In this document: positions 1 through 64,000 of the stretch, piece by piece
Layout of the letters: each line of letters opens with the position of its first letter
Position numbering within the stretch: the stretch's first letter is position 1
Assembly (NCBI RefSeq): GCF_009749385.1
Contig: NZ_WBIN01000010.1
Location: 62,001 to 126,000 of the forward strand
Length of the DNA stretch: 64,000 bases
Reading direction: 5' to 3'
Origin: Agromyces allii
GTDB taxonomy: Bacteria > Actinomycetota > Actinomycetes > Actinomycetales > Microbacteriaceae
The notes under the pieces: generated by a model
Told to the model about the DNA's origin: nothing
Database searches by the model: none
The model's input: only the letters and a program-made list of their open reading frames with translations
Made by a program: the position numbers and the translations under genes

Positions 1-1998
1 GCTGCCGGCCAGCAGAGCGGCCGAGGCCATCTGCTCGAGGTGGCGCTTGGCGATCGCCGGATCGCCGTACTGGGCGAAGATGACCTCGCCCTGCTCGGTG
101 ATCTTCAGCCGACCCTCGACCGAGCCGGCCGGCTGCGCGAGCACGGCCTCGTTCGCCGGGCCGCCGCCGCGCCCGAGCGCGCCGCCGCGCCCGTGGAAGA
201 GCGTCAGCTCGATGTCGTTGCGCTCGGCCCAGGCCGCGATGCGCGCCTGCGCGCCGTGCAGCGCGAGCGTGGCCGAGACGGGCCCCACATCCTTCGAGGA
301 GTCGGAGTAGCCGAGCATGACCTCGACCTTGCGTCCGGTGGCCGCGAGCCGGGCCTGCACCTGCGGGAGCTCGAGCATGGCGTCGAGGATCTCGACGCTC
401 GCCTCGAGGTCGGCGAAGGTCTCGAACAGCGGGACGACGTCGATCGCGACATCCGCCGCCTCGTCGCCGAGGGCCGCGGCTGCGAGCTCGTAGACGTTCG
501 CGAGGTCTTCGGGGCTCTGGGTGAACGACACGATGTAGCGGCGCACCGTGCGCACGCCGTAGCGGCGCTGGAGGTCGGCGATGACGCGGAACACCGAGAG
601 CACCTCCTCGGTGGTCTCGCCGCGTTCACCCCCTGCGCGGATCTCGGCGAGCGACTGCCGGTGCACCTTCGAGTGCTGGCGCACCTCGAGCTCGGCGAGG
701 TGGAACCCGAACGTCTCGGCCTGCCAGATGAGGTGCTGGAGCTCGCCGTTCGCGCTGCGGAGAGCGCCGCCCGCCCGCAGGGACTCCTGGAGCACGCGCA
801 GGTCGGCGAGGAGCTGCTCAGGCGCGGAGTACGCGAGGCCCGCATCGCCGCGGCGGGTCGCCGCGATGCGCTCGGCGACGACGAGCAGCACCCGGCGGTG
901 CGGCTCGTGCGGCGCACGGGTGCCGATGGTCGCAGTCACCTCGGGGGCGAGCTCCTGCTGGGCGGCGAGGAGCGACGTGAGCTCGGCGGAGGCGGGGGTC
1001 TCCTTCGCATCGAGCGTGAGCGTGCGGCCGATGCGCTTCGCGGCGCGCTCGAGGCCGAACAGCACGTGCTCCGCGGCGATGTGGGCGGCCTCGCGCGTGG
1101 TCTCGGCGGTCACGAACGGGTTGCCGTCGCGGTCGCCGCCGATCCAGCTGCCGAGCCGGAGGAACGCCGGGGCGACGGGCTCGGCCCGCCCCGCGACATC
1201 GGGCTGCAGTCGATCGTCGATGCTGCGGTACGCCTGCGGAACGATCTCGAAGAGGGTCTGGTCGAACACGCCCATGGCGCTGCGCACCTCGTCGAGCGGC
1301 GTCGGACGGGTCGTGCGCAGCGGCGCGGTGCGCCAGAGGATGTCGATCTCCTCGAGGAGTCGGCGGTCGATCTCGGCGATCGTGCGGTCGCCGCGCTCGA
1401 GGTCGTCGCGCTCGTCGATGAGCGCTCCGATGCGGCGGATCGCCGAGGCGATCGCGCGACGGCGGGCCTCGGTCGGGTGCGCCGTGAGCACCGGGTGGAA
1501 CCGCAGCTTCTCGACGCGGGCCCGCGCCTCGTCGACGCCGACCTCGTCGACGAGGAGCCGGATGGTCGCCGACAGCGACCCGTCGACGCTCTCGATCGAC
1601 GGCGCTCCCGCATCGGCCGCGTCGCCCGACAACGAGATGCGCTCGCGCGACTCGGCACGGGTACGGAGGATGCGCACGCGCTGGTGCTCCTCGGCGAGGT
1701 TCACGAGGTGGAAGTACACGGTGAATGCCCGCGCGACCTGCTCGGCACGGGCGGGGTCGAAGGACGCCGCGATGGCCTCGGCCTCGGCGAGCGCGGCATC
1801 GTCGCGCGTCTCGTGCGCGTGGATCGTCGCGTGACGCAGGCGCTCGACGTCGTCGAACAGCTCCTGCCCTCCGGCCTCGACGAGGATCGTGCCGAGGAGG
1901 CCGCCGAGCAGACTCACATCGGCGCGGAACCTCGCGTCGATGTCGCTGACGACGAGTTCGCGGTCGCGGTCGTGGGCGGATTCCGTGGTGCTGGGCAT
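1..1998 (-). CDS. ppc: Phosphoenolpyruvate carboxylase, C-terminus cut by window edge
   Basis: Carboxylates phosphoenolpyruvate with bicarbonate to oxaloacetate, an anaplerotic step feeding the TCA cycle in the cytosol. The first 666 residues are visible; the family is usually about 900 long, so the C-terminal quarter lies outside the window. Two diagnostic motifs are present: VLTAHPTEA with His174, and FHGRGGALGRGGGP starting at His602, the mobile glycine-rich catalytic loop. A GGDRDGNPF motif lies near residue 287. The ATG at 1998 is the first in-frame start, because a TAA stop lies three codons upstream. A TAACTT -10-like box ends six bases before the ATG, so the mRNA is probably leaderless. 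It is divergent from the ABC exporter at 2151. Identification is firm. Confidence 0.97.
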   Translation of the reverse strand, partial: MPSTTESAHDRDRELVVSDIDARFRADVSLLGGLLGTILVEAGGQELFDDVERLRHATIHAHETRDDAALAEAEAIAASFDPARAEQVARAFTVYFHLVNLAEEHQRVRILRTRAESRERISLSGDAADAGAPSIESVDGSLSATIRLLVDEVGVDEARARVEKLRFHPVLTAHPTEARRRAIASAIRRIGALIDERDDLERGDRTIAEIDRRLLEEIDILWRTAPLRTTRPTPLDEVRSAMGVFDQTLFEIVPQAYRSIDDRLQPDVAGRAEPVAPAFLRLGSWIGGDRDGNPFVTAETTREAAHIAAEHVLFGLERAAKRIGRTLTLDAKETPASAELTSLLAAQQELAPEVTATIGTRAPHEPHRRVLLVVAERIAATRRGDAGLAYSAPEQLLADLRVLQESLRAGGALRSANGELQHLIWQAETFGFHLAELEVRQHSKVHRQSLAEIRAGGERGETTEEVLSVFRVIADLQRRYGVRTVRRYIVSFTQSPEDLANVYELAAAALGDEAADVAIDVVPLFETFADLEASVEILDAMLELPQVQARLAATGRKVEVMLGYSDSSKDVGPVSATLALHGAQARIAAWAERNDIELTLFHGRGGALGRGGGPANEAVLAQPAGSVEGRLKITEQGEVIFAQYGDPAIAKRHLEQMASAALLAGS

Positions 1999-2004
1999 TC
2001 CTCG

Positions 2005-2010
2005 AAGTTA
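2005..2010 (-). promoter_or_regulatory. -10-like box of ppc, probable leaderless start
   Basis: TAACTT on the minus strand is separated from the ppc ATG by six bases, which would put transcription initiation on the start codon itself. No Shine-Dalgarno sequence at a usable spacing is present; the AGGA directly abuts the ATG. The same arrangement recurs at several other genes here. I see no convincing -35. Confidence 0.45.
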
Positions 2011-2150
2011 CTGCCGGACTCCGCGAGGTCGAAATCCTGTGACGCGTTGTTCACACGGCGTCGGCCACCGGCATCCGCTCCGCCGACGGATGTCCGTTTC
2101 GACCAGTGCAAGGGGTGTTGCTCGCGGGCCGGGCACGGCAGGCTCGAAGC

Positions 2151-3080
2151 ATGCGCTCAACACCAACCGACGTCGCCGTGCGGATCCGCGGGCTGCGCAA
2201 GGTCTACGGCGGGTTCGCGGCGGTCGACGGCATCGACCTCGACATCCACCACGGGGAGACGTTCGCCCTGCTCGGCCCGAACGGCGCCGGCAAGTCCACG
2301 ACCGTCGAGATCCTCGAGGGCTACCGATCTCGCACGGCCGGCGAGGTCGACGTGCTCGGCGTCGACCCCGCGCACGGCGGGCGCGACTGGAAGTCCCGGC
2401 TCGGCATCGTGCTGCAGAGCGGCGGCGAGACGGGCCTGCTCACCGTGCGCGAGGTGCTGCGGCACTTCGCCGGGCTCTACCCGAACCCGCGCCCGGTCGA
2501 CGAGGTCATCGCCGCCGTCGGGCTCGAGGCCAAGGCGAACACCCGGGTCGCCAAGCTCTCGGGCGGGCAGCAGCGCCGGGTCGACGTCGCGCTCGGCATC
2601 GTCGGGCGCCCCGAGCTGCTCTTCCTCGACGAGCCCACCACGGGCTTCGACCCCGAGGCGCGCCAGCAGTTCTGGGAGCTCATCCGGTCGCTGAAGGCCG
2701 AGGGCACCACGATCCTGCTGACCACGCACTACCTCGACGAGGCCGCACAGCTCGCCGACCGGGCGGGCGTCATCGCCGCCGGTCGCCTGCTCGACGTCGG
2801 CGGCATCGACGAGATCGGCGGGGAAGCCGCCCGCGTGCCGCTCGTGCGCTGGACGGATGCCGCGGGCGAGCCGCACGAGGAGCGCACCGACGAACCCGGC
2901 CTGCTCGTGGCATCCGTCGTCGCCGAACTCGGACGAGAACCCGACGGCCTCGAGATCGTCAGGCCGACCCTCGAGGACGTCTACCTCGACCTCGTGCGCT
3001 CGGTCACCGCGATCGACGGCACGACCGTCGGGGCCGACGACATCGCCGGCGCGGTCGGCTCGCAGGAGGCCGTCGCATGA
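2151..3080 (+). CDS. ABC-2 type exporter, ATP-binding subunit
   Basis: ATPase of a DrrA/CcmA-type exporter, 309 residues, acting on the cytoplasmic face and powering the permease encoded next. Walker A GPNGAGKST is at residues 42-50. The signature LSGGQQRRVDVALGI, Walker B LLFLDEPTTGFDP and H-loop LTTHY follow in order. An accessory domain of about 100 residues follows the nucleotide-binding domain, as usual for this class. An in-frame ATG exists at 2106, but the homologous sequence only begins after 2151. Its stop overlaps the permease start as ATGA, implying translational coupling. Substrate is unknown; this class exports drugs, lipids or polysaccharide. Confidence 0.93.
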   Translation: MRSTPTDVAVRIRGLRKVYGGFAAVDGIDLDIHHGETFALLGPNGAGKSTTVEILEGYRSRTAGEVDVLGVDPAHGGRDWKSRLGIVLQSGGETGLLTVREVLRHFAGLYPNPRPVDEVIAAVGLEAKANTRVAKLSGGQQRRVDVALGIVGRPELLFLDEPTTGFDPEARQQFWELIRSLKAEGTTILLTTHYLDEAAQLADRAGVIAAGRLLDVGGIDEIGGEAARVPLVRWTDAAGEPHEERTDEPGLLVASVVAELGREPDGLEIVRPTLEDVYLDLVRSVTAIDGTTVGADDIAGAVGSQEAVA

Positions 3081-3886
3081 GCACCAACGTCGCAACCCAG
3101 GGCACCTCGCGCATCGGCGTCGAGACGCGCATGTACTTCCGCGCACCCGACACGCTCTTCTTCACGTTCCTGTTCCCGTTCGTCATGCTCGCGATCTTCA
3201 CGGCGGCGTTCAGCGCTGCCGGGGAGGTCGGCCCGCCAGGGGCCGAGATCTCGATGGGCGCCATGTACCTGCCCGCGATGATCGCGTCGGGCATCTTCCT
3301 CTCCGGCGTGCAGAACCTCTCGATCGACATCGCCCTCGAGAAGTCGAACGGCACGCTGAAGCGCCTCGGCGGCACGCCGCTCTCGCCGGTCGCCTACTTC
3401 GTCGGCAAGATCGGCCAGGTCTTCGTCACCGGAACCCTGCAGGCCCTGCTGCTGATCCTCGCCGGATGGCTCGTGCTCGGCATCGACCTGCCGACCGAGC
3501 CAGAGAAGTGGTTCACGTTCGTCTGGGTGTTCGTGCTCGGCCTCACGACGTGCGCGCTGATCGGCATCGCGCTGTCGGCGCTGCCCCGATCGGGCAAGAG
3601 CGCCGCGGCGGTCGTGATCCCCATCGCCCTGATCCTGCAGTTCATCTCGGGCGTCTACCTGCAGTGGAGCATGCTGCCCGATTGGCTGCAGAACATCGCC
3701 AGCGTCTTCCCGCTGAAGTGGATCGCCCAGGGCATGCGCTCGGTGTTCCTGCCGGAGGGGTGGGAGGCGCTCGAGCAGAACGAGTCGTGGAACCTGCCGG
3801 GCATCGCCATCGCGCTGCTCGTCTGGCTCGTCGTGGGACTCGTGCTCAGCCGCCTGACCTTCCGGTGGATCCGGCGCGACGCCTAG
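3077..3886 (+). CDS. ABC-2 type exporter, permease subunit
   Basis: Integral membrane partner of the preceding ATPase, 269 residues. Hydrophobic segments occur near residues 25-45, 65-85, 105-135, 140-165, 175-195 and 235-260, matching the six-helix ABC-2 membrane fold (DrrB/NodJ-like). The N-terminal charged stretch before TDTLFFTFLFPF-like helix 1 is typical. Translation should be coupled through the ATGA overlap. The TAG stop lies inside a 13-bp sequence that is repeated 22 bp downstream. Exported substrate cannot be told from sequence. Confidence 0.9.
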   Translation: MSTNVATQGTSRIGVETRMYFRAPDTLFFTFLFPFVMLAIFTAAFSAAGEVGPPGAEISMGAMYLPAMIASGIFLSGVQNLSIDIALEKSNGTLKRLGGTPLSPVAYFVGKIGQVFVTGTLQALLLILAGWLVLGIDLPTEPEKWFTFVWVFVLGLTTCALIGIALSALPRSGKSAAAVVIPIALILQFISGVYLQWSMLPDWLQNIASVFPLKWIAQGMRSVFLPEGWEALEQNESWNLPGIAIALLVWLVVGLVLSRLTFRWIRRDA

Positions 3887-3912
3887 CGCCCTGGCGCGTG
3901 ACGCCTAGCGCC
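3878..3912 (+). repeat. 13-bp direct repeat across the permease stop codon
   Basis: GACGCCTAGCGCC occurs at 3878-3890, where it contains the permease TAG stop, and again at 3900-3912. The 22-bp offset looks like a small local duplication just before the TetR promoter region. No function is evident. Confidence 0.7.
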
Positions 3913-3936
3913 TGATCGACCGAACGCCGCTCGGAT

Positions 3937-3972
3937 TTGCACTACAGATAGAAAAGTGCAGAATTGCACTCT

Positions 3973-3988
<16 letters not shown>
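3937..3988 (+). promoter_or_regulatory. Tandem palindromic operators of the TetR/exporter operon
   Basis: Two inverted repeats share the half-site TGCACT and the same 11-bp spacing. The first has arms at 3938-3943 and 3955-3960. The second has arms at 3965-3970 and 3982-3987, extended to a perfect 9-bp match TTGCACTCT/AGAGTGCAA. The two are 27 bp apart. The second operator encloses the probable ATG of the TetR gene at 3973. This is the arrangement expected for autorepression by the adjacent TetR protein. Assignment to that protein is inference. Confidence 0.7.
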
Positions 3989-6314
<2,326 letters not shown>

Positions 6315-6365
6315 CGGCTGCCGGCCGACGGGTACGGCTCCGACCGTCCGTCACCGGCCACGACT

Positions 6366-6399
6366 CCGGGGGTGCACTCCGACACGGGTGCGCCCCCGG
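6366..6399 (+). terminator. Hairpin terminator after the DHA2 exporter
   Basis: CCGGGGGTGCAC at 6366-6377 pairs with GTGCGCCCCCGG at 6388-6399, giving 12 pairs including one U-G, around a 10-nt loop. It starts 52 bases after the exporter stop. There is no T tract, as is common for GC-rich actinobacterial terminators. Confidence 0.6.
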
Positions 6400-6454
6400 T
6401 CCTTCCCGGTCTCACCCGGTCACCAGCGCGGACTCAGCGGTTGCGCCCTACGCT

Positions 6455-6472
6455 GGATGCGGCATCCGCTCA
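6455..6472. repeat. 18-bp palindromic sequence also present at 11209
   Basis: GGATGCGGCATCCGCTCA occurs here between genes and identically at 11209-11226 inside the PspC membrane protein gene. Its core, GGATGC-G-GCATCC, is an inverted repeat built from the GGATGC motif that is over-abundant across the window. Confidence 0.6.
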
Positions 6473-6532
6473 CGCTGGAATCCCGCGGGCATCGCCCGCA
6501 CGACGTGCGCCGGATGACCGTGAGAGGCGCGC

Positions 6533-8224
6533 ATGAACCCCTTCGAGCACAAGCCCTGGCTCGCCCACTACGCCGAGGGCGTGCCGCCTGAGATCGAGGA
6601 GCCGAGCCAGACCCTCGTCGACATGATCGACGACGTCGTCGGCAGGTTCCGACGCCGCCCCGCCCTGGAGTTCTTCGGCGCCGAGACGAGCTACCACGAG
6701 CTCGGCGAGCAGATCGCCTCGGCGGCCGAGGGACTGCGCCGCCTCGGCGTGAAGGCGGGCGACCGCGTCGCGATCGTGCTCCCGAACTGCCCGCAGCACG
6801 TCGTCGCGTTCTACGCGGCCCTGCGGCTCGGCGCCATCGTCGTCGAGCACAACCCGCTCTACACGCCGCCCGAGCTGCGGCACCAGTTCGAGGACCACGG
6901 CGCGCGCGTCGCCATCGTGTGGAACAAGGTCGCCGACACGGTCGCGGACTTCCCCCGCGACATCCGGCCCGACCACATCGTCGCGATCGACCTCACGCGG
7001 GCGTTCCCGTTCGCGAAGCGTCTGGCGCTGCGCCTGCCGATCCCGAAGGCACGCCGGTCGCGCGCCGCACTCACGACGACGCCGAAGACCCGGGGCCTCG
7101 TCGAGTGGGAGCGCCTGACCTCGCGCCGAGCGCTCTCGAAGCGCCACCCGCGGCCGAGCCTCGACGACACCGCCGTGCTGCAGTACACGAGCGGCACGAC
7201 CGGCTCGCCCAAGGGGGCCGTGCTCAGCCACCGAAACCTGCGCGCCAACGCCATGCAGGGGCGCGCCTGGGTGCCGGGGCTCGCCGAGGGCGACGAGGTC
7301 TTCTACGGCGTGCTGCCGCTCTTCCACGCCTACGGCATGACGCTCTGCCTCACGACCGCGATGAGCATCGGCGCGAAGCTCGTGCTGTTCCCGACGTTCG
7401 ACTCGAAGCTCGTGCTCGACGCCGCACGCACGTCCCCGCCGACCTTCCTGCCCGCGGTGCCGCCGATCTACGACCGGCTGGTCCGGGATGCCGCGTCGCA
7501 GCCGCGTGCGCTCCGCAGCATCCGGTTCGCCATCTCCGGCGCCATGAGCCTGCCGATCGCGACCGTCGACCGCTGGGAGAGCGCGACCGGCGGCGTGCTC
7601 GTCGAGGGCTACGGCATGACCGAGTCGGCGCCTATCACGCTCGGCAACCCGATGGGCCCCACCCGGCGCCCGGGCACGGTCGGCGTGCCGTTCCCGAGCA
7701 CCGAGATCCGCGTCGTCGACCCCGAGGATCCCGACGTCGACGTCGCGGCGGGCGAGCCCGGTGAACTGCTCGTGCGCGGACCCCAGGTGTTCCAGGGCTA
7801 CTGGCGCCGACCCGTCGAGACCGCCGAGACGCTGCGCCCCGGCGGTTGGCTGCGCACGGGCGACATCGTGCGCGTCTCCGACGACGGCTTCGTCACCATC
7901 GTCGACCGGATCAAGGAGCTCATCATCACGGGCGGCTTCAACGTCTCGCCGTCGGAGGTCGAGGCGGCGCTGCTCGCGCACCCCGACGTGCGCGGCGCGG
8001 CCGTGGTCGGCCTGCCCAGCCCCTCGGGCGGCGAGTCGGTCGCCGCGGGCGTGGAGCTCCGCGAAGGCGCCGTGTTCGACGAGAGCGCGCTCCGCGACTT
8101 CTGCCGCGGGAGCCTCACGCCGTACAAGGTTCCCAAGCGCATCGACGAGTTCGACGAGCTGCCCCGCTCGCTCATCGGCAAGGTGCTGCGCCGCGAGGTG
8201 CGCGACGTGCTGCTCGAGCAGTAG
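6533..8224 (+). CDS. fadD: Long-chain fatty-acid--CoA ligase (AMP-forming)
   Basis: ANL-superfamily adenylating enzyme, 563 residues, expected to activate a fatty acid through an acyl-AMP to acyl-CoA in the cytosol. The P-loop motif YTSGTTGSPKGAVLSH lies near residues 220-235, GYGMTESAP near 360, and the C-terminal hinge and lysine motif TGDIVRVSDDGF...IKELI near 440-465. The opening resembles actinobacterial FadD. GAGAGG four bases before the ATG supports the start. It stands alone between two hairpins, with no beta-oxidation genes alongside. The acyl chain length is not predictable, and a different carboxylate substrate is possible. Confidence 0.88.
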   Translation: MNPFEHKPWLAHYAEGVPPEIEEPSQTLVDMIDDVVGRFRRRPALEFFGAETSYHELGEQIASAAEGLRRLGVKAGDRVAIVLPNCPQHVVAFYAALRLGAIVVEHNPLYTPPELRHQFEDHGARVAIVWNKVADTVADFPRDIRPDHIVAIDLTRAFPFAKRLALRLPIPKARRSRAALTTTPKTRGLVEWERLTSRRALSKRHPRPSLDDTAVLQYTSGTTGSPKGAVLSHRNLRANAMQGRAWVPGLAEGDEVFYGVLPLFHAYGMTLCLTTAMSIGAKLVLFPTFDSKLVLDAARTSPPTFLPAVPPIYDRLVRDAASQPRALRSIRFAISGAMSLPIATVDRWESATGGVLVEGYGMTESAPITLGNPMGPTRRPGTVGVPFPSTEIRVVDPEDPDVDVAAGEPGELLVRGPQVFQGYWRRPVETAETLRPGGWLRTGDIVRVSDDGFVTIVDRIKELIITGGFNVSPSEVEAALLAHPDVRGAAVVGLPSPSGGESVAAGVELREGAVFDESALRDFCRGSLTPYKVPKRIDEFDELPRSLIGKVLRREVRDVLLEQ

Positions 8225-8273
8225 CGCTCACCCGCACCGGCTCCCGCACCGCCACGGCGTGACGCAACACTTC

Positions 8274-8348
8274 GACGGGAGGAGTTCGGCGCGTTGGGAG
8301 GAGCATGCCGCGGACTGCGTCCTCCGCTCGGGCCGAACTCCTCCCGTC
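8274..8348. terminator. Nested inverted repeat between convergent genes
   Basis: A perfect 16-bp outer stem, GACGGGAGGAGTTCGG at 8274-8289 with its complement at 8333-8348, encloses a second GGAGGA/TCCTCC pair at 8297-8302 and 8320-8325. It lies between the convergent acyl-CoA ligase and response regulator genes and could terminate both. A relative with the same GGGAGGAG theme is at 20699-20773. Confidence 0.65.
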
Positions 8349-8404
8349 ACGTTGGCGGCCGCGCTGGGACGAGGGCGAGCGGATGTCGCGGGCGGCCCGG
8401 GCGG

Positions 8405-9076
8405 CTAGAGCAGCCGCCGCGCGTTCGCCCAGGCCGTGAGCTCGTGGCGGCTCGAGAGCTGCAGCTTGCGCAGCACGGCCGAGACGTGCGACTCGACGGT
8501 CTTCGTCGAGATGAAGAGCTCGGCCGCGACCTCCTTGTAGGCGTAGCCGCGGGCGATGAGCCGCATGACCTCCTGCTCGCGCGCCGAGAGGCGGTCGAGC
8601 TCGTCGCTCGCGGCGGCGGTCTCGCCGACGGCGGCCCCGAAGGCGTCGAGCACGAACCCGGCGAGCTTCGGCGAGAAGACGGCGTCACCGCTCGCGACGG
8701 CGTGCACCGCGCGGCTCACGTCGGCCCCCGACGAGCCCTTCGTGATGTATCCGCGCGCGCCGGCACGGATCACCCCGACGACGTCTTCGGCCTTGTCCGA
8801 GACACTGAGCGCCAGGAACCTCGTTCCGGGCACGGATGCCGCGGCGCGGCGCATGACCTCGGCCCCGCCGCTCGTTCCCGCCGCCACGCCGACCCCGGGC
8901 AGGTGCACGTCGAGGAGCACGACGTCGGGCGCGGCATCCGTCACCGCGAGCACGGCGGACTCCACGTCGTGCGCCTCGCCCACGACCTCGATCGAGGCGT
9001 CGAGGTCGGCCTTCAGCCCCGAGCGGAAGATCGAGTGGTCGTCGACGATCACGACCCGAACGGATGTCTCAGCCAC
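8405..9076 (-). CDS. LuxR/NarL-family response regulator
   Basis: Receiver plus helix-turn-helix regulator, 223 residues. The acidic pair Asp12-Asp13, phospho-acceptor Asp56 in VVLLDVHLPG, and Lys113 in GYITKG are in place. The LuxR-type DNA-binding domain spans about 158-222 (LSAREQEVMRLIARGYAYKEVAAELFIS). About ten extra glycine-rich residues follow the phosphorylation loop (GVGVAAGTSGG), which is longer than most NarL receivers. The start overlaps the kinase stop by 8 bases, so the pair is co-translated. Targets are unknown; by analogy with PspC-kinase systems, envelope stress is a reasonable guess. Confidence 0.93.
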   Translation of the reverse strand: MAETSVRVVIVDDHSIFRSGLKADLDASIEVVGEAHDVESAVLAVTDAAPDVVLLDVHLPGVGVAAGTSGGAEVMRRAAASVPGTRFLALSVSDKAEDVVGVIRAGARGYITKGSSGADVSRAVHAVASGDAVFSPKLAGFVLDAFGAAVGETAAASDELDRLSAREQEVMRLIARGYAYKEVAAELFISTKTVESHVSAVLRKLQLSSRHELTAWANARRLL

Positions 9077-10262
9077 GCGTGTTCTCCAGTCCTGCGCGCT
9101 CTGCGGGGAACCGCAGCCGCACCTCGGTGCCGCCGCCCGCGCCGACGCGAACCTCGCCCGAGCCCCCGGCCCGGCGCATCCGCCCGATGATCGACTGCCG
9201 TACGCCGAGCCGGTCGCTCGGCACCTCGGAGAGGTCGAACCCGGCGCCGCGGTCGCGCACGAACACCTCGACCGCCTCGGGCGACGCCTCGACGTAGACC
9301 GAGACCTCGCCGCCCGCGTGCCGTGCGGCGTTCAGCATGGCCTCGCGGGCCGCCGCGGCCACCTCGCCGCTCGCGCGCTCGCTCGACGAGCCGACCGCGA
9401 CCACGTCGATCGTCACGGGGTAGTCGATCTCGAGGGCGGCGGCGAAGTCGCGCAGGTCGGTTCCGAGGTCGCTGTCGGCCGGCGCCTCGCCGTCGAAGAG
9501 CCAGTCGCGCAGCTCACGCTCCTGGGCGCGGGCGATGCGCGCGACCTCGCTCGACGCGCCGGCCCGGTTCTGGATGAGCGCGAGCGTCTGCAGCACCGAG
9601 TCGTGCAGGTGGGCGGCGATCTCGCTGCGCTGCTCCTCGCGGATGCGCTTCGTGCGCTCGTCGGTGAGCTCGCGCCACGCGGTCACGAGCGTCGGCGCGT
9701 AGACGAGGCCGATGCCGAGCACCGCGGCGAGCGCAGCCGCGAACGTCGGCACGGGGTGCCAGTGCGCGCTCTCGCCGAACACGAGGGCGAGCGCCGTGAT
9801 CACCAGCAGCACGGTCGCGACGAGCCGGATCGTGAGCTCGTGCCTCGGCCCACGCTCGGGCTCGGGCCGGTCGATGAAGGTCGCCCAGGCTCCGGATGCC
9901 ACGGCGAGCCCGATGCCCGCGAAGACCGCGCCCAGCCACCACCGCAGCGCCGAGCCGTCGTCGACGCCGACCGCCAGGCCGCCGCCGCCCAGCCACGCGG
10001 CGGCCAGCACGAGGGCCGAGGCCGACACGAGCAGCCACGCCACCGGAGCGCGCCGGCTCGGACGCGCCTCGCCCGGCTCCCAGGGCGTCAGCGCCCAGAG
10101 CCAGAGGTAGAGCAGCAGGCCGGCCCCCGCCGCGAGGCTCGTCACCACGAACGCGGCGCGCACGACGAACACCGGCCAGCCGAGGTGCGCGGCCAGCCCC
10201 GCCGCGACGCCCGTGGCGACGCAGGCGCGCGGGCGCGACATCCGGGGCTCCATGTCTGCCAT
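9069..10262 (-). CDS. PspC-domain sensor histidine kinase
   Basis: Membrane sensor kinase, about 397 residues. An N-terminal PspC domain (roughly residues 5-65, CVATGVAAGLAAHLGWPVFVVRAAF) is followed by further membrane helices to about residue 180. A HisKA_3 dimerisation helix carries EIAAHLHDSVLQ with His220 as phospho-acceptor, and a HATPase domain contains EAMLNAARHAG and the glycine-rich DRGAGFDLSEVP. The partner regulator overlaps its 3' end. Four in-frame starts compete (GTG 10304; ATG 10262, 10253, 10241); 10262 was chosen because a GAGG lies about nine bases upstream. It is divergent from another PspC protein across a short promoter region. Confidence 0.92.
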   Translation of the reverse strand: MADMEPRMSRPRACVATGVAAGLAAHLGWPVFVVRAAFVVTSLAAGAGLLLYLWLWALTPWEPGEARPSRRAPVAWLLVSASALVLAAAWLGGGGLAVGVDDGSALRWWLGAVFAGIGLAVASGAWATFIDRPEPERGPRHELTIRLVATVLLVITALALVFGESAHWHPVPTFAAALAAVLGIGLVYAPTLVTAWRELTDERTKRIREEQRSEIAAHLHDSVLQTLALIQNRAGASSEVARIARAQERELRDWLFDGEAPADSDLGTDLRDFAAALEIDYPVTIDVVAVGSSSERASGEVAAAAREAMLNAARHAGGEVSVYVEASPEAVEVFVRDRGAGFDLSEVPSDRLGVRQSIIGRMRRAGGSGEVRVGAGGGTEVRLRFPAERAGLENTRG

Positions 10263-10369
10263 CCAAGCAGACCTCGGCGCAGCGACTGCAGCCGGGGCGG
10301 GCACCCTCAGGGTCGAATCAGGGACTCACCCCATAGCGGGTCATCCGGCGCCGCTGCCAGCATCGAGAC

Positions 10370-12181
10370 ATGGAGACGAACCAGACCGCCCCGCCGACCG
10401 ACCCAGTGCCGGAAGGCGTGCAGGGGGACTCCGCGCAGGTCGGACCGTCGGTCGACGAGGCGGTCGGTTCGGCTTCATCAGGTGCCGGCGCGCAGGGCTC
10501 TCGTTCGCAGGGCACCGACGGCCGAACGGATGCCCCGGGCGGGCCGCTCGGCCCGGATGCCGCGGACGCCACCGGCCCCGGCTTCTACGCCTGGCTGCGA
10601 CGACTCGGGCTGCCGCGCCGAGCCGGATGGCTCGGCGGCGTGTGCGCCGGCATCGGCGCGCGCCTCGGCATCGACCCGATCGTCGTGCGCGGCATCGTCG
10701 TCGTGGTCGCGGTGCTCGGCGCCCCGCTCGTGCTGCTCTACGCGATCGCCTGGCTGCTGCTGCCCGACACCGACGGGCGCATCCACCTCGAGCGCCTCAC
10801 GCGCGGCGTCGTCGACCCCGCGATCGTCGGCATCGCCGTCATGGGCGTGCTCGGGTTCATCCCCCTGGTGCAGGGCGGCTGGCTCGGGTGGCAGTGGTGG
10901 ACGGACTGGCCGTACCTCGCCGACCCGATCTTCGGCTTCAACCTCATGGTGCCGTTGCGCATCATCTGGACCCTGCTCCTCGTGGGCGGCGTCGTCGCCC
11001 TCGTCATCTGGCTCGCTCGCCGATCCTCCCAGAACTCCCAGAACCCCCCGACCGGCGGCGCCGGTGCGCGAACGGCTTCCGCAGCCGACGCAGCCTGGTC
11101 GGGGTCCACGTCCGGGGCGGCTGCGAGCGCAGGTGCTGCGAGCGCGGCCGCCGCGACGCACACGGCCCCGGTTCCCCCGACGAGCGGCGACACCCGTTCG
11201 ACGGGTGCGGATGCGGCATCCGCTCAGGTGACGGATGCCGCGTCCGCGACTTCGCCCGACCCCGCCGTCGACCCGACCACCGACGCGGCCGCAGTCTCGA
11301 CGACCGAACCGCCCGTGCCCGCGATGGGCGCCGACGCGGACGCGATCGCCGAATGGCGCCGGCAGCACGAGGCCTGGCGCGTCGCGCACACCGAGTGGAA
11401 GACCGGCCAGGAGCAGGCGGCGCGCGCCGCGAAGGCGCAGGCCGCCGCCGAGAACCGCGAGAAGGCCAGGGCGCTGGCCGGCCAGGCCGACGCGGCCCGC
11501 GCCGCCAGACGCGCGAGCCGACCCCGTGCGAGTGCCGCGTTCGTGTTCACCCTGCTGGGCGTGAGCCTCATCGGCGGAGCGATCGTCGCCCTCTGGGCCC
11601 TCGGCGACGCCGACGTCGCCGCCTACGCGGTGCCCGTCGCCCTCGCGGCCGGAACCCTCGTGCTCGCACTCGGCATGATCATCGCGGCCCTCCGCAGGCG
11701 CCGCAGCGGGGCACTCGCGTTCCTCACGATCACGGCCCTGCTGGCGATGCTCGTCGGGCTCGGCGGGGCGACGTTGGGAGCCCAGGGAACGCTCATCGGT
11801 CCGAACGCGAGCATCTATCTCACCGTCGATTCGCAACGGCTCGTGCAGCCGGTCGGCGATGCGTATGTCACGGTCTTCCCGATCAGCGGCCCGACGCCGC
11901 GCGTCGAACTCGCCCAGACCTACGGAAGCACCTGGATCACGATCGATCCGGACGCCATCCTGCTGCTCGACGCGAGCGACGCCGGACGCATCGACATCGT
12001 GGCCTTCGACGGCGACGGCGGGAGCGCCTCGGGCACCCGCCAGCTCAGCGGCCTCGACCGCGGCGCGCTCCTGCTCGGCGACGGCGCGGCCGCCAGGGAA
12101 TACCTCCCTGGCGAACACGTCGATGCGCGACTCGAGCTCTCGCAGTACAACGGCGACGTCCACATCCAGATCTGGGAATGA
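10370..12181 (+). CDS. PspC-domain membrane protein with extracytoplasmic C-terminal domain
   Basis: 603 residues. A hydrophilic N-terminus (1-65) leads into a PspC domain at about 70-140 (RAGWLGGVCAGIGARLGIDPIVVRGI). Two further helices lie near 150-210, then a long alanine-rich linker (about 215-385) with a charged coiled-coil-like stretch. Four or so helices lie at 390-480, and a C-terminal region of about 120 residues with beta-like composition ends in YNGDVHIQIWE. PspC domains are membrane-anchored partners in phage-shock-type envelope stress responses. Its divergent position next to a PspC kinase suggests the two sense or regulate together. Exact function is not known. Confidence 0.8.
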   Translation: METNQTAPPTDPVPEGVQGDSAQVGPSVDEAVGSASSGAGAQGSRSQGTDGRTDAPGGPLGPDAADATGPGFYAWLRRLGLPRRAGWLGGVCAGIGARLGIDPIVVRGIVVVVAVLGAPLVLLYAIAWLLLPDTDGRIHLERLTRGVVDPAIVGIAVMGVLGFIPLVQGGWLGWQWWTDWPYLADPIFGFNLMVPLRIIWTLLLVGGVVALVIWLARRSSQNSQNPPTGGAGARTASAADAAWSGSTSGAAASAGAASAAAATHTAPVPPTSGDTRSTGADAASAQVTDAASATSPDPAVDPTTDAAAVSTTEPPVPAMGADADAIAEWRRQHEAWRVAHTEWKTGQEQAARAAKAQAAAENREKARALAGQADAARAARRASRPRASAAFVFTLLGVSLIGGAIVALWALGDADVAAYAVPVALAAGTLVLALGMIIAALRRRRSGALAFLTITALLAMLVGLGGATLGAQGTLIGPNASIYLTVDSQRLVQPVGDAYVTVFPISGPTPRVELAQTYGSTWITIDPDAILLLDASDAGRIDIVAFDGDGGSASGTRQLSGLDRGALLLGDGAAAREYLPGEHVDARLELSQYNGDVHIQIWE

Positions 12182-12699
12182 GCGAGAACATGACCGAGAA
12201 CACCTCACGCCCCGGCGCCGAACACCTGGACGACGCCACCGACGTCATCGACACGGATGCCGCGACCGAGGCCTTCGCCACGACGCCGGTGCCCTCCCCG
12301 ACCGCCGCGCCCGTGTCGCCCGCCGCGCCCGCGTCGCCCGCCGTCGAGCCCGCGCTGTTCCTGCCGCCGGCCGACCCCGCGGCATCCGGCGACGAGGTCG
12401 ACTCCGTGTACGCCGCGGCATCCGTCACCGCAGCGAACGAGCCCGCGCCGAAGCCGACCGTGCGCTGGGGCGCGCTCGTGTGGGCGCTGATCTTCGGCGG
12501 CTCGGCCGCGCTGACGCTGTGGATCCTCGTGGACCCGGCACGGCGCCTTGCCGCCGACGCGTGGATCACGGGCCTGAACCCGCTCGCCGCCTCGCTCTAC
12601 GCCCTCATCGCCGTCGGCGTGGTCGTGGCGATGTTCGGCATCGTCGGCCTCATCCGCCGCGGCGAGCGCGCCCGCCGCACCCCCGCGTCGGCTCGGTAG
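12178..12699 (+). CDS. Small two-helix membrane protein of unknown function
   Basis: 173 residues, overlapping the stop of the PspC gene as ATGA, so translation is coupled. Residues 1-95 are acidic and rich in Ala, Pro and Thr, probably disordered. Two membrane helices follow (VWALIFGGSAALTLWIL near 100-118; SLYALIAVGVVVAMFGIVGLI near 138-158), and it ends in a basic tail. I do not recognise a family. Position and coupling indicate it works with the PspC protein. Confidence 0.75.
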   Translation: MSENMTENTSRPGAEHLDDATDVIDTDAATEAFATTPVPSPTAAPVSPAAPASPAVEPALFLPPADPAASGDEVDSVYAAASVTAANEPAPKPTVRWGALVWALIFGGSAALTLWILVDPARRLAADAWITGLNPLAASLYALIAVGVVVAMFGIVGLIRRGERARRTPASAR

Positions 12700-12720
12700 C
12701 ACCCGCCGGTCGAAGACTCC

Positions 12721-12816
12721 GCCGGTCGAGTAGCGACGAAGGAGCGTATCGAGACCAGTGACGCCGCACGATCGGCCGCTGGTCTCGATACGACGCTGCG
12801 CGCCTACTCGACCGGC
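12721..12816. repeat. Long inverted repeat between convergent genes
   Basis: A 38-nt arm at 12721-12758 (beginning GCCGGTCGAGTAGCGACGAA) is matched by an inverted 38-nt arm at 12779-12816 containing CTGGTCTCGATACGACGCTG, with a short central region. The outermost and innermost 10-12 bases pair perfectly. A further single arm lies at 23500-23539. This looks like a dispersed, REP-like palindromic element, placed between convergent genes where it may also terminate transcription. Confidence 0.75.
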
Positions 12817-12822
12817 GAACAG

Positions 12823-14082
12823 TCAGAGCGAGAGCCCGACCACCACGGGCTCGGGGTGCAGCAGGATGCCGAACTCGGCCTGCACGCGGCTCTGCACGAA
12901 GCGCGCGAGCTGCGCGACCTCCTCGGCCGACGCTCCCCCGCGATTCGTGAGCGCAAGCGTGTGCTTCGACGAGATCGCAGCCCGCGACCCGGGCAGGGCG
13001 AATCCGCGACCGATGCCGGAGCGCTCGATCAGCCACGCGGCCGACAGCTTCACGGCCGGTTCGGCGGCCGCGGCATCCGTCGCCTGATCGGATGCCTCGA
13101 GCGAGGCCTGATGCGCGAGGAACTGGTCGAGCGGCGACTCCTCGAGCGGGTTGTCGAGCGGCACGACCTCGTCGGCCGGCTCGGGTTCGACGTACCAGCG
13201 CGGCGCATCGCCCGGCAGCGCCCGCGCGACGTGCTCGCCGACGATCGGGTTCGTGAAGAACGACCCCGCGCTGACCGAGTCCTGGTCGTCGGGGTCGAGC
13301 ACCATGCCCTTCGAGGCGCGCAGGGCGAGCACGCTCTCGCGCACGCGGGCGATCGGAACCCGGTCGCCGAGATCGACGTGCAGGGCGCCGGCCAGCTGCG
13401 CATAGGCGATGGGCTGGCCGAGCGCCTCGCCGAGCACGGCGAGCTCGACGGCCGTGTCGTGCAGCGCGAGCTCGACCGACACGACGATGCCCGCGAGCCC
13501 CTGCTTCAGCACGGACGTGCGGTAGCCGAGGTCGAGCTCGTCGGCCGTCATGCGGCGCGGGGTCGAAGCCCCTTCGTCGAGGAACTCGATCGCGACGAGC
13601 GTCGACTCGAGCTCCTGACCGTAGGCGCCGATGTTCTGCACGGGGGCGGCGCCGACGCATCCGGGGATGCCCGAGAGCGCCTCGATGCCCGAGTAGCCGC
13701 GCGCGACGGTCCATGCGACGAGGTCGTCCCAGACCTCGCCGGCCTGCACGCGGATGCGGACGGTCGCCGGAACGGACTCGTCATCGGCCCGAGCGCTGCC
13801 CGCGGCATCCGGAAGCACCTCGATGCCCTTCGTCGCGATGCGGATGACCGTGCCGTCGAAGCCCTCGTCGCCGACGAGGAGATTCGAGCCGCCGCCGAGG
13901 GCGATCCAGGGCTCGCCGTCGCTCCATGCGGCGTCGGCGGCGTCGACGAGGTCGCGCTGCGTCGTCACCGTCACGAGACGGCGGATCGGCCCGCCGACGC
14001 GCAGCGTGGTGAGCTCGGCGAACGTCGGTTCGGTCGGTCCGGTGGGTGCCGGGTTGGTGGATGCCACGTCGTCGGATGCCAC
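12823..14082 (-). CDS. murB: UDP-N-acetylmuramate dehydrogenase
   Basis: FAD enzyme reducing UDP-GlcNAc-enolpyruvate with NADPH to UDP-MurNAc, the second committed step of peptidoglycan synthesis, in the cytosol. 419 residues from a GTG at 14082. FAELTTLRVGGP opens the FAD domain, GCVGAAPVQNIGAYGQELE is the glycine-rich FAD motif, and SAGSFFTNPIV carries the catalytic serine. The length exceeds the E. coli enzyme (about 340) through a C-terminal insertion rich in Asp and Ala, usual in actinobacteria. The GTG follows the upstream dehydratase stop by one base, arguing for this start and for coupling. The adjacent HadA/HadB-like pair is a recurring actinobacterial neighbourhood. Confidence 0.93.
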   Translation of the reverse strand: MASDDVASTNPAPTGPTEPTFAELTTLRVGGPIRRLVTVTTQRDLVDAADAAWSDGEPWIALGGGSNLLVGDEGFDGTVIRIATKGIEVLPDAAGSARADDESVPATVRIRVQAGEVWDDLVAWTVARGYSGIEALSGIPGCVGAAPVQNIGAYGQELESTLVAIEFLDEGASTPRRMTADELDLGYRTSVLKQGLAGIVVSVELALHDTAVELAVLGEALGQPIAYAQLAGALHVDLGDRVPIARVRESVLALRASKGMVLDPDDQDSVSAGSFFTNPIVGEHVARALPGDAPRWYVEPEPADEVVPLDNPLEESPLDQFLAHQASLEASDQATDAAAAEPAVKLSAAWLIERSGIGRGFALPGSRAAISSKHTLALTNRGGASAEEVAQLARFVQSRVQAEFGILLHPEPVVVGLSL

Positions 14083-14083
14083 G

Positions 14084-14521
14084 TCAGCCGAGGACGACGC
14101 GGACCTGCGCCTTGCCGAGCACGGTCGCGCCGTCGAACGACACCGTGAGGTCGATGCGGGCGGCACGCGCCTCCGCGTCGAGCTGGCCGACCTTGGCGGT
14201 CACGGTCACGGTCGCGCCGAACGACGGGTCGACGACCACGGGCCGCGTGAAGCGCACCTGGTAGTCGAGCACCCGGCCGGGGTCGCCCGCCCAGCCGACG
14301 ACGGGCTGCACCGCGAAGCCCATGGTGAGCATGCCGTGCGCGAGCACGCCGGGCAGGCCGACGGTGGCGGCGACGTCGTCGCGGTAGTGAATCGGGTTGA
14401 AGTCGCCGGAGGCGCCGGCGTAGCGCACGAGCGAGTCGCGGGTCAGCGCGAACTCCTGTTCGGCCACGACGTCGCCCACGGCGAGCTCCTCGAACACGGG
14501 GGTCTGCTGCACGGCGGCCAT
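14084..14521 (-). CDS. MaoC-like hotdog dehydratase (HadB-type subunit)
   Basis: 145 residues with a single hotdog fold. The hydratase motif GDFNPIHYRDDVAATVGLPGVLAHGM, with Asp and His of the active site, lies at about residues 40-65. Such proteins pair with a FAS1-type partner to dehydrate or hydrate (3R)-hydroxyacyl-ACP or -CoA. The partner is encoded immediately upstream, with stop and start sharing one base (TGATG). In mycobacteria the equivalent HadAB works in FAS-II chain elongation. Here the substrate could be an ordinary fatty acyl chain. Confidence 0.88.
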   Translation of the reverse strand: MAAVQQTPVFEELAVGDVVAEQEFALTRDSLVRYAGASGDFNPIHYRDDVAATVGLPGVLAHGMLTMGFAVQPVVGWAGDPGRVLDYQVRFTRPVVVDPSFGATVTVTAKVGQLDAEARAARIDLTVSFDGATVLGKAQVRVVLG

Positions 14522-14973
14522 CACTCCTCACCTCGGACCACGAGGGTCGAGATCGCGGTCACGACGTGCTCGCCCGCGGCATCGGTCACGTTCGTCTCGG
14601 CCGTCACCATCGAGTGCGGGCCGAGCGTCTTGACGCTCGACACCGTGAGCGTCGCGGTGAGCAGGTCGCCCGCGACGATCGGACGGGTCGACGTGAAGCG
14701 CTGGTCGCCGTGCACGACGCGGCTGAAGTCGATGCCGGCGTCGGGCTCGGAGAGCAGCTGCGCGAGCGTGTGCTCCTGCACGACGACCGCGAAGGTGGGC
14801 GGCGCGACGACGTCGGCGTAGCCCGCGGCCTGGGCCGCAGCGGGGTCGAGGTTGATCGGATGCGTCGCGAACACGGCGCGCGCGAACTCGCGCACCTTCT
14901 CGCGACCGACGAGGTACGGCTCGGCCGGCGGGAAGACCCGCCCCTGCAGCTCGGGGTTCACTGGCACCCGCAC
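14521..14973 (-). CDS. FAS1-type dehydratase (HadA-type subunit)
   Basis: About 150 residues; N-terminal dehydratase-type hotdog protein. Conserved features include THPINLDPAAAQAAGYADVVAPPTFAVV and the later VVHGDQRFTSTRPIVAGDLL, as in HadA/HadC. It probably forms the non-catalytic, substrate-binding half of a heterodimer with the MaoC-like protein downstream. The start is a GTG; GTG codons at 14973, 14967 and 14961 are all possible. First gene of a had-had-murB operon. Confidence 0.85.
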   Translation of the reverse strand: MRVPVNPELQGRVFPPAEPYLVGREKVREFARAVFATHPINLDPAAAQAAGYADVVAPPTFAVVVQEHTLAQLLSEPDAGIDFSRVVHGDQRFTSTRPIVAGDLLTATLTVSSVKTLGPHSMVTAETNVTDAAGEHVVTAISTLVVRGEE

Positions 14974-15130
14974 AGTCTATTCGGCGAGCGGATGCCGCGG
15001 CCGGGCGTCCCTGCGCCTGCTTCGCGTTGCAAGGGGCCGCCGAGCTGCCACAACCTGTCGTATCGGACCCACCCGAGGCGGCAGGTTCCGTCATCTGGAT
15101 CGGGTGCGGAGCAGAGAGGCGGCGCCCGCG

Positions 15131-16600
15131 TCAGATGGCGAGCCAGCCCGCCGAGAGGCCGACGACGGCGACGACGGCGCCCATGAAGGCGACGGCCAGC
15201 ACGAGGACGTCCCAGCGCGAGGCGATGAGCGGGCGCCCGTTCTCGCGGCGGGCCAGGAAGTAGAGCAGGGTCGCGGGCGCCTGCACGATAAGGGAGATGA
15301 GCAGCAGCTCGAGCCCGGCACCGAGCAGGAGGAAGATCACGTAGCCGGTGGCGACCGCCCCGATCACGAGCTCGCGGGTGCGCGAGCGGCGCGCCGCGGC
15401 ATCCGGCCCGTAGCCGTCGCGGCGGATCGCGATCTTCAGGAGGTAGCCGGCCGCGAACAGGAGCGGCACGAGGGCGAGCGCGCTGGTGAGGTCGAGGGCG
15501 AAGCCGAACACGTCCTCGGAGAAGTAGGCGACGACGAGCACGAGCTGGGCGAAGATCGTCGAGCCGAGCAGGGCGACGGTGGGCACGTCGCGCGGGCTCA
15601 TGGTCGCGAAGACGCGCGGGAAGTCGCCGTCGCGAGCGGCGGTGAAGACGACCTCGGCGGCCATGAGGGTCCACGCGAGGTAGGCGCCCAGCACGGCGAC
15701 GATGAGCGCGATGCTCACGAGCACGGCGCCCCACTCGCCGACGGCGGCCTCGAGCACGCCCGCCATCGAGGGTTCGTGCAGCGCCGCGATCTCGTCGGCC
15801 GGCAGCACGCCGTACGACACGATCGTGACCGACGCGAAGACCGCGAGCACCGAGAGGAAGCCGAGCACGGTGGCCCTGCCGACATCCGCCCGCCGTCGTG
15901 CATGCCGCGAGTAGACGCTCGCGCCCTCGACGCCGAGGAACGCGAAGACCGTGACGAGCATGGTGCCGCGCACCTGGTCGAAGAGCGGGCCCGCATCGAC
16001 GCCGCCGAGCAGGTTCGCGGCGAACACCTCTGGGTCGAGCACGGTCAGCGAGATGACGATGAACACGACGATCGGCACGAGCTTCGCGACCGTCACGATG
16101 CGGTTCACGGCCGCCGCCTCGCGCACCCCGCGGCGCACGAGCAGGAACGTCACCCAGAGCCCGGCGGTCGCGCCGAGCATCGCGATGACGGTGTCGCCGT
16201 CGCCGAGCGCGGGGATCCACGCCCCGAGCGTCGACATGATGAGCACCCAGTACGTCACGTTGCCGACGCACGCGCTCGCCCAGTAGCCGAACGCCGAGAA
16301 GAAGCCGAGCAGGTCGCCGAAGCCCGTCTTCGCATAAGAGTAGACGCCCGCGTCGAGGTGCGGCTTGCGGTTCGCGAGCGCCTGGAACGTGAAGGCGAGC
16401 ATGAGCATGCCGGCGCCGGCGATCGTCCATGCGATGAGGGCGCCGACGACGCCCGTGTTCGCGGCGAACTGGCCCGGCAGCGAGAACACGCCCGCGCCGA
16501 CCATCGAGCCGACCACGACCGCGGTGAGGCTTCCGGTGCCGAGGTGCACGGTGGGCGGCTGCCCCGACGATGGTGCAGCCGTCGGTCGCGTGGTCGACAT
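15131..16600 (-). CDS. APC-family basic amino acid antiporter
   Basis: 489 residues, about 12 membrane helices. SMVGAGVFSLPGQFAANTG in helix 1 is the substrate-binding GAGVF motif of the arginine:ornithine / polyamine antiporter (APA) group, and the second helix has AGAGMLMLAFTFQ. It should exchange a cationic or related amino acid for its decarboxylated or deiminated product across the cytoplasmic membrane. No decarboxylase or deiminase gene lies beside it, so the substrate is unsettled. It has its own upstream region, containing an 11-bp tandem repeat, and is separated by 200 bp from a TetR gene in the same direction. Confidence 0.87.
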   Translation of the reverse strand: MSTTRPTAAPSSGQPPTVHLGTGSLTAVVVGSMVGAGVFSLPGQFAANTGVVGALIAWTIAGAGMLMLAFTFQALANRKPHLDAGVYSYAKTGFGDLLGFFSAFGYWASACVGNVTYWVLIMSTLGAWIPALGDGDTVIAMLGATAGLWVTFLLVRRGVREAAAVNRIVTVAKLVPIVVFIVISLTVLDPEVFAANLLGGVDAGPLFDQVRGTMLVTVFAFLGVEGASVYSRHARRRADVGRATVLGFLSVLAVFASVTIVSYGVLPADEIAALHEPSMAGVLEAAVGEWGAVLVSIALIVAVLGAYLAWTLMAAEVVFTAARDGDFPRVFATMSPRDVPTVALLGSTIFAQLVLVVAYFSEDVFGFALDLTSALALVPLLFAAGYLLKIAIRRDGYGPDAAARRSRTRELVIGAVATGYVIFLLLGAGLELLLISLIVQAPATLLYFLARRENGRPLIASRWDVLVLAVAFMGAVVAVVGLSAGWLAI

Positions 16601-16661
16601 GGCTCCCCCGATCGCCGTCTCCTGTGCCGACGGTACACCGTGGCGGCGCGGCCGGGTGAGG

Positions 16662-16707
16662 GTGCGCCGGGGGTGCGCCGCGGACGCGCCGCGGACGCGC
16701 CGCGGAC
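16662..16707. repeat. 11-bp tandem repeat upstream of the antiporter
   Basis: GCGCCGCGGAC is repeated perfectly three times at 16675-16685, 16686-16696 and 16697-16707. One or two degraded units (GTGCGCCGGGG) precede it from 16662. The period equals one helical turn, so identical faces would be presented. It lies 60-100 bp upstream of the antiporter start. Confidence 0.75.
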
Positions 16708-16802
16708 GCGAACGGTCGTCATTCGGCCGTCGAGGCGACCATCTGCGTCCGCGCAGGAGCGCATGGGCGGGCGGATGCCTCGGGCGGCCGTTCGTGTGCC
16801 GG

Positions 16803-17420
16803 TCAGGCGAGGAGGCGGGCGAGGCGCCCGCGCAGCGAGTCGATGAGGAACTCGAGGCCGAGCTCGAACGCCCGGTCGGAGCGTTCCTCGCCGTGCGGCG
16901 CGTCGTCGAGCAGGCGGCCGAGGTTCTCGGTCTCGCCCTCGGGCTGCCAGACGTCGTGGGGCGAGGCGAGGTCGAGGCCCATGCCGATCGCGTAGGCGTC
17001 GAGGATCGCGATGACGCCGAGCACCTCGTCGTCGGGGAAGCCGGCGGCGAGCAGGGTCGTCGCCAGCCGGTCGTAGCTGCCGATGACGTACGGGTCGGTG
17101 ATGGTCTTGCCCACGATGAGGGGAACGAGGTTCGGGTGGGCCGCGTACATGCGGCGCTGCGCCCGCAGGGTCTCGGCGACGACCTCGTGCCATTCGCCCT
17201 CCGCGGCCTGCGCTCCGGCGTTCGCCTCGCGCGAGAATCGCCCGCGCATGAGCTCGATGATGCCGTCGCGCCCGTCGACGTGGTTGTAGAGCGACGAGGG
17301 CGTGACGCCGAGGCGGCGGGCGAGGGCGTTGACCCCGAACGGCTGGCCCGAGTCGACGAGTTCGAGTGCGGCATCCGCGATGCGATCGACCGAGAGCAGG
17401 GGCACCTTGGGCCTGGCCAT
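16803..17420 (-). CDS. TetR-family repressor, divergent from MFS/amidohydrolase cassette
   Basis: 205 residues. The HTH at about residues 15-50 reads FGVNALARRLGVTPSSLYNHVDGRDGIIEL, and the C-terminal domain resembles the TetR_C tetracycline-repressor class. GGAGGAGG five bases before ATG 17420 decides the start over an in-frame ATG at 17435. The gene is divergent from the MFS transporter at 17662. The intergenic region contains an imperfect palindrome at 17567-17589, the likely operator. It probably senses the compound carried or hydrolysed by the divergent genes. Confidence 0.9.
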   Translation of the reverse strand: MARPKVPLLSVDRIADAALELVDSGQPFGVNALARRLGVTPSSLYNHVDGRDGIIELMRGRFSREANAGAQAAEGEWHEVVAETLRAQRRMYAAHPNLVPLIVGKTITDPYVIGSYDRLATTLLAAGFPDDEVLGVIAILDAYAIGMGLDLASPHDVWQPEGETENLGRLLDDAPHGEERSDRAFELGLEFLIDSLRGRLARLLA

Positions 17421-17566
17421 GTACGCCTCCTCCATCGGATGTCGTGGGTGTCGGATGTCGCGGCCTGTCGGATGTCGCGGGCTCGACGGCCCGGGTCACG
17501 GCATGCCGGTGCCGAATGTCCCGGATCAGGGTAACCCTCTTCCCGGATGCGACCTCGATATGCATA

Positions 17567-17589
17567 ATAAACGAACACCATTCGCTTAT
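17567..17589. promoter_or_regulatory. Probable TetR operator upstream of the MFS gene
   Basis: ATAAACGAA at 17567-17575 and TTCGCTTAT at 17581-17589 form a 9-bp inverted repeat with one mismatch around a 5-bp spacer. It is the only AT-rich palindrome in the divergent region and overlaps an AT-rich CATAAT-like -10 at 17563-17568. Assignment to the adjacent TetR is inference. Confidence 0.6.
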
Positions 17590-17661
17590 GGCGTCGCGAC
17601 ACCCCTGCCGACGCCTCCCCCATCCGGCACGACGGAGTGCCCACCCCCACGGAGAATGCAC

Positions 17662-18987
17662 ATGACCGACCTCGACCACGGCATCGACCAGGGCGCGCGA
17701 GTGCCCCTGCGCCTGCCCACCGCGACCGCGACCTTCACCATCGGCATCGCCGGCTACCTCGGCGTCAACCTGTCGCCGTACATGATCACGGCCCTCCAGA
17801 GCGCCCTCGGCACCGATGTGCTCACGGCCAGCTGGATCGTGACGGGCGCCCTGCTCGCCACCGCGATCACGGGCCTCGCGATCGCCCCGCTCTGCGCCGG
17901 GCCCCGCCGCCTGCTCGTGGCCCGCGTCGGCCTCGTGCTCGCGATCCTCGGCTTCGGCGCGGCCGCCCTCATCGCCGTTCCGGGCGTGGTGGTCGCCGGC
18001 CTGCTGCTCGGCGGGGTCGGCGCCGGTGGCGCCGTGGCCGCCTCGGGCGCCGCGATCGCCGCGTTCACGAACCCCGACCGCGTCGCGGGCTTCAACGGCC
18101 TCGCGAACCGCGCGATCGTCACCGTGATCCTCGCCGTCATCCCGCTGATCGGCCTCGCCCCGATCGACGTGTTCGGCGCGCTCGCCCTCTTCTCCGCGGT
18201 CTCGCTCCTCGTGAGCGGCTGGCTCCCGGCCGCTCCCGTGCTCGCGCCGCAGGCCGGAGCGGCCGTCGCCGAGGCCATGCCCGTCGAGGTGCCCGAGACC
18301 TCGGCCATTCCGGCGATCAAGGCCCGCGCCGCGGCATCCGCCCGTCCGACCCGCCTCGCGACCATCGCCGGCTTCGTGCTGCTCGCGACCTTCGCGCTCT
18401 GGGCCGTGAGCGAGGACTCGCTCTGGGCCATGGCCGGCGTCATGGGCGCCGAGCAGGCCGCACTCACCCCCGAGGGCCTCGGCCTCGCGCTCAGCGGTGC
18501 GACCGCCGGCGGCCTGGTCGGCTCGATCCTGCTCATGATCATCGGCAACCGCCTCGGCCGCGCCGTGCCGCTCGTCGTGCTGCTCGTGCTCGGCGGCGTG
18601 CTGAAGATCGTCGAGGGCTTCGTCGCCGACCCGACCATGTTCATCGTCGTCTTCATCGCGTGGAACACCATCTACGCCATCGCCTTCATGTACTTCGTCT
18701 CGACCTCGGCCGCGCTCGACGTCGAGGGCCGCTGGTCGGGCCCGCTGCTCGCCGTCTACCTCGTGGGCTCGGCGCTCACGCCGGTCATCGGCGCCGCGCT
18801 CGTCGAGGTCTTCGGATTCCAGGGCTTCACGGTCGTGCTCGGCATCGCGAGCTTCGTGCTCGCCGTGCCCGCCGCGTTCGCCGCGCACGTGTCGACGCTG
18901 CACGAGAAGGCCGAGCGGGCGGGTGCCGCCCTCGCCGCCTCGACCGCGACGGCCGCCGCGACCGACGCCGACGAGGTGCTCGCATGA
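17662..18987 (+). CDS. MFS transporter coupled to an amidohydrolase
   Basis: 441 residues with about 12 membrane helices. The first helix begins ATATFTIGIAGYLGVNLSPYMITALQ, followed by an N-domain rich in Gly, Ala and Val. Classical motif A is weak, so subfamily is unclear. An upstream ATG at 17656 is in frame, but GGAG seven bases before 17662 favours the latter. The stop overlaps the amidohydrolase start as ATGA, so transporter and hydrolase are made together. That suggests uptake of the hydrolase substrate or release of its product. Confidence 0.85.
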   Translation: MTDLDHGIDQGARVPLRLPTATATFTIGIAGYLGVNLSPYMITALQSALGTDVLTASWIVTGALLATAITGLAIAPLCAGPRRLLVARVGLVLAILGFGAAALIAVPGVVVAGLLLGGVGAGGAVAASGAAIAAFTNPDRVAGFNGLANRAIVTVILAVIPLIGLAPIDVFGALALFSAVSLLVSGWLPAAPVLAPQAGAAVAEAMPVEVPETSAIPAIKARAAASARPTRLATIAGFVLLATFALWAVSEDSLWAMAGVMGAEQAALTPEGLGLALSGATAGGLVGSILLMIIGNRLGRAVPLVVLLVLGGVLKIVEGFVADPTMFIVVFIAWNTIYAIAFMYFVSTSAALDVEGRWSGPLLAVYLVGSALTPVIGAALVEVFGFQGFTVVLGIASFVLAVPAAFAAHVSTLHEKAERAGAALAASTATAAATDADEVLA

Positions 18988-20660
18988 GCCGCACGATCTA
19001 CCGCAACGCCCGCGTCTTCACGGCCGAGCCCGCCGGGTCGGGTTCCGGCCCCTGGGCCGAGGCGTTCGTCGTCGACGGCGACGTGCTCGCGTACGTCGGC
19101 GAGCTCGAGGGCGCCGTCGCGGCGGCCGGTGACGGGGCCGACGTCGTCGACCTCGACGGCCGGCTCGTGCTGCCCGGCTTCACCGACGCGCACACGCACC
19201 TCGTCATGATGGGCGACGCGCTCGGCCGGGTCCCGCTCACCGACGCCCGCACGCTCGACGAGATCCAGGCACGACTGCGCTCCGCACGCGCCGCCGACCC
19301 GACCGCACCTCGCGTGCTCGGCCGGGGCTGGCTGTTCGACTCGGTGCCCGGCGCGCCGACCGCGGCCATGATCGACGCCGCGGTCGCCGACGTGCCGGTG
19401 TTCCTCGACGCGAACGACTACCACTCGTGCTGGGTCAACTCCGCCGCGCTCGCCGACCTCGGCATCACGCGCGAGACGCCCGACCCCATCGGCGGGCGCA
19501 TCGGGCGCGACGCCGACGGCGAGCCCGACGGCATGCTCTACGAGACCGCCGCGCAGCAGTTCGTGTGGGAGCACCTCGCGAACCTCACGACCGACGCCGA
19601 TCGCGACGCGGCCGTCGAGCGCACGATCGACGCCTACCTCGCCACGGGCGTCACGGGCGTCGTCGACATGGCCTTCGACGAGCTCGGACTCGCCGCGTTC
19701 CAGCGCGCGATCGACCGCAGGGACGGCTCGCTGCCGATCCGTGTCGCCGCGCACTGGTTCGTCGCCAACACGGGCGACGCGGACGCGAACCTCGCGCAGG
19801 TCGAGCACGCCGCTCGCCTCGCCGCCGAGACGGCCGCCGCGCCGACCGCGCCGTGGCTGCGCATCGTGGGCATCAAGCTCGTGCTCGACGGCGTGATCGA
19901 CGCGTGCACGGCCGCCATGCGGCATCCGTACGCCGACGGATCGAACGCCGAGCCGATCTGGCCGCTCGACGCGTTGAAGCCCGTGGTCGCCGCCGCCGAC
20001 GCCGCGGGCCTGCAGGTCGCGCAGCACGCGATCGGCGACTACGCGAGCGACATCGCCCTCGACGCGATCGAGCACGCCGTCGAGGTGAACGGCGACCTGC
20101 CCCGCCGCCACCGCATCGAGCACCTCGAGTACGCGGCCCCCGGTACGGCCGAGCGGATGTCGCGCCTCGGCGTCACTGCATCGATGCAGCCCGTGCACGC
20201 CGACCCCGCGATCTTCGACAACTGGGTCGCGATGCTCGGCGACGAGCGCGTCGACCGGGCATTCGCCTGGCCCGAGTTCGTCGATGCCGGCGCGCTGCTC
20301 GCGTTCTCGACCGACGCCCCGACCGCGCCGCACGAGGCCCTGCACAACATGTACGTGGCCGCCACCCGGCGTTCGGCGCTCGACCCGTCGTTCGAGCCCT
20401 CGCTGCCCGGGTTCGCGCTGCCCCTCGCCGAGGCGATCGGGCACGCGACCCGCGACGCAGCCGCCTCGTGCGGCGACGGCGACACGCGCGGACGCCTGGC
20501 CGCCGGGCTCGCCGCCGACTTCGCCGTGCTCGACGTCGACCCGTTCGCCGAGGGCGAGGCGTCGCTGCTCACGGCGCGCGTGATCCGCACGGTCGTCGCG
20601 GGCGCGACGGTGTTCGCGGTCGCCGAGGCAGACGCAGACGCAGACGGCGTCGCCGCGTAG
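18984..20660 (+). CDS. Amidohydrolase family 3 metal-dependent hydrolase
   Basis: 558 residues in the YtcJ / N-substituted formamide deformylase group. GFTDAHTHL carries metal ligands His70 and His72. HWFVANTGDAD, the metal-lysine region VGIKLVLDGVIDACTAA, QVAQHAIGDYASDIALDAIEH and RRHRIEHLEY give further ligands, and FSTDAPTAPHEALHNMYVA the catalytic aspartate. Such enzymes cleave C-N bonds of formamides, N-acyl or cyclic amides in the cytosol. Coupled to the MFS gene and probably controlled by the divergent TetR. The actual substrate is not evident. Confidence 0.88.
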   Translation: MSRTIYRNARVFTAEPAGSGSGPWAEAFVVDGDVLAYVGELEGAVAAAGDGADVVDLDGRLVLPGFTDAHTHLVMMGDALGRVPLTDARTLDEIQARLRSARAADPTAPRVLGRGWLFDSVPGAPTAAMIDAAVADVPVFLDANDYHSCWVNSAALADLGITRETPDPIGGRIGRDADGEPDGMLYETAAQQFVWEHLANLTTDADRDAAVERTIDAYLATGVTGVVDMAFDELGLAAFQRAIDRRDGSLPIRVAAHWFVANTGDADANLAQVEHAARLAAETAAAPTAPWLRIVGIKLVLDGVIDACTAAMRHPYADGSNAEPIWPLDALKPVVAAADAAGLQVAQHAIGDYASDIALDAIEHAVEVNGDLPRRHRIEHLEYAAPGTAERMSRLGVTASMQPVHADPAIFDNWVAMLGDERVDRAFAWPEFVDAGALLAFSTDAPTAPHEALHNMYVAATRRSALDPSFEPSLPGFALPLAEAIGHATRDAAASCGDGDTRGRLAAGLAADFAVLDVDPFAEGEASLLTARVIRTVVAGATVFAVAEADADADGVAA

Positions 20661-20698
20661 ACGGGCCGTCCGCGGCATCCGCTCCCCTGGTGCACGCC

Positions 20699-20773
20699 GG
20701 CGGGAGGAGATCGCTCGCTCGGGAGGATCCGATCGCGGAAATCCTCCTCCTCCCTGCGTGATCTCCTCCCGCC
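20699..20773. terminator. Nested inverted repeat after the amidohydrolase
   Basis: A perfect 14-bp outer stem (GGCGGGAGGAGATC at 20699-20712, complement at 20760-20773) encloses GGAGGAT/ATCCTCC at 20722-20728 and 20741-20747. GGTGC/GCACC extends the base beyond a 5-nt bulge. The architecture and GGGAGGAG core match the element at 8274-8348. It starts 38 bases after the stop, so it may terminate the MFS-amidohydrolase operon. Confidence 0.6.
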
Positions 20774-20836
20774 GCACCCATCTGCGCCCCAGCAGCACGG
20801 GGAGTGCTGCCCATGGCCGCGACATCGAGGGCTGCC

Positions 20837-20842
20837 TAGCGT
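20837..20842 (+). promoter_or_regulatory. -10-like box for the secreted repeat protein
   Basis: TAGCGT fits the TANNNT -10 seen at other genes in the window. It implies a leader of about 30 nt before ATG 20877, which has its own GAAGGG ribosome-binding site. A 7-bp inverted repeat GCAGCAC/GTGCTGC (20792-20810) lies just upstream. Confidence 0.35.
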
Positions 20843-20876
20843 GAACACGCAGGCAGACGACGACGGAAGGGCACCC

Positions 20877-23393
20877 ATGAACTCCCCAGACCTCGCACGA
20901 CCCTCGCGGCCGGGCGGTCGCAGACTCCTCGGAGGGATCGCGGCCATCGCGATGGCCCTCGGCCTCGTGGCCGTCGGCGCCCCCGCCGCGAACGCCGCCG
21001 AGCCCGCCGCGGGCTCGATCACGGGCGTCGTCACGGGCGAAGCCGGCGCGCCGTTGGAGGGCGTGCTCGTGCAGCTCTTCCACTGCGACCCCGACTTCGA
21101 TCCGACGCAGCAGGCCGACTGCTGGACCCTCCTGTGGGCGAACGGGCAGAGCGCCAAGACCGCTGCGGACGGCACGTTCGCGATCGAGGGCCTCGAGCCG
21201 GGCACCTATCGGGCCGCACTCGGGCCGCAGGCCGCGACCGCGCAGTACGTGCGCGAGTACTGGGACGGCGCGCAGACGCTCGAGGCCGCGACCGACATCG
21301 AGGTGCCGGCCGGTGCCGCCGCGACGATCGCGCCGACGCTCGAGGTCGGGGCCACCGTCTCGGGCACCGTGGTCGACGGCGACGGTGCACCCGTGTCGGG
21401 CGCCTACGTCTACGCCTACCTCTCGGGCGACCTGAACAGCACCCGCGGCGGCGCCTCGGTCGCCGCCGACGGCAGCTATGCCATCACGGGCCTGCCCGCC
21501 GGCGAGTACGTGCTGAAGTCCGGGCCCGGATGGGGCAGCACGACCGAGCTCGTCGACGAGTACTGGCAGGACGTCTACACGGCCGATGCCGCGACCCGCG
21601 TCGACCTGACCGCCGGCGCCGCCTTCACCGCCGACTTCGCCCTGAACGCGGGCGCGGCCATCGAGGGCACCGTCACGACCGGCGGAGCACCCGTCGAGGG
21701 CGTCGCGGTCTCCGCGACGTACGCGGGCTCGCCCGATCGATGGGTCGACACGGTCACCGCCACCACGGCCGCCGACGGAACGTACCGGCTCGCCGGACTC
21801 GAGCAGGCCGACTACGTGGTCGGCTTCTCGGACCACGACGGCGATCTCGGCCAGCAGTACTGGCAGGGCGTCGCCGACCGCGCCTCGGCGACGACGCTCA
21901 CCGTCGCGCCGGGCGACGTGATCGACGGCATCGACGCGGAGCTGACCGCGGGCGGCTCGATCTCGGGCACCCTCACCGAGAACGCCGCAGGCGAGGGCGC
22001 CCCCTCGGCCGGCGCGTACTTCGACGTGCTGCGCGAGAACCCCGCCGGCGCCTGGGAACGGGTCACCTCGGCCCAGTCGACCGCCGACGGCGGGTACCGC
22101 GTGTCGGGCCTCGCTCCCGGCGAGTACACGGTGCTGACCTACGGCTCGTCGAGCGCCCGCTGGGCCGCCACCTACCACGGCGGGGGCTACTACCCCGAGG
22201 ATGCCGCGGCCGTCACGGTCGCCGCGTCGGCCGAGACCGCCGACGTCAACGTCGAGACCCGCCCCGGCGTCTCGATCAGCGGCCGCATCACCGACGAGCA
22301 CGGCGGGGCCGCTCCCGATGCCCGACTCGTGCTCCTGTACGAGCGCACCCCCGGCAACTGGGTCGAGCCGCCCGCGCACGGCGGCGCCGGAGACGACATC
22401 TCGTACATGGCCGGCGGCATGCCCCCCGGAAACTACATCGCGAAGTTCGAGGACCGCGGCGCATCCGCGGAGCCCTACGCCACCCAGTTCTGGCAGAACG
22501 CGGCGACGCAGGCCGAGGCGACCGTGCTCGAGGCGCCGAACGGCGGCGCGTTCGAGGGCGTCTCCGCGGTCATGACGCGCACCGCACCCGAGCCCGAGCC
22601 CGCTCCCACGCCGACCGTGACGGGCACCGCCCAGGTCGGCCAGGCGCTCACGGCCGCGGCCGGCGACTGGGGGCCCGGCGCCGAACTCGCCTACCGGTGG
22701 CTCGCCGGCGGCGACCCCGTCGACGGCGCCACCGCGGCCGAGTTCACGCCCGCCGATGCCGAGGCGGGCAGCGCGATCACCGTCGAGGTCACCGGCATCC
22801 GCCCCGGCGAGCCCGCGCTCGTCGCGACCTCTGCGCCGACCGCCGCGCTGCTGCCGCGCTTCGCGGACGTCACCGGGACGGGCGGTCACACGGCGAATGT
22901 GCGCTGGGCGGGGGCCGAGGGCGTCATCGACGGCGTCCGCGGCGCCGACGGCGTCGTGCGCTTCGACTCGACCCGCGCCGCGACCCGGTCGACCATCGCG
23001 GTCGCGCTCTACCGTCTGGCCGGATCGCCCGAGTTCGCGCTCCCCGCGAAGCCGACGTTCCGCGACGTGCCCGCGAGCCACGAGGCCTACGCCGCGATCG
23101 AGTGGATGAAGCGCGAGGGCATCACCTCGTCGACCGGGTCGTTCAGCCCGTCGGCCGCCCTCAAGCGACAGGAGGCCGCCGCGTTCCTGTACCGAGCCGC
23201 CGAGCCGGCCTTCGCGGCACCCGCGAAGGCGACGTTCAGCGACGTGCCGAAGGGCTCGACGTACTTCACGTCGATCGAGTGGCTCGCCGCCGAGCGCATC
23301 ACGACCGTCAAGGGAACCTTCGGTCCGACGAGCACCGTGACGCGCGAGGCCCTCGCGACCCTCCTCAAGCGCTGGGATGCGCTGGCGGACTGA
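20877..23393 (+). CDS. Secreted protein with Cna/carboxypeptidase-like repeats and S-layer homology-like domains
   Basis: 838 residues. An N-terminal signal peptide (about 1-40, ending ANA-AE) directs export. At least five beta-sandwich repeats follow (about 45-570), each with ...GTV.DGDGAPVSGAYV...AADGSYAITGLPAGEYVL-type spacing, typical of carboxypeptidase regulatory-like or Cna-B modules. An Ig-like stretch occupies about 580-660. The C-terminal 175 residues hold two to three S-layer-homology-like units (FRDVPASHEAYAAIEWMKREGIT; FSDVPKGSTYFTSIEWLAAERIT). The modules suggest a cell-surface or wall-associated adhesin-like protein; there is no LPXTG sortase motif. A GTG at 20841 is in frame, but GAAGGG before 20877 favours the ATG. 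Confidence 0.85.
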   Translation: MNSPDLARPSRPGGRRLLGGIAAIAMALGLVAVGAPAANAAEPAAGSITGVVTGEAGAPLEGVLVQLFHCDPDFDPTQQADCWTLLWANGQSAKTAADGTFAIEGLEPGTYRAALGPQAATAQYVREYWDGAQTLEAATDIEVPAGAAATIAPTLEVGATVSGTVVDGDGAPVSGAYVYAYLSGDLNSTRGGASVAADGSYAITGLPAGEYVLKSGPGWGSTTELVDEYWQDVYTADAATRVDLTAGAAFTADFALNAGAAIEGTVTTGGAPVEGVAVSATYAGSPDRWVDTVTATTAADGTYRLAGLEQADYVVGFSDHDGDLGQQYWQGVADRASATTLTVAPGDVIDGIDAELTAGGSISGTLTENAAGEGAPSAGAYFDVLRENPAGAWERVTSAQSTADGGYRVSGLAPGEYTVLTYGSSSARWAATYHGGGYYPEDAAAVTVAASAETADVNVETRPGVSISGRITDEHGGAAPDARLVLLYERTPGNWVEPPAHGGAGDDISYMAGGMPPGNYIAKFEDRGASAEPYATQFWQNAATQAEATVLEAPNGGAFEGVSAVMTRTAPEPEPAPTPTVTGTAQVGQALTAAAGDWGPGAELAYRWLAGGDPVDGATAAEFTPADAEAGSAITVEVTGIRPGEPALVATSAPTAALLPRFADVTGTGGHTANVRWAGAEGVIDGVRGADGVVRFDSTRAATRSTIAVALYRLAGSPEFALPAKPTFRDVPASHEAYAAIEWMKREGITSSTGSFSPSAALKRQEAAAFLYRAAEPAFAAPAKATFSDVPKGSTYFTSIEWLAAERITTVKGTFGPTSTVTREALATLLKRWDALAD

Positions 23394-23437
23394 CCGGGTC
23401 GCCGCGCGAACGCGCGAAGGCGCACGAAGAAGGAAAG

Positions 23438-23477
23438 GATGAGGCCGCCCCCCGGTGTCGCGGGAGGCGGCCTCATC
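23438..23477 (+). terminator. Strong hairpin terminator
   Basis: GATGAGGCCGCC at 23438-23449 pairs perfectly with GGCGGCCTCATC at 23466-23477, closing a 16-nt loop that itself has CCC/GGG complementarity. TGTCTGTG follows. It lies 45 bases after the secreted protein's stop, in a convergent intergenic region. Confidence 0.8.
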
Positions 23478-23499
23478 TGTCTGTGGGCGCCGAGCGGCG

Positions 23500-23539
23500 C
23501 TGGTCTCGATACGGCGCTGGTGCGCCGACTCGACCGGCG
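23500..23539. repeat. Single arm of the dispersed palindromic repeat
   Basis: CTGGTCTCGATACGGCGCTG and the following GGTGCGCCGACTCGACCGGC match the right arm of the inverted repeat at 12779-12816, with a few substitutions. Only one arm is present here. Like the first copy it sits between convergent genes. Confidence 0.7.
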
Positions 23540-23571
23540 ACCGGCGAACCGGCGGCGCGGCGGGAGCGGGG

Positions 23572-25134
23572 CTACTCGCTCGCGACCGCCCGCGACAGCG
23601 TCTCGCCGCGGAAGAACGCCGGGCGCTTGCGCCACTGCCACAGCATCACGACGACGCCGCCGAGCAGCACGACCATGCCGAGCACGAACACGAGCCCGAC
23701 CCCGCCGACCGAGGAGCCGGAACCGTAGTCGGGGTCCATCGAGTCGATGAGCGTGGTGAAGAACAGCACGCCGAGGATCACGCCGCCGATGAGCGGCGCG
23801 AGCAGGGTGTAGACGACGTTGCGCACCGACCTGAACCAAACCTTGCGGAAGAACCAGACGCAGGCGAACGCCGTGATGCCGTAGTAGAAGCAGATCATCA
23901 TGCCGAGCGCCGTGATGGTGTCCCAGAGCACGTTCTCGCTGAGCAGGCGCATGACGGTGTAGAAGACCGATGCGACGATCGCCGAGACGATGGTCGCGTA
24001 CCCGGGCGTGAAGAAGCGCGGGCTGACGCTCGCGAACTTCTCGGGCATCGCGCCGTAGTGGCCCATGGCGAGGAGGGTGCGCGCGGGCGACACGAAGGTC
24101 GACTGCAGGCTCGACGCCGAGCTGGTGAGCACCGCGAGCGAGACGAGCACCGCGAGCGGGCCGAGGATCGGACCGGCGAGGTGGAAGAACACGTTGTCCT
24201 GGATGTCGGGGTTGCCGAGTCCGTACTCGCCGGTGCCGACGCCGGCGAAGGCGATCAGCGAGACCGAGATGAGCAGGTAGAGCACCACGATCGTGACGAC
24301 GGTGATGGTCGCCGCGCGGCCGGGGGTCTTGTCGGAGCCCCGCGTCTCCTCGTTCATCGTCAGGGTCACGTCCCAGCCCCAGAAGATGAAGATCGAAAGC
24401 GACAGCCCGGCGGCGAACGCGGAGAACGACTCGACCGCGAACGGGTTGAACCACGACAGCTCGATGGGCGTCGCGTCGAACGCGTTGCCGTTGGCCGTCT
24501 CGATGAGCGCTGCGACCGAGAAGGTCACGAGCACGAGGATCTGGAACCCGACGAGCCAGTACTGCAGCTTCTGTGTGGTCTGCATGTCGCGGTACGACAC
24601 CCAGGTCGCGCCGAGCATGAAGAGCAGGCACACCGCGATGTTGATGAACGGGTTCAGGGCCAGGTCGGCGATGCCGGGGTTGCCCGAGACCTGCGCGATG
24701 AGCAGGAACAGGAAGTCGACGGCGATGCCGGCGAGGTTCGAGAGCACGAGGATGGTGGCGGCCACGAGCCCCCACCCGGCCATCCAGCCCACCCAAGGGC
24801 CGAACGCGCGCGTCGCCCAGGTGAAGGACGTGCCCGAGTCGGGCATGCGCTTGTTGAGCTCGCGGTAGCCGAGCGCCACCAGCAGCATCGGGATGAACCC
24901 GACGAGGATGATGGCCGGAACCTGCACGCCCACTTCCGACACGGTCGGGCCGAGGGCCGCCGTCAGCGTGTAGGCCGGGGCGATGCAGCTGATGCCGATG
25001 ACGATCGCGCCGATCAGGCCGACCGATCCGGCCGAGAGGCCCTTCTTCGAGAGACCGCCCTGCTCGGAGGCGTCGACGGCGGCGCTCGCGGAGGTGAGCG
25101 GTGCGCTCGACGCGGGATCGGGTTGGTTCGTCAT
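23572..25134 (-). CDS. APC-family permease, probable putrescine/GABA importer
   Basis: 520 residues, about 12 helices plus hydrophilic termini. GAIVIGISCIAPAYTLTAALGP in helix 1 and the SGTSFTWATRAFGPWVGWMAGW segment are typical of the PuuP/GabP-like amino acid and polyamine transporters. The start overlaps the stop of the universal stress protein as ATGA, in an operon led by a putrescine-type amine oxidase. Substrate by context: putrescine or a related amine. Sequence alone gives only the family. Confidence 0.87.
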   Translation of the reverse strand: MTNQPDPASSAPLTSASAAVDASEQGGLSKKGLSAGSVGLIGAIVIGISCIAPAYTLTAALGPTVSEVGVQVPAIILVGFIPMLLVALGYRELNKRMPDSGTSFTWATRAFGPWVGWMAGWGLVAATILVLSNLAGIAVDFLFLLIAQVSGNPGIADLALNPFINIAVCLLFMLGATWVSYRDMQTTQKLQYWLVGFQILVLVTFSVAALIETANGNAFDATPIELSWFNPFAVESFSAFAAGLSLSIFIFWGWDVTLTMNEETRGSDKTPGRAATITVVTIVVLYLLISVSLIAFAGVGTGEYGLGNPDIQDNVFFHLAGPILGPLAVLVSLAVLTSSASSLQSTFVSPARTLLAMGHYGAMPEKFASVSPRFFTPGYATIVSAIVASVFYTVMRLLSENVLWDTITALGMMICFYYGITAFACVWFFRKVWFRSVRNVVYTLLAPLIGGVILGVLFFTTLIDSMDPDYGSGSSVGGVGLVFVLGMVVLLGGVVVMLWQWRKRPAFFRGETLSRAVASE

Positions 25135-26108
25135 GATGCGGCCTTTCCGGTCGTGCGCGACCCGTTGGCACGGGGTCCGTTGGAGCGCGGCACGACGATC
25201 ATCGGCACCGGCAGTTCGCGCAGCATCTTCGACGCCGTCGAACCGAGGAAGAGGTGGCTCGGGGTCGCCAGGCGGCTCGAGGCGACGAGCACGATCTCGC
25301 CCTCGTGCCAGTCGAGGCTGCGGACGGCGGCCTCGATCGTGTCGCCCGTGGCGACCTCGGCCGTGGTCTCGACGCCGGCGGGCAGCGCGCGCTTGGCGGC
25401 CACGAGAACCTCGTCGGCGTGCGCCTCGCTCGTGAGCTCCGCGAGGCCCTCGTCCATGCCGGCGGGCAGGTCGATCGGCACGAGCGAGAGCAGGCGGAGC
25501 GGAGCGCGCATGGCCTTCGTGAGGCGCACGGCGGCGTCGAGCAGCACGCCTGCGCCGGGTCGCGTGCCGAGCGCCGCGGTGATGCGGGAGACGCCGACGG
25601 ATGCCGCGAGCTCGCGTGATCCGGAGGGCGCGAGCGCCACGGGCACATCCGACGAGTGCAGCAGCTCGTTGGCGACCGACCCGATGCGCGAACGCCCGAG
25701 GATGCCGCCGCGAGCGGCGCCCACGACGATGAGCGACGCCCCGAACTCGTGCGCGGCCGCGATGAGTCCCTCGGCGAAGGACTCGGCGTAGCGCACGTGC
25801 AGCGACTGCGCGACCTCGGCGTCGAGCTTGGACGACGCCTCGGTCAGCCACTCGCGCGAGCGTGCCTTGAGGTGGCGCTCGTAGCCGACGTCGGAGGGCA
25901 CCGTGCTCGAGCGGGCCTCGCTCGGGAGCACCATGACGACGTCGAGCTGCGCCTCGCTCGCGGTCGCGAGACGGGTCGCGAGGGCCAGCGCGTCGGCGCC
26001 GCTCTCGTTGGCCGTGTAGCCGACCACGATGCGCGGCAGCGCGGCATCCGCCCCGGATGCCCCCGATGCCGCCGATGCCGCCGACGCGCCCGGCGCCCCC
26101 GCGTTCAT
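25131..26108 (-). CDS. Tandem-domain universal stress protein
   Basis: 325 residues with two UspA domains. The first (about 25-165) has RIVVGYTANESGADALALA and the ATP-binding-type ending VVGAARGGILGRSRIGSVANELLHSSDVPVAL. The second (about 170-310) ends IVLVASSRLATPSHLFLGSTASKMLRELPVPMIVV. A 20-residue Gly/Ala/Ser leader precedes domain one. It is coupled on both sides: its start shares one base with the amine oxidase stop (TGATG), and its stop overlaps the permease start. USPs often accompany transporters, perhaps sensing ATP status or membrane load. The specific role is not known. Confidence 0.9.
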   Translation of the reverse strand: MNAGAPGASAASAASGASGADAALPRIVVGYTANESGADALALATRLATASEAQLDVVMVLPSEARSSTVPSDVGYERHLKARSREWLTEASSKLDAEVAQSLHVRYAESFAEGLIAAAHEFGASLIVVGAARGGILGRSRIGSVANELLHSSDVPVALAPSGSRELAASVGVSRITAALGTRPGAGVLLDAAVRLTKAMRAPLRLLSLVPIDLPAGMDEGLAELTSEAHADEVLVAAKRALPAGVETTAEVATGDTIEAAVRSLDWHEGEIVLVASSRLATPSHLFLGSTASKMLRELPVPMIVVPRSNGPRANGSRTTGKAAS

Positions 26109-27469
26109 CAGCCGGCCAGGATCTCTGCGGCGACCTCGCGGCCCACCCGGATCGCGCCGTCGACGTGCTGGTAGCCCTTGCCCGCCATGTCGCTGCACGA
26201 GAAGTGGATCGGACCGACGGGCGCGCGGAGATCGGAGCCGTATCGAGCCAGTCCGCCCATGTCGAAGCTCGCCGCGTACGCGCCGCGGGTCCACTCCTCG
26301 GAGCCCCAGTCGGACTCGTAGTAGACGACCGGGTTCTTCGTCTGCTCGCCGTAGTAGTGCGACATCGACTCGAGGATGCGCTCCTTGCGCTCCTCGGCCG
26401 AGAGCGTGAAGACGCCGTCGGCCTCCTCGTCGGAGACGAAGCCGACGAGCGTGCCGCGCGGGTCGTCGTGGTTGGAGTTGTCGTAGGCCTCGTGCACGAG
26501 CTCGTAGGGGCTGAACGCCGTGCCGCTCAGGCCGTCTTCGCGCCAGAACGGCGTCTCGTAGACGGCGTGCACCTTGATGACGAAGCCCATCGAGAGGTGC
26601 TGGTGCAGCTGGTGCTGGCGGCGCGGCAGCGGCGGCTCGTACGAGATGCGGCTGATGAGCACGGGCGGCACGGCGACGATCACGCGCTGGGCGTGCACCT
26701 CGAGCGACTCGGTGACGGCGACGACGCCCTCGGCGAGGTTGTCGGGGTTCCAGCGGATGGTGCGCACGGGCTGGCCGAGGCGCACGGCGCCGCCGAGCTT
26801 GGCCGCGAGGCCGAGCGGCACCTGCTGCAGGCCGCCGACGACGCGCTTGTCGAGGATGAAGTCGGCGTCGACGAGGTTCGAGAACGAACCCGCCGAGGCG
26901 GCCATGAGCAGTGCCTGCAGCGCCGAGAACGCGTGCGCGGGCTTGGTGAGCATCGCACCGGCGATGAACATGCCGATGTTGAGCTTGGCCTCTTCGTCGT
27001 CGGTCTGCGTGCCGAGCCACTCCGCGAAGCTGACCTCGTCGAGCTCCTTCGCGCGCGGGTGGGCCCACGGCGCGTCGGGGTCGATCTCGGCGACGAGCGC
27101 GTCGAGCTTCTCGATGAGGCCGACGATCTCGCCCTCGGTCTTCGCGGGCACCGGGAAGATGTCGCCCTCGAAGAGGCGGCGTTCGCCGGTCTCGCCGATG
27201 TAGACGTTCTCGCCCTCGCGGTAGCGCGAGTAGGTCTCGAGGCCGAGGTCGGCGATCGTCTCGATCAGGGCGTCCTGGTCGGGCGAGACCCACTGGCCGC
27301 CGATCTCGAGCATGGCGCCGTCGATGTCGTCGGTCCAGAGGCGGCCGCCGATGCGGTCGCGCGCCTCGAGCACGACGACGGACTTGCCGGCGTCCTTCAG
27401 CTTGTTCGCGGCGGTGAGGCCCGAGGCCCCCGCTCCGACGATGACGACGTCGCAGTCGATGCGTTCCAT
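26108..27469 (-). CDS. puo: Flavin monoamine oxidase, probable putrescine oxidase
   Basis: 453 residues. The FAD Rossmann motif VVIVGAGASGLTAA is at 9-22, followed by VLEARDRIGGRLWT, and a C-terminal FAD motif SCSDMAGKGYQHVDGAIRVGREVAAEIL. The overall pattern fits actinobacterial putrescine oxidases (Kocuria and Rhodococcus type), which oxidise putrescine with O2 to 4-aminobutanal, ammonia and hydrogen peroxide. The neighbourhood (aldehyde dehydrogenase, GABA transaminase, APC permease) supports that substrate over tyramine or phenethylamine. GGAG eight bases before the ATG supports the start. Confidence 0.85.
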   Translation of the reverse strand: MERIDCDVVIVGAGASGLTAANKLKDAGKSVVVLEARDRIGGRLWTDDIDGAMLEIGGQWVSPDQDALIETIADLGLETYSRYREGENVYIGETGERRLFEGDIFPVPAKTEGEIVGLIEKLDALVAEIDPDAPWAHPRAKELDEVSFAEWLGTQTDDEEAKLNIGMFIAGAMLTKPAHAFSALQALLMAASAGSFSNLVDADFILDKRVVGGLQQVPLGLAAKLGGAVRLGQPVRTIRWNPDNLAEGVVAVTESLEVHAQRVIVAVPPVLISRISYEPPLPRRQHQLHQHLSMGFVIKVHAVYETPFWREDGLSGTAFSPYELVHEAYDNSNHDDPRGTLVGFVSDEEADGVFTLSAEERKERILESMSHYYGEQTKNPVVYYESDWGSEEWTRGAYAASFDMGGLARYGSDLRAPVGPIHFSCSDMAGKGYQHVDGAIRVGREVAAEILAG

Positions 27470-27552
27470 GGTGTTTCTCCGCTTTCGGTTCGCGTGATCG
27501 CGCGTGATGCGCGGGATTCAGGTGACTCGGTCGAGTCGAGAGAAGGGGGCGG

Positions 27553-27585
27553 GCGGATGCCGCGGCGCGACGCCGGGACATCCGC
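27553..27585 (-). terminator. Hairpin terminator after the aldehyde dehydrogenase
   Basis: GCGGATG at 27553-27559 pairs with CATCCGC at 27579-27585, and the loop contains CGGCG/CGCCG, which prolongs the stem. It begins 10 bases beyond the aldehyde dehydrogenase stop on the minus strand. The stem is built from the GGATG motif. Confidence 0.55.
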
Positions 27586-27594
27586 TCGACTCGC

Positions 27595-29067
27595 TCAGTC
27601 CACCGGGACGAGCGTGTACTTCGTGTCGAGGTATTCGTGGATGCCCTCGAGCCCGCCCTCACGGCCGATGCCCGACTGCTTCACGCCGCCGAACGGTGCG
27701 GCGGCGTTCGAGACGAGGCCCGTGTTGAGCCCCATCATGCCGGTGGCGAGGCGCTCGATCATGCGGTGGCCGCGCGCCAGGTCCTGCGTGAAGACGTACG
27801 AGATGAGTCCGTACTCGGTGTCGTTGGCGAGGCGCACCGCTTCGTCCTCGTCGGAGAACGTGGTGATGCCGAGCACCGGGCCGAAGATCTCCTCGGCGAG
27901 CAGGCGGCTGCCGGCCGCGACGCCCGCGAGCACGGTCGGCGCGTAGAACGTGCCGTCGCCGTCGATGATGCGGGTGCCGCCCGTGAGCACGCTGGCGCCG
28001 CGCGAGACGGCGTCCTGCACGAGCGCGTCGGTCGAGTCGACGGCCTTGTCGTCGATGAGGGGGCCGATGTTGACGCCGTCCTCGGTGCCGCGGCCGACCT
28101 TCATGGCCTTGACGCGCTCGGCGATGCGGGCCGCGAACTCGTCGGCGACCGACTCGTGCACGATGAAGCGGTTCGCCGCGGTGCAGGCCTGGCCGATGTT
28201 GCGGAACTTCGCGACGAGGGCGCCTTCGACGGCCTTGTCGAGGTCGGCGTCGCCGAAGACGACGAAGGGGGCGTTGCCGCCGAGCTCCATGCTCGTGCGG
28301 AGGATGCCGGTCGCGGCCTGCTTCATCAGGGCGCGGCCGACGCCGGTCGAGCCGGTGAAGCTCAGCTTGCGCAGGCGCGGGTCCTCGATGATCGGGCCCG
28401 AGACCGCCGACGAGGTCGAGGTCGGGATGACATTGACGACGCCCTTGGGCAGGCCGGCCTCCTCGAGCAGCTGCACGAACGCGATGGTCGTGAGCGGCGT
28501 GAGTGCCGGCGGCTTGATGACCACGGTGCAGCCGGCGGCGAGCGCGGGCGCGATCTTGCGCGTCGCCATCGCGAGGGGGAAGTTCCACGGGGTGATGAAG
28601 AACGAGGGGCCGACGGGGCGCTGCGAGACGATCATGCGGCCGGTGCCCTCGGGGTTCAGGCCGTAACGGCCCGAGATGCGCACGGCCTCCTCGCTGAACC
28701 AGCGCAGGAACTCGCCGCCGTACACGACCTCGCCGCGCGCTTCGGCGAGCGGCTTGCCCATCTCGAGCGTCATGAGGAGCGCGAACTCCTCCTTGCGCTC
28801 CTGGAGCAGGTCGAAGGCCTTGCGCAGCAGCTCGCCGCGAACGCGGGGGGCGGTCTTCGCCCACGACTCCTGCACGGCCACGGCGGCATCGAGCGCACGG
28901 ATGCCGTCGGCGGGCGAGGCGTCGGCGATCTCCTTGATCACGGCGCCCGTCGCGGGGTCGTGCACGGCGAGGGTCTTGCCGCCCTCGGCGTCGACCCAGT
29001 CGCCGCCGATGAAGAGGCGGGTCTCGACGGCGTCGAGGACGGTCGATTCGAGCGTTGCGTTCGTCAT
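27595..29067 (-). CDS. gabD: NAD(P)-dependent aldehyde dehydrogenase, succinate-semialdehyde or aminobutanal type
   Basis: 490 residues, a complete ALDH. SMELGGNAPFVVF carries general base Glu261, GQACTAANR carries nucleophile Cys295, and PWNFPLA is the cofactor-region motif. The sequence is closest in style to GabD, which oxidises succinate semialdehyde to succinate. It lies between the GABA transaminase/dehydrogenase pair and the putrescine oxidase, so it could also oxidise 4-aminobutanal to GABA. Two oxidations are needed and only one ALDH lies in the block. The upstream hairpin at 29157 suggests it has its own promoter. Confidence 0.88.
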   Translation of the reverse strand: MTNATLESTVLDAVETRLFIGGDWVDAEGGKTLAVHDPATGAVIKEIADASPADGIRALDAAVAVQESWAKTAPRVRGELLRKAFDLLQERKEEFALLMTLEMGKPLAEARGEVVYGGEFLRWFSEEAVRISGRYGLNPEGTGRMIVSQRPVGPSFFITPWNFPLAMATRKIAPALAAGCTVVIKPPALTPLTTIAFVQLLEEAGLPKGVVNVIPTSTSSAVSGPIIEDPRLRKLSFTGSTGVGRALMKQAATGILRTSMELGGNAPFVVFGDADLDKAVEGALVAKFRNIGQACTAANRFIVHESVADEFAARIAERVKAMKVGRGTEDGVNIGPLIDDKAVDSTDALVQDAVSRGASVLTGGTRIIDGDGTFYAPTVLAGVAAGSRLLAEEIFGPVLGITTFSDEDEAVRLANDTEYGLISYVFTQDLARGHRMIERLATGMMGLNTGLVSNAAAPFGGVKQSGIGREGGLEGIHEYLDTKYTLVPVD

Positions 29068-29156
29068 AAGCGTGTGACTTCCGTTCGAGGTCTCGTGCGG
29101 GGTGATCGGTTCGTGCCGGCGGAGCTGCGGTTCGTGCTGGTTCGGCTGATGGGGGG

Positions 29157-29198
29157 CCTCGAGCCGCCCGGATGCGGTGCCATCCGGGCGGCTCGAGG
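29157..29198 (-). terminator. Perfect 18-bp hairpin terminator
   Basis: CCTCGAGCCGCCCGGATG at 29157-29174 and its exact complement at 29181-29198 enclose a 6-nt loop. It begins 16 bases past the dehydrogenase stop (minus strand). No T tract follows, but the stem is very stable. It separates the gabT-dehydrogenase unit from the aldehyde dehydrogenase gene. Confidence 0.82.
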
Positions 29199-29213
29199 AG
29201 TTCGTCCGGTGGA

Positions 29214-30523
<1,310 letters not shown>

Positions 30524-30527
<4 letters not shown>

Positions 30528-31882
30528 GCGTTCTTGAGCCCTTCTGCGACGACCTGCAGGCCCTCGATGAGGAGGTCGTCCGAGATGGTGAGCGGGGGGA
30601 GGAAGCGGATCACGTTGCCGTAGGTTCCGCAGGTGAGCACGAGCACGCCCTGCGAGTGGGCGTACGCGGCGACCTTGCTCGTGAGCGCGGCGTCGGGTGC
30701 GCCGGTCGAGGGGTCGACGAGTTCGATCGCGACCATCGCGCCGCGGCCGCGGACGTCGCCGATGCGCGCGTCAGTGGTGCGCAGGGCGTTCAGGCGGCCG
30801 ATGAGCACGGTGCCGATCTCCTTGGCGCGCTCGATGAGGCCGTCCTCTTCGTAGGCCTCGATCGAGGCGAGCGCGGCGACGCAGGCCATCGGGTTGCCGG
30901 TGTAGGTGCCGCCGAGGCCGCCGGGGCCCGCGGCGTCCATGATCTCGGCGCGGCCGGTGACCGCGGAGAGCGGCAGGCCGCCCGCGATGCCCTTGGCCGT
31001 GGTGATCAGGTCGGGCACGATGCCCTCGTGGTCGCTGGCGAACCAGGCGCCGGTGCGGCCGAAGCCGGTCTGCACCTCGTCGGCGATGAAGACGACGTCG
31101 TTCGCGCGGCACCACTCGACGAGCGCCGGGAGGTACCCGGCGGCGGGCACGATGAAGCCGCCCTCGCCCTGGATGGGCTCGATGATCATGGCGGCGAGGT
31201 TCTCGGCGCCGATCTGCTTCTCGATCTGCGAGATGGCCTTGGCCGCGGCATCCGCGCCCGAGAGGCCGCCGTCGCGGAAGGGGTAGCTGAGCGGCACGCG
31301 GTACACCTCGGGCGCGAACGGGCCGAAGCCGTTCTTGTACGGGATGTTCTTGGCCGTGAGGCCCATGGTGAGGTTCGTACGGCCGTGGTAGGCGTGGTCG
31401 AACGCGACGACGGCCTGCTTCTTCGTGTACGCGCGGGCGATCTTCACGGCGTTCTCGACGGCTTCGGCGCCGGAGTTGAACAGTGCGGAGCGCTTGGCGT
31501 GGTCGCCGGGGGTGAGCTCGTTGAGCTTCTCGGCGACGTCGACGTAGGAGTCGTACGGGGCGACCGTGAAGCACGTGTGCGTGAACGCGTTGAGCTGCTC
31601 GGTGACGGCCGCGACGACCCGCGGGTTCGCGTTGCCGACGCCCGTGACGGCGATGCCCGAGCCCAGGTCGATGATGGAGTTGCCGTCGGCGTCGACGAGC
31701 ACTCCGCCGCCGCCGGCGACGACGGCGATCGGGATGGTGGTGCCGACGCCCGAGGCGACGGCTGCGGCCTTGCGCGCCATGAGCTCCTGCGAGCGCGGGC
31801 CCGGGATGGCGGTGACGAGGCGGCGCTCCTGCGGGAGCGTCGGTCCTCCGGTGACGGTGGCCGTGGTGTCGACGATGGTCAT
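30524..31882 (-). CDS. gabT: 4-aminobutyrate aminotransferase
   Basis: 452 residues, class III PLP transaminase. It transfers the amino group of GABA to 2-oxoglutarate, giving succinate semialdehyde and glutamate. VFIADEVQTGFGRTG holds the PLP-stacking aspartate, LITTAKGIAGGLPLSAV holds Schiff-base Lys297, and GGTYTGNPMACVAAL is typical of GabT. GAGGAG seven bases before the ATG fixes the start. It heads a coupled unit with the glutamate dehydrogenase. A TAGCAT -10 box at 31924-31929 (minus strand) precedes it by about 40 bases. Confidence 0.94.
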
Positions 31883-31923
31883 GACGGGCTCCTCTTCAGG
31901 TGACGACGGTGGCGGTGCGCCCA

Positions 31924-31929
31924 ATGCTA
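31924..31929 (-). promoter_or_regulatory. -10-like box of gabT
   Basis: TAGCAT on the minus strand, about 42 bases before the gabT ATG, fits the TANNNT pattern used elsewhere here. It would leave a leader of about 35 nt containing the GAGGAG ribosome-binding site. Confidence 0.35.
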
Positions 31930-31982
31930 GGTCGCGGCATCCGGATGTCGCACCGCCCCGTCGTACACTTGGAGCCCGTTCA

Positions 31983-32009
31983 CTCGACGCCGCGTACAAC
32001 CGCGTCGAG
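31983..32009 (-). terminator. Hairpin after the ABC permease gene
   Basis: CTCGACGC at 31983-31990 and GCGTCGAG at 32002-32009 form an 8-bp stem with an 11-nt loop, starting 11 bases after the permease stop on the minus strand. It would separate the importer operon from gabT. Confidence 0.6.
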
Positions 32010-32020
32010 CAACGGTTCCG

Positions 32021-33910
32021 TCAGCGCCTGGCCAGCTGCCTGCGCTCCTCGAGGTCCTGCGCGGCGACCGCGCGGGTGTCGGGGGCGACCGGGTCGGCCG
32101 GGGGCACCACGTCGGCCGTTCCGACGCCGGGGATCGGGTTGCGCCGCTTCGCGCGGCCGATCGCGAAGAGCGAGACGACCCACTGCAGGCCGTACCCGAT
32201 CGCGAAGACGAGCAGCGTGAAGATCAGCGCCATCGCAGCACCCTGGTCGGGCTGGTAGAGCTGCGCCGAGCGCGGGCTGATCATCGCGTACATGTAGACC
32301 GAGAGCGGACGGGACTCGGGCGTCGCGAGGAACGCCGGGAGGGTGAACTCGTTCGTGCCGAGCACGAACATCTGGATCCACACGGCGAAGACGGTCGGCA
32401 TGAGCAGCGGGGCGACGATGCGGCGGAATCCCTCGAACGGGCTCGCGCCGCTCACGAGCGCGGCCTCCTCGAGCTCCATGCGGATCTGCAGCGTCGCGCT
32501 GTATCCTGCGCGGTAGGCGATCGACACCCGGTACGAGTACGCGATGATCAGCGCCACGATGGTGCCCGCCAGCGGGATCACCGGGTTGATGACCATGAAG
32601 GTGAGGAACATCGCGAAGCCCGCGATGACCGCCGGGATCGCGACCGACGACGAGGCGAACAGGTCGACGGCCTTGGTCCACCCGGTGCGCCTGGCCCGCG
32701 CGATGCCGTAGGCGAGCACCGTCGCCGCGACGCACGCGATGGTCGCGCTGCCGCCCGCGATGACCAGCGTGCGGCCCAGCGAGGCCCAGAACTCCGGGTC
32801 GGCGAGCACGGCGCCGAACGAGCCGAACTGCGTCTGCGTGACCAGCGCCTCGAACGAGAACGCGATCGGGTACGGCGTGATCGCCGACCAGAACAGGGCG
32901 AAGAGCGGAAGGACCGCGGTGAGCATCACGAAGACGAGGATCGCGAGCATGACCGGGATCTTCCACGCGCCGAGCTTCATGACCGTCGGCCGGAACCCCT
33001 TGCCGGAGATCGAGGCGCGCCGCTCGGCGTTGCGCGTCGCCCGGAGGTAGATCACGAACGCGATCGTCGTGATCACGAGGAACACGCACCCCCACGCTGC
33101 GGCGAGGCCGTACTGCGGCAGCTCCCCCGCACCCGCGCTGATGAGGTTCCAGAGCTTGAGGGCGAAGATCGACTTGCCGGACTCCTGGCCGAACAGGAGC
33201 GGCACCTCGAGGCTGCCGAGGCCGAGGATGAACGTGAGCACGGCGACGCCGAGCAGGCCGGGCCAGAGCATCGGCAGCGTGACGCGGCGGAGCGTCTTGG
33301 CCCACGAGGCGCCCGAGACCCGCGCGGACTCCTCGAGCGAGCCGTCCATGCTCGTGAGGATCGGCACGATCATCAGGTACGGGAACGTCACGTTCGTGAG
33401 CGCCTGGATCACCGTCATCGTGACGAACGAGTACGGGTCGATCACGAGGTCGCCCGGCAGCAGGCGCAGCAGCTGGTTCAGCACGCCCGACTCGGGCGAG
33501 AGCATGAGCAGGTACGCCTGCGCCTTGACGATCGGCGGAATGATGAACGGCACCACGACGAGCACCGAGATCACCCGGCGGAGCGGGGCGTCGGTGCGCA
33601 CCGTGACCCACGCGAGCCCGAACGCCATGAGCAGCGAGAGCACCGTGGAGCCGCCCACGAACGCGGCGGTCGAGCCGAGCACGGCCCAGAAGTCGTCGCG
33701 GAGGCTCCACAGGGTGACGAAGTTCTCGACCGACCACTTCGCGGTCGAGACGCCGAAGGGCAGGAACGGACCACGGAAGGCCGTGATCACCTGTACGGCC
33801 AAGGGGATCGCGAGGAGGAGGAAGATCACCGCTCCGGCGATGATCGTCGCGATCTTCATCGAGGTCGGCCGAGTGCGCTCGACCTTCGTGGTCCGTCCTG
33901 CCTGAGACAC
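32021..33910 (-). CDS. Fused double-domain ABC importer permease (FbpB-like)
   Basis: 629 residues containing two binding-protein-dependent permease domains in one chain. The first spans about 70-290 (EAA loop LEESARVSGASWAKTLRRVTLPML) and the second about 365-570 (MELEEAALVSGASPFEGFRRIVAPLL). About 12 helices are expected. This two-in-one layout is typical of the Fe3+/FbpB and related small-molecule importers. The GTG start is three bases from the binding-protein stop; an ATG at 33859 is an alternative. It works with the lipoprotein and ATPase encoded upstream. Confidence 0.9.
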   Translation of the reverse strand: MSQAGRTTKVERTRPTSMKIATIIAGAVIFLLLAIPLAVQVITAFRGPFLPFGVSTAKWSVENFVTLWSLRDDFWAVLGSTAAFVGGSTVLSLLMAFGLAWVTVRTDAPLRRVISVLVVVPFIIPPIVKAQAYLLMLSPESGVLNQLLRLLPGDLVIDPYSFVTMTVIQALTNVTFPYLMIVPILTSMDGSLEESARVSGASWAKTLRRVTLPMLWPGLLGVAVLTFILGLGSLEVPLLFGQESGKSIFALKLWNLISAGAGELPQYGLAAAWGCVFLVITTIAFVIYLRATRNAERRASISGKGFRPTVMKLGAWKIPVMLAILVFVMLTAVLPLFALFWSAITPYPIAFSFEALVTQTQFGSFGAVLADPEFWASLGRTLVIAGGSATIACVAATVLAYGIARARRTGWTKAVDLFASSSVAIPAVIAGFAMFLTFMVINPVIPLAGTIVALIIAYSYRVSIAYRAGYSATLQIRMELEEAALVSGASPFEGFRRIVAPLLMPTVFAVWIQMFVLGTNEFTLPAFLATPESRPLSVYMYAMISPRSAQLYQPDQGAAMALIFTLLVFAIGYGLQWVVSLFAIGRAKRRNPIPGVGTADVVPPADPVAPDTRAVAAQDLEERRQLARR

Positions 33911-33913
33911 GTG

Positions 33914-35083
33914 TTATCCGTTCAGTGCCGCGTCGGCGGCGTTGATCATGGCGATCCAGTCATCGCGGGTGTCGACCGTCTCGGTGATGGCGCCGCCCTC
34001 GAGGCCTTCGAGCAGCGCGGTGGAGTTGGTCTGCATGAGCCCGGTGGCCGAGTCGAACAGCGAGGTCGGCAGGCCCGGGTAGGGCACCTGCGTCGTCGAG
34101 AAGCGCTCGTCGGTCATGCGCAGCTCGAGCCAGTCGGGGTTGTAGGCGTTCCAGAGCGACCAGAGCATGCCGCCGGCCGGGTTCTTCGCGTCGACGTTGA
34201 CGCCCGAGAACTGGGCGAAGACGCCGGCGTCCTCGTAGGGCGAGACCGACAGGCTCGGGTTCGGGTTGAACAGGGTCTGGCCGAGGGCGATCGGCACGTC
34301 GCCGCTCGAGAGCGGCGAGTCCTGGTCCTCGAGCACCTGGAGGTTGCCCGACGACTTGAGGTCGCCGATCAGCCCGGTCATGGCGTCCTCGCCCTTGTCC
34401 ATGCCGTAGCCGGCGAACACGTTGGCGTTGTAGCTCGCGACCGAGACCTTGCCCTCGTACTGCGGGTCGAGCAGTCCGTCGAGCGTGTCGGGCGCCTCCG
34501 CCTTGTCGGTGTTGACCTGCATGAGCGAGCCGTTGACGCTGTCGGGCAGCATCTCGGGGGCGCCGATCGTGAAGAACTCCTTCGGCACGCCGAACTCGGT
34601 CCAGTCGACATCCGCCCAGTAGCCCTCGTCGGTCATCGTCGCGGCCGACACGAGCGAGCCCGAGATGACGTCGGTGTTGCGCGACCCGGTGGCCTTGGCC
34701 GAGATGATCGCCGACGACAGGTTGTAGGTCAGGCCGCGCGTCTCGATCTTCAGGTCGGGGTAGACCGTGTTGAACTCGGCGATGACGTCGGGCGAGAGCT
34801 CGTACCAGTCCCAGATGACCAGCCGACCGCCGTCGGTCGCCTTCGCCGTCTCGTAGAGGGCGTCCATCTGCTTCGAGATCTCGGGCCAGTAGTCCTCGTA
34901 GAAGTTCTCGCAGCGGGTAACCGCGCCGACCTCCACGGCGTCGCAGGCGGCGAGCTCGACCGGGCCGCCGGTCGGCTCGATCGCGCCGGAGGCCGCTGAT
35001 CCCGTCGAACTGCAGGAGCTGAGCAGCAGCATGCCCGCGGCCGCGAGGGCCACCATTCCGTTCCGTGCTGTGGGTGATGTCAT
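33914..35083 (-). CDS. ABC importer substrate-binding lipoprotein
   Basis: 389 residues. A lipoprotein signal peptide ends in LLSSC with lipidated Cys24, so the protein is anchored outside the membrane. The mature part is a type II periplasmic-binding fold: WDWYELSPDVIAEFNTVYPDLKIETRG near 90-115 and later GKVSVASYNANVFAGYG. The pattern resembles the family 1/6 binding proteins that accompany FbpB- and PotBC-like permeases. The ligand cannot be read from the sequence. Given the shared operator with the aromatic operon, an aromatic or amino-acid ligand is possible; iron would be the default from the permease family. Confidence 0.87.
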   Translation of the reverse strand: MTSPTARNGMVALAAAGMLLLSSCSSTGSAASGAIEPTGGPVELAACDAVEVGAVTRCENFYEDYWPEISKQMDALYETAKATDGGRLVIWDWYELSPDVIAEFNTVYPDLKIETRGLTYNLSSAIISAKATGSRNTDVISGSLVSAATMTDEGYWADVDWTEFGVPKEFFTIGAPEMLPDSVNGSLMQVNTDKAEAPDTLDGLLDPQYEGKVSVASYNANVFAGYGMDKGEDAMTGLIGDLKSSGNLQVLEDQDSPLSSGDVPIALGQTLFNPNPSLSVSPYEDAGVFAQFSGVNVDAKNPAGGMLWSLWNAYNPDWLELRMTDERFSTTQVPYPGLPTSLFDSATGLMQTNSTALLEGLEGGAITETVDTRDDWIAMINAADAALNG

Positions 35084-35145
35084 GATCCGGGTTTCCTTTC
35101 TCGGTGGCGCACTTCCATGGGGGTGTTGCCGGTGATGCCGGTGTG

Positions 35146-35220
35146 GCGGGTGGTGATGTTGCGGGTGGTGATGTTGCGGGTGGTGATGTTGCGGGTGGTG
35201 ATGTTGCGGGTGGTGCGTCT
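35146..35220. repeat. 15-bp minisatellite between binding-protein and ATPase genes
   Basis: GCGGGTGGTGATGTT is repeated perfectly at 35146, 35161, 35176 and 35191, followed by a partial fifth unit that ends at the ATPase stop codon. Related degenerate units (GCCGGTGATGCCGGTGT) precede it. The array fills most of the 135-bp gap upstream of the binding-protein start, so copy number would change leader length. Confidence 0.9.
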
Positions 35221-36343
35221 AGGCCGCGAGCACGCGGCACGCCTGCGGGGTCAGTTCGATGAAGATCGGGTCGCCGAGCGACGGCGAGTTCAGCGGGGCT
35301 CCGCGGCCGACGATGGTGCCGACCGCGGTCTGTCCGCTGAGGATCTCGGCCTCGTACTCGACGATCTCGCCGAGGAACTCGACGCGCACGACGCGGGCCG
35401 GGAGCAGGTTCGGCCGATCGGGAGCGACCTCGTGCCAGCGCACGCTCTCGGGGCGGAAGGTGACGGTCACGTCGGCGCCGGTTCCGAACGTGTCCGGGCA
35501 CGGGGTGACCAGTCGGGCGCCGAAGGCCTCGACGAGCGCGTCGCCGTCGCCGTCGCGACCGCGCACGACCGCGGGGATCATGTTCACGCGGCCGACGAAG
35601 TCCGCGACGAAGCGGTCGGCCGGCTGGTAGTAGAGGTCGCGCGGTGCGGCCTCCTGCACGATGCGGCCCTGGTTCATCACGGCGACCCGGTCCGACATCG
35701 ACAGCGCCTCGGACTGGTCGTGCGTGACGTAGAGCGCGGTGATGCCGAGGCGCTGCTGCAGCGAGCGCAGCTCGTTGCGCATGGTGTCGCGGAGCTTCGC
35801 ATCGAGGTTCGAGAGCGGCTCGTCGAGCAGCAGCAGCTTCGGGCGGTGCGCGAGGGCTCGGGCGAGGGCGAGGCGCTGCTGCTGCCCGCCCGAGAGCGCG
35901 GTGGCGGGGCGGTGGGCGTAGCTGTCGAGCTGCACGAGCTCGAGCGCCTCCATGGCCCGCTTCCTGGCCTCCTTCTTGGGCAGCTTGCCCGCGGCGACCT
36001 GGAGCGGGAACACCGCGTTCGCGAACACGGTCATGTGCGGCCAGATCGCGTAGTTCTGGAACACCATGCCGATGTCGCGCTTGTCGGGCGAGATATGCCT
36101 CGTGCCGGTCGAGAGCACGTTGCCGTCGAGCGAGATCTCGCCGCCGTTGCTGTTCTCGAGGCCGGCGACGCACCGCAGCGTCGTCGTCTTGCCGCAGCCC
36201 GACGGGCCGAGCAGCGACGTGAACGTGCCGGGCTCGATGGTGAACGTGACGCCCTTGACGACCGGAACCTCGGCGCCGTCGAGCTCGTAGTGCTTCTCGA
36301 GGCCGTCGACGACGAGCCGACCGCCTCCGCTTTCGTGCGTCAT
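35219..36343 (-). CDS. ABC importer ATP-binding subunit with TOBE domain
   Basis: 374 residues. Walker A GPSGCGKTT is at 46-54, then signature LSGGQQQRLALARALA, Walker B LLLLDEPLSNLDAKLRD, and H-loop VTHDQSEALSMSD. A C-terminal TOBE-type regulatory domain (about 285-365) is typical of the FbpC/PotA/MalK group. It drives the fused permease encoded two genes downstream. It is 87 bp after the MFS gene and 136 bp before the binding-protein gene, longer gaps than elsewhere in the operon, so internal promoters are possible. Confidence 0.93.
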   Translation of the reverse strand: MTHESGGGRLVVDGLEKHYELDGAEVPVVKGVTFTIEPGTFTSLLGPSGCGKTTTLRCVAGLENSNGGEISLDGNVLSTGTRHISPDKRDIGMVFQNYAIWPHMTVFANAVFPLQVAAGKLPKKEARKRAMEALELVQLDSYAHRPATALSGGQQQRLALARALAHRPKLLLLDEPLSNLDAKLRDTMRNELRSLQQRLGITALYVTHDQSEALSMSDRVAVMNQGRIVQEAAPRDLYYQPADRFVADFVGRVNMIPAVVRGRDGDGDALVEAFGARLVTPCPDTFGTGADVTVTFRPESVRWHEVAPDRPNLLPARVVRVEFLGEIVEYEAEILSGQTAVGTIVGRGAPLNSPSLGDPIFIELTPQACRVLAA

Positions 36344-36429
36344 TCGGTGCTCAACTTTCGGGTGGCGGTTTCTGTATTTTGGATCCAGCGGGTGGGTGCG
36401 GATGCCGCGGGCGGGCGCTTCGACGACCA

Positions 36430-37968
36430 TCAGCGCTCGGCACCCGGCGTCGACGGGACTGCGGTGGCGGGGGTGGCGCGCGGCTCGCCCCATCCGACGG
36501 TGACCTTCGGCTTCGCGAAGAACGTCACCACGACGGCGCAGAGCGCGAACCCGGCGACCGCGAGCCACAGCGACTGCGCCATGGCGGCCGAGAACCCGGG
36601 CACGAGCTCGGGCGGCAGCGCCCCGCCCTCGCCCGGCCGCACCTGCTCGCCGGACGCACCGGGCAGGTGCGCGGCGAGGCTGTAGCTCATGAGTGCCGCG
36701 ACGGCCGCAGAGCCGAGCACCGACCCGACCTGACGGGTCATCGTGTAGACGCCCGACCCGGCACCGGCGCGGGCCGGCGGCAGATTGCGCGTCGCGGTCG
36801 ACGCGAGCGGGGCGAACACGCCCGAGATGCCGAGCCCGAGCAGCGCCGACGGCAGCAGCAGCGCCCAGTACGGGACATCCGGACCGAGGAGGGCGCTGTA
36901 CGAGCCGAGCGCGAGCGCCGAGAGCGACAGTCCCGCGAGCGCGACCCACTTCGGGTCGACGCGGTCGCTGAACCGCCCGACGAGCGGAGAGAGCACGCCC
37001 GAGACCACGGCCATGGGCACGAACATGAGCGCGGCCTGCGACGGGGTCAGCCCGCGCGCCACCTGGAAGTAGTACGCGAGCGGCAGCGGCATGGCCGTCA
37101 TCGCGAGGCCGACGAGCGAGATCGCGACGTTCGACAGGGCGAAGTTTCGGTCGCGGAAGAGGCCGAGCGGCAGCAGCGGCTCGGCGCGGTTGAACGCCTG
37201 CCACACGACGAAGCCCGCGAGCACGACGACGCCCGAGATGATGAGCCCCCACACGGTGATCGGCCCGACGATGGTGCCCCAGTCGTAGGTCGCCCCCTCC
37301 TGGATGCCGAACACGACGAGGAACATGCCGACCGCGCTCAGCAGCACGCCGAGCCAGTCGAACCGGTGCGCGTGCGTCTCGAGGTTCGGCACGAGGCGCC
37401 AGGCTGCGACGAACGCGACGATGCCGACGGGCACGTTGACGAAGAAGACCCACTCCCAGCCCAGCGTGTCGACGAGCACGCCGCCGAGGATCGGGCCGAC
37501 GAGCGTCGCGACGCCCGCGACCGAGCCCCACAGGCCCATCGCCGCGCCCCGCTGGTTCGGCGGGAAGATGCGGGCGATGACCGCCATCGTCTGCGGGGTC
37601 ATGAGCGCGGCGCCGAGGCCCTGCACCGCCCGCGCGGCGATGAGCGTCTCGATGTCGCCCGACAGCCCGCACCAGAGCGACGCGAGCGTGAACACCACGA
37701 GCCCGACCAGGTAGACCCGCTTCGGGCCGAACCGGTCGCCGAGCCGCCCGGTGATGAGCAGCGGCACCGCGTAGGCGAGCAGGTAGGCGCTCGTCACCCA
37801 GATCACCGCGGTCAGGTCGGTGTTCAGGTCGGCGAGGATCGCCGGGTTCGCGATCGACACGATCGTCGTGTCGACGAGGATCATGAAGAACCCGATGACG
37901 AGCGCCCAGAGGGCGGGCCACGGCCGGGTGGCCCGACTGGCGGTGGGGTTGTTCGCGGTCTGATGCAT
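36430..37968 (-). CDS. DHA2-family MFS transporter
   Basis: 512 residues, 14 predicted helices. ILVDTTIVSIANPAIL in helix 1 with the membrane Asp, GRLGDRFGPKRVYLVG as motif A, and AARAVQGLGAALMTPQT are all characteristic of the EmrB/QacA group. It follows the LVIVD-protein gene by 31 bp on the same strand, so the two are likely co-transcribed. Within this regulon it could export a toxic aromatic intermediate; drug export is the family default. Confidence 0.92.
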   Translation of the reverse strand: MHQTANNPTASRATRPWPALWALVIGFFMILVDTTIVSIANPAILADLNTDLTAVIWVTSAYLLAYAVPLLITGRLGDRFGPKRVYLVGLVVFTLASLWCGLSGDIETLIAARAVQGLGAALMTPQTMAVIARIFPPNQRGAAMGLWGSVAGVATLVGPILGGVLVDTLGWEWVFFVNVPVGIVAFVAAWRLVPNLETHAHRFDWLGVLLSAVGMFLVVFGIQEGATYDWGTIVGPITVWGLIISGVVVLAGFVVWQAFNRAEPLLPLGLFRDRNFALSNVAISLVGLAMTAMPLPLAYYFQVARGLTPSQAALMFVPMAVVSGVLSPLVGRFSDRVDPKWVALAGLSLSALALGSYSALLGPDVPYWALLLPSALLGLGISGVFAPLASTATRNLPPARAGAGSGVYTMTRQVGSVLGSAAVAALMSYSLAAHLPGASGEQVRPGEGGALPPELVPGFSAAMAQSLWLAVAGFALCAVVVTFFAKPKVTVGWGEPRATPATAVPSTPGAER

Positions 37969-37998
37969 GGTCGGCTTTCGCAGGGGGTCTCGGCCGGG

Positions 37999-39636
37999 TC
38001 AGTCGGCGACGGATGCCGCGGGCGGCGGCACTGCGGCCGGCAGCCCCACGACGGGCTCGCCGAGCAGCGGCGTCGAGACGGCGTAGATGCCGTGGTTCGC
38101 GAACACCCAGATGAGGTTGCGGTCCCACTCGACGAAGACGCCGTGCACGGGTGCCGCCAGGTCGTCGTCGTCCTTCAGCCCCATGGGCGGCACGAAGTAC
38201 GCGCCGACCTTCGGGTCCTCGGGGTCGCGCACGTCGAAGATCTGCACGCCGGCCGCGTAGAACGCGTACGGGATGACGCCGCCGTGCGGCGTGCCGGTGT
38301 TCGTGAAGTAGCCCGAGCGCTTCGGCCCGAACGACCCGCGGCGCTGCGCCCAGTCGGTGAACTTCGCCTCTGCCGGGGGCAGGGGGCGGGGCAGCGTGCG
38401 CACGAGCTTCGGCTGCGTGGGGTCGCTCACGTCGATCTGGTAGATCTCCTTGGCCGGCTCGTAGCAGTCGGTGTTCATCGGGTAGCCCGAGACGTAGACG
38501 TACCCGGTCTCCTCGACCTGGGTGGTGTCGACGTTGTCGCCCTCGGTCCCGGCGACGCTCGACGGCAGCTCGCACCATCCGACGTGGTGGATGTTCGAGG
38601 GGTCGGAGACGTCGAGCACGAAGAAGCCCTGGCCGCCCTGGGCCGCGTAGGCGTACTTCGCACCGGATTCGACCGAGCGGGGCAGGAACACGCCCATGCG
38701 CGAGCCGAACCACGAGGTCTTGTTGTTCCAGCGGTCGTTGCCCGCGAGGTACTCGGAGTCGGCCTCCTCGCCCTCGCGGGTGCCCGGGACCCACCAGGTC
38801 GAGAGCAGCTCGGGCTTCGACGGGTCGGAGACGTCGTAGGCGGCGTGACCGGCGGCCCAGAGCGTCGTCTTGTAGGGCTGGTTGGTGAAGGTGTTGTCGG
38901 GCGCGGTCGCGACGAACAGGTACTTGTCGCCGTAGTAGACGGGCAGGTCGAGGACGCCGTTGCCCTCCTGGATCTCGTCGGGACCGTGGTTCGGGTCGGT
39001 CGAGGTCTCGTTGACGATGGTCCAGTCGCGCGGGCTCGGGCCGTGCATCTCGAACGTGCGGAAGCCGCGGAGGCCCTCCCATTCCTTGAGCTGGCCCTCG
39101 ACGGTGTCGTCGATCCACTTGTTGGCCACACGGCCCTTGAGGAAGTAGCGGGGCGTCTCGCTCGCCTGGATCGCGAAGTGCTTGCCGAGCTTCTCGTTCC
39201 ACTGCACGGTGGTGGCACCGAACTGGGGGCGGGGGTCGCCCCAGCCCCACTGCTCCTCGTCGACGATCTTCAGGTCGCGCGGGTCGGTGATGTCGTAGAG
39301 CTTCCAGTGGTTGCCGCCGCCGTAGTGCAGCATGTACCGGGTGCCGTCCCAGTCGTAGATGCACTGCCACGAGTGGCTCGTGTTCACGACGATCGGGTAG
39401 AACGCCTCGGCATTCGCGTTCAGCGCGTAGGTCTGGGGGTCGCGGTAGTCGAGCTGCCCGGGCCAGTCGACGAACACGTCGCGCGGCACCGACGGCGTGA
39501 GCGCGGGCGGCAGGAAGGTGCCGTCGGGCTGCATGCCCCAGCTGGCAGGATCGGGGTCGACCGGCTCGCCTTCGACGCGCACGAAGTCGTCGGGGTTGTA
39601 CTTCTTGGCGTCGGGTACGTACGGAGAGCCGGCCAT
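37999..39636 (-). CDS. LVIVD-repeat beta-propeller protein of unknown function
   Basis: 545 residues, with no signal peptide or membrane segment, so presumably cytosolic. Repeated blocks of the form ...LYDITDPRDLKIV, AYDVSDPSKPELLSTWW, FFVLDVSDPSNIHHVGW, IYQIDVSDPTQPKLVRT and VQIFDVRDPEDPKVGAY are LVIVD repeats, which build a beta-propeller. Conserved His and Asp clusters (GGGNHWKLYD, TGTPHGGVIPYAFY, APVHGVFVEW) could line an active site. GGAGG four to five bases before the ATG supports the start. It leads an MFS/ABC transport operon whose upstream region shares a motif with the 3-hydroxyanthranilate operon. No enzymatic activity can be assigned. Confidence 0.85.
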   Translation of the reverse strand: MAGSPYVPDAKKYNPDDFVRVEGEPVDPDPASWGMQPDGTFLPPALTPSVPRDVFVDWPGQLDYRDPQTYALNANAEAFYPIVVNTSHSWQCIYDWDGTRYMLHYGGGNHWKLYDITDPRDLKIVDEEQWGWGDPRPQFGATTVQWNEKLGKHFAIQASETPRYFLKGRVANKWIDDTVEGQLKEWEGLRGFRTFEMHGPSPRDWTIVNETSTDPNHGPDEIQEGNGVLDLPVYYGDKYLFVATAPDNTFTNQPYKTTLWAAGHAAYDVSDPSKPELLSTWWVPGTREGEEADSEYLAGNDRWNNKTSWFGSRMGVFLPRSVESGAKYAYAAQGGQGFFVLDVSDPSNIHHVGWCELPSSVAGTEGDNVDTTQVEETGYVYVSGYPMNTDCYEPAKEIYQIDVSDPTQPKLVRTLPRPLPPAEAKFTDWAQRRGSFGPKRSGYFTNTGTPHGGVIPYAFYAAGVQIFDVRDPEDPKVGAYFVPPMGLKDDDDLAAPVHGVFVEWDRNLIWVFANHGIYAVSTPLLGEPVVGLPAAVPPPAASVAD

Positions 39637-39727
39637 GTCGCCTCCAGGTTGGGCAGGTGATCGGATGTGTCGACGCAGGGGGCGTCGTTCATCCCAGCGT
39701 CGCCAGCGCGACCGATGCTGTCCAATG

Positions 39728-39761
39728 ACTATCCGGCTCGGAGCTATGACCGTTCGGGCAT
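39728..39761 (-). promoter_or_regulatory. LysR-type box and -10 upstream of the LVIVD operon
   Basis: CTATGACCGTTCGGGCAT at 39744-39761, with GAG just before it, matches 17 of 21 positions of the sequence at 40749-40769 upstream of LysR and the aromatic operon. A GATAGT -10-like box (minus strand, 39728-39733) lies beside it. It is placed to control the minus-strand LVIVD/MFS/ABC operon. Binding by the neighbouring LysR protein is inference. Confidence 0.6.
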
Positions 39762-39776
39762 ATCAGCCCGCAGGCA

Positions 39777-40742
39777 TCAGCCCAGCGGGCGGAACTCCGT
39801 CTGCGCGTACTCGCGCTCGAGCGCGGCGAGCAGCGCTCCCTCTTCGCGGAGGTGCACGAGCAGGGCCGCGGCGGCCGCCGAGGGCGCCCGGTCCTTCGGC
39901 ATCGTGACCCCGACCGACCGGCGGATCGAGCTCAACGGGGTCGGCAGGATGCGGAGCTCGCCGTCGTCGACCGCGATGAACATCGGCAGGGCCGCGATGA
40001 CGTCGGTCGACACGAGGAGGTTGCGCAGCGTCAGCATCGACGTGCACTCGACGCGGTCGGCCGGCAGCGGAAGGCCCTCGTGGAAGAAGACCGCCTCGAG
40101 CTCGGCGCGGAGCGCGGTCTGCGCGACGGGGAAGATCCACGGGTAGGCGATGAGGTCGGCGAGCGACGTGCGCGACCCCGTGTGCACGGGGTGCCCGGCG
40201 CGGGCGACGAGCCGGATCGGCTCCTGGTGCAGGCGCTCCTGCTCGAGGCGCACCGGCACGGTCGGCGAGAGTCGCCCGACGGTGAGGTCGAGGTCGCCCG
40301 CGAGCAGCAGTTGCTGGAGCGTGTCGGGGGTGCCCTCGCGCACGACCACGGTGAGCCGCGGATGCTCGGCCTTGAGGCCCGCGATGGCCCGGGGCAGCAG
40401 CAGGTTCGAGCCCGCGAGGTGCGTGCCGACGGTGACCGTGCCGAGCTGGCCCGACTGCAGCAGCCGCACCTCCTCGCCCGCGATGCGGAGCTCGGCGAGC
40501 ACCGACCGGGCGCGCTCGATGAACGGCCGGCCGTACTGCGTCGGCACGACGCCGCGCGGCAGCCGTTCGAAGAGCGGAACGCCGAGCAGGTCCTCGACCT
40601 CGCGCAACCCGCGCGTCACGACGGGCTGCGTGATGTGCAGCGATTCGGCGGCGCGCACGAGCGTGCCCTCGTCGGCGATGGCCGTGACGAGCACGAGGTG
40701 CCGGATCTTCAGTCGTCCGTCGAGGATGCGATCAGTGCTCAC
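39777..40742 (-). CDS. LysR-family transcriptional regulator
   Basis: 321 residues. The N-terminal winged HTH (about 12-75) reads LVRAAESLHITQPVVTRGLREVEDLLGVPLFERLPRGV, classical for LysR. A two-lobe periplasmic-binding-like effector domain follows (about 95-310), with PYWIFPVAQTALR-like segments. The GTG start is preceded at eight bases by TATAGT, so the mRNA may be leaderless, and that -10 lies inside the shared box. It is divergent from the aromatic catabolic operon at 40826. LysR proteins in this position usually activate the pathway in response to a pathway intermediate and repress themselves. Confidence 0.93.
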   Translation of the reverse strand: MSTDRILDGRLKIRHLVLVTAIADEGTLVRAAESLHITQPVVTRGLREVEDLLGVPLFERLPRGVVPTQYGRPFIERARSVLAELRIAGEEVRLLQSGQLGTVTVGTHLAGSNLLLPRAIAGLKAEHPRLTVVVREGTPDTLQQLLLAGDLDLTVGRLSPTVPVRLEQERLHQEPIRLVARAGHPVHTGSRTSLADLIAYPWIFPVAQTALRAELEAVFFHEGLPLPADRVECTSMLTLRNLLVSTDVIAALPMFIAVDDGELRILPTPLSSIRRSVGVTMPKDRAPSAAAAALLVHLREEGALLAALEREYAQTEFRPLG

Positions 40743-40748
40743 GATCCG

Positions 40749-40769
40749 GAACTATAGCCGTGCGGGCAT
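40749..40769. promoter_or_regulatory. LysR-type box between LysR gene and aromatic operon
   Basis: The stretch with CTATAGCCGTGCGGGCAT repeats the sequence at 39741-39761 with four differences in 21. It covers the TATAGT -10 of the divergent LysR gene (40751-40756, minus strand) and sits about 45-65 bp upstream of the -10 of the catabolic operon. This is where LysR activators normally bind. Confidence 0.6.
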
Positions 40770-40813
40770 GGCACTGCCACAAAGGGGCATTTGTCGGCAT
40801 CGACGCGAGTTCC

Positions 40814-40819
40814 TAGCCT
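40814..40819 (+). promoter_or_regulatory. -10-like box of the 3-hydroxyanthranilate operon
   Basis: TAGCCT lies six bases before the ATG at 40826. No ribosome-binding sequence is present, so a leaderless transcript is likely. No good -35 is seen, consistent with activator dependence. Confidence 0.5.
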
Positions 40820-40825
40820 GATCGC

Positions 40826-42346
40826 ATGACCACCCGGACGACGACGTCGCTGCCTGAGACGGCCCAAGCCACCCAGACGAGCGGCCAGGCGACTCGCCAG
40901 CTGCGCAACTTCATCGGCGGCGAGCCCGTCGACGGTGTGCGCACGTTCGCCAAGCTGAACCCGATCGACGGCACGCTCGCCGCCGAGGTGCACGAAGCCG
41001 GGCGGCACGAGGTCGACCGCGCGGTCGCCTCGGCCCGCGCGGCACTCGAGGGCCCGTGGGGGCGGATGACGGTCGGCGAGCGTGCGACGATCCTGCGACG
41101 CATCGCCGACGCGATCGAGCGCCGGTTCGACGACCTCGTCGAGGCGGAGGTGGGCGACACCGGCAAGCCGGAGGCCCTCGCCCGCGACCTCGACGTCGCA
41201 CGGGCTGCCGCGAACTTCCGCGCGTTCGCCGACGTCGTGTCGGCGGCCGGCCTCGACTCCTACCTGACCGAGTTCCCCGACGGACGCCGGGCCCTGAACT
41301 ACGCGGTGCGCAAGCCGCTCGGCGTGGTCGCCGTGATCGTGCCGTGGAACCTCCCCCTGCTGCTCCTCACCTGGAAGCTCGCACCCGCGCTCGCCTCGGG
41401 CAACGCCGTCGTCGTCAAGCCCTCGGAGGAGACGCCGTCCTCGGCGACCCTGCTCGCCGAGATCCTCGTCGAGGCGGGCCTGCCCGCTGGCGTCGTCAAC
41501 GTCGTGCACGGGTTCGGCGCCGATTCGGCCGGTGAGTTCCTCACGACGCATCCGGGCATCGACGGCGTCACGTTCACGGGCGAGTCCTCGACCGGATCCG
41601 CGATCATGCGGGCCGTCGCGCCCCGCGTGCGCCCCGTGTCGTTCGAGCTCGGCGGCAAGAACGCCGCCGTCGTGTTCGCCGACGCCGACCTCGACGCGGC
41701 GATCGCCGGCCTCGCCCGCTCGACCTACCTGAACACCGGGCAGGTCTGCCTCTGCACCGAGCGCATCTACGTCGAGCGGTCCGTCTTCGCCGACGTGGCC
41801 GCCGGACTCGCCGAGCAGGCCGCCCGGCTCCGCCTCGGCCGGCCCGAGAACCCGGCCACGACGACCGGTCCGCTCATCTCGCGGCAGCACCGCGAGAAGG
41901 TGCTCTCGTACTTCGAGCTCGCCCGGCAGGAGGGCGCGACCGTGCTCGCCGGCGGCGGCATCCCGAACCTCGGCGACGGGCTCGACACCGGATTCTGGAT
42001 CGAGCCGACCCTGCTCACGGGGCTCGACAACTCGCACCGCACCGTGCGCGAGGAGATCTTCGGCCCCGTGGCCACCCTCATCCCGTTCGACACCGAGGAG
42101 GAGGCGATCGCGCTCGCGAACGACACCGAATACGGCCTCGCCGCGGTGACGTGGACGCGCGACCTGACCCGCGGGCACCGCGTCGCCCAGCGCATGCGCG
42201 TCGGCATGTCGTGGGTCAACACCTGGTACCTGCGCGACCTCCGCAGCCCGTTCGGCGGTGTCGGCCTCTCGGGCATCGGCCGCGAGGGCGGCCTCCACTC
42301 GCTCGGGTTCTACACCGAGCCGACGAACGTGTGCGTGCAGCTGTGA
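40826..42346 (+). CDS. 2-aminomuconate 6-semialdehyde dehydrogenase
   Basis: 506 residues, ALDH superfamily. [12 protein letters not shown] carries general base Glu274, [12 protein letters not shown] carries nucleophile Cys308, and [17 protein letters not shown] the cofactor motif. The CLCTERI stretch is typical of the hydroxymuconic/aminomuconic semialdehyde dehydrogenase group. It would oxidise 2-aminomuconate semialdehyde to 2-aminomuconate with NAD. First gene of the operon; its TGA overlaps the next gene's GTG. The dehydratase, deaminase and dioxygenase neighbours make the amino rather than hydroxy substrate the better call. Confidence 0.88.
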
Positions 42347-43230
42347 GCGGCCAGACCACGCCGGCCTGGCCCGGCGAGTGGCCCGAGGCGGATGCCGCGG
42401 CCGCCGCCTCCCCGACCACGTCGCCCGCCGTGCGGGCGGCCGACGAGCGGCTCCGGCTCGCCGCGGCATCCGGAACCGCGTGCGCCCCGGTGCGCGACCT
42501 CATCGGCGACACCGACCAGGACGCGGCGTACGCCGTGCAGTCGCTCGGCATCGAGCGGCGCCTCGCCGACGGGCGGCGCATCGTCGGCCGCAAGATCGGC
42601 CTCACCTCCCCCGCCGTGCAGGCGCAGTTCGGCGTCTTCTCGCCCGACTACGGGGTGCTGCTCGACGACATGATCCTCGGCGACCGCGAGCCGCTCGACC
42701 TCTCCCGATTCCTGCAGCCGCGCGTCGAGGCCGAGGTCGCCTTCGTGCTCGGCCGCGACCTCGACTCCCCCACGACGCACGTCGCCGACGTGATCCGCGC
42801 GACCGAGTTCGTGCTGCCCGCGATCGAGGTCGTCGACTCGCGCATCGCCGGCTGGGACATCCGCATCGCCGACACCATCGCCGACAACGCGTCGAGCGGG
42901 GCCGTCGTGCTGGGCACCACCCCTCGGTCGCTCGACGGACTCGACCTCACGTCGGTCGGCATGAGCCTCGACCGCGACGGCGAGCCGGTCTCGACCGGGT
43001 CGGGCGCGGCCTGCCTCGGCAGCCCGGTCATCGCGGTGGCGTGGCTCGCGCGGGCGGTCGCCGGGCACGGACGCCCGCTCCGTGCGGGCGAGATCATCCT
43101 CTCTGGCGCCCTCGGGCCCATGGTCGCCGCGAGCGCCGGCGTGTACCGCGCTCGCCTCGACGGACTCGGCGACGTGCACGCGGACTTCACCGGCGCTCCC
43201 GCCGCTCTCTCGGAAGGAGCCGCCGCATGA
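42343..43230 (+). CDS. 2-keto-4-pentenoate hydratase
   Basis: 295 residues in the fumarylacetoacetase/hydratase fold. [41 protein letters not shown] and the metal-binding region [39 protein letters not shown] are conserved features of MhpD/DmpE. It adds water to 2-oxopent-4-enoate, giving 4-hydroxy-2-oxovalerate. It starts with GTG overlapping the preceding stop (GTGA). The first 30 residues are variable. It is normally complexed with the related decarboxylase encoded three genes downstream. Confidence 0.9.
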
Positions 43231-44231
43231 GCACGGGCGTCGCCATCATCGGATCCGGCAACATCGGCACCGACCTGCTGATCAAGGTCAAGCGGCTCTC
43301 GAGCACGCTCCGCGTCGTCGCGATGGTCGGCATCGACGAGCACTCCGACGGGCTCGCCCGCGCGCGACGACTGGGCGTCGCGACGACCCACGAGGGCGTC
43401 GACGGACTGCTGCGCATGCCCGAGTTCGCCGACGTCGCGCTCGTCTTCGACGCGACCTCGGCCGGGGCCCATGCCCGCAACGACGCACTCGTGCGCGACC
43501 GCGGCCGCATCATGGTCGACCTCACGCCCGCCGCGATCGGCCCCTATGTCGTGCCCGTCGTGAACCTCGAGGAGCACCTCGACTCGTCGAACGTGAACAT
43601 GGTCACGTGCGGCGGCCAGGCCACCGTGCCGATGGTCGCCGCCGTCTCGCGCGTCGCGCCCGTCGCCTACGCCGAGATCGTCGCCTCGATCGCCTCGAAG
43701 TCGGCAGGGCCGGGCACCCGCGCGAACATCGACGAGTTCACCGAGACGACCTCGCGCGCGATCGAGCGCATCGGCGGCGCCGACCACGGCAAGGCGATCA
43801 TCGTGCTGAACCCCGCCGACCCGCCGCTCATCATGCGCGACACCGTCTTCTGCCTCGTCGAGCGCGGGGCCGCCGACCTCGACCGCGACGCCGTGCGCGC
43901 GTCGGTCGACGCCATGGTCGCCGAGGTGCAGGGCTACGTCGGCGGCTACCGCCTCAAGCAGCAGGTGCAGTTCGACGCGGTCGACGAGCCGTTCGTGCCG
44001 GCGCTCGGCCGAGCGTTCCGCGGCACGAAGGTCACGGTCCTCCTCGAGGTCGCGGGCGCCGGGCACTACCTTCCCGAGTACGCGGGCAACCTCGACATCA
44101 TGACGAGCGCGGCGCTGCGCACGGCCGAGCGCCTCGTCGCCGCGCGACTGCTCGCGGGGTCCGAAGCCGCCGCAACCGGAGCCGCCGCAGAAGCAGCACC
44201 GGCACCAGCCCAGACGGGAGCCACCGCATGA
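43227..44231 (+). CDS. mhpF: Acetaldehyde dehydrogenase (acylating)
   Basis: 334 residues. Converts acetaldehyde, NAD and CoA to acetyl-CoA. [15 protein letters not shown] is the N-terminal NAD motif. [13 protein letters not shown] holds nucleophile Cys128, and [26 protein letters not shown] is characteristic of MhpF/DmpF. In this family it channels acetaldehyde from a tightly bound aldolase, which is encoded next with an ATGA overlap. The C-terminal 30 residues are an Ala/Pro-rich extension. Confidence 0.95.
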
Positions 44232-45295
44232 CCGCCGCAGCGACATCCGCCGCCCCTCGCGTGTACGTGCAGGACGTCACCCTGCGCGACGGCATGCACG
44301 CCGTCGCCCACCGCTACTCGGTCGAGGAGGTCCGCGACATCGCCGCCGCCCTCGAGGCCGCCGGCGTCGACGCGATCGAGGTCGCCCACGGCGACGGGCT
44401 CGGCGGCTCGAGCGTCGCCTACGGCCACGGCGCGAGCACCGACGAGCGCTGGATCGAGGCCGCCGCGTCGGTGCTCGACCGCGCGAAGCTCACCACGCTG
44501 ATCCTCCCGGGCATCGGCACGATCGACCACCTCGCCCGTGCCCGCGACCTCGGCGTGCAGAGCGTGCGCGTCGCGACCCACTGCACCGAGGCCGACGTGG
44601 CCGCCCAGCACATCGGGTGGGCCCGCGACCACGGCATGGATGTCTCGGGGTTCCTCATGATGAGCCACCTCAACGACCCGCGCGGGCTGGCCGAGCAGGC
44701 GAAGCTCATGGAGTCCTCCGGCGCGCAGTGCGTGTACGTGACCGACTCGGGCGGGCGCCTCACCATGCAGGACGTCGCCGACCGCATCGACGCGTACCGC
44801 GACGTGCTCGACCCCGGCACCCAGATCGGCATCCACGCGCACGAGAACCTCTCGCTCAGCGTCGCGAACAGCATCACGGCCGTCGAGCACGGCGCCTTCC
44901 GCGTCGACGCCTCGCTCGCCGGTCAGGGCGCCGGGGCAGGCAACACCCCGATCGAGGCCTTCATCGCCGTCGCGAACCTGCTCGGCTGGGAGCACGGCTG
45001 CGACCTGTTCGCCCTGCAGGACGCCGCCGAGGAGCTCATCCGCCCGCTGCAGCGGCGCCCGGTGCGCGTGGACCGCGAGACCCTCACGCTCGGCTACGCC
45101 GGCGTCTACTCGAGCTTCCTGCTGCATGCCGAGCGTGCCGCCGAACGCCACGGGCTCGACGCCAGGGCGATCCTGATCGAGCTCGGGCGCCGCCGCATGG
45201 TCGGCGGCCAGGAGGACATGATCGTCGACGTCGCGCTCGACCTCGTCGCCGCGCGCGACGCGGAGCGCGACGCCGAACTGGAGCCCGCGCGATGA
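44228..45295 (+). CDS. mhpE: 4-hydroxy-2-oxovalerate aldolase
   Basis: 355 residues, DRE-TIM/HMGL-like. [17 protein letters not shown] gives the catalytic Arg and metal Asp, and [16 protein letters not shown] the metal His pair. Cleaves 4-hydroxy-2-oxovalerate to pyruvate and acetaldehyde, passing acetaldehyde to the dehydrogenase encoded just upstream. The C-terminal part (about 290-345) is the DmpG-type communication domain. Start and stop overlap both neighbours by four bases. Confidence 0.95.
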
Positions 45296-46134
45296 GCGGC
45301 ACCGCGCTCCGCGACGACCTCGCCGCCGTGGCGCAGACGCTCGACCTGGCCCAGCAGCACGGCTCGCCCGTCGCGCAGTCGGGCACGGGCACGGGCACGG
45401 GCACCGGAACCGGCACAGCGATGACCCTGGCCGAGGCATACGAGGTGCAGCACCTGCTCGTCGCCCGCCGCGTCGCCCGCGGCGACCGGATCTCCGGGGT
45501 GAAGCTGGGCTTCACGAGCCGGGCGAAGGCGATCCAGATGGGCGTCGACGACGTCATCATCGGCTCGGTGACCGAGGGCATGCGCGTCGACGACGGCGGC
45601 GTGCTCGACGCCGCCGGGCTCATCCATCCGCGCATCGAGCCCGAGCTGGCCTACCTCATCGGCGCCGACGTGCCGGCCGACGCCGACGACGCCGAGCTCC
45701 GCCGGGCCGTCGTCGCGATCGCCCCCGCGCTCGAGATCATCGATTCCCGGTACCTCGACTTCCGGTTCGACCTCGAGGACGTCGTCGCCGACAACACCTC
45801 GGCCGCCGCCTACGTGATCGGCCCATGGACGGATGCGGCCGCGGCCGGCGACCTCGGCAACCGCGGTGTCCGCCTCGAGGTCGACGGTCGCCTGCGCGCG
45901 ACCGGGTCGACCGCGGCGATCCTCGGGCACCCCGATCGGGCCCTCGCCACGGCGCTGCGGATGTCGCGCGCCCACGGCTTCGAGCTCCGCGCCGGCATGG
46001 TGCTGCTCGCCGGGGCCGCGACCGCCGCCGTGCCGCTGCCGCAGGGCGCCCACGTCGAGGCATCCGTCACCGGGCTCGGCAGCGTGTCGATGCGATTCGG
46101 CGGTGGCGGGAATGACGGTGACGGGCATGACTGA
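45292..46134 (+). CDS. 4-oxalocrotonate decarboxylase
   Basis: 280 residues, same fold as the hydratase upstream. [37 protein letters not shown] and [34 protein letters not shown] are the corresponding motifs of NahK/DmpH. It decarboxylates 2-oxo-3-hexenedioate to 2-oxopent-4-enoate and usually complexes with the hydratase. Near residue 31 lies a (Gly-Thr)6 run encoded by a hexanucleotide repeat, an unusual insertion that may be a flexible linker. Confidence 0.9.
45381..45416 (+). repeat. In-frame hexanucleotide repeat coding (Gly-Thr)6
   Basis: GGGCAC is repeated four times at 45381-45404, followed by two variants (CGGAAC, CGGCAC). Each unit codes for Gly-Thr, so slippage would keep the frame. 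It lies in the N-terminal region of the decarboxylase, before the conserved domain. Confidence 0.85.
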
Positions 46135-46621
46135 CGCGAATGCAACCGCCATCACCGGCGCGAACGCGGCCGCCAGCCGCGCCATCACGGTCGAGGGCAA
46201 GGCGACGCCCCGCGGCCGGTTCCCGCACGTGAAGATCGCGGGCGACCTCGTGTACGTCTCGGGCACCAGCAGCCGACGCCCCGACAACACGTTCGAGGGC
46301 GCCGAGGTCGACGAGTTCGGCGTCACGACCCTCGACATCGCGGTGCAGACCCGCGCGGTGCTCGAGAACATCAGGGCCGTGCTCGCCGCGGCCGGCGCGA
46401 GCCTCGACGACCTCGTGCAGGCGACCACGTACCTCGTGAGCATGAACGACTTCGCCGGCTACAACGCAGTCTGGGCCGAGTACTTCGACGAGACGGGCCC
46501 CGCACGCACGACCGTCGCCGTGCACCAGCTGCCGCACCCGCTGCTGCTCATCGAGATCCAGGCCGTCGCCCGACGAGACCCGAACGCCATCATCAGCACC
46601 ACCATCGAGGAGGAACCATGA
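46127..46621 (+). CDS. RidA-family 2-aminomuconate deaminase
   Basis: 164 residues, YjgF/RidA fold. [25 protein letters not shown] and the [50 protein letters not shown]-type core are conserved, with [11 protein letters not shown] near the end. In this context it should deaminate 2-aminomuconate to 4-oxalocrotonate. ATG 46127 overlaps the decarboxylase stop by 8 bases; an in-frame ATG at 46112 would add five residues. It is coupled to the dioxygenase gene by a four-base overlap. Confidence 0.88.
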
Positions 46622-47142
46622 CCACCATCCCACCCGTGATCGATTTCCCGAAGTGGATCGAGGAGCACGAGCACCTGCTGAAGCCGCCGGTGAACAACAA
46701 GGCCGCGTGGACGCCCATGGGCGACTTCATCGTGCAGGTCGTCGGCGGCCCCAACCAGCGCACCGACTTCCACTTCGACCCGTACGAGGAGTGGTTCTAC
46801 CAGTACCGCGGCAACATGCACGTGAACATCCAGACCGAGAACGGCCCGCAGCGCATAGACATCCGCGAGGGCGAGATGTGGCTGCTGCCCGGCAACGTCT
46901 TCCACTCCCCGCAGCGCCCGGAGGCCGGCTCGATCGGCATCGTGATCGAGCGCATCCGCGAGGAGGGCACGCTCGAGAAGTTCGCGTGGTTCTGCCCGAA
47001 CTGCAACACGAAGGTGCACGAGGTCGAGCTGCAGGTCCGCGACATCGTCGAGGACCTCCCGCCCGTGTTCCGCGAGTTCTACGAGAGCGAGACCGGGCGC
47101 ACCTGCCCGAACTGCGGCGAAGTCCACCCCGGCAAGGGCTGA
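46618..47142 (+). CDS. nbaC: 3-hydroxyanthranilate 3,4-dioxygenase
   Basis: 174 residues, cupin fold. Opens 3-hydroxyanthranilate with O2 to 2-amino-3-carboxymuconate 6-semialdehyde. The catalytic iron ligands are His52, Glu58 and His96 ([12 protein letters not shown] and [10 protein letters not shown]). The bacterial C-terminal rubredoxin-like iron site is intact: Cys126, Cys129, Cys163, Cys166 (FCPNCN and CPNCGE). This is the ring-cleavage step of the operon. It is coupled to the deaminase upstream and five bases from the decarboxylase downstream. Confidence 0.97.
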
Positions 47143-47147
47143 ACCGG

Positions 47148-48140
47148 GTGGGCACGATCGACATCCACACGCATGCGGTGCCCAAGGGCTGGCCCGACCT
47201 GTCGACGCAGGTCGGGCCGGGCCCCTGGCCCTCGCTCCGCGTGGACTCCGAGCGCGAGGCGATGATCATGGTCGGCTCCACCGAGTTCCGTCGCATCGAC
47301 GAGACCTGCTGGGACGCCGCGGCGAGGCTCGCCGACATGGACGCCGACGACGTCGACATCCAGGTCGTCTCGCCGACGCCCGTGTTCTTCTCGTACGAGA
47401 AGCCCGGCGATCAGGCCGCGAAGGTCGCGCGCATCTTCAACGACCTCACGCTCGAGATCTGCTCCCCGGCACCCGATCGGCTCCTCCCGTTCGCGCAGGT
47501 GCCCCTGCAGGACACGGATGCCGCGTGCGCAGAGCTGGATCGTGCGATCGACGCCGGGCACGTGGGGGTCGAGATCGGCAACCACGTCGGCGACCGCGAC
47601 CTCGACAACGAGGGCATCGTCACATTCCTGCAGCACTGCGCGGATCGCGGCGTGCCCGTGCTCGTGCACCCGTGGGACATGCCCGACTCGCCGCGCCTGG
47701 ATCGCTGGATGGCGCGCTGGCTCACGGGCATGCCCGCCGAGACGCACCTCTCGATCATCGCGATGATCCTCGGCGGCGTGTTCGACCGGGTGCCGCCGAC
47801 CCTCCGCATCGGCTTCGCCCACGGCGGCGGCTCGTTCGCGTTCTGGCTCGGCCGCCTCGAGAACGCCTGGCACCGTCGGCCCGATCTGGTCGGCGTCAGC
47901 GAGCACCCGCCCACGCACTACCTCGACCGCTTCAGCGTCGACTCGGTGGTGTTCGACCCCACCGCGCTGCGGCTGCTCGTCGACACCCTCGGTGCCGAGC
48001 AGGTGATGCTCGGCAGCGACTACCCGTACCCGCTCGGCGAACGACCGGTCGGCGCCGTCATCGAGCGCGCCGACTTCCTCACCGACGAGCAGAAGGCGGC
48101 CATCCGCCACGGCAACGCCCGGCGCTTCCTGGCGCTCTGA
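47148..48140 (+). CDS. nbaD: 2-amino-3-carboxymuconate-6-semialdehyde decarboxylase (ACMSD)
   Basis: 330 residues, amidohydrolase fold. It removes CO2 from the dioxygenase product, diverting it from spontaneous closure to quinolinate. TIDIHTHAVPKGWPDL gives zinc ligands His7 and His9. GVEIGNHVGDRDLDN, VLVHPWDM, IGFAHGGGSFAFWLGR and MLGSDYPYPLGE follow in the order seen in ACMSD. The start is a GTG at 47148, with GGG just before it. The amidohydrolase superfamily also holds other decarboxylases, but the dioxygenase neighbour makes this call firm. Confidence 0.93.
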   Translation: MGTIDIHTHAVPKGWPDLSTQVGPGPWPSLRVDSEREAMIMVGSTEFRRIDETCWDAAARLADMDADDVDIQVVSPTPVFFSYEKPGDQAAKVARIFNDLTLEICSPAPDRLLPFAQVPLQDTDAACAELDRAIDAGHVGVEIGNHVGDRDLDNEGIVTFLQHCADRGVPVLVHPWDMPDSPRLDRWMARWLTGMPAETHLSIIAMILGGVFDRVPPTLRIGFAHGGGSFAFWLGRLENAWHRRPDLVGVSEHPPTHYLDRFSVDSVVFDPTALRLLVDTLGAEQVMLGSDYPYPLGERPVGAVIERADFLTDEQKAAIRHGNARRFLAL

Positions 48141-48174
48141 CCCACTCCCCGAGCCGCGAAGGACCGACCCGACC

Positions 48175-49458
48175 ATGAGCATCGCCCCCTCCGTCCCCCA
48201 CGTGATCGACCGCGCGACCTGCACGGCCCTCGACGCCGCCGACCCGCTCGCCGGGCACCGCGACCTGTTCGACCTGCCCGAGGGCGTGGTCTACCTCGAC
48301 GGCAACTCGCTCGGCGCGCTCCCCCGTGCGACGGCCGCGCACGTGCAGCGCGTGATCGCCGAGGAGTGGGGCACCGGGCTCATCCGCAGCTGGAACGACG
48401 CCGGCTGGTTCACCAAGCCGGTCGACCTCGGCGACCGCATCGCCCCGCTCATCGGCGCGTCGGCGGGCGAGGTGGTGCTCGGCGACTCGACGTCGGCGAG
48501 CCTGTTCCAGGTCGCGGTCGCGGCGGCGCGTCTACGCCCCGAGCGCCGGGTGATCGTCTCGGAGCGGGGCAACTTCCCGACCGACCTCTACGTGCTCGAA
48601 TCGGTGCAGGAACTGCTCGGCGAGCCGGCCCGACCGCTCGAGCGCCGACTCGTCGACGACGAGGGCCCGACCCTCGCCGACGTGCTCGGCGAGGACGTCA
48701 CGGTCGTCGTGCTAACTCATGTGAACTACCGCACCGGACGCATGTACGACATGGCGGAGGTGACGCGTCAGGTGCACGCGGCCGGCGCGATCATGGTGTG
48801 GGATCTCTGCCACAGCGTCGGCGCCGTGCCCGTCGACCTCAACGGCGCCGGGGCGGACTTCGCGATCGGATGCACGTACAAGTACCTCAACGGCGGCCCG
48901 GGCTCGCCGTCGTTCGTCTGGGTCGCCGAGCGGCACCAGGCGGCGGCGCGGCCGGCGATCACCGGCTGGCACGGGCACGCGAAGCCGTTCGACTTCGACG
49001 TCGAGTACGCGCCGGCGCCGGGCGTGACCCGGTTCCGCGTCGGCACGCCGCAGCTGCTCTCCGTCGCCGCCCTCGAGGCGAGCCTCGACATCTGGCGCGA
49101 TGTTGACATGGACCTCCTGCGGGAGAAGAGCCTCCGACTCACCGAGCTGTTCATCTCGCTCGTCGACTCGCGGCTCGCCCCGTGGGGCGTCGAGGTCGTC
49201 ACGCCGCGGCAGTCGGCCAGGCGCGGCAGCCAGGTCGCGCTGCGCGCCGGCGTCGCCGACGGCTACGCGGTCATGCAGGCGCTCATCGAGCGCGGGGTCA
49301 TCGGCGACTTCCGAGCGCCCGACCTGATGCGCTTCGGCTTCACGCCGCTCTACGTCTCGCACGCCGACGTGTGGGATGCCGTCGCCGTACTCGAGGACAT
49401 CCTCTCGACCGAGGTCTGGCGCGAGCCGCGGTACGCACGCCGCGGCGCCGTGACCTGA
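48175..49458 (+). CDS. kynU: Kynureninase
   Basis: 427 residues, fold-type I PLP hydrolase. Cleaves 3-hydroxykynurenine (or kynurenine) to 3-hydroxyanthranilate (or anthranilate) plus alanine. YLDGNSLGALP near 41-51, IVSERGNFPTDLYV, VWDLCHSVGAVPVDL and GCTYKYLNGGPGSPSF with Schiff-base Lys236 are classic kynureninase motifs. It is the last gene of the operon, 34 bp after the decarboxylase and followed by a hairpin. It supplies the substrate of the dioxygenase. The upstream tryptophan and kynurenine oxygenases are not in the window. Confidence 0.96.
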   Translation: MSIAPSVPHVIDRATCTALDAADPLAGHRDLFDLPEGVVYLDGNSLGALPRATAAHVQRVIAEEWGTGLIRSWNDAGWFTKPVDLGDRIAPLIGASAGEVVLGDSTSASLFQVAVAAARLRPERRVIVSERGNFPTDLYVLESVQELLGEPARPLERRLVDDEGPTLADVLGEDVTVVVLTHVNYRTGRMYDMAEVTRQVHAAGAIMVWDLCHSVGAVPVDLNGAGADFAIGCTYKYLNGGPGSPSFVWVAERHQAAARPAITGWHGHAKPFDFDVEYAPAPGVTRFRVGTPQLLSVAALEASLDIWRDVDMDLLREKSLRLTELFISLVDSRLAPWGVEVVTPRQSARRGSQVALRAGVADGYAVMQALIERGVIGDFRAPDLMRFGFTPLYVSHADVWDAVAVLEDILSTEVWREPRYARRGAVT

Positions 49459-49463
49459 GAAGC

Positions 49464-49499
49464 CCGGCGGGCCGGTCGGCCCATCGACCGACCCGCCGG
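49464..49499 (+). terminator. Hairpin terminator after kynU
   Basis: CCGGCGGG at 49464-49471 pairs with CCCGCCGG at 49492-49499. After a 2-nt internal loop, GGTCG pairs with CGACC around a 6-nt loop. It begins six bases after the kynU stop and should end the catabolic transcript before the PucR gene. Confidence 0.8.
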
Positions 49500-49641
49500 T
49501 CGGCATCGTGCCGACCACCCGATCCGACAGCCGACCGCCTCTGCGCGACCCCCGACGCCCAGCGCGACATCCGACGCCCGCCTGTACACTCAAGCCTGCA
49601 TGTTCGACACCGCGTACATGCCCGAGTGAAGGGTGGCCAGG

Positions 49642-51204
49642 GTGCAACCGACGGTGCAGACCCTGCTCGATCGCCCGGAGCTCGCGCTCGGGCTGCTCAC
49701 CCCGGCGACCGCCCTGCCCGCAGATGCGCTCGCCTCGCCCGTGATGTGGGTGCACAGCTCCGATCTCGCCGACCCCGCGCAGTTCCTCGACGAGGGCCAG
49801 GTGCTGCTCACCACGGGCACGCAGTTCGACCTCGACGAAGCGCGGGCGGATGCCGCGGGCTTCGCACGCGCGTACGTGCAGCGCCTGCGCGATCGCGGCG
49901 TCGCCGCACTCGGGTTCGGCACCGAGGTGATCCGCGACGGCACGCCCGCGACGCTCGTCGACGCGTGCACCGAGCTCGGACTCCCGCTCTTCGAGGTGCC
50001 GTTCCGGGTGCCGTTCATCGCGATCGCGCGACTCGTGGCCGACCTCCTCGCCGAAGACGCGTACGCGCGCGAGGCGTGGGCGCTGCAGGCCCAGCGCGCG
50101 ATCTCGCGCGCCGCGCTGCGCCCCGACGGCCTCTCGGCCACGCTCGCCGAGCTCTCGCAACGGCTCGGGACCTGGGTCGGCCTCATCGACGCGACCGGCA
50201 ACCTCGACCGCGAGTCGCCCGCCGGCGGTCTCCCCCAGCCCGCCCTCGGCGAGGTCGTCGGCGAGGCCAGATCGATGCTGCGCCGCGGACAGCGCGCGGG
50301 CCGCAGCCTGCTCGCCGGCGAATCGGTCGGCGAGCCGCAGCGGGTGACCCTGCAGACCCTCGGATCGGGCGGCGCCCTGCGCGGCGTGCTCGCGATCGGC
50401 GACTCCCCCGAGCTCGATCAGGCCGGCCGCGAGGTCGTGAACTCGGTCATCGCGCTCGCCGGGCTCGCGCTCGAGCAGAACCGCAACCTCGACCGTGCAC
50501 GCGGCCACCTGCGTTCGGGACTCCTGCGGAGCCTGCTGGCCGGCGACCTCGCGCTCGCGCGCGGCGTGGCCACCGAGATGTGGGGCCCGCTGCCCGAGGG
50601 CCAGGTGCGGGTGGCCGTGACCGACGACCCCGGCCACGCGCTCGACCGCCTGTCGGAGCTGCTCGAGCTCCGCGTCGACGAGCGCGACGGCCGCCTGTTC
50701 TTCGCCCGTGACGCGCACCGCGTCGTGCTCGTCCTCGAGGTCGCCGACTCGGCCATCGCCGAGGAGCTCGCGACCGAGTTCGACCTGCCCGTCGGCATCT
50801 CCGACGCGGTCGAGCTCGAACAGCTCCAGGTCGCGCACGAGCAGGCGCTGCGCGCGCTCGAGCGGGCCCGCGAGTCCGGATCGGCGGCCCGCGTCGTCGC
50901 GTTCGACGAGATCAGTCGGCAGGGCGTGCTCGCGTTCCTCGCCCGAACGGACGCGCGGGCGGTCGCGGTCGCGACGCTCGCACCGCTCGTGCAGCACGAC
51001 GCGGCATCCGGAACCACCCTCGTCGACACCGTGCGCACCTGGCTCGAGAACGGCGGCCAGTTCGACGCGACCGCGCAGCAGCTCGGCGTGCACCGGCACA
51101 CCGTTCGCAGTCGCATCGCACTCGCCGAGCGCCTGCTCGAGCGCGACCTCTCGGGTTTCCACGCGCGCGCCGACCTCTGGGCGGCGCTGCTCGCCGTGCA
51201 GTAG
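49642..51204 (+). CDS. PucR-family transcriptional regulator
   Basis: About 520 residues. An N-terminal PucR/purine catabolism-type domain (about 1-125; PVMWVHSSDLADPAQFLDEGQVLLTTG) is followed by a GGDEF-like middle region and a C-terminal HTH_30 (WLENGGQFDATAQQLGVHRHTVRSRIALAERLL). A GTG at 49633 is in frame, but GAAGG nine bases upstream favours GTG 49642. It follows the kynureninase operon after a terminator, in the same direction. It may regulate that operon or another nitrogen-catabolic set; its targets are not evident. Confidence 0.88.
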   Translation: MQPTVQTLLDRPELALGLLTPATALPADALASPVMWVHSSDLADPAQFLDEGQVLLTTGTQFDLDEARADAAGFARAYVQRLRDRGVAALGFGTEVIRDGTPATLVDACTELGLPLFEVPFRVPFIAIARLVADLLAEDAYAREAWALQAQRAISRAALRPDGLSATLAELSQRLGTWVGLIDATGNLDRESPAGGLPQPALGEVVGEARSMLRRGQRAGRSLLAGESVGEPQRVTLQTLGSGGALRGVLAIGDSPELDQAGREVVNSVIALAGLALEQNRNLDRARGHLRSGLLRSLLAGDLALARGVATEMWGPLPEGQVRVAVTDDPGHALDRLSELLELRVDERDGRLFFARDAHRVVLVLEVADSAIAEELATEFDLPVGISDAVELEQLQVAHEQALRALERARESGSAARVVAFDEISRQGVLAFLARTDARAVAVATLAPLVQHDAASGTTLVDTVRTWLENGGQFDATAQQLGVHRHTVRSRIALAERLLERDLSGFHARADLWAALLAVQ

Positions 51205-51214
51205 CCGACCACGA

Positions 51215-51272
51215 CGGGCGGATGCCGCGGCGGGCCGTATACCGCCGAGCGCCGGCCCGCGGCATCCGCCCG
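51215..51272 (+). terminator. Perfect 16-bp inverted repeat after the PucR gene
   Basis: CGGGCGGATGCCGCGG at 51215-51230 is exactly complementary to 51257-51272. The 26-nt loop holds further GGCC/GGCC complementarity. It begins 11 bases after the PucR stop. The arm contains the GGATGCC motif that is abundant elsewhere. Confidence 0.75.
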
Positions 51273-51295
51273 CTCTGCTCAGGCGCCCGTCTGGC

Positions 51296-51381
51296 TCAGG
51301 CGAACGCACCCGGCTCAGTCGAACGGCCGCTGCTCAGGACGGAACTCGGCAGATCGTCCTGAGCAGCGCGCGTTCGCCTGA
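51296..51381. terminator. Double nested inverted repeat between convergent genes
   Basis: An outer 12-bp stem (TCAGGCGAACGC at 51296-51307, complement at 51370-51381) encloses an inner 13-bp stem (GCTGCTCAGGACG at 51329-51341, complement at 51355-51367) with a 13-nt loop. Both stems are perfect. It ends 21 bases from the beta-glucosidase stop, so it probably terminates that minus-strand gene. It resembles in layout the nested elements at 8274 and 20699. Confidence 0.72.
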
Positions 51382-51401
51382 ACTCGCGCCCACGACGGGA
51401 C

Positions 51402-52781
51402 TCAGCCGCGCTGGTCGGCGACGACCCCTCGGTACCAGGCGAACGCGTCCTTGCGGGTGCGTTCCCCGGTCTCGAAGTCGACGTGCACGAGCCCGAACCG
51501 CTGCGTGTACCCCTGCGCCCACTCGAAGTTGTCGATGAGCGACCAGAGGAAGTACCCGCGCACGTCGACGCCGCGGTCGATCGCCGCAGCGACCGCGCGC
51601 AGGTGCCCGTCGAGGTAGTCGATGCGCTCGACGTCGTGCACGGCCGGCTCGCCGTCGGGGCCCGGAACGACCTCGTCGACGTACGAGGCGCCGTTCTCGG
51701 TGATGACGACGGGCGGCAGCGCATCGCCGTAGTCGCGGCGGAGACTCACGAGCAGCTCGGTGAACGCCTCGGGCACGACCGGCCAGTCGAAGCCCGTGAC
51801 CGGCGTGCCCGCCGGCGGCCCGACCGGCTCGAACGGGAGTCCGGCGAGCGCGAACTCCGACCCCTCGGCCGGCGCGGCCACGTACGTGGGGTTGTACGAG
51901 TTGACGCCGTAGAAGTCGAGCGGGGCCGCGATCGTGTCGAGGTCGCCGGGCTCGAGACCCGGGAACGCATCGAGCCCGAACGCCGACAGGTCGGGGTACG
52001 CCCCGGTGAGCACGGGGTCGATGAAGATGCGGTTGTAGACGAGGTCGAAGGCGACGGCGGCGACCAGGTCGGCCGGCTCATCGGAGGCGGGCACGACGAG
52101 CGTGTGGTTGTTCGTGATGCCGACCTCCGCGGTGCCCGACGCGGCGCGGATCGCGGCGACGGCGAGCCCGTGCCCGAGCAGCTGGTGGTGCACGGTCGGC
52201 AGGGCGCCGAGCATGAGCGTGCGGCCCGGCGCCTGGGTGCCGAGCGCGTACCCCTCGAGCGTCGTCATGGCGGGCTCGTTGAGCGTGACCCAGCGTCCGA
52301 CGCGGTCGCCGAGGCGGTCGAGCACGAGCCCGACGGACTCGGCGTAGCGCTCCGCGGTATCGCGCACGAGCCACCCGCCGGCGTCTTCGAGCGGCTGCGG
52401 AAGGTCCCAGTGGTAGAGCGTCGCGAGGGGCGCGATGCCGGCCTCGGCGAGCGCGTCGACGAATCGCTCGTAGTGGTCGAGCCCCGCGGCGTTGGCCGCC
52501 CCCGAGCCGCCGGGCTGCACGCGCGGCCACGAGATCGAGAACCGGTAGTCGGTCGCCCCGAGCTCGCCGAGCAGGGCGATGTCGTCGCGCCAGCGGCGAT
52601 AGCTGTCGGCCGCCGTCTCGGCGTTCGAGCCGTCGATCACCCGGCCGGGCTCGGCGGTGAACGTGTCCCAGATGCTCGGCCCGCGCCCGTCGGCCGTCGT
52701 GGCGCCCTCGATCTGGAACGCGGCCGTGGCCGCGCCCCACCGGAAGCCCTGCGGGAATCGGGGCATGCGTTCGTCGACCAC
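51402..52781 (-). CDS. bglB: GH1 beta-glucosidase
   Basis: 459 residues, (beta/alpha)8 barrel glycoside hydrolase family 1. It hydrolyses beta-linked glucosides or galactosides in the cytosol; no signal peptide is present. FPQGFRWGAATAAFQIEGA opens the protein, WVTLNEPAM contains acid/base Glu169, and VVITENGASYVDE contains nucleophile Glu362. FLWSLIDNFEWAQGYTQRFGLVHVDF is the conserved aglycone/phosphate-region motif. A perfect 30-bp palindrome lies 21 bases upstream of the ATG. No sugar transporter sits beside it. Confidence 0.95.
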   Translation of the reverse strand: MVDERMPRFPQGFRWGAATAAFQIEGATTADGRGPSIWDTFTAEPGRVIDGSNAETAADSYRRWRDDIALLGELGATDYRFSISWPRVQPGGSGAANAAGLDHYERFVDALAEAGIAPLATLYHWDLPQPLEDAGGWLVRDTAERYAESVGLVLDRLGDRVGRWVTLNEPAMTTLEGYALGTQAPGRTLMLGALPTVHHQLLGHGLAVAAIRAASGTAEVGITNNHTLVVPASDEPADLVAAVAFDLVYNRIFIDPVLTGAYPDLSAFGLDAFPGLEPGDLDTIAAPLDFYGVNSYNPTYVAAPAEGSEFALAGLPFEPVGPPAGTPVTGFDWPVVPEAFTELLVSLRRDYGDALPPVVITENGASYVDEVVPGPDGEPAVHDVERIDYLDGHLRAVAAAIDRGVDVRGYFLWSLIDNFEWAQGYTQRFGLVHVDFETGERTRKDAFAWYRGVVADQRG

Positions 52782-52801
52782 TGGTACCTCGCCATCGAAG
52801 A

Positions 52802-52831
52802 TCCGAAGTGGGTCAGCTGACCCACTTCGGA
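52802..52831. promoter_or_regulatory. Perfect 30-bp palindrome between bglB and SGNH hydrolase
   Basis: TCCGAAGTGGGTCAG (52802-52816) is followed without spacer by its exact complement (52817-52831). It is in the 101-bp divergent promoter region, adjacent to the bglB start. Position argues for an operator rather than a terminator. No regulator gene adjoins, so a trans-encoded repressor would be needed. Confidence 0.7.
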
Positions 52832-52869
52832 CACCCTAGCGGTGCGCCCGCCGCTGCGCCATGGAAAGG

Positions 52870-52875
52870 TAGCGT
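52870..52875 (+). promoter_or_regulatory. -10-like box of the SGNH hydrolase
   Basis: TAGCGT lies seven bases before the ATG at 52883, with no ribosome-binding sequence, suggesting a leaderless transcript. Confidence 0.4.
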
Positions 52876-52882
52876 TGAGCGC

Positions 52883-53653
52883 ATGTTCCACTCCTATGCG
52901 GCGATCGGCGACAGCTTCACCGAGGGCGTCGGCGACGAACTGCCCGACGGCAGCGTGCGCGGCTGGGCCGACTTCGTCGCCATGGGCCTCGCCATCGCGG
53001 CGCGCGAACCCATCGGCTACGCGAACCTCGCGATCCGCGGCCGCAAGCTCGGCCCCATCGTCGACGAGCAGCTCGAGGTCGCAATCGCCCTGAAGCCCGA
53101 GGTCATCAGCTTCAACGGCGGCGGCAACGACATGCTGCGGCCCCGCATGCCCGAGGAGCGCGTGGCCGGCCGGTTCCGCCAGGCCGTGCACCGCATCCGC
53201 GAGGAGGGCATCCACGTGCTCATGCTGAGCGGCGCGAACCCCACCGAACACCTCCCGCTCGGCAAGGTGTTCGACACGCGCGGCGTGCGCCTGACCGAGG
53301 CGCTCTCCGACCTCGCCGAGCTCGACGGCGTCACGTTCGTCGACAACTTCAACGACCGGGGCCTGCGCGACATCCGCTACTGGTCGGCCGACAAGCTGCA
53401 CCTGAACTCGCTCGGTCACGCACGCGTCGCGAGCAACGTGCTCACCGCGATCGGCGTGCCGGTGCCCGACGAGTGGGGCGTGGCCGAGGTCGCCGCCGCC
53501 CCCGCGGGGCCGCGCAGCCGCAACACCGCCGCCTACTACCGAGAGTTCGTGCTGCCGTGGATCGGCCGCCGCCTCACCGGCCGCTCCTCTGGCGACGGCC
53601 GCACGGCCAAGCGCGCCACGCTCGAACCGCTCACGCCGGACTCCGCGCACTGA
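52883..53653 (+). CDS. SGNH/GDSL-family hydrolase
   Basis: 256 residues, no signal peptide. Block I AAIGDSFTEGVGDE has the nucleophile Ser11, block III is SFNGGGNDML, and block V DKLHLNSLGHARVA supplies the catalytic Asp and His. Such enzymes hydrolyse esters, often acyl or acetyl groups of lipids or carbohydrates, in the cytosol in this case. An in-frame ATG at 52808 lies inside the palindrome and is unlikely. Its stop and that of the convergent FBP-type gene share the palindrome TGACGCGTCA at 53651-53660. Confidence 0.9.
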   Translation: MFHSYAAIGDSFTEGVGDELPDGSVRGWADFVAMGLAIAAREPIGYANLAIRGRKLGPIVDEQLEVAIALKPEVISFNGGGNDMLRPRMPEERVAGRFRQAVHRIREEGIHVLMLSGANPTEHLPLGKVFDTRGVRLTEALSDLAELDGVTFVDNFNDRGLRDIRYWSADKLHLNSLGHARVASNVLTAIGVPVPDEWGVAEVAAAPAGPRSRNTAAYYREFVLPWIGRRLTGRSSGDGRTAKRATLEPLTPDSAH

Positions 53654-53657
53654 CGCG

Positions 53658-54149
53658 TCAGGAGCCGTCGCGCACAGCCTGCACGAAGCCCGACACATGC
53701 TCGCGCAGCGCCTCGATGCGCTGGCGCCGCGCGGCCTCGACGTCGAACCCGATGTACGCCACGGGCGGCAGGCGTCGCACGTTGCGCGAGCACTCGAAGC
53801 CCGCGCACGCGAGCGTGCCGACGGTGTCGCCGTTGCGGCCGGCCGCGCCCGAGCGCTTGGCCGTGTAGAACACCACGTCGTTCGGCAGGGTCACGTCTTC
53901 GCACCACGAGCACTGCGGGCGCGTGCGGATGCGGCCCTCGGCCTGGCGCAGCATGATGCCGACGAGGCCGTCGACGGTCTCGGTCACGACGTAGCCGACC
54001 TTCGGCAGCTTGGGGTCGCGCCATCCGAGGAAGTCGAACGCATCCCACTGGAGGGTCGCGAAGTCGGCGGGCAGGGTCGCCGCAGCGCGTTCGCGCTGGG
54101 AGGCGTTGATGAATGAGGCGCGGATGCGCGCGCCGTCGATGGGCAGCAT
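53658..54149 (-). CDS. FusB/FBP-type zinc-finger protein, copy 1
   Basis: 163 residues. The C-terminal half is a treble-clef zinc finger of the FBP (elongation factor G-binding) class: Cys80, Cys83, Cys115 and Cys120 in CSWC and CAGFEC. It also has AKRSGAAGRNGDTVG between the Cys pairs and YIGFDVEAARRQRIEALREHVSGFV at the end. FusB relatives bind EF-G and can release it from stalled or fusidic-acid-bound ribosomes; whether this protein does so is inference. A related gene lies 1 kb away at 55209 on the same strand. AAGGA eight bases upstream supports the ATG. Confidence 0.85.
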   Translation of the reverse strand: MLPIDGARIRASFINASQRERAAATLPADFATLQWDAFDFLGWRDPKLPKVGYVVTETVDGLVGIMLRQAEGRIRTRPQCSWCEDVTLPNDVVFYTAKRSGAAGRNGDTVGTLACAGFECSRNVRRLPPVAYIGFDVEAARRQRIEALREHVSGFVQAVRDGS

Positions 54150-54406
54150 GATGATGAGTCCTTCGTGGTGCCGGGTCGTTTGTGCGACCCGACGTGTTGG
54201 GTTCGGTTCCGAGTGGAGAGCCTGAGCGGCGAGCGCGGCTCAGGCAGTCGATCGCGCCGAGGCGCGGGAGTTCACGGGCGCGACGGCCCTCTCCTGCCGG
54301 CTTCGAGAACGCCGACGACCTCCAGACGCCCCAGGGGCATCGAGAACGGAACGGTCTGACTCACAAGCGCCGAGTGTACACAGCCGCGCTGAGCGGGGAC
54401 CCTGCA

Positions 54407-55183
54407 CTATCGCCGCATCGACCACTCGAGCTCGGTCGAGTCGGCGGTCCACGCGAACTCCACGCCGTCGCCCGGCCCGACCCCCACGGGCCGCAGCACA
54501 TCGCGCAGCTGCTCGTACCGCACGAGCTGCCGGATGCCGGTCCTGGCGAAGTCGGACTCCGCGATGCACGTCGTGCCCGATCCGCTCCAGTTCTGACGCT
54601 GCAGCGTCATGCACACGTCGCCCCGATCGCGGAACACCCACGCGTCGTACCCCACCCCGGCGCCGATGTACCGCACCGACGCGAGCGACTCGGGCGTCAG
54701 GATGTCGTCGATTCCCGGCAGGAGCGCCTGCGACGGATCCGGTGCCCGATCGAAGATCTCCAGACCCCTCGGAGGTTCCGCGAGCTCGCGAAGCGGACCG
54801 AGCAGCGCGACCACGCCGAGGGCGGCGGCCACGGCGACCACGATCAGCGCCCGGCGGCGCCTGCCGGTCGGAACACCGGTCCGCGCGGCCTCGCCCGTCT
54901 CCGACGCGTCGCCCGCCGCGTCGTCGGCGTCGACCACGTCGACCACGTCGACCACGTCGACGACGTCCGTCCGCTGCACCCGGTCGAGCACCGTGAGCGC
55001 GCCGCGTTCCGGCATCGCCGGCGACTGCTGCGCTCCACCGGCCGAGGCCGAACGCGCGAGTTCCGCCTCCGCCGACTCGAGCTCCGCCGCAGCCGCGCCC
55101 AGGTGCCCGTCGGGCGTGCCGTAGACGATGCGTCGAAGCGCCGCCACGCGGGCCTCGAGCTCGGAACGATCGGAGGACGTCAT
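54407..55183 (-). CDS. Single-pass membrane protein of unknown function
   Basis: 258 residues. A charged N-terminus (1-40) resembles a short coiled coil. A repeat VVDVVDVVDVVD near residues 74-85 is coded by a 9-bp DNA repeat. One membrane helix (ALIVVAVAAALGVVALLGPL) lies near 112-131. The C-terminal domain of about 125 residues carries two cysteines (GDVCMTLQRQ and TTCIAES) that could form a disulfide outside the membrane. I do not recognise the family. It lies between two FBP-type genes on the same strand, 25 bp from the second. Confidence 0.75.
   Translation of the reverse strand: MTSSDRSELEARVAALRRIVYGTPDGHLGAAAAELESAEAELARSASAGGAQQSPAMPERGALTVLDRVQRTDVVDVVDVVDVVDADDAAGDASETGEAARTGVPTGRRRRALIVVAVAAALGVVALLGPLRELAEPPRGLEIFDRAPDPSQALLPGIDDILTPESLASVRYIGAGVGYDAWVFRDRGDVCMTLQRQNWSGSGTTCIAESDFARTGIRQLVRYEQLRDVLRPVGVGPGDGVEFAWTADSTELEWSMRR
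54928..54963 (-). repeat. 9-bp tandem repeat in the unknown membrane protein gene
   Basis: GTCGACCAC (plus-strand reading) is repeated three times perfectly from 54928 with a fourth unit GTCGACGAC. In frame it codes Val-Val-Asp units, so expansion would lengthen the acidic stretch without a frameshift. Confidence 0.85.
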
Positions 55184-55208
55184 CGTCGACCTGCTCCCTT
55201 CGGCCCCG

Positions 55209-55706
55209 TCAGCCGGTCTCGACCACGTTCGCGACGAACGCCCTTGTGCGGCGGGCGAGGCCGTCGATGCTCTCGAGCTCGCGCAGGCTCGGCATGACCT
55301 CGGAGGGCGCCGCGGGACGGCCGAGGCGCACGGTGTCCTGGCAGGCGAGGTCGCTGCACATGTAGATGCCGACGCTGTCGCCGCGCTCGCCGGCCGGGCC
55401 GGCGCGACGGGCCGAGACCATCGCGACCTGGTCGGCGGGCTGCTGGGTGTGGCACAGGTTGCAGATCGCGGCGCGGTGGTGCGATCCGCTCGACGAGGGT
55501 GCACGGAGCACGATGCCGACCGGCGCACCGTCGAGCTCGGTCACGAGGTAGCCGCGGCCCGGGATGCGCGGGTCGCGCCAGGCGAACGCGTCGAGGTGCG
55601 CCCACTCGGTCACGAAGAACGACACCGGCAGCGAGAGTTGCGCGAGCTCGGCCTCCGAGGCGTTGCGCAACGCGTCGCGCACCTCGGCCTCGGTCAGCGC
55701 CTGCAT
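55209..55706 (-). CDS. FusB/FBP-type zinc-finger protein, copy 2
   Basis: 165 residues, paralogous to the protein at 53658. The zinc ligands are Cys82, Cys85, Cys117 and Cys122 (CNLC and CSDLAC), with the same spacing. SARRAGPAGERGDSVGIYMC matches the equivalent AKRSGAAGRNGDTVG region. Both begin with a domain containing the D-x-F-x-WRDP motif (LDAFAWRDPRIPGRGYLVTE here). The two copies differ widely outside these motifs, so the duplication is old or the genes were acquired separately. Predicted to act on EF-G or the ribosome, by family. Confidence 0.85.
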   Translation of the reverse strand: MQALTEAEVRDALRNASEAELAQLSLPVSFFVTEWAHLDAFAWRDPRIPGRGYLVTELDGAPVGIVLRAPSSSGSHHRAAICNLCHTQQPADQVAMVSARRAGPAGERGDSVGIYMCSDLACQDTVRLGRPAAPSEVMPSLRELESIDGLARRTRAFVANVVETG

Positions 55707-55777
55707 GGGTCCCCCGTGATTCGTCGAACCCGTCCAGTCTACGAAGGCGGGCGGCGCTCGGGCAGCCCGTCCGTCCG

Positions 55778-56848
55778 TCAGCCGATCGTGTCGACGACCG
55801 CCTGCACGCGTTCACGGAGCGCCGCCGAGATCGGCGAGGAACCGGCATCCTGCGCCGCGGCGTCCTGACCCGCTTCGCTCGCGACCCAGTCGAGGTAGGC
55901 GCCGACGAGCTCGCCCGTGCCCGCATCGGTGTAGCTGCGGCACGTGATCACGTAGCTCACGAGCACGAGCGGGTAGGCGCCCGCGGCATCCGTCGCCCGG
56001 TCGATGTCGATCACGAGGTCGTCGTCGGCGCGGCCGGACTGCATGGGCGAGACGTCGAGGATGGCGGCGGCGGCCTCGGGCGTCGGCTTGACGAAGTCAT
56101 CGCCGACCGCGAGCTGCGCGACGCCCATGTCGGTCGCGCGCGAGGCGTCGAGGTAGCCGATGACGTCGACGCCGTCGCGGATCACCGAGGCGACGCCCGA
56201 ACTGCCCTGCGCGGCCTCGCCCTCGTACGGGAACGTGCCCGACGGCTCGTCCGGCCAGTCGGCGGGCGCGGCCTCGTGCAGGAAGTCGGTGAAGTTCTCG
56301 GTCGTGCCCGAGTCGTCGGAGCGGTGCACGGCCGTGATGCGCGCGCCGGGCAGGGCCGCGTCGGGGTTCAGGGCGACGAGCGCGGGATCGTTCCAGCGGT
56401 CGATGTCGCCGCTGAAGATCCGGGCGACGGATGCCGCGTCGAGGCGCAGTTCGTCGACGCCGGCGATGTTGAACGCGAGCGCGATGGGCGACACGTAGAG
56501 CGGCAGGTCGACCGCGCCCGCGCCGGCCGTGCAGCGACCGACGTCGCCGGCGGTCTGGTCGGGATCGAGCGCCGCATCGCTGCCCGCGAACGCGACGGCG
56601 CCGATGAGGAACTGGTCGCGTCCGGCGCCAGATCCGGCGGGGTCGTAGTTGACGGTCGCGCTGCCGTTCGCGGTCTGGAAGCCCGCGATCCAGACCTCCT
56701 GCGCCGAGGCCTGCGCCGAGGAGCCCGCGCCGTCGATCGTGCCGGAGAGGGCGCTCGCCTGCTGGTCTCGCTCGTTCACGGCGCAGCCGCTCAACAGGAC
56801 CAGGGCGACGAGCGCACCCAGCCCCCCGGTGATCCTCGCCGCACGCAT
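55778..56848 (-). CDS. PstS-like phosphate-type substrate-binding lipoprotein
   Basis: 356 residues. The signal peptide ends in LLSGC with lipidated Cys22. IDGAGSSAQASAQEVWIAGF and NYDPAGSGAGRDQF match the phosphate-binding loops of PstS, as do HRSDDSGTTENFTDFL and PLVLVSYVITC later. It should bind phosphate outside the membrane and hand it to PstCAB. No pstC, pstA or pstB is adjacent, so it is an orphan here. A TACGAT box six bases before the ATG suggests a leaderless transcript. Confidence 0.88.
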   Translation of the reverse strand: MRAARITGGLGALVALVLLSGCAVNERDQQASALSGTIDGAGSSAQASAQEVWIAGFQTANGSATVNYDPAGSGAGRDQFLIGAVAFAGSDAALDPDQTAGDVGRCTAGAGAVDLPLYVSPIALAFNIAGVDELRLDAASVARIFSGDIDRWNDPALVALNPDAALPGARITAVHRSDDSGTTENFTDFLHEAAPADWPDEPSGTFPYEGEAAQGSSGVASVIRDGVDVIGYLDASRATDMGVAQLAVGDDFVKPTPEAAAAILDVSPMQSGRADDDLVIDIDRATDAAGAYPLVLVSYVITCRSYTDAGTGELVGAYLDWVASEAGQDAAAQDAGSSPISAALRERVQAVVDTIG

Positions 56849-56854
56849 ACCGTC

Positions 56855-56860
56855 ATCGTA
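56855..56860 (-). promoter_or_regulatory. -10-like box of the PstS-like gene
   Basis: TACGAT on the minus strand is separated from the ATG at 56848 by six bases, repeating the leaderless layout of ppc and the aromatic operon. Confidence 0.45.
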
Positions 56861-56965
56861 TTGACGCGCGGCTGGGAAGTCGCGGGCGCGCGCCGCAGGC
56901 TCACGCACCGGGCGCGCCCGCCGCAGGCTTACGACGGGCGCCGGCAAAGGCGGGGCGCCCGGGCC

Positions 56966-58303
56966 TCAGTCGAACGAGACGCGCGGGCGGTCGTCGACCA
57001 CGGGGCACCAGCCCTCGGGCGACCGCGAGTACTCGAATGCGGGTCCCTCGGCCACGAGCTGCCCGAGCGCGGCGACGAAGCGGTCGACGTCGTCGGTCGT
57101 CGAGCCGGCGCCGAGGCTCGCGCGGAGCCCGTTCGATCGGCTCGAGACGCGGTCGAAGAAGGGGTGAGCGCAGAAACGCCCGGCGCGCACCGAGATGCCG
57201 TGCTCGGCGCCGAGCGCCGCGGCGACGAGGCCGACCGAACCGTGGTCGAGCTCGACGGTGGCGATGGCGAGGCGATCGGTCGCGTCGTCGAATCCGCGGA
57301 TGACGCGCACGCCCGGCAGCGACGCGAGTCCGTCGTGCAGGCGGGCCGTGAGCCCGGCCTCATGCGCCTCGCGCTCGGCGTCGCCGAGGCGTTCGAGCTC
57401 CATGAGCGCGCGGGCGAGGGCCGCGATGCCGACGACGTTCGGGGTGCCCGCCTCGTGGCGGTCGGGGCCGGTCTTCCACTCGACCTGCTCGATGGCGACG
57501 TTCTCGACCGCGCCGCCGCCGGCCAGGAACGCCGGTGCCGCGTCGAGCCAGTCGGTCCGGCCGATGAGCGCACCCGCGCCGAACGGCGCATAGGCCTTGT
57601 GCCCCGAGAACGCGAGGTAGTCGAGGTCGGATGCCGCGAGGTCGACGCGTCGGTGCGGCAGCAGCTGCGCGGCGTCGACGGCGATGCGGGCGCCGTGGGC
57701 GTGTGCGACGCGCGCGAGCTCGGCGAGCGGGAGCACCTCGCCCGTGACGTTGGATGCGCCGGTCACCGATAGCAGCGCGGCGGGGCGCGAGGCGAGCTCG
57801 GCCTCGAGCGCGACGAGCGTCTCGGCGATGCTCCGGCGCGCGACGACCACGCGCCGATCGCGCCACGGCAGCAGGTTCGCGTGGTGCTCGATGTCGAGCA
57901 CCACGACGTCGCCGGGCACCGCGGTGGCGAGCAGGTTCAGGGCCTCGGTCGTGTTGCGGGTGAAGACCACGACGTCGCCGTCGCGCGCGCCGACGTGGCG
58001 GGCGACGCTCACGCGGGCGTCTTCGACGAGCGCCGTCGCGGCCTGCGACGGGTAGCCGCTGCCGCGGTGCACGCTCGAGTAGTAGGGCAGCACGCGCGCG
58101 ACGTGCGCCGCGACGGCCTGCAGCGCCGGGGCGGATGCCGCGACGTCGAGGTTCACGTGCCGCACCGTCGCGCCGCCGAGCACGGGCACCTCGAGGCCGG
58201 CGTCTGTGAGCGGGGCGAGCGGCGATGTCGCGTCGAGCGGGCCGCCCGCGGCATCCGAGCGCACCGAGTCGCGCACGTCGGTGCGGGTTGCGGTGTCGAT
58301 CAC
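56966..58303 (-). CDS. Class V aminotransferase, cysteine-desulfurase-like
   Basis: 445 residues, PLP fold-type I. HVNLDVAASAPALQAV opens the fold, VDAAQLLPHRRVDLAASDLDYLAFSGHKAYAPFGAGALIG contains the PLP-binding SGHK lysine, and RAGRFCAHPFFDR carries a cysteine where SufS/CsdA enzymes have their persulfide Cys. It may mobilise sulfur from cysteine. The active-site loop differs from canonical SufS (RxGHHCA), so the substrate may be another amino acid. GTG start with GGAG six bases upstream. It stands near an LLM flavin monooxygenase on the same strand. Confidence 0.82.
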   Translation of the reverse strand: MIDTATRTDVRDSVRSDAAGGPLDATSPLAPLTDAGLEVPVLGGATVRHVNLDVAASAPALQAVAAHVARVLPYYSSVHRGSGYPSQAATALVEDARVSVARHVGARDGDVVVFTRNTTEALNLLATAVPGDVVVLDIEHHANLLPWRDRRVVVARRSIAETLVALEAELASRPAALLSVTGASNVTGEVLPLAELARVAHAHGARIAVDAAQLLPHRRVDLAASDLDYLAFSGHKAYAPFGAGALIGRTDWLDAAPAFLAGGGAVENVAIEQVEWKTGPDRHEAGTPNVVGIAALARALMELERLGDAEREAHEAGLTARLHDGLASLPGVRVIRGFDDATDRLAIATVELDHGSVGLVAAALGAEHGISVRAGRFCAHPFFDRVSSRSNGLRASLGAGSTTDDVDRFVAALGQLVAEGPAFEYSRSPEGWCPVVDDRPRVSFD

Positions 58304-58460
58304 GGATGCTCCAATTGCCGGTCTGGCGTCGAACCTACGACCGGGGTGGCGAGGGCGACAACCGGCCGGCGTCGCACGTGGTCACGAGGTGCAACATTCG
58401 GTCACGAACCCCTCCGTCGGGTGGGTCTCGAGACGAGCGCCACCGCCGGACGCCACCGCC

Positions 58461-59858
58461 TCAGATGAAGGCGCCCGCGTAGCTCGGACGCGCGAAGCTG
58501 CTCTCGGGCCGCTCGAGCCCGAGGTGCTCGCGCAGCGTCTCGCCCTCGTACGCCGGGGGCAGCACCCCGCGGCGAACGAGCTCGGGCGCCACGAGCGTGG
58601 TGAAGGCCTCGAACTGCGAGGGCTGCACCGCCGAGAGCACGTTGAAGCCGTCGACCGCGCCCGCCTCGCCCCAGGTCTCGAACTCGCCGGCGATGTCGGC
58701 GGCCGTGCCCACGATGATCGGGGCGTTCACGGCCGCGGCGACGACGAGGTGCCGCAGCGTCGGCGGGCGGGTGCCGCCCGGCGTGCGCCCGGTGCGCTCG
58801 GCGACGATCTCGACGAGCTGCTGTCCGGCCCCGCCGAACTGCTCCGCGATCGCCGGGGTCACCGCGAGGTCGGGCGAACGGCCCGTGAGGTCGACGCCGA
58901 CGAGCGGCGACAGGCTCGCGAGCGAGCGCGACACGGGGAACCCGGGCGGCGGCCCGTCGGGCCAGTCCTCGACGAGCTGCATGAGCTCCGAGAGCTCGTC
59001 GGCGAGCTGCTGGGCGTCGGCGCGCGTCTCGCCCACGATCGGCAGCACGGGGGCGATGACCTTGAGCGTGCGGTCGTCGCGTCCGGACTCGAACGCGAGG
59101 GCGCGCAGCTCCTCGCGCACCGACACCGCGTGCGCGAGGTCGTTCGCCGCGACGAGGGCGAGGTCGGCGCTCTGCGCCGCGATGAGCTGCGAACGCGGCG
59201 ATCCGCCCGAGCGCACGATCGGCAGGTGCCCCTGCACGGGGCGCAGCACGTTCAGCGGCCCCGCGGAACGCACGTGCTCGCCGCGGAACCCGGTCTCGTG
59301 CAGGCTGCCGGGGGCGAGGAAGCGGCCCGTCGCGGCATCCGCCACGATCGCGTCGTCGTCGAAGGAGTCCCACAGCCGGCGCAGCACGGCCTCGAACTCG
59401 ACGGCCCGCTCGTACCGGGTGGAGTTCACCCGCTCGAAGTCGACGCCGTGGTTCAGCGCGGCGCGCGGATCGGCCGAGGTGACGAGGTTGAGGCCCGCGC
59501 GCCCGCCCGAGAGCAGGTCGATCGAGGCGGTCGCCCGCGCGACCGTGTACGGGTCTGCGTAGGTCGAGTCGACCGTCGCGATGAGGCCGATGCGGTCGGT
59601 CACGGCGGCGAGGTGCGAGATCGTCGACAGCGGGTCGATGCGCGCGACGAGGTACGGGTCGCGGTGCTCGAGGTCGTGACCCGTCGCGAGCCAGTCGCCG
59701 AAGAACAGGTAGTCGAGCCGGGCCTCCTCGGCCAGGCGCGCGGTCAGGCGCAGCACGCCGGCGTCGTGGCGCGGGTCGCGGTGCGCACCCGGGTAGCGCC
59801 AGCCCGACGGGTAGGCGCCGATCGCGCGCACCATCGCGCCGATGATGAGTCTGGTCAT
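58461..59858 (-). CDS. LLM-class flavin-dependent monooxygenase (NtaA/SnaA/DszA type)
   Basis: 465 residues, luciferase-like barrel using reduced FMN. LDYLFFGDWLATG, DPLSTISHLAAVTDRIGLIATVDSTYADPYTVARATASIDLLSGGRAGLNLVTS-type segments and RSGGSPRSQLIAAQSADLAL are hallmarks of the nitrilotriacetate/dibenzothiophene sulfone group. It would oxygenate an amine or organosulfur compound in the cytosol, with a flavin reductase encoded elsewhere. The nearby desulfurase-like enzyme makes an organosulfur substrate attractive, but that is inference. Confidence 0.9.
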   Translation of the reverse strand: MTRLIIGAMVRAIGAYPSGWRYPGAHRDPRHDAGVLRLTARLAEEARLDYLFFGDWLATGHDLEHRDPYLVARIDPLSTISHLAAVTDRIGLIATVDSTYADPYTVARATASIDLLSGGRAGLNLVTSADPRAALNHGVDFERVNSTRYERAVEFEAVLRRLWDSFDDDAIVADAATGRFLAPGSLHETGFRGEHVRSAGPLNVLRPVQGHLPIVRSGGSPRSQLIAAQSADLALVAANDLAHAVSVREELRALAFESGRDDRTLKVIAPVLPIVGETRADAQQLADELSELMQLVEDWPDGPPPGFPVSRSLASLSPLVGVDLTGRSPDLAVTPAIAEQFGGAGQQLVEIVAERTGRTPGGTRPPTLRHLVVAAAVNAPIIVGTAADIAGEFETWGEAGAVDGFNVLSAVQPSQFEAFTTLVAPELVRRGVLPPAYEGETLREHLGLERPESSFARPSYAGAFI

Positions 59859-60065
59859 CGTCGTCCCCCTCGTGGCGGTGTCGTGTTCGGCATGGCTCGA
59901 CGCTAGGTGGAGGGGGCGGATGTCGCGAGCGTCGCCCGACGCGCTCGGTAAGGGGGCGCAACAGGCCGTCTCATTCCGCCGCACGGCGACATGTCGGGCG
60001 TCATGAGAGGTCTCATCGGGCTCGGGCGGTCGTGTCCGGCAGCATGCTCCCGGGCGGGACGAGAA

Positions 60066-60097
60066 AACAGACATACCTGTTGGTTTCTTGCTATCCT
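60066..60097 (+). promoter_or_regulatory. Promoter and putative TetR operator of kinase/MATE/TetR operon
   Basis: CAGACA at 60068-60073 and TATCCT at 60092-60097 are spaced by 18 bp and resemble -35 and -10 elements. The inverted repeat AACAG-N6-CTGTT (60066-60081) overlaps the -35, a position where the TetR protein encoded at the end of this operon could block polymerase. Confidence 0.5.
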
Positions 60098-60145
60098 CGC
60101 TCTCATCGCTGCGCCGCAGGCGGCGCCGACACCCGAGAGGACTCG

Positions 60146-61144
60146 ATGGAGAGCATCACGAAGAACCGGCAGACACCCGACGTCCTGCGGCGGCTGATCG
60201 AACGCGCGTACGGCTCCGACCAGGTGCCGCAGGGTGCCGGGTTCGCGCACGAGATGACGGAGGGCTGGTTCAACGTCGCCTACCGCATCCGGCTCCGCGA
60301 CGGTCGACAGGTCGTGCTGAAGATCGCGCCGCCCGCCGACATCGCGGTGCTCACCCGCGAGCAGGACATGATGCGCGCCGAGCTCGAGGCGCTCCGCCTC
60401 GTCGCGACGCACACCTCGGTGCCCGTGCCGCGGGTCGACCACGTGGACCTCACGCACGAGGTCGTCGACGCCGACCTGTTCTTCATGGAGTACGTGGATG
60501 CCGAGAACTTCGGATTCGCGACGGCGGCCGGACGGTTCTCGCCCGAGGTCGTCGCCGCCGGCAACCGCGAGCTCGGCGCCCTCAATCGCGAGATCAACTC
60601 GATCGTCGGGCCGTGGTTCGGCCCGCTGCTGGGCGGCGGCGAGACGACCTGGCGGGCGGCGTTCACGACCATGATCGAGGACACGCTCGCCGACGGCGAG
60701 CGTGTCGGCATCGACCTCGGCTGGGAACCGGACGAGATCCGAGCCGTCCTCGCGGAGCACGCGGCGTCGCTCGACGAGGTGACCGAGCCCCGGCTGGTCG
60801 AGCTGGATCTCTGGACGAAGAACTCGATGATCCGCGACGGACGCATCGTCGCGATCCTCGACCACGAGCGCGCGGTCTTCGGCGACCCGCTCATGGAGGC
60901 GGGCCTGACCGGACTGGACCTGCCCGAGTTCGACGACCCGACCGACTTCATGGCCGGATTCGGCATCGCGGCGCTGACCGAGACCGAACGCGTGCGTCGC
61001 CGCCTCTACTCGCTCTACCTCGCGGTCATCATGGTCGTCGAGACGAAGTACCGCGGCCACACCGACGCCGGAGACTACGACTTCGGCCGCAGGTCGCTCG
61101 ACACCGTGATGGCCGCACTCGGTCGGGCCAGGGTCGCTCCGTGA
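60146..61144 (+). CDS. APH-like small-molecule kinase with altered catalytic motif
   Basis: 332 residues, aminoglycoside phosphotransferase / choline kinase fold. GWFNVAYRIRLRDGRQVVLKIAP gives the nucleotide loop and lysine, FFMEYVDAENFG the hinge, and ILDHERAVFGDPLMEAGL the metal-binding Asp. The usual HGDLHxxN motif reads ELDLWTKN: the His is replaced by Glu while Asp and Asn remain. It may still phosphorylate a small hydroxylated compound. GAGAGG upstream supports ATG 60146. Its stop overlaps the MATE gene start (GTGA). Confidence 0.85.
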   Translation: MESITKNRQTPDVLRRLIERAYGSDQVPQGAGFAHEMTEGWFNVAYRIRLRDGRQVVLKIAPPADIAVLTREQDMMRAELEALRLVATHTSVPVPRVDHVDLTHEVVDADLFFMEYVDAENFGFATAAGRFSPEVVAAGNRELGALNREINSIVGPWFGPLLGGGETTWRAAFTTMIEDTLADGERVGIDLGWEPDEIRAVLAEHAASLDEVTEPRLVELDLWTKNSMIRDGRIVAILDHERAVFGDPLMEAGLTGLDLPEFDDPTDFMAGFGIAALTETERVRRRLYSLYLAVIMVVETKYRGHTDAGDYDFGRRSLDTVMAALGRARVAP

Positions 61145-62502
61145 CGGACGCCGCCACACGCGACCGTGCCGAGGACCTCGCCACGAGGCCCCTCGGGCGG
61201 TTGCTGTGGTGGGCGTGCTCGCAGACGACCCTGTCGGTGGGGGTCTACGGGGTCTACGCGCTGACCAACGCCTGGTTCGTCGCGCGCGGGGTCGGCGAGA
61301 CCGCGCTGGCCGCCGTCAACCTCGTCGCCCCGGTGCTGCTGCTGTTCGGCGCGGTCGCGACCACGGTCGGCGTCGGCGGCGCATCCCTCGTGTCGCGACG
61401 CCTCGGCGCTCGCGACCCCGATGGCGCGGCCCGCGCGGCCGGCAACGCGTTCGTCGTCTACTGGGCGACCGCCGTCGTCGTCTCCGTGTTCGGGCTCCTC
61501 TTCCTCGACCCGATCCTGCGGATGCTGGGCGCGACCGCCGAGACGCTGCCCGACGCCCGCACCTACGGCGCCGTGCTCATCGGCGGCGCGATCGTCGCGA
61601 CCGGCTTCTCGGCGATCGTGCGCGCCGAGGGCCGGATGCTGTTCTCCACGCTGCTGTGGGCCGTGCCGGTGCTCGTGCAGATCGTCCTCGACCCGATCCT
61701 CATCTTCGGGTTCCACCTCGGCGTGATCGGGGCCGCAGTGGGAACCGTCGGAGGGCAGGCGGTGTCGGCCGCGATGGCGATCTGGTTCTTCTTCCTCCAG
61801 CGGCGTCGGCCCTACCGGATCCGACTGCGGCACCTGCGTCCGAACCCGGCCACGATCGGCGCGCTCGCCTCGATCGGCGCGCCGTCGTTCCTGCTCGGAC
61901 TCGGCGCGACGGTCCTCGCGATCCTCGTCAACGCGACGCTGGCGACGGTGGGCGTTGCGGCGCTGGCCGCGTACGCGGTCTGCGCCAGGGTGCAGACCTT
62001 CGTCTCGATGCCGCAGACGGGCATCACCCAGGGCATGCAGCCGATCGTCGGCTTCAACGCCGGCCGAGGCCTCGAGGAGCGCGTCGAGCGCACGCGCACG
62101 CTCGCGACGCGCGCGACCCTCGCCGCGGGCGCGATCGCCACCCTCGTCGTGATGACCGGCGCCGAACCGCTCGTCTCAGCGTTCCTGACCGATCCGGCCG
62201 CCGTCTCGACGGCCACGACCGCGCTCCGCGTCATCTCGATCGGCTTCGTCTTCACGGGCGTCGCACCCCTGCTCTCGGCCTACTTCCAGGCGCTCGGTCG
62301 ACCGGCGCCGTCGTACGCGATCTCGGTCGGAACCCTGATCGGCCTGAAGATCCCGCTGGTGCTGACGTTCGGTCTGCTCTGGCCGCAGGCTGTCTGGGTC
62401 GCACTCCCCGTCGGCGAGGTGCTCGCCGCGGCCGCCGCCTGGGCGATCTTCCATGCGTCTCGCAGGCTCGCCCCCGCCCCGCTACATTCGAACCGACCAT
62501 GA
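61141..62502 (+). CDS. MATE-family multidrug efflux protein
   Basis: 453 residues with 12 helices in two bundles. LATRPLGRLLWWACSQTTLSVGVYGVYALTNAWFVAR begins helix 1, and GGASLVSRRLGARDPDGAARAAGNAF and MPQTGITQGMQPIVGFNAG are typical of the DinF/NorM-like MATE proteins. It extrudes cationic or other drugs with Na+ or H+. It starts with a GTG overlapping the kinase stop, and its stop overlaps the TetR start. Kinase and exporter may together neutralise one compound. Confidence 0.92.
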   Translation: MTDAATRDRAEDLATRPLGRLLWWACSQTTLSVGVYGVYALTNAWFVARGVGETALAAVNLVAPVLLLFGAVATTVGVGGASLVSRRLGARDPDGAARAAGNAFVVYWATAVVVSVFGLLFLDPILRMLGATAETLPDARTYGAVLIGGAIVATGFSAIVRAEGRMLFSTLLWAVPVLVQIVLDPILIFGFHLGVIGAAVGTVGGQAVSAAMAIWFFFLQRRRPYRIRLRHLRPNPATIGALASIGAPSFLLGLGATVLAILVNATLATVGVAALAAYAVCARVQTFVSMPQTGITQGMQPIVGFNAGRGLEERVERTRTLATRATLAAGAIATLVVMTGAEPLVSAFLTDPAAVSTATTALRVISIGFVFTGVAPLLSAYFQALGRPAPSYAISVGTLIGLKIPLVLTFGLLWPQAVWVALPVGEVLAAAAAWAIFHASRRLAPAPLHSNRP

Positions 62503-63140
62503 ACGACGCCCGCGCAGATCCGACCGCCGCCGAACGCGTCGCGAACTCGTACCCGAAGGGCGAGCGGCGTCGCGCCGAGATCATCGAGACGGCGTTCTCG
62601 GTGTTCGCCTCCGACTCCTACCGAGGCGCAAGCATGGTGCAGATCGCCGCGGCCGTCGGCATCTCGCGAGCCGGCCTCCTCCACCACTTCCCCACCAAGG
62701 AGTCGCTCCTCGCCGCGGTGCTCGAGGAACGCGACCGGGTCAACGGCGTGCGGTACTTCGAGGGAGCGGACCCGCAGCGCGACGGGATCGACTACTTCCG
62801 GCATCTCCTCCGTCTCGTCGACGCGAACGCCGGGCAACGCGAGCTCGTCCAGCTGTTCGCCACGCTCTCCACCGAGGCGGCCGACCCCGGGCATCCGGCC
62901 CACGGCTACTTCGTCGACCGGTACCGCTGGCTCGAGGCCGACATCGACCACGCCCTGGGTGAAGCGGCCTCCCGCGGACTGCTGCGGCCGGGCCGCGACC
63001 TCGACGGGGTCGCACGAGACCTCATCGCCCTCATCGACGGGCTCCAGATCCAGTGGCTCATCGACCCGACCGGCATCGACATCGGCGCCCGGCTGCGGCG
63101 CCGCCTCGCCGAGTTCCTGACGGCCGACCTCGAGGCCTGA
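62499..63140 (+). CDS. TetR-family regulator of the kinase/MATE operon
   Basis: 213 residues. The HTH (about 22-65) reads ETAFSVFASDSYRGASMVQIAAAVGISRAGLLHHFPTKESLLAAVL. A ligand domain follows (LQIQWLIDP near residue 180). It is last in a three-gene operon with ATGA overlap, so its level follows that of the exporter. It presumably represses the promoter at 60066-60097 until the drug binds. Confidence 0.92.
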   Translation: MNDARADPTAAERVANSYPKGERRRAEIIETAFSVFASDSYRGASMVQIAAAVGISRAGLLHHFPTKESLLAAVLEERDRVNGVRYFEGADPQRDGIDYFRHLLRLVDANAGQRELVQLFATLSTEAADPGHPAHGYFVDRYRWLEADIDHALGEAASRGLLRPGRDLDGVARDLIALIDGLQIQWLIDPTGIDIGARLRRRLAEFLTADLEA

Positions 63141-63155
63141 CCTCCGGGTCCCGAC

Positions 63156-63179
63156 CCCGCGCGCACGTCGGCGCGCGGG
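63156..63179. terminator. Hairpin between convergent genes
   Basis: CCCGCGCGC at 63156-63164 pairs perfectly with GCGCGCGGG at 63171-63179 around a 6-nt loop, 15 bases after the TetR stop and 28 bases before the peptidase stop on the other strand. Confidence 0.7.
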
Positions 63180-63207
63180 CGGGCGCACGCGCCTCGGCGC
63201 GGGCGGC

Positions 63208-64000
63208 TCAGGCGAGCCGCAGCAGCCGCTCCGTGACGCGGGCCGAGAATGCGAGCGCGTCGACCGGGATGTGCTCGTCGGCCGTGTGGAACTGGCCGAA
63301 CACGTCGAAGCCGTCGGGCACGCGCAGGGGCACGAAGCCGTAGCCGGCGATGCCGAGCCGCGACAGGTGCTTGTTGTCGGTGCTCGCGGGCAGCAGGTAC
63401 GGCACGACGAGCCCTTCGGGGTCGTCGGCCTCGATCGCCTGCTGCATGGCCGAGACGATGGGTGCGTCGACGGGCGACGCGATCGGGGCGATCCACGTGC
63501 TCACCTCGAGCTCGACGTCGGGGCCGATGACGGCGCGCAGTTCGTCGACGAAGGTCTCCTCGTGGCCGGGCAGCACGCGCAGGTCGAGGCTCGCTGTGGC
63601 GACGCCCGGGATCACGTTGGTCTTGGATCCGGCGTCGAGCACGGTCGGCGACGCCGTGTCGCGCGCGCCGGCCCCGAGGAGCGACCCCGTGAAGCCGAGC
63701 TCGGCGAGCTCGGCCTCGACGTCGGCCGCGGCATCCGGGAACGCGAGACCGCGCGCCTCGCCGAAGCGTTCGAGGAACGTCTCGAGCGCCGGCGTGCGCG
63801 TGAACGGGAACCTGTGGTCGCCGATCGCGGCGACCGCGCGTCCGATGCGCACCACGGGATTGTCCGTCGTCGGACGCGAGCCGTGCCCGGGGCGGCCGCG
63901 TGCCGTGACCCGCGCCCAGGCGACGCCCTTCTCGGCGGTGGCCACGAGGTACGCGCGACGGTGCCGAACTGTCGCGGCCCCGGCATCCGGAGCCTCCGAA
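63208..64000 (-). CDS. M20-family metallopeptidase, N-terminus cut by window edge
   Basis: The last 263 residues are visible and the frame stays open to the window edge, so the start lies outside. RRAYLVATAEKGVAWARVTARGRPGHGSRP precedes the dimerisation (lid) domain, as in dipeptidase / ArgE-type M20 peptidases. The lid ends in SLDLRVLPGHEETFVDELRAVIG, and FGQFHTADEHIPVDAL near the C-terminus carries the last zinc ligand His. It hydrolyses dipeptides or N-acyl amino acids in the cytosol. The zinc-binding N-terminal half cannot be checked. An internal GTG at 63945 is not the true start. Confidence 0.9.
   Translation of the reverse strand, partial: SEAPDAGAATVRHRRAYLVATAEKGVAWARVTARGRPGHGSRPTTDNPVVRIGRAVAAIGDHRFPFTRTPALETFLERFGEARGLAFPDAAADVEAELAELGFTGSLLGAGARDTASPTVLDAGSKTNVIPGVATASLDLRVLPGHEETFVDELRAVIGPDVELEVSTWIAPIASPVDAPIVSAMQQAIEADDPEGLVVPYLLPASTDNKHLSRLGIAGYGFVPLRVPDGFDVFGQFHTADEHIPVDALAFSARVTERLLRLA

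Follow-up and report, generated by a model that had tools for sequence, protein, structure and literature searches.

A composite promoter repeated at two operons, and its predicted link between a PcaQ-like LysR regulator, 3-hydroxyanthranilate/kynurenine degradation and an LVIVD-repeat protein in Agromyces allii

The window studied here (a stretch of 64,000 nucleotides of Agromyces allii) contains a lysR gene standing between two operons, and the question that it raises is whether both of them answer to this regulator. The initial annotation had placed one 21-bp sequence in front of the two operons, read one copy as covering the -10 of lysR, and drawn from this that LysR represses its own gene and that an LVIVD protein and an ABC importer are tied to aromatic catabolism. 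The two copies, GAGCTATGACCGTTCGGGCAT (39741-39761) and GAACTATAGCCGTGCGGGCAT (40749-40769), are indeed found at these coordinates with 17 of 21 positions identical, and the overlap of the TATAGT hexamer of lysR with the box is confirmed in the sequence. The operons had also been called divergent, which holds for the catabolic operon, transcribed opposite to lysR; the LVIVD operon shares the strand of lysR.

Sequence and architecture of the two promoters

When 40743-40825 was compared with 39637-39776 in both orientations, the best 21-mer reached a score of 17. Taken alone this match is suggestive and not conclusive, because a score of at least 17 was also reached by 19 of 5000 dinucleotide-shuffled pairs of both intergenic regions (0.38%). 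The pattern CTATNNCCGTNCGGGCAT is matched without mismatches only by the two boxes in the whole 4.36-Mb genome (4,360,803 bases); with 2 mismatches there are 4 further matches, and the reversed control pattern gave 2 + 6 at up to 2 mismatches. A first search pattern with the wrong spacing found 4 irrelevant matches, recovered neither site and was dropped. Both boxes are even 16-bp T-N12-A dyads of the PcaQ type, and neither follows the canonical T-N11-A spacing of LysR boxes. The elements of the two promoters are the following:

40754..40769 (+), 16-bp dyad box ATAGCCGTGCGGGCAT, proposed as the strong site for LysR in the catabolic promoter
40788..40800 (+), second element CATTTGTCGGCAT, exactly 18 bp past the box, proposed activation subsite
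40790-40795 (+), likely -35 (TTTGTC) of the catabolic operon, inside CATTTGTCGGCAT
40814..40819 (+), likely -10 (TAGCCT) of the catabolic operon, read from the sequence and aligned in relatives, with a predicted start site
39746..39761 (-), second 16-bp dyad box ATGCCCGAACGGTCAT, upstream of the LVIVD operon
39715..39727 (-), element CATTGGACAGCAT, exactly 18 bp past the second box
39725-39720 (-), likely -35 (TTGGAC) of the LVIVD operon, inside CATTGGACAGCAT
39696..39701 (-), likely -10 (GACGCT) of the LVIVD operon, separated from TTGGAC by 18 bp, with a predicted start site
40751..40756 (-), likely -10 (TATAGT) of lysR, overlapping the box, with the GTG at 40742, 8 nt downstream

The similarity of the two promoters extends beyond the 21-bp box. 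Both follow one ungapped register (the 16-bp box, 18 bp, CATTNGNCNGCAT and the -10), and from the box to beyond the -10 they are identical at 36 of 72 positions without any gap. In the catabolic promoter the box is centred at 40761.5, which is 64.5 bp upstream of the ATG of the aldehyde dehydrogenase (ALDH) gene, and the spacer between TTTGTC and TAGCCT measures 18 bp. The ALDH gene is possibly leaderless, because its ATG begins only 6 nt after TAGCCT. The -10 region of the LVIVD promoter can also be aligned in relatives, with a spacer 1 bp longer in several Microbacterium. The arrangement of a LysR-dependent promoter, i.e. a dyad near -65 and a second element at the target -35, is present in the sequence when positions are counted from the predicted starts.

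Between the -10 and the start codon of the LVIVD gene there is, besides, an inverted repeat (CGACGC-CCCCT-GCGTCG; 39671-39687, minus strand). In 17 of 23 LVIVD leaders no better stem exists than the one at this position, and paired changes (CGGCGC..GCGCCG) occur in L038 and L043. A suggested reading is that it could act as an RNA hairpin or as a second operator.

Conservation of the sites in Microbacteriaceae

The search for close relatives of the regulator yielded 23 loci, from which L044 (LysR 28% identical) was excluded; the 22 named loci belong to Agromyces, Microbacterium and Leifsonia, with LysR proteins 87-93% identical. They include many close relatives and near-identical neighbours, and the distinct promoter sequences amount to 21 on the catabolic side (from 24 loci) and 20 on the LVIVD side (from 23 loci). 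Alignment of the intergenic regions in relatives, a check set beforehand, revealed conservation at both promoters: the catabolic box is present in 22 of 22 named orthologues, and the LVIVD site is in register in 21 of 22, L040 being the exception. The strict pattern ATRCCY-N3-CGGYYAT fits only 6 of the 22 on the LVIVD side. Among distinct sequences the box is 91% conserved at the catabolic promoter and 87% at the LVIVD promoter, and the CATT element 97% at both, against 66-69% overall for the flanks (the preceding 20 bp and the following 28 bp). Conservation is also high in the 18-bp gap, with 87% (catabolic) and 81% (LVIVD), so that its contrast with the box is smaller than that of the outer flanks. 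Column by column, 11 of 13 positions are invariant in the CATTTGTCGGCAT element (21 distinct sequences) and 8 of 13 in the CATTGGACAGCAT element (20 distinct sequences).

Weight matrices, from whose training sets L009/L068 was left out, gave a second view of the same relation. With the matrix built from catabolic sites alone, the LVIVD site comes next after the catabolic one in every locus but L023 (21 of 22), although in many of them its score is low in absolute terms, and the matrix built from LVIVD sites ranks the catabolic site next in 22 of 22; in the window the prediction from one promoter class to the other succeeds both ways. Chance similarity of two GC-rich 21-mers, for which it can be said that a 17/21 match alone does occur in shuffled sequence, is contradicted by this conservation, by the common register and by the uniqueness of the boxes in the genome; it keeps almost no probability and was rejected on the conservation of both sites.

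In two lineages, L040 (= L067) and L009 (= L068), the catabolic site is preserved, about 0.95 kb lies between lysR and the LVIVD gene, and the latter has no full box before it; L009 retains a partial one, ATGCCCGTCCGATTTG, with 3 mismatches to ATRCCY-N3-CGGYYAT. These lineages, together with the resemblance of the two promoters to copies of each other, could be taken to mean that a promoter was once duplicated and that its LVIVD-side copy is now without activity. This reading is very improbable, given that the LVIVD box and its CATT element are conserved well above the 66-67% of the flanks on that side, and that the lineages lacking the full site have the longer lysR-LVIVD interval and another promoter-like sequence before LVIVD. 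The latter, in the interval at 13014-13936 in L067 and 6650-7594 in L068, carries a repeat, TTTTGGATTTTGGATACA in one and TTCTGGATTCTGGATACA in the other. The open reading frame in the L067 interval is, judging from a motif, presumably aspartate-dehydrogenase-like.

The regulator and the distribution of its site

The protein encoded beside the catabolic box is a LysR-type regulator:

39777..40742 (-), LysR-type regulator, 321 aa, PcaQ-like, HTH_1 and LysR_substrate domains over cut-off

It belongs to the family by both domains (HTH_1 64.2 bits, cut-off 26.6; LysR_substrate 120.9 bits, cut-off 28). The nearest NCBIfam model is TIGR02424 (PcaQ), with 190.8 bits against an equivalog cut-off of 303.8 (181.6 in L066 and 203.4 in L065), and the linked operon is one for 3-hydroxyanthranilate/kynurenine and not for protocatechuate. 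Since the equivalog cut-off is missed, the protein is not filed as PcaQ; it is proposed, by analogy, that it works like PcaQ.

The distribution of the site was followed beyond the close relatives. The composite pattern ATNNCYNNNYGGNCAT-N18-CATTNGNCNGCAT was written after the promoters of the relatives had been inspected, so the scan was not blind; with at most 1 mismatch it found 7 matches in 6 of 299 family genomes, and its reversed control 0. All 6 genomes fall among the 8 of 299 that have a 3-hydroxyanthranilate dioxygenase over cut-off. The other dioxygenase-bearing genomes, G019 and G182 (= L040), gave no composite match at this threshold, and in G142, G280 (= L022) and G258 (= L033) one of the two sites was found; G644 is the genome of L034. 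The relaxed form ATNNCYNNNYGGNCAT-N18-CATT, with at most 1 mismatch, recovers in the A. allii genome the two sites and two 1-mismatch matches, and reversed controls gave 0.

The box-N18-CATT arrangement also precedes the catabolic operon in five further genomes with LysR proteins 48-56% identical, three of them outside the family. In L066 (LysR 48%) and L065 (51%) the ALDH promoter has the box with CATT 18 bp on, and no close LVIVD homologue was found in either. L092/L100, L093/L099 and L094/L101, from another family with genomes of 7.6-9.2 Mb, encode LysR proteins 56%, 53% and 56% identical (near-full-length matches), divergent from ALDH; the ALDH promoters of L092, L093 and L094 show AT-N12-AT, 18 bp and CATTGG..CAT. 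The second CAT lies one base further on than in the window in L065, L092, L093 and L094. These four sites were first spotted by eye, do not match the full consensus within 4 mismatches and have low matrix scores (-10.0 to 0.3), being top-ranked in three loci and second in L065. Over 11 distant loci the Microbacteriaceae matrix puts the ALDH site first in 6 (L066, L067, L068, L092, L093, L094), L067 being a training genome; L063, L064, L095 and L096 are not convincing. A clear site is absent in L064 (LysR 36%, divergent from ALDH). The stretches L095 and L096 stop short of the ALDH promoter, and their promoters were examined as L097 and L098, where neither an adjoining LysR homologue nor the site was found. 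The site thus appears to go with this group of LysR proteins (48% identity and up), since the loci without the adjoining LysR are also without the site. In L097 and L098 a different LysR (30-35%) is encoded nearer to kynureninase, and the 3-hydroxyanthranilate operon seems there to have changed regulator. A weaker composite match (-9.6; next best -21.6) stands in L063, at 3214, at the start of an MFS transporter reading frame some 4.5 kb from a 42% identical LysR; no other protein of the kynurenine operon of the window was matched in that stretch.

It could be argued that the boxes bind another protein, such as the PucR-type regulator encoded at 49633-51204 (plus strand), whose gene follows kynureninase, adjoins the catabolic operon and is conserved in L069. 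However, L067 and L068 have an intact catabolic site, and no PucR homologue was found in them within 3.5 and 1.9 kb, respectively, beyond kynureninase; box-N18-CATT is kept in L092, L093 and L094, with no PucR homologue in the examined stretch; and in L097 and L098 site and LysR homologue are missing together from the ALDH promoter. This alternative is consequently regarded as improbable. The adjacent LysR is, by strong inference, the binder of both boxes, because the site accompanies the orthologous LysR and was not found in L097 and L098.

The mechanism considered highly likely is that the adjacent PcaQ-like LysR activates both operons through the composite sites and represses its own gene. 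Each box would be the upstream half of a composite promoter (box, 18-bp gap, CATTNGNCNGCAT with the -35, spacer of about 18 bp, -10), with LysR sitting at about -65 of both operon promoters. In the presence of a pathway inducer a second dimer would contact CATT..GCAT, beside the -35, and recruit RNA polymerase, and this would occur twice, at the catabolic operon and at the LVIVD-MFS-ABC operon. The box bound between lysR and the catabolic operon would at the same time cover the lysR -10, and autorepression, as the initial annotation had proposed, fits this geometry. The geometry of occlusion is seen in Microbacteriaceae only, because the box lies 54 bp from the lysR start in L092 and 33 bp in L094, compared with 11 bp in the window; in three distant relatives the distance between box and lysR start is greater or otherwise different. 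The overlap with the lysR -10 would also suit a LysR that is chiefly a repressor, keeping lysR and both operons shut off until it is released by an inducer. That version is unlikely, as both operon promoters have the box about 65 bp upstream and an element at the -35, which is the layout that PMC5002191 describes for LysR activators.

Activation by box and CATT element is proposed because of the parallels with the site of PcaQ and its ABC operon, and PcaQ of Sinorhizobium meliloti is by analogy the closest precedent. According to PMC5002191, PMC4495286 and PMC12285266 this protein of the protocatechuate pathway governs a catabolic operon and the pcaMNVWX ABC transporter. Its site ATAaccgggggatTAT is likewise an even dyad of 16 bp and has its centre 65.5 bp upstream of the gene (PMC5002191), to be compared with 64.5 bp here, and its control of an ABC transporter operon (PMC4495286) resembles the single LysR over catabolism and ABC transport proposed here. 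The differences are the half-sites (ATRCC..GGYCAT here), the pathway (3-hydroxyanthranilate), the actinobacterial host, and a second operon that begins with genes for an LVIVD protein and an MFS efflux pump. The type of circuit is already known: for GcvA, MetR, IlvY and CynR, PMC5002191 describes an upstream site overlapping the promoter of the regulator itself, together with another site beside the target -35. The same layout of divergent autoregulation is predicted here, whereas the recurrence of the composite at the promoter of a further operon, which lies downstream of lysR, sets the present case apart.

The pathway and the LVIVD protein

The plus-strand operon indicates which pathway would be controlled:

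40826..42346 (+), 2-hydroxymuconic/2-aminomuconic semialdehyde dehydrogenase-type ALDH, first gene (TIGR03216 788.6 bits, cut-off 693.25)
46618..47142 (+), 3-hydroxyanthranilate 3,4-dioxygenase (TIGR03037 222.5 bits, cut-off 145.95)
48175..49458 (+), kynureninase (TIGR01814 330.2 bits, cut-off 246.4)

It also encodes an acylating acetaldehyde dehydrogenase, a 4-hydroxy-2-oxovalerate aldolase, two FAA-hydrolase-type proteins, a RidA-like protein and an amidohydrolase, the last two with Ribonuc_L-PSP and Amidohydro_2 above gathering. For the amidohydrolase no NCBIfam model matches, and it is probably ACMSD-like, judging from its place in the operon. Dioxygenase, amidohydrolase, RidA-like protein and semialdehyde dehydrogenase make up the gene set of 3-hydroxyanthranilate meta-cleavage, and a tryptophan 2,3-dioxygenase gene is found elsewhere in the genome. 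The predicted pathway is 3-hydroxyanthranilate/kynurenine degradation, narrower than the "aromatic catabolism" of the initial annotation. The set resembles that of nba-type clusters for 2-nitrobenzoate/3-hydroxyanthranilate meta-cleavage, not only in these four genes but also in the decarboxylase/hydratase-type, aldolase and acylating acetaldehyde dehydrogenase genes; it differs from them in including kynureninase and in having an LVIVD gene as partner. No study of the regulator of an nba-type operon in actinobacteria stood out in searches of open-licence papers.

The minus-strand operon consists of the following genes:

37999..39636 (-), LVIVD-repeat protein, 545 aa, in which no signal peptide is seen by eye
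36430..37968 (-), DHA2-type MFS efflux transporter (TIGR00711 325.8 bits, cut-off 230.2)
35219..36343 (-), ABC transporter ATPase (ABC_tran, TOBE_2), start taken from the reading frame
33914..35083 (-), ABC solute-binding protein (SBP_bac_6 20.6 bits, below the gathering cut-off of 24.6)
32021..33910 (-), ABC permease, two BPD_transp_1 stretches

That the catabolic and LVIVD/MFS/ABC operons are under shared control is well supported by sequence comparison, because conservation, register and co-occurrence agree. Of the tie that had been claimed to catabolism, the part concerning the LVIVD protein stands on these three lines; for the ABC importer it comes down to gene order and short gaps, from which its genes are probably part of the LVIVD transcript. 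Directly after the ABC permease (29214-31999, minus strand) there are genes for a 4-aminobutyrate transaminase (over cut-off) and for a glutamate-dehydrogenase-like protein (below cut-off), and both genes may share the transcript of the permease.

Close LVIVD homologues (at least 86% identical) occur in 6 of the 299 family genomes, and each of these belongs to the 8 that have a 3-hydroxyanthranilate dioxygenase; 8 more genomes have only weak matches of 25-34%. Among 394 genomes of the class, the LVIVD profile is matched at E <= 1e-40 in 9, of which 5 lie outside the family (40-45% identical). In all 5 of the latter the LVIVD gene is in the same stretch as kynureninase and 3-hydroxyanthranilate dioxygenase, downstream of kynureninase on the same strand (1.9 kb in L096). 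The link with the pathway does not depend on the box alone, because it also holds in L095/L097 and L096/L098, where the LVIVD gene is found with the operon although the orthologous LysR is not. By gene content, the LVIVD gene belongs with 3-hydroxyanthranilate/kynurenine degradation.

With regard to the protein itself, the homologues of L092 and L093 show by eye a signal-peptide-like start, which the Microbacteriaceae form is without. The AlphaFold2 model is poor (mean pLDDT 55.5), which makes the Foldseek ranking weak. Its top match is 5hrm, a Sphingobium phosphotriesterase (TM-score 0.46, rmsd 10.4), with E = 0.35 by sequence and 0.9 by profile, behind an unrelated protein; the model is too poor to assign a function, and none was drawn from this likeness. 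A "propeller-like" fold is a weak reading of the strand pattern and the Foldseek list. It is tentatively proposed, with somewhat less than even confidence, that LVIVD is an unrecognised component dedicated to 3-hydroxyanthranilate/kynurenine degradation in bacteria, such as a propeller-fold enzyme or a scavenger of a reactive intermediate. The gene lies within the catabolic gene row in the distant large-genome relatives; in Microbacteriaceae it stands in a separate transporter operon, and would be kept in the regulon by the second LysR composite promoter.

The set of regulator, site and pathway, and its link with LVIVD, were absent from literature searches (open-licence papers only). What began as a 17/21 match is now a promoter grammar open to test (box, 18 bp, CATTNGNCNGCAT, about 18 bp, -10), belonging to a predicted regulator of tryptophan/kynurenine breakdown in actinobacteria, and the uncharacterised LVIVD family gains a pathway through its predicted shared regulation in Microbacteriaceae and its gene neighbourhood in distant relatives.
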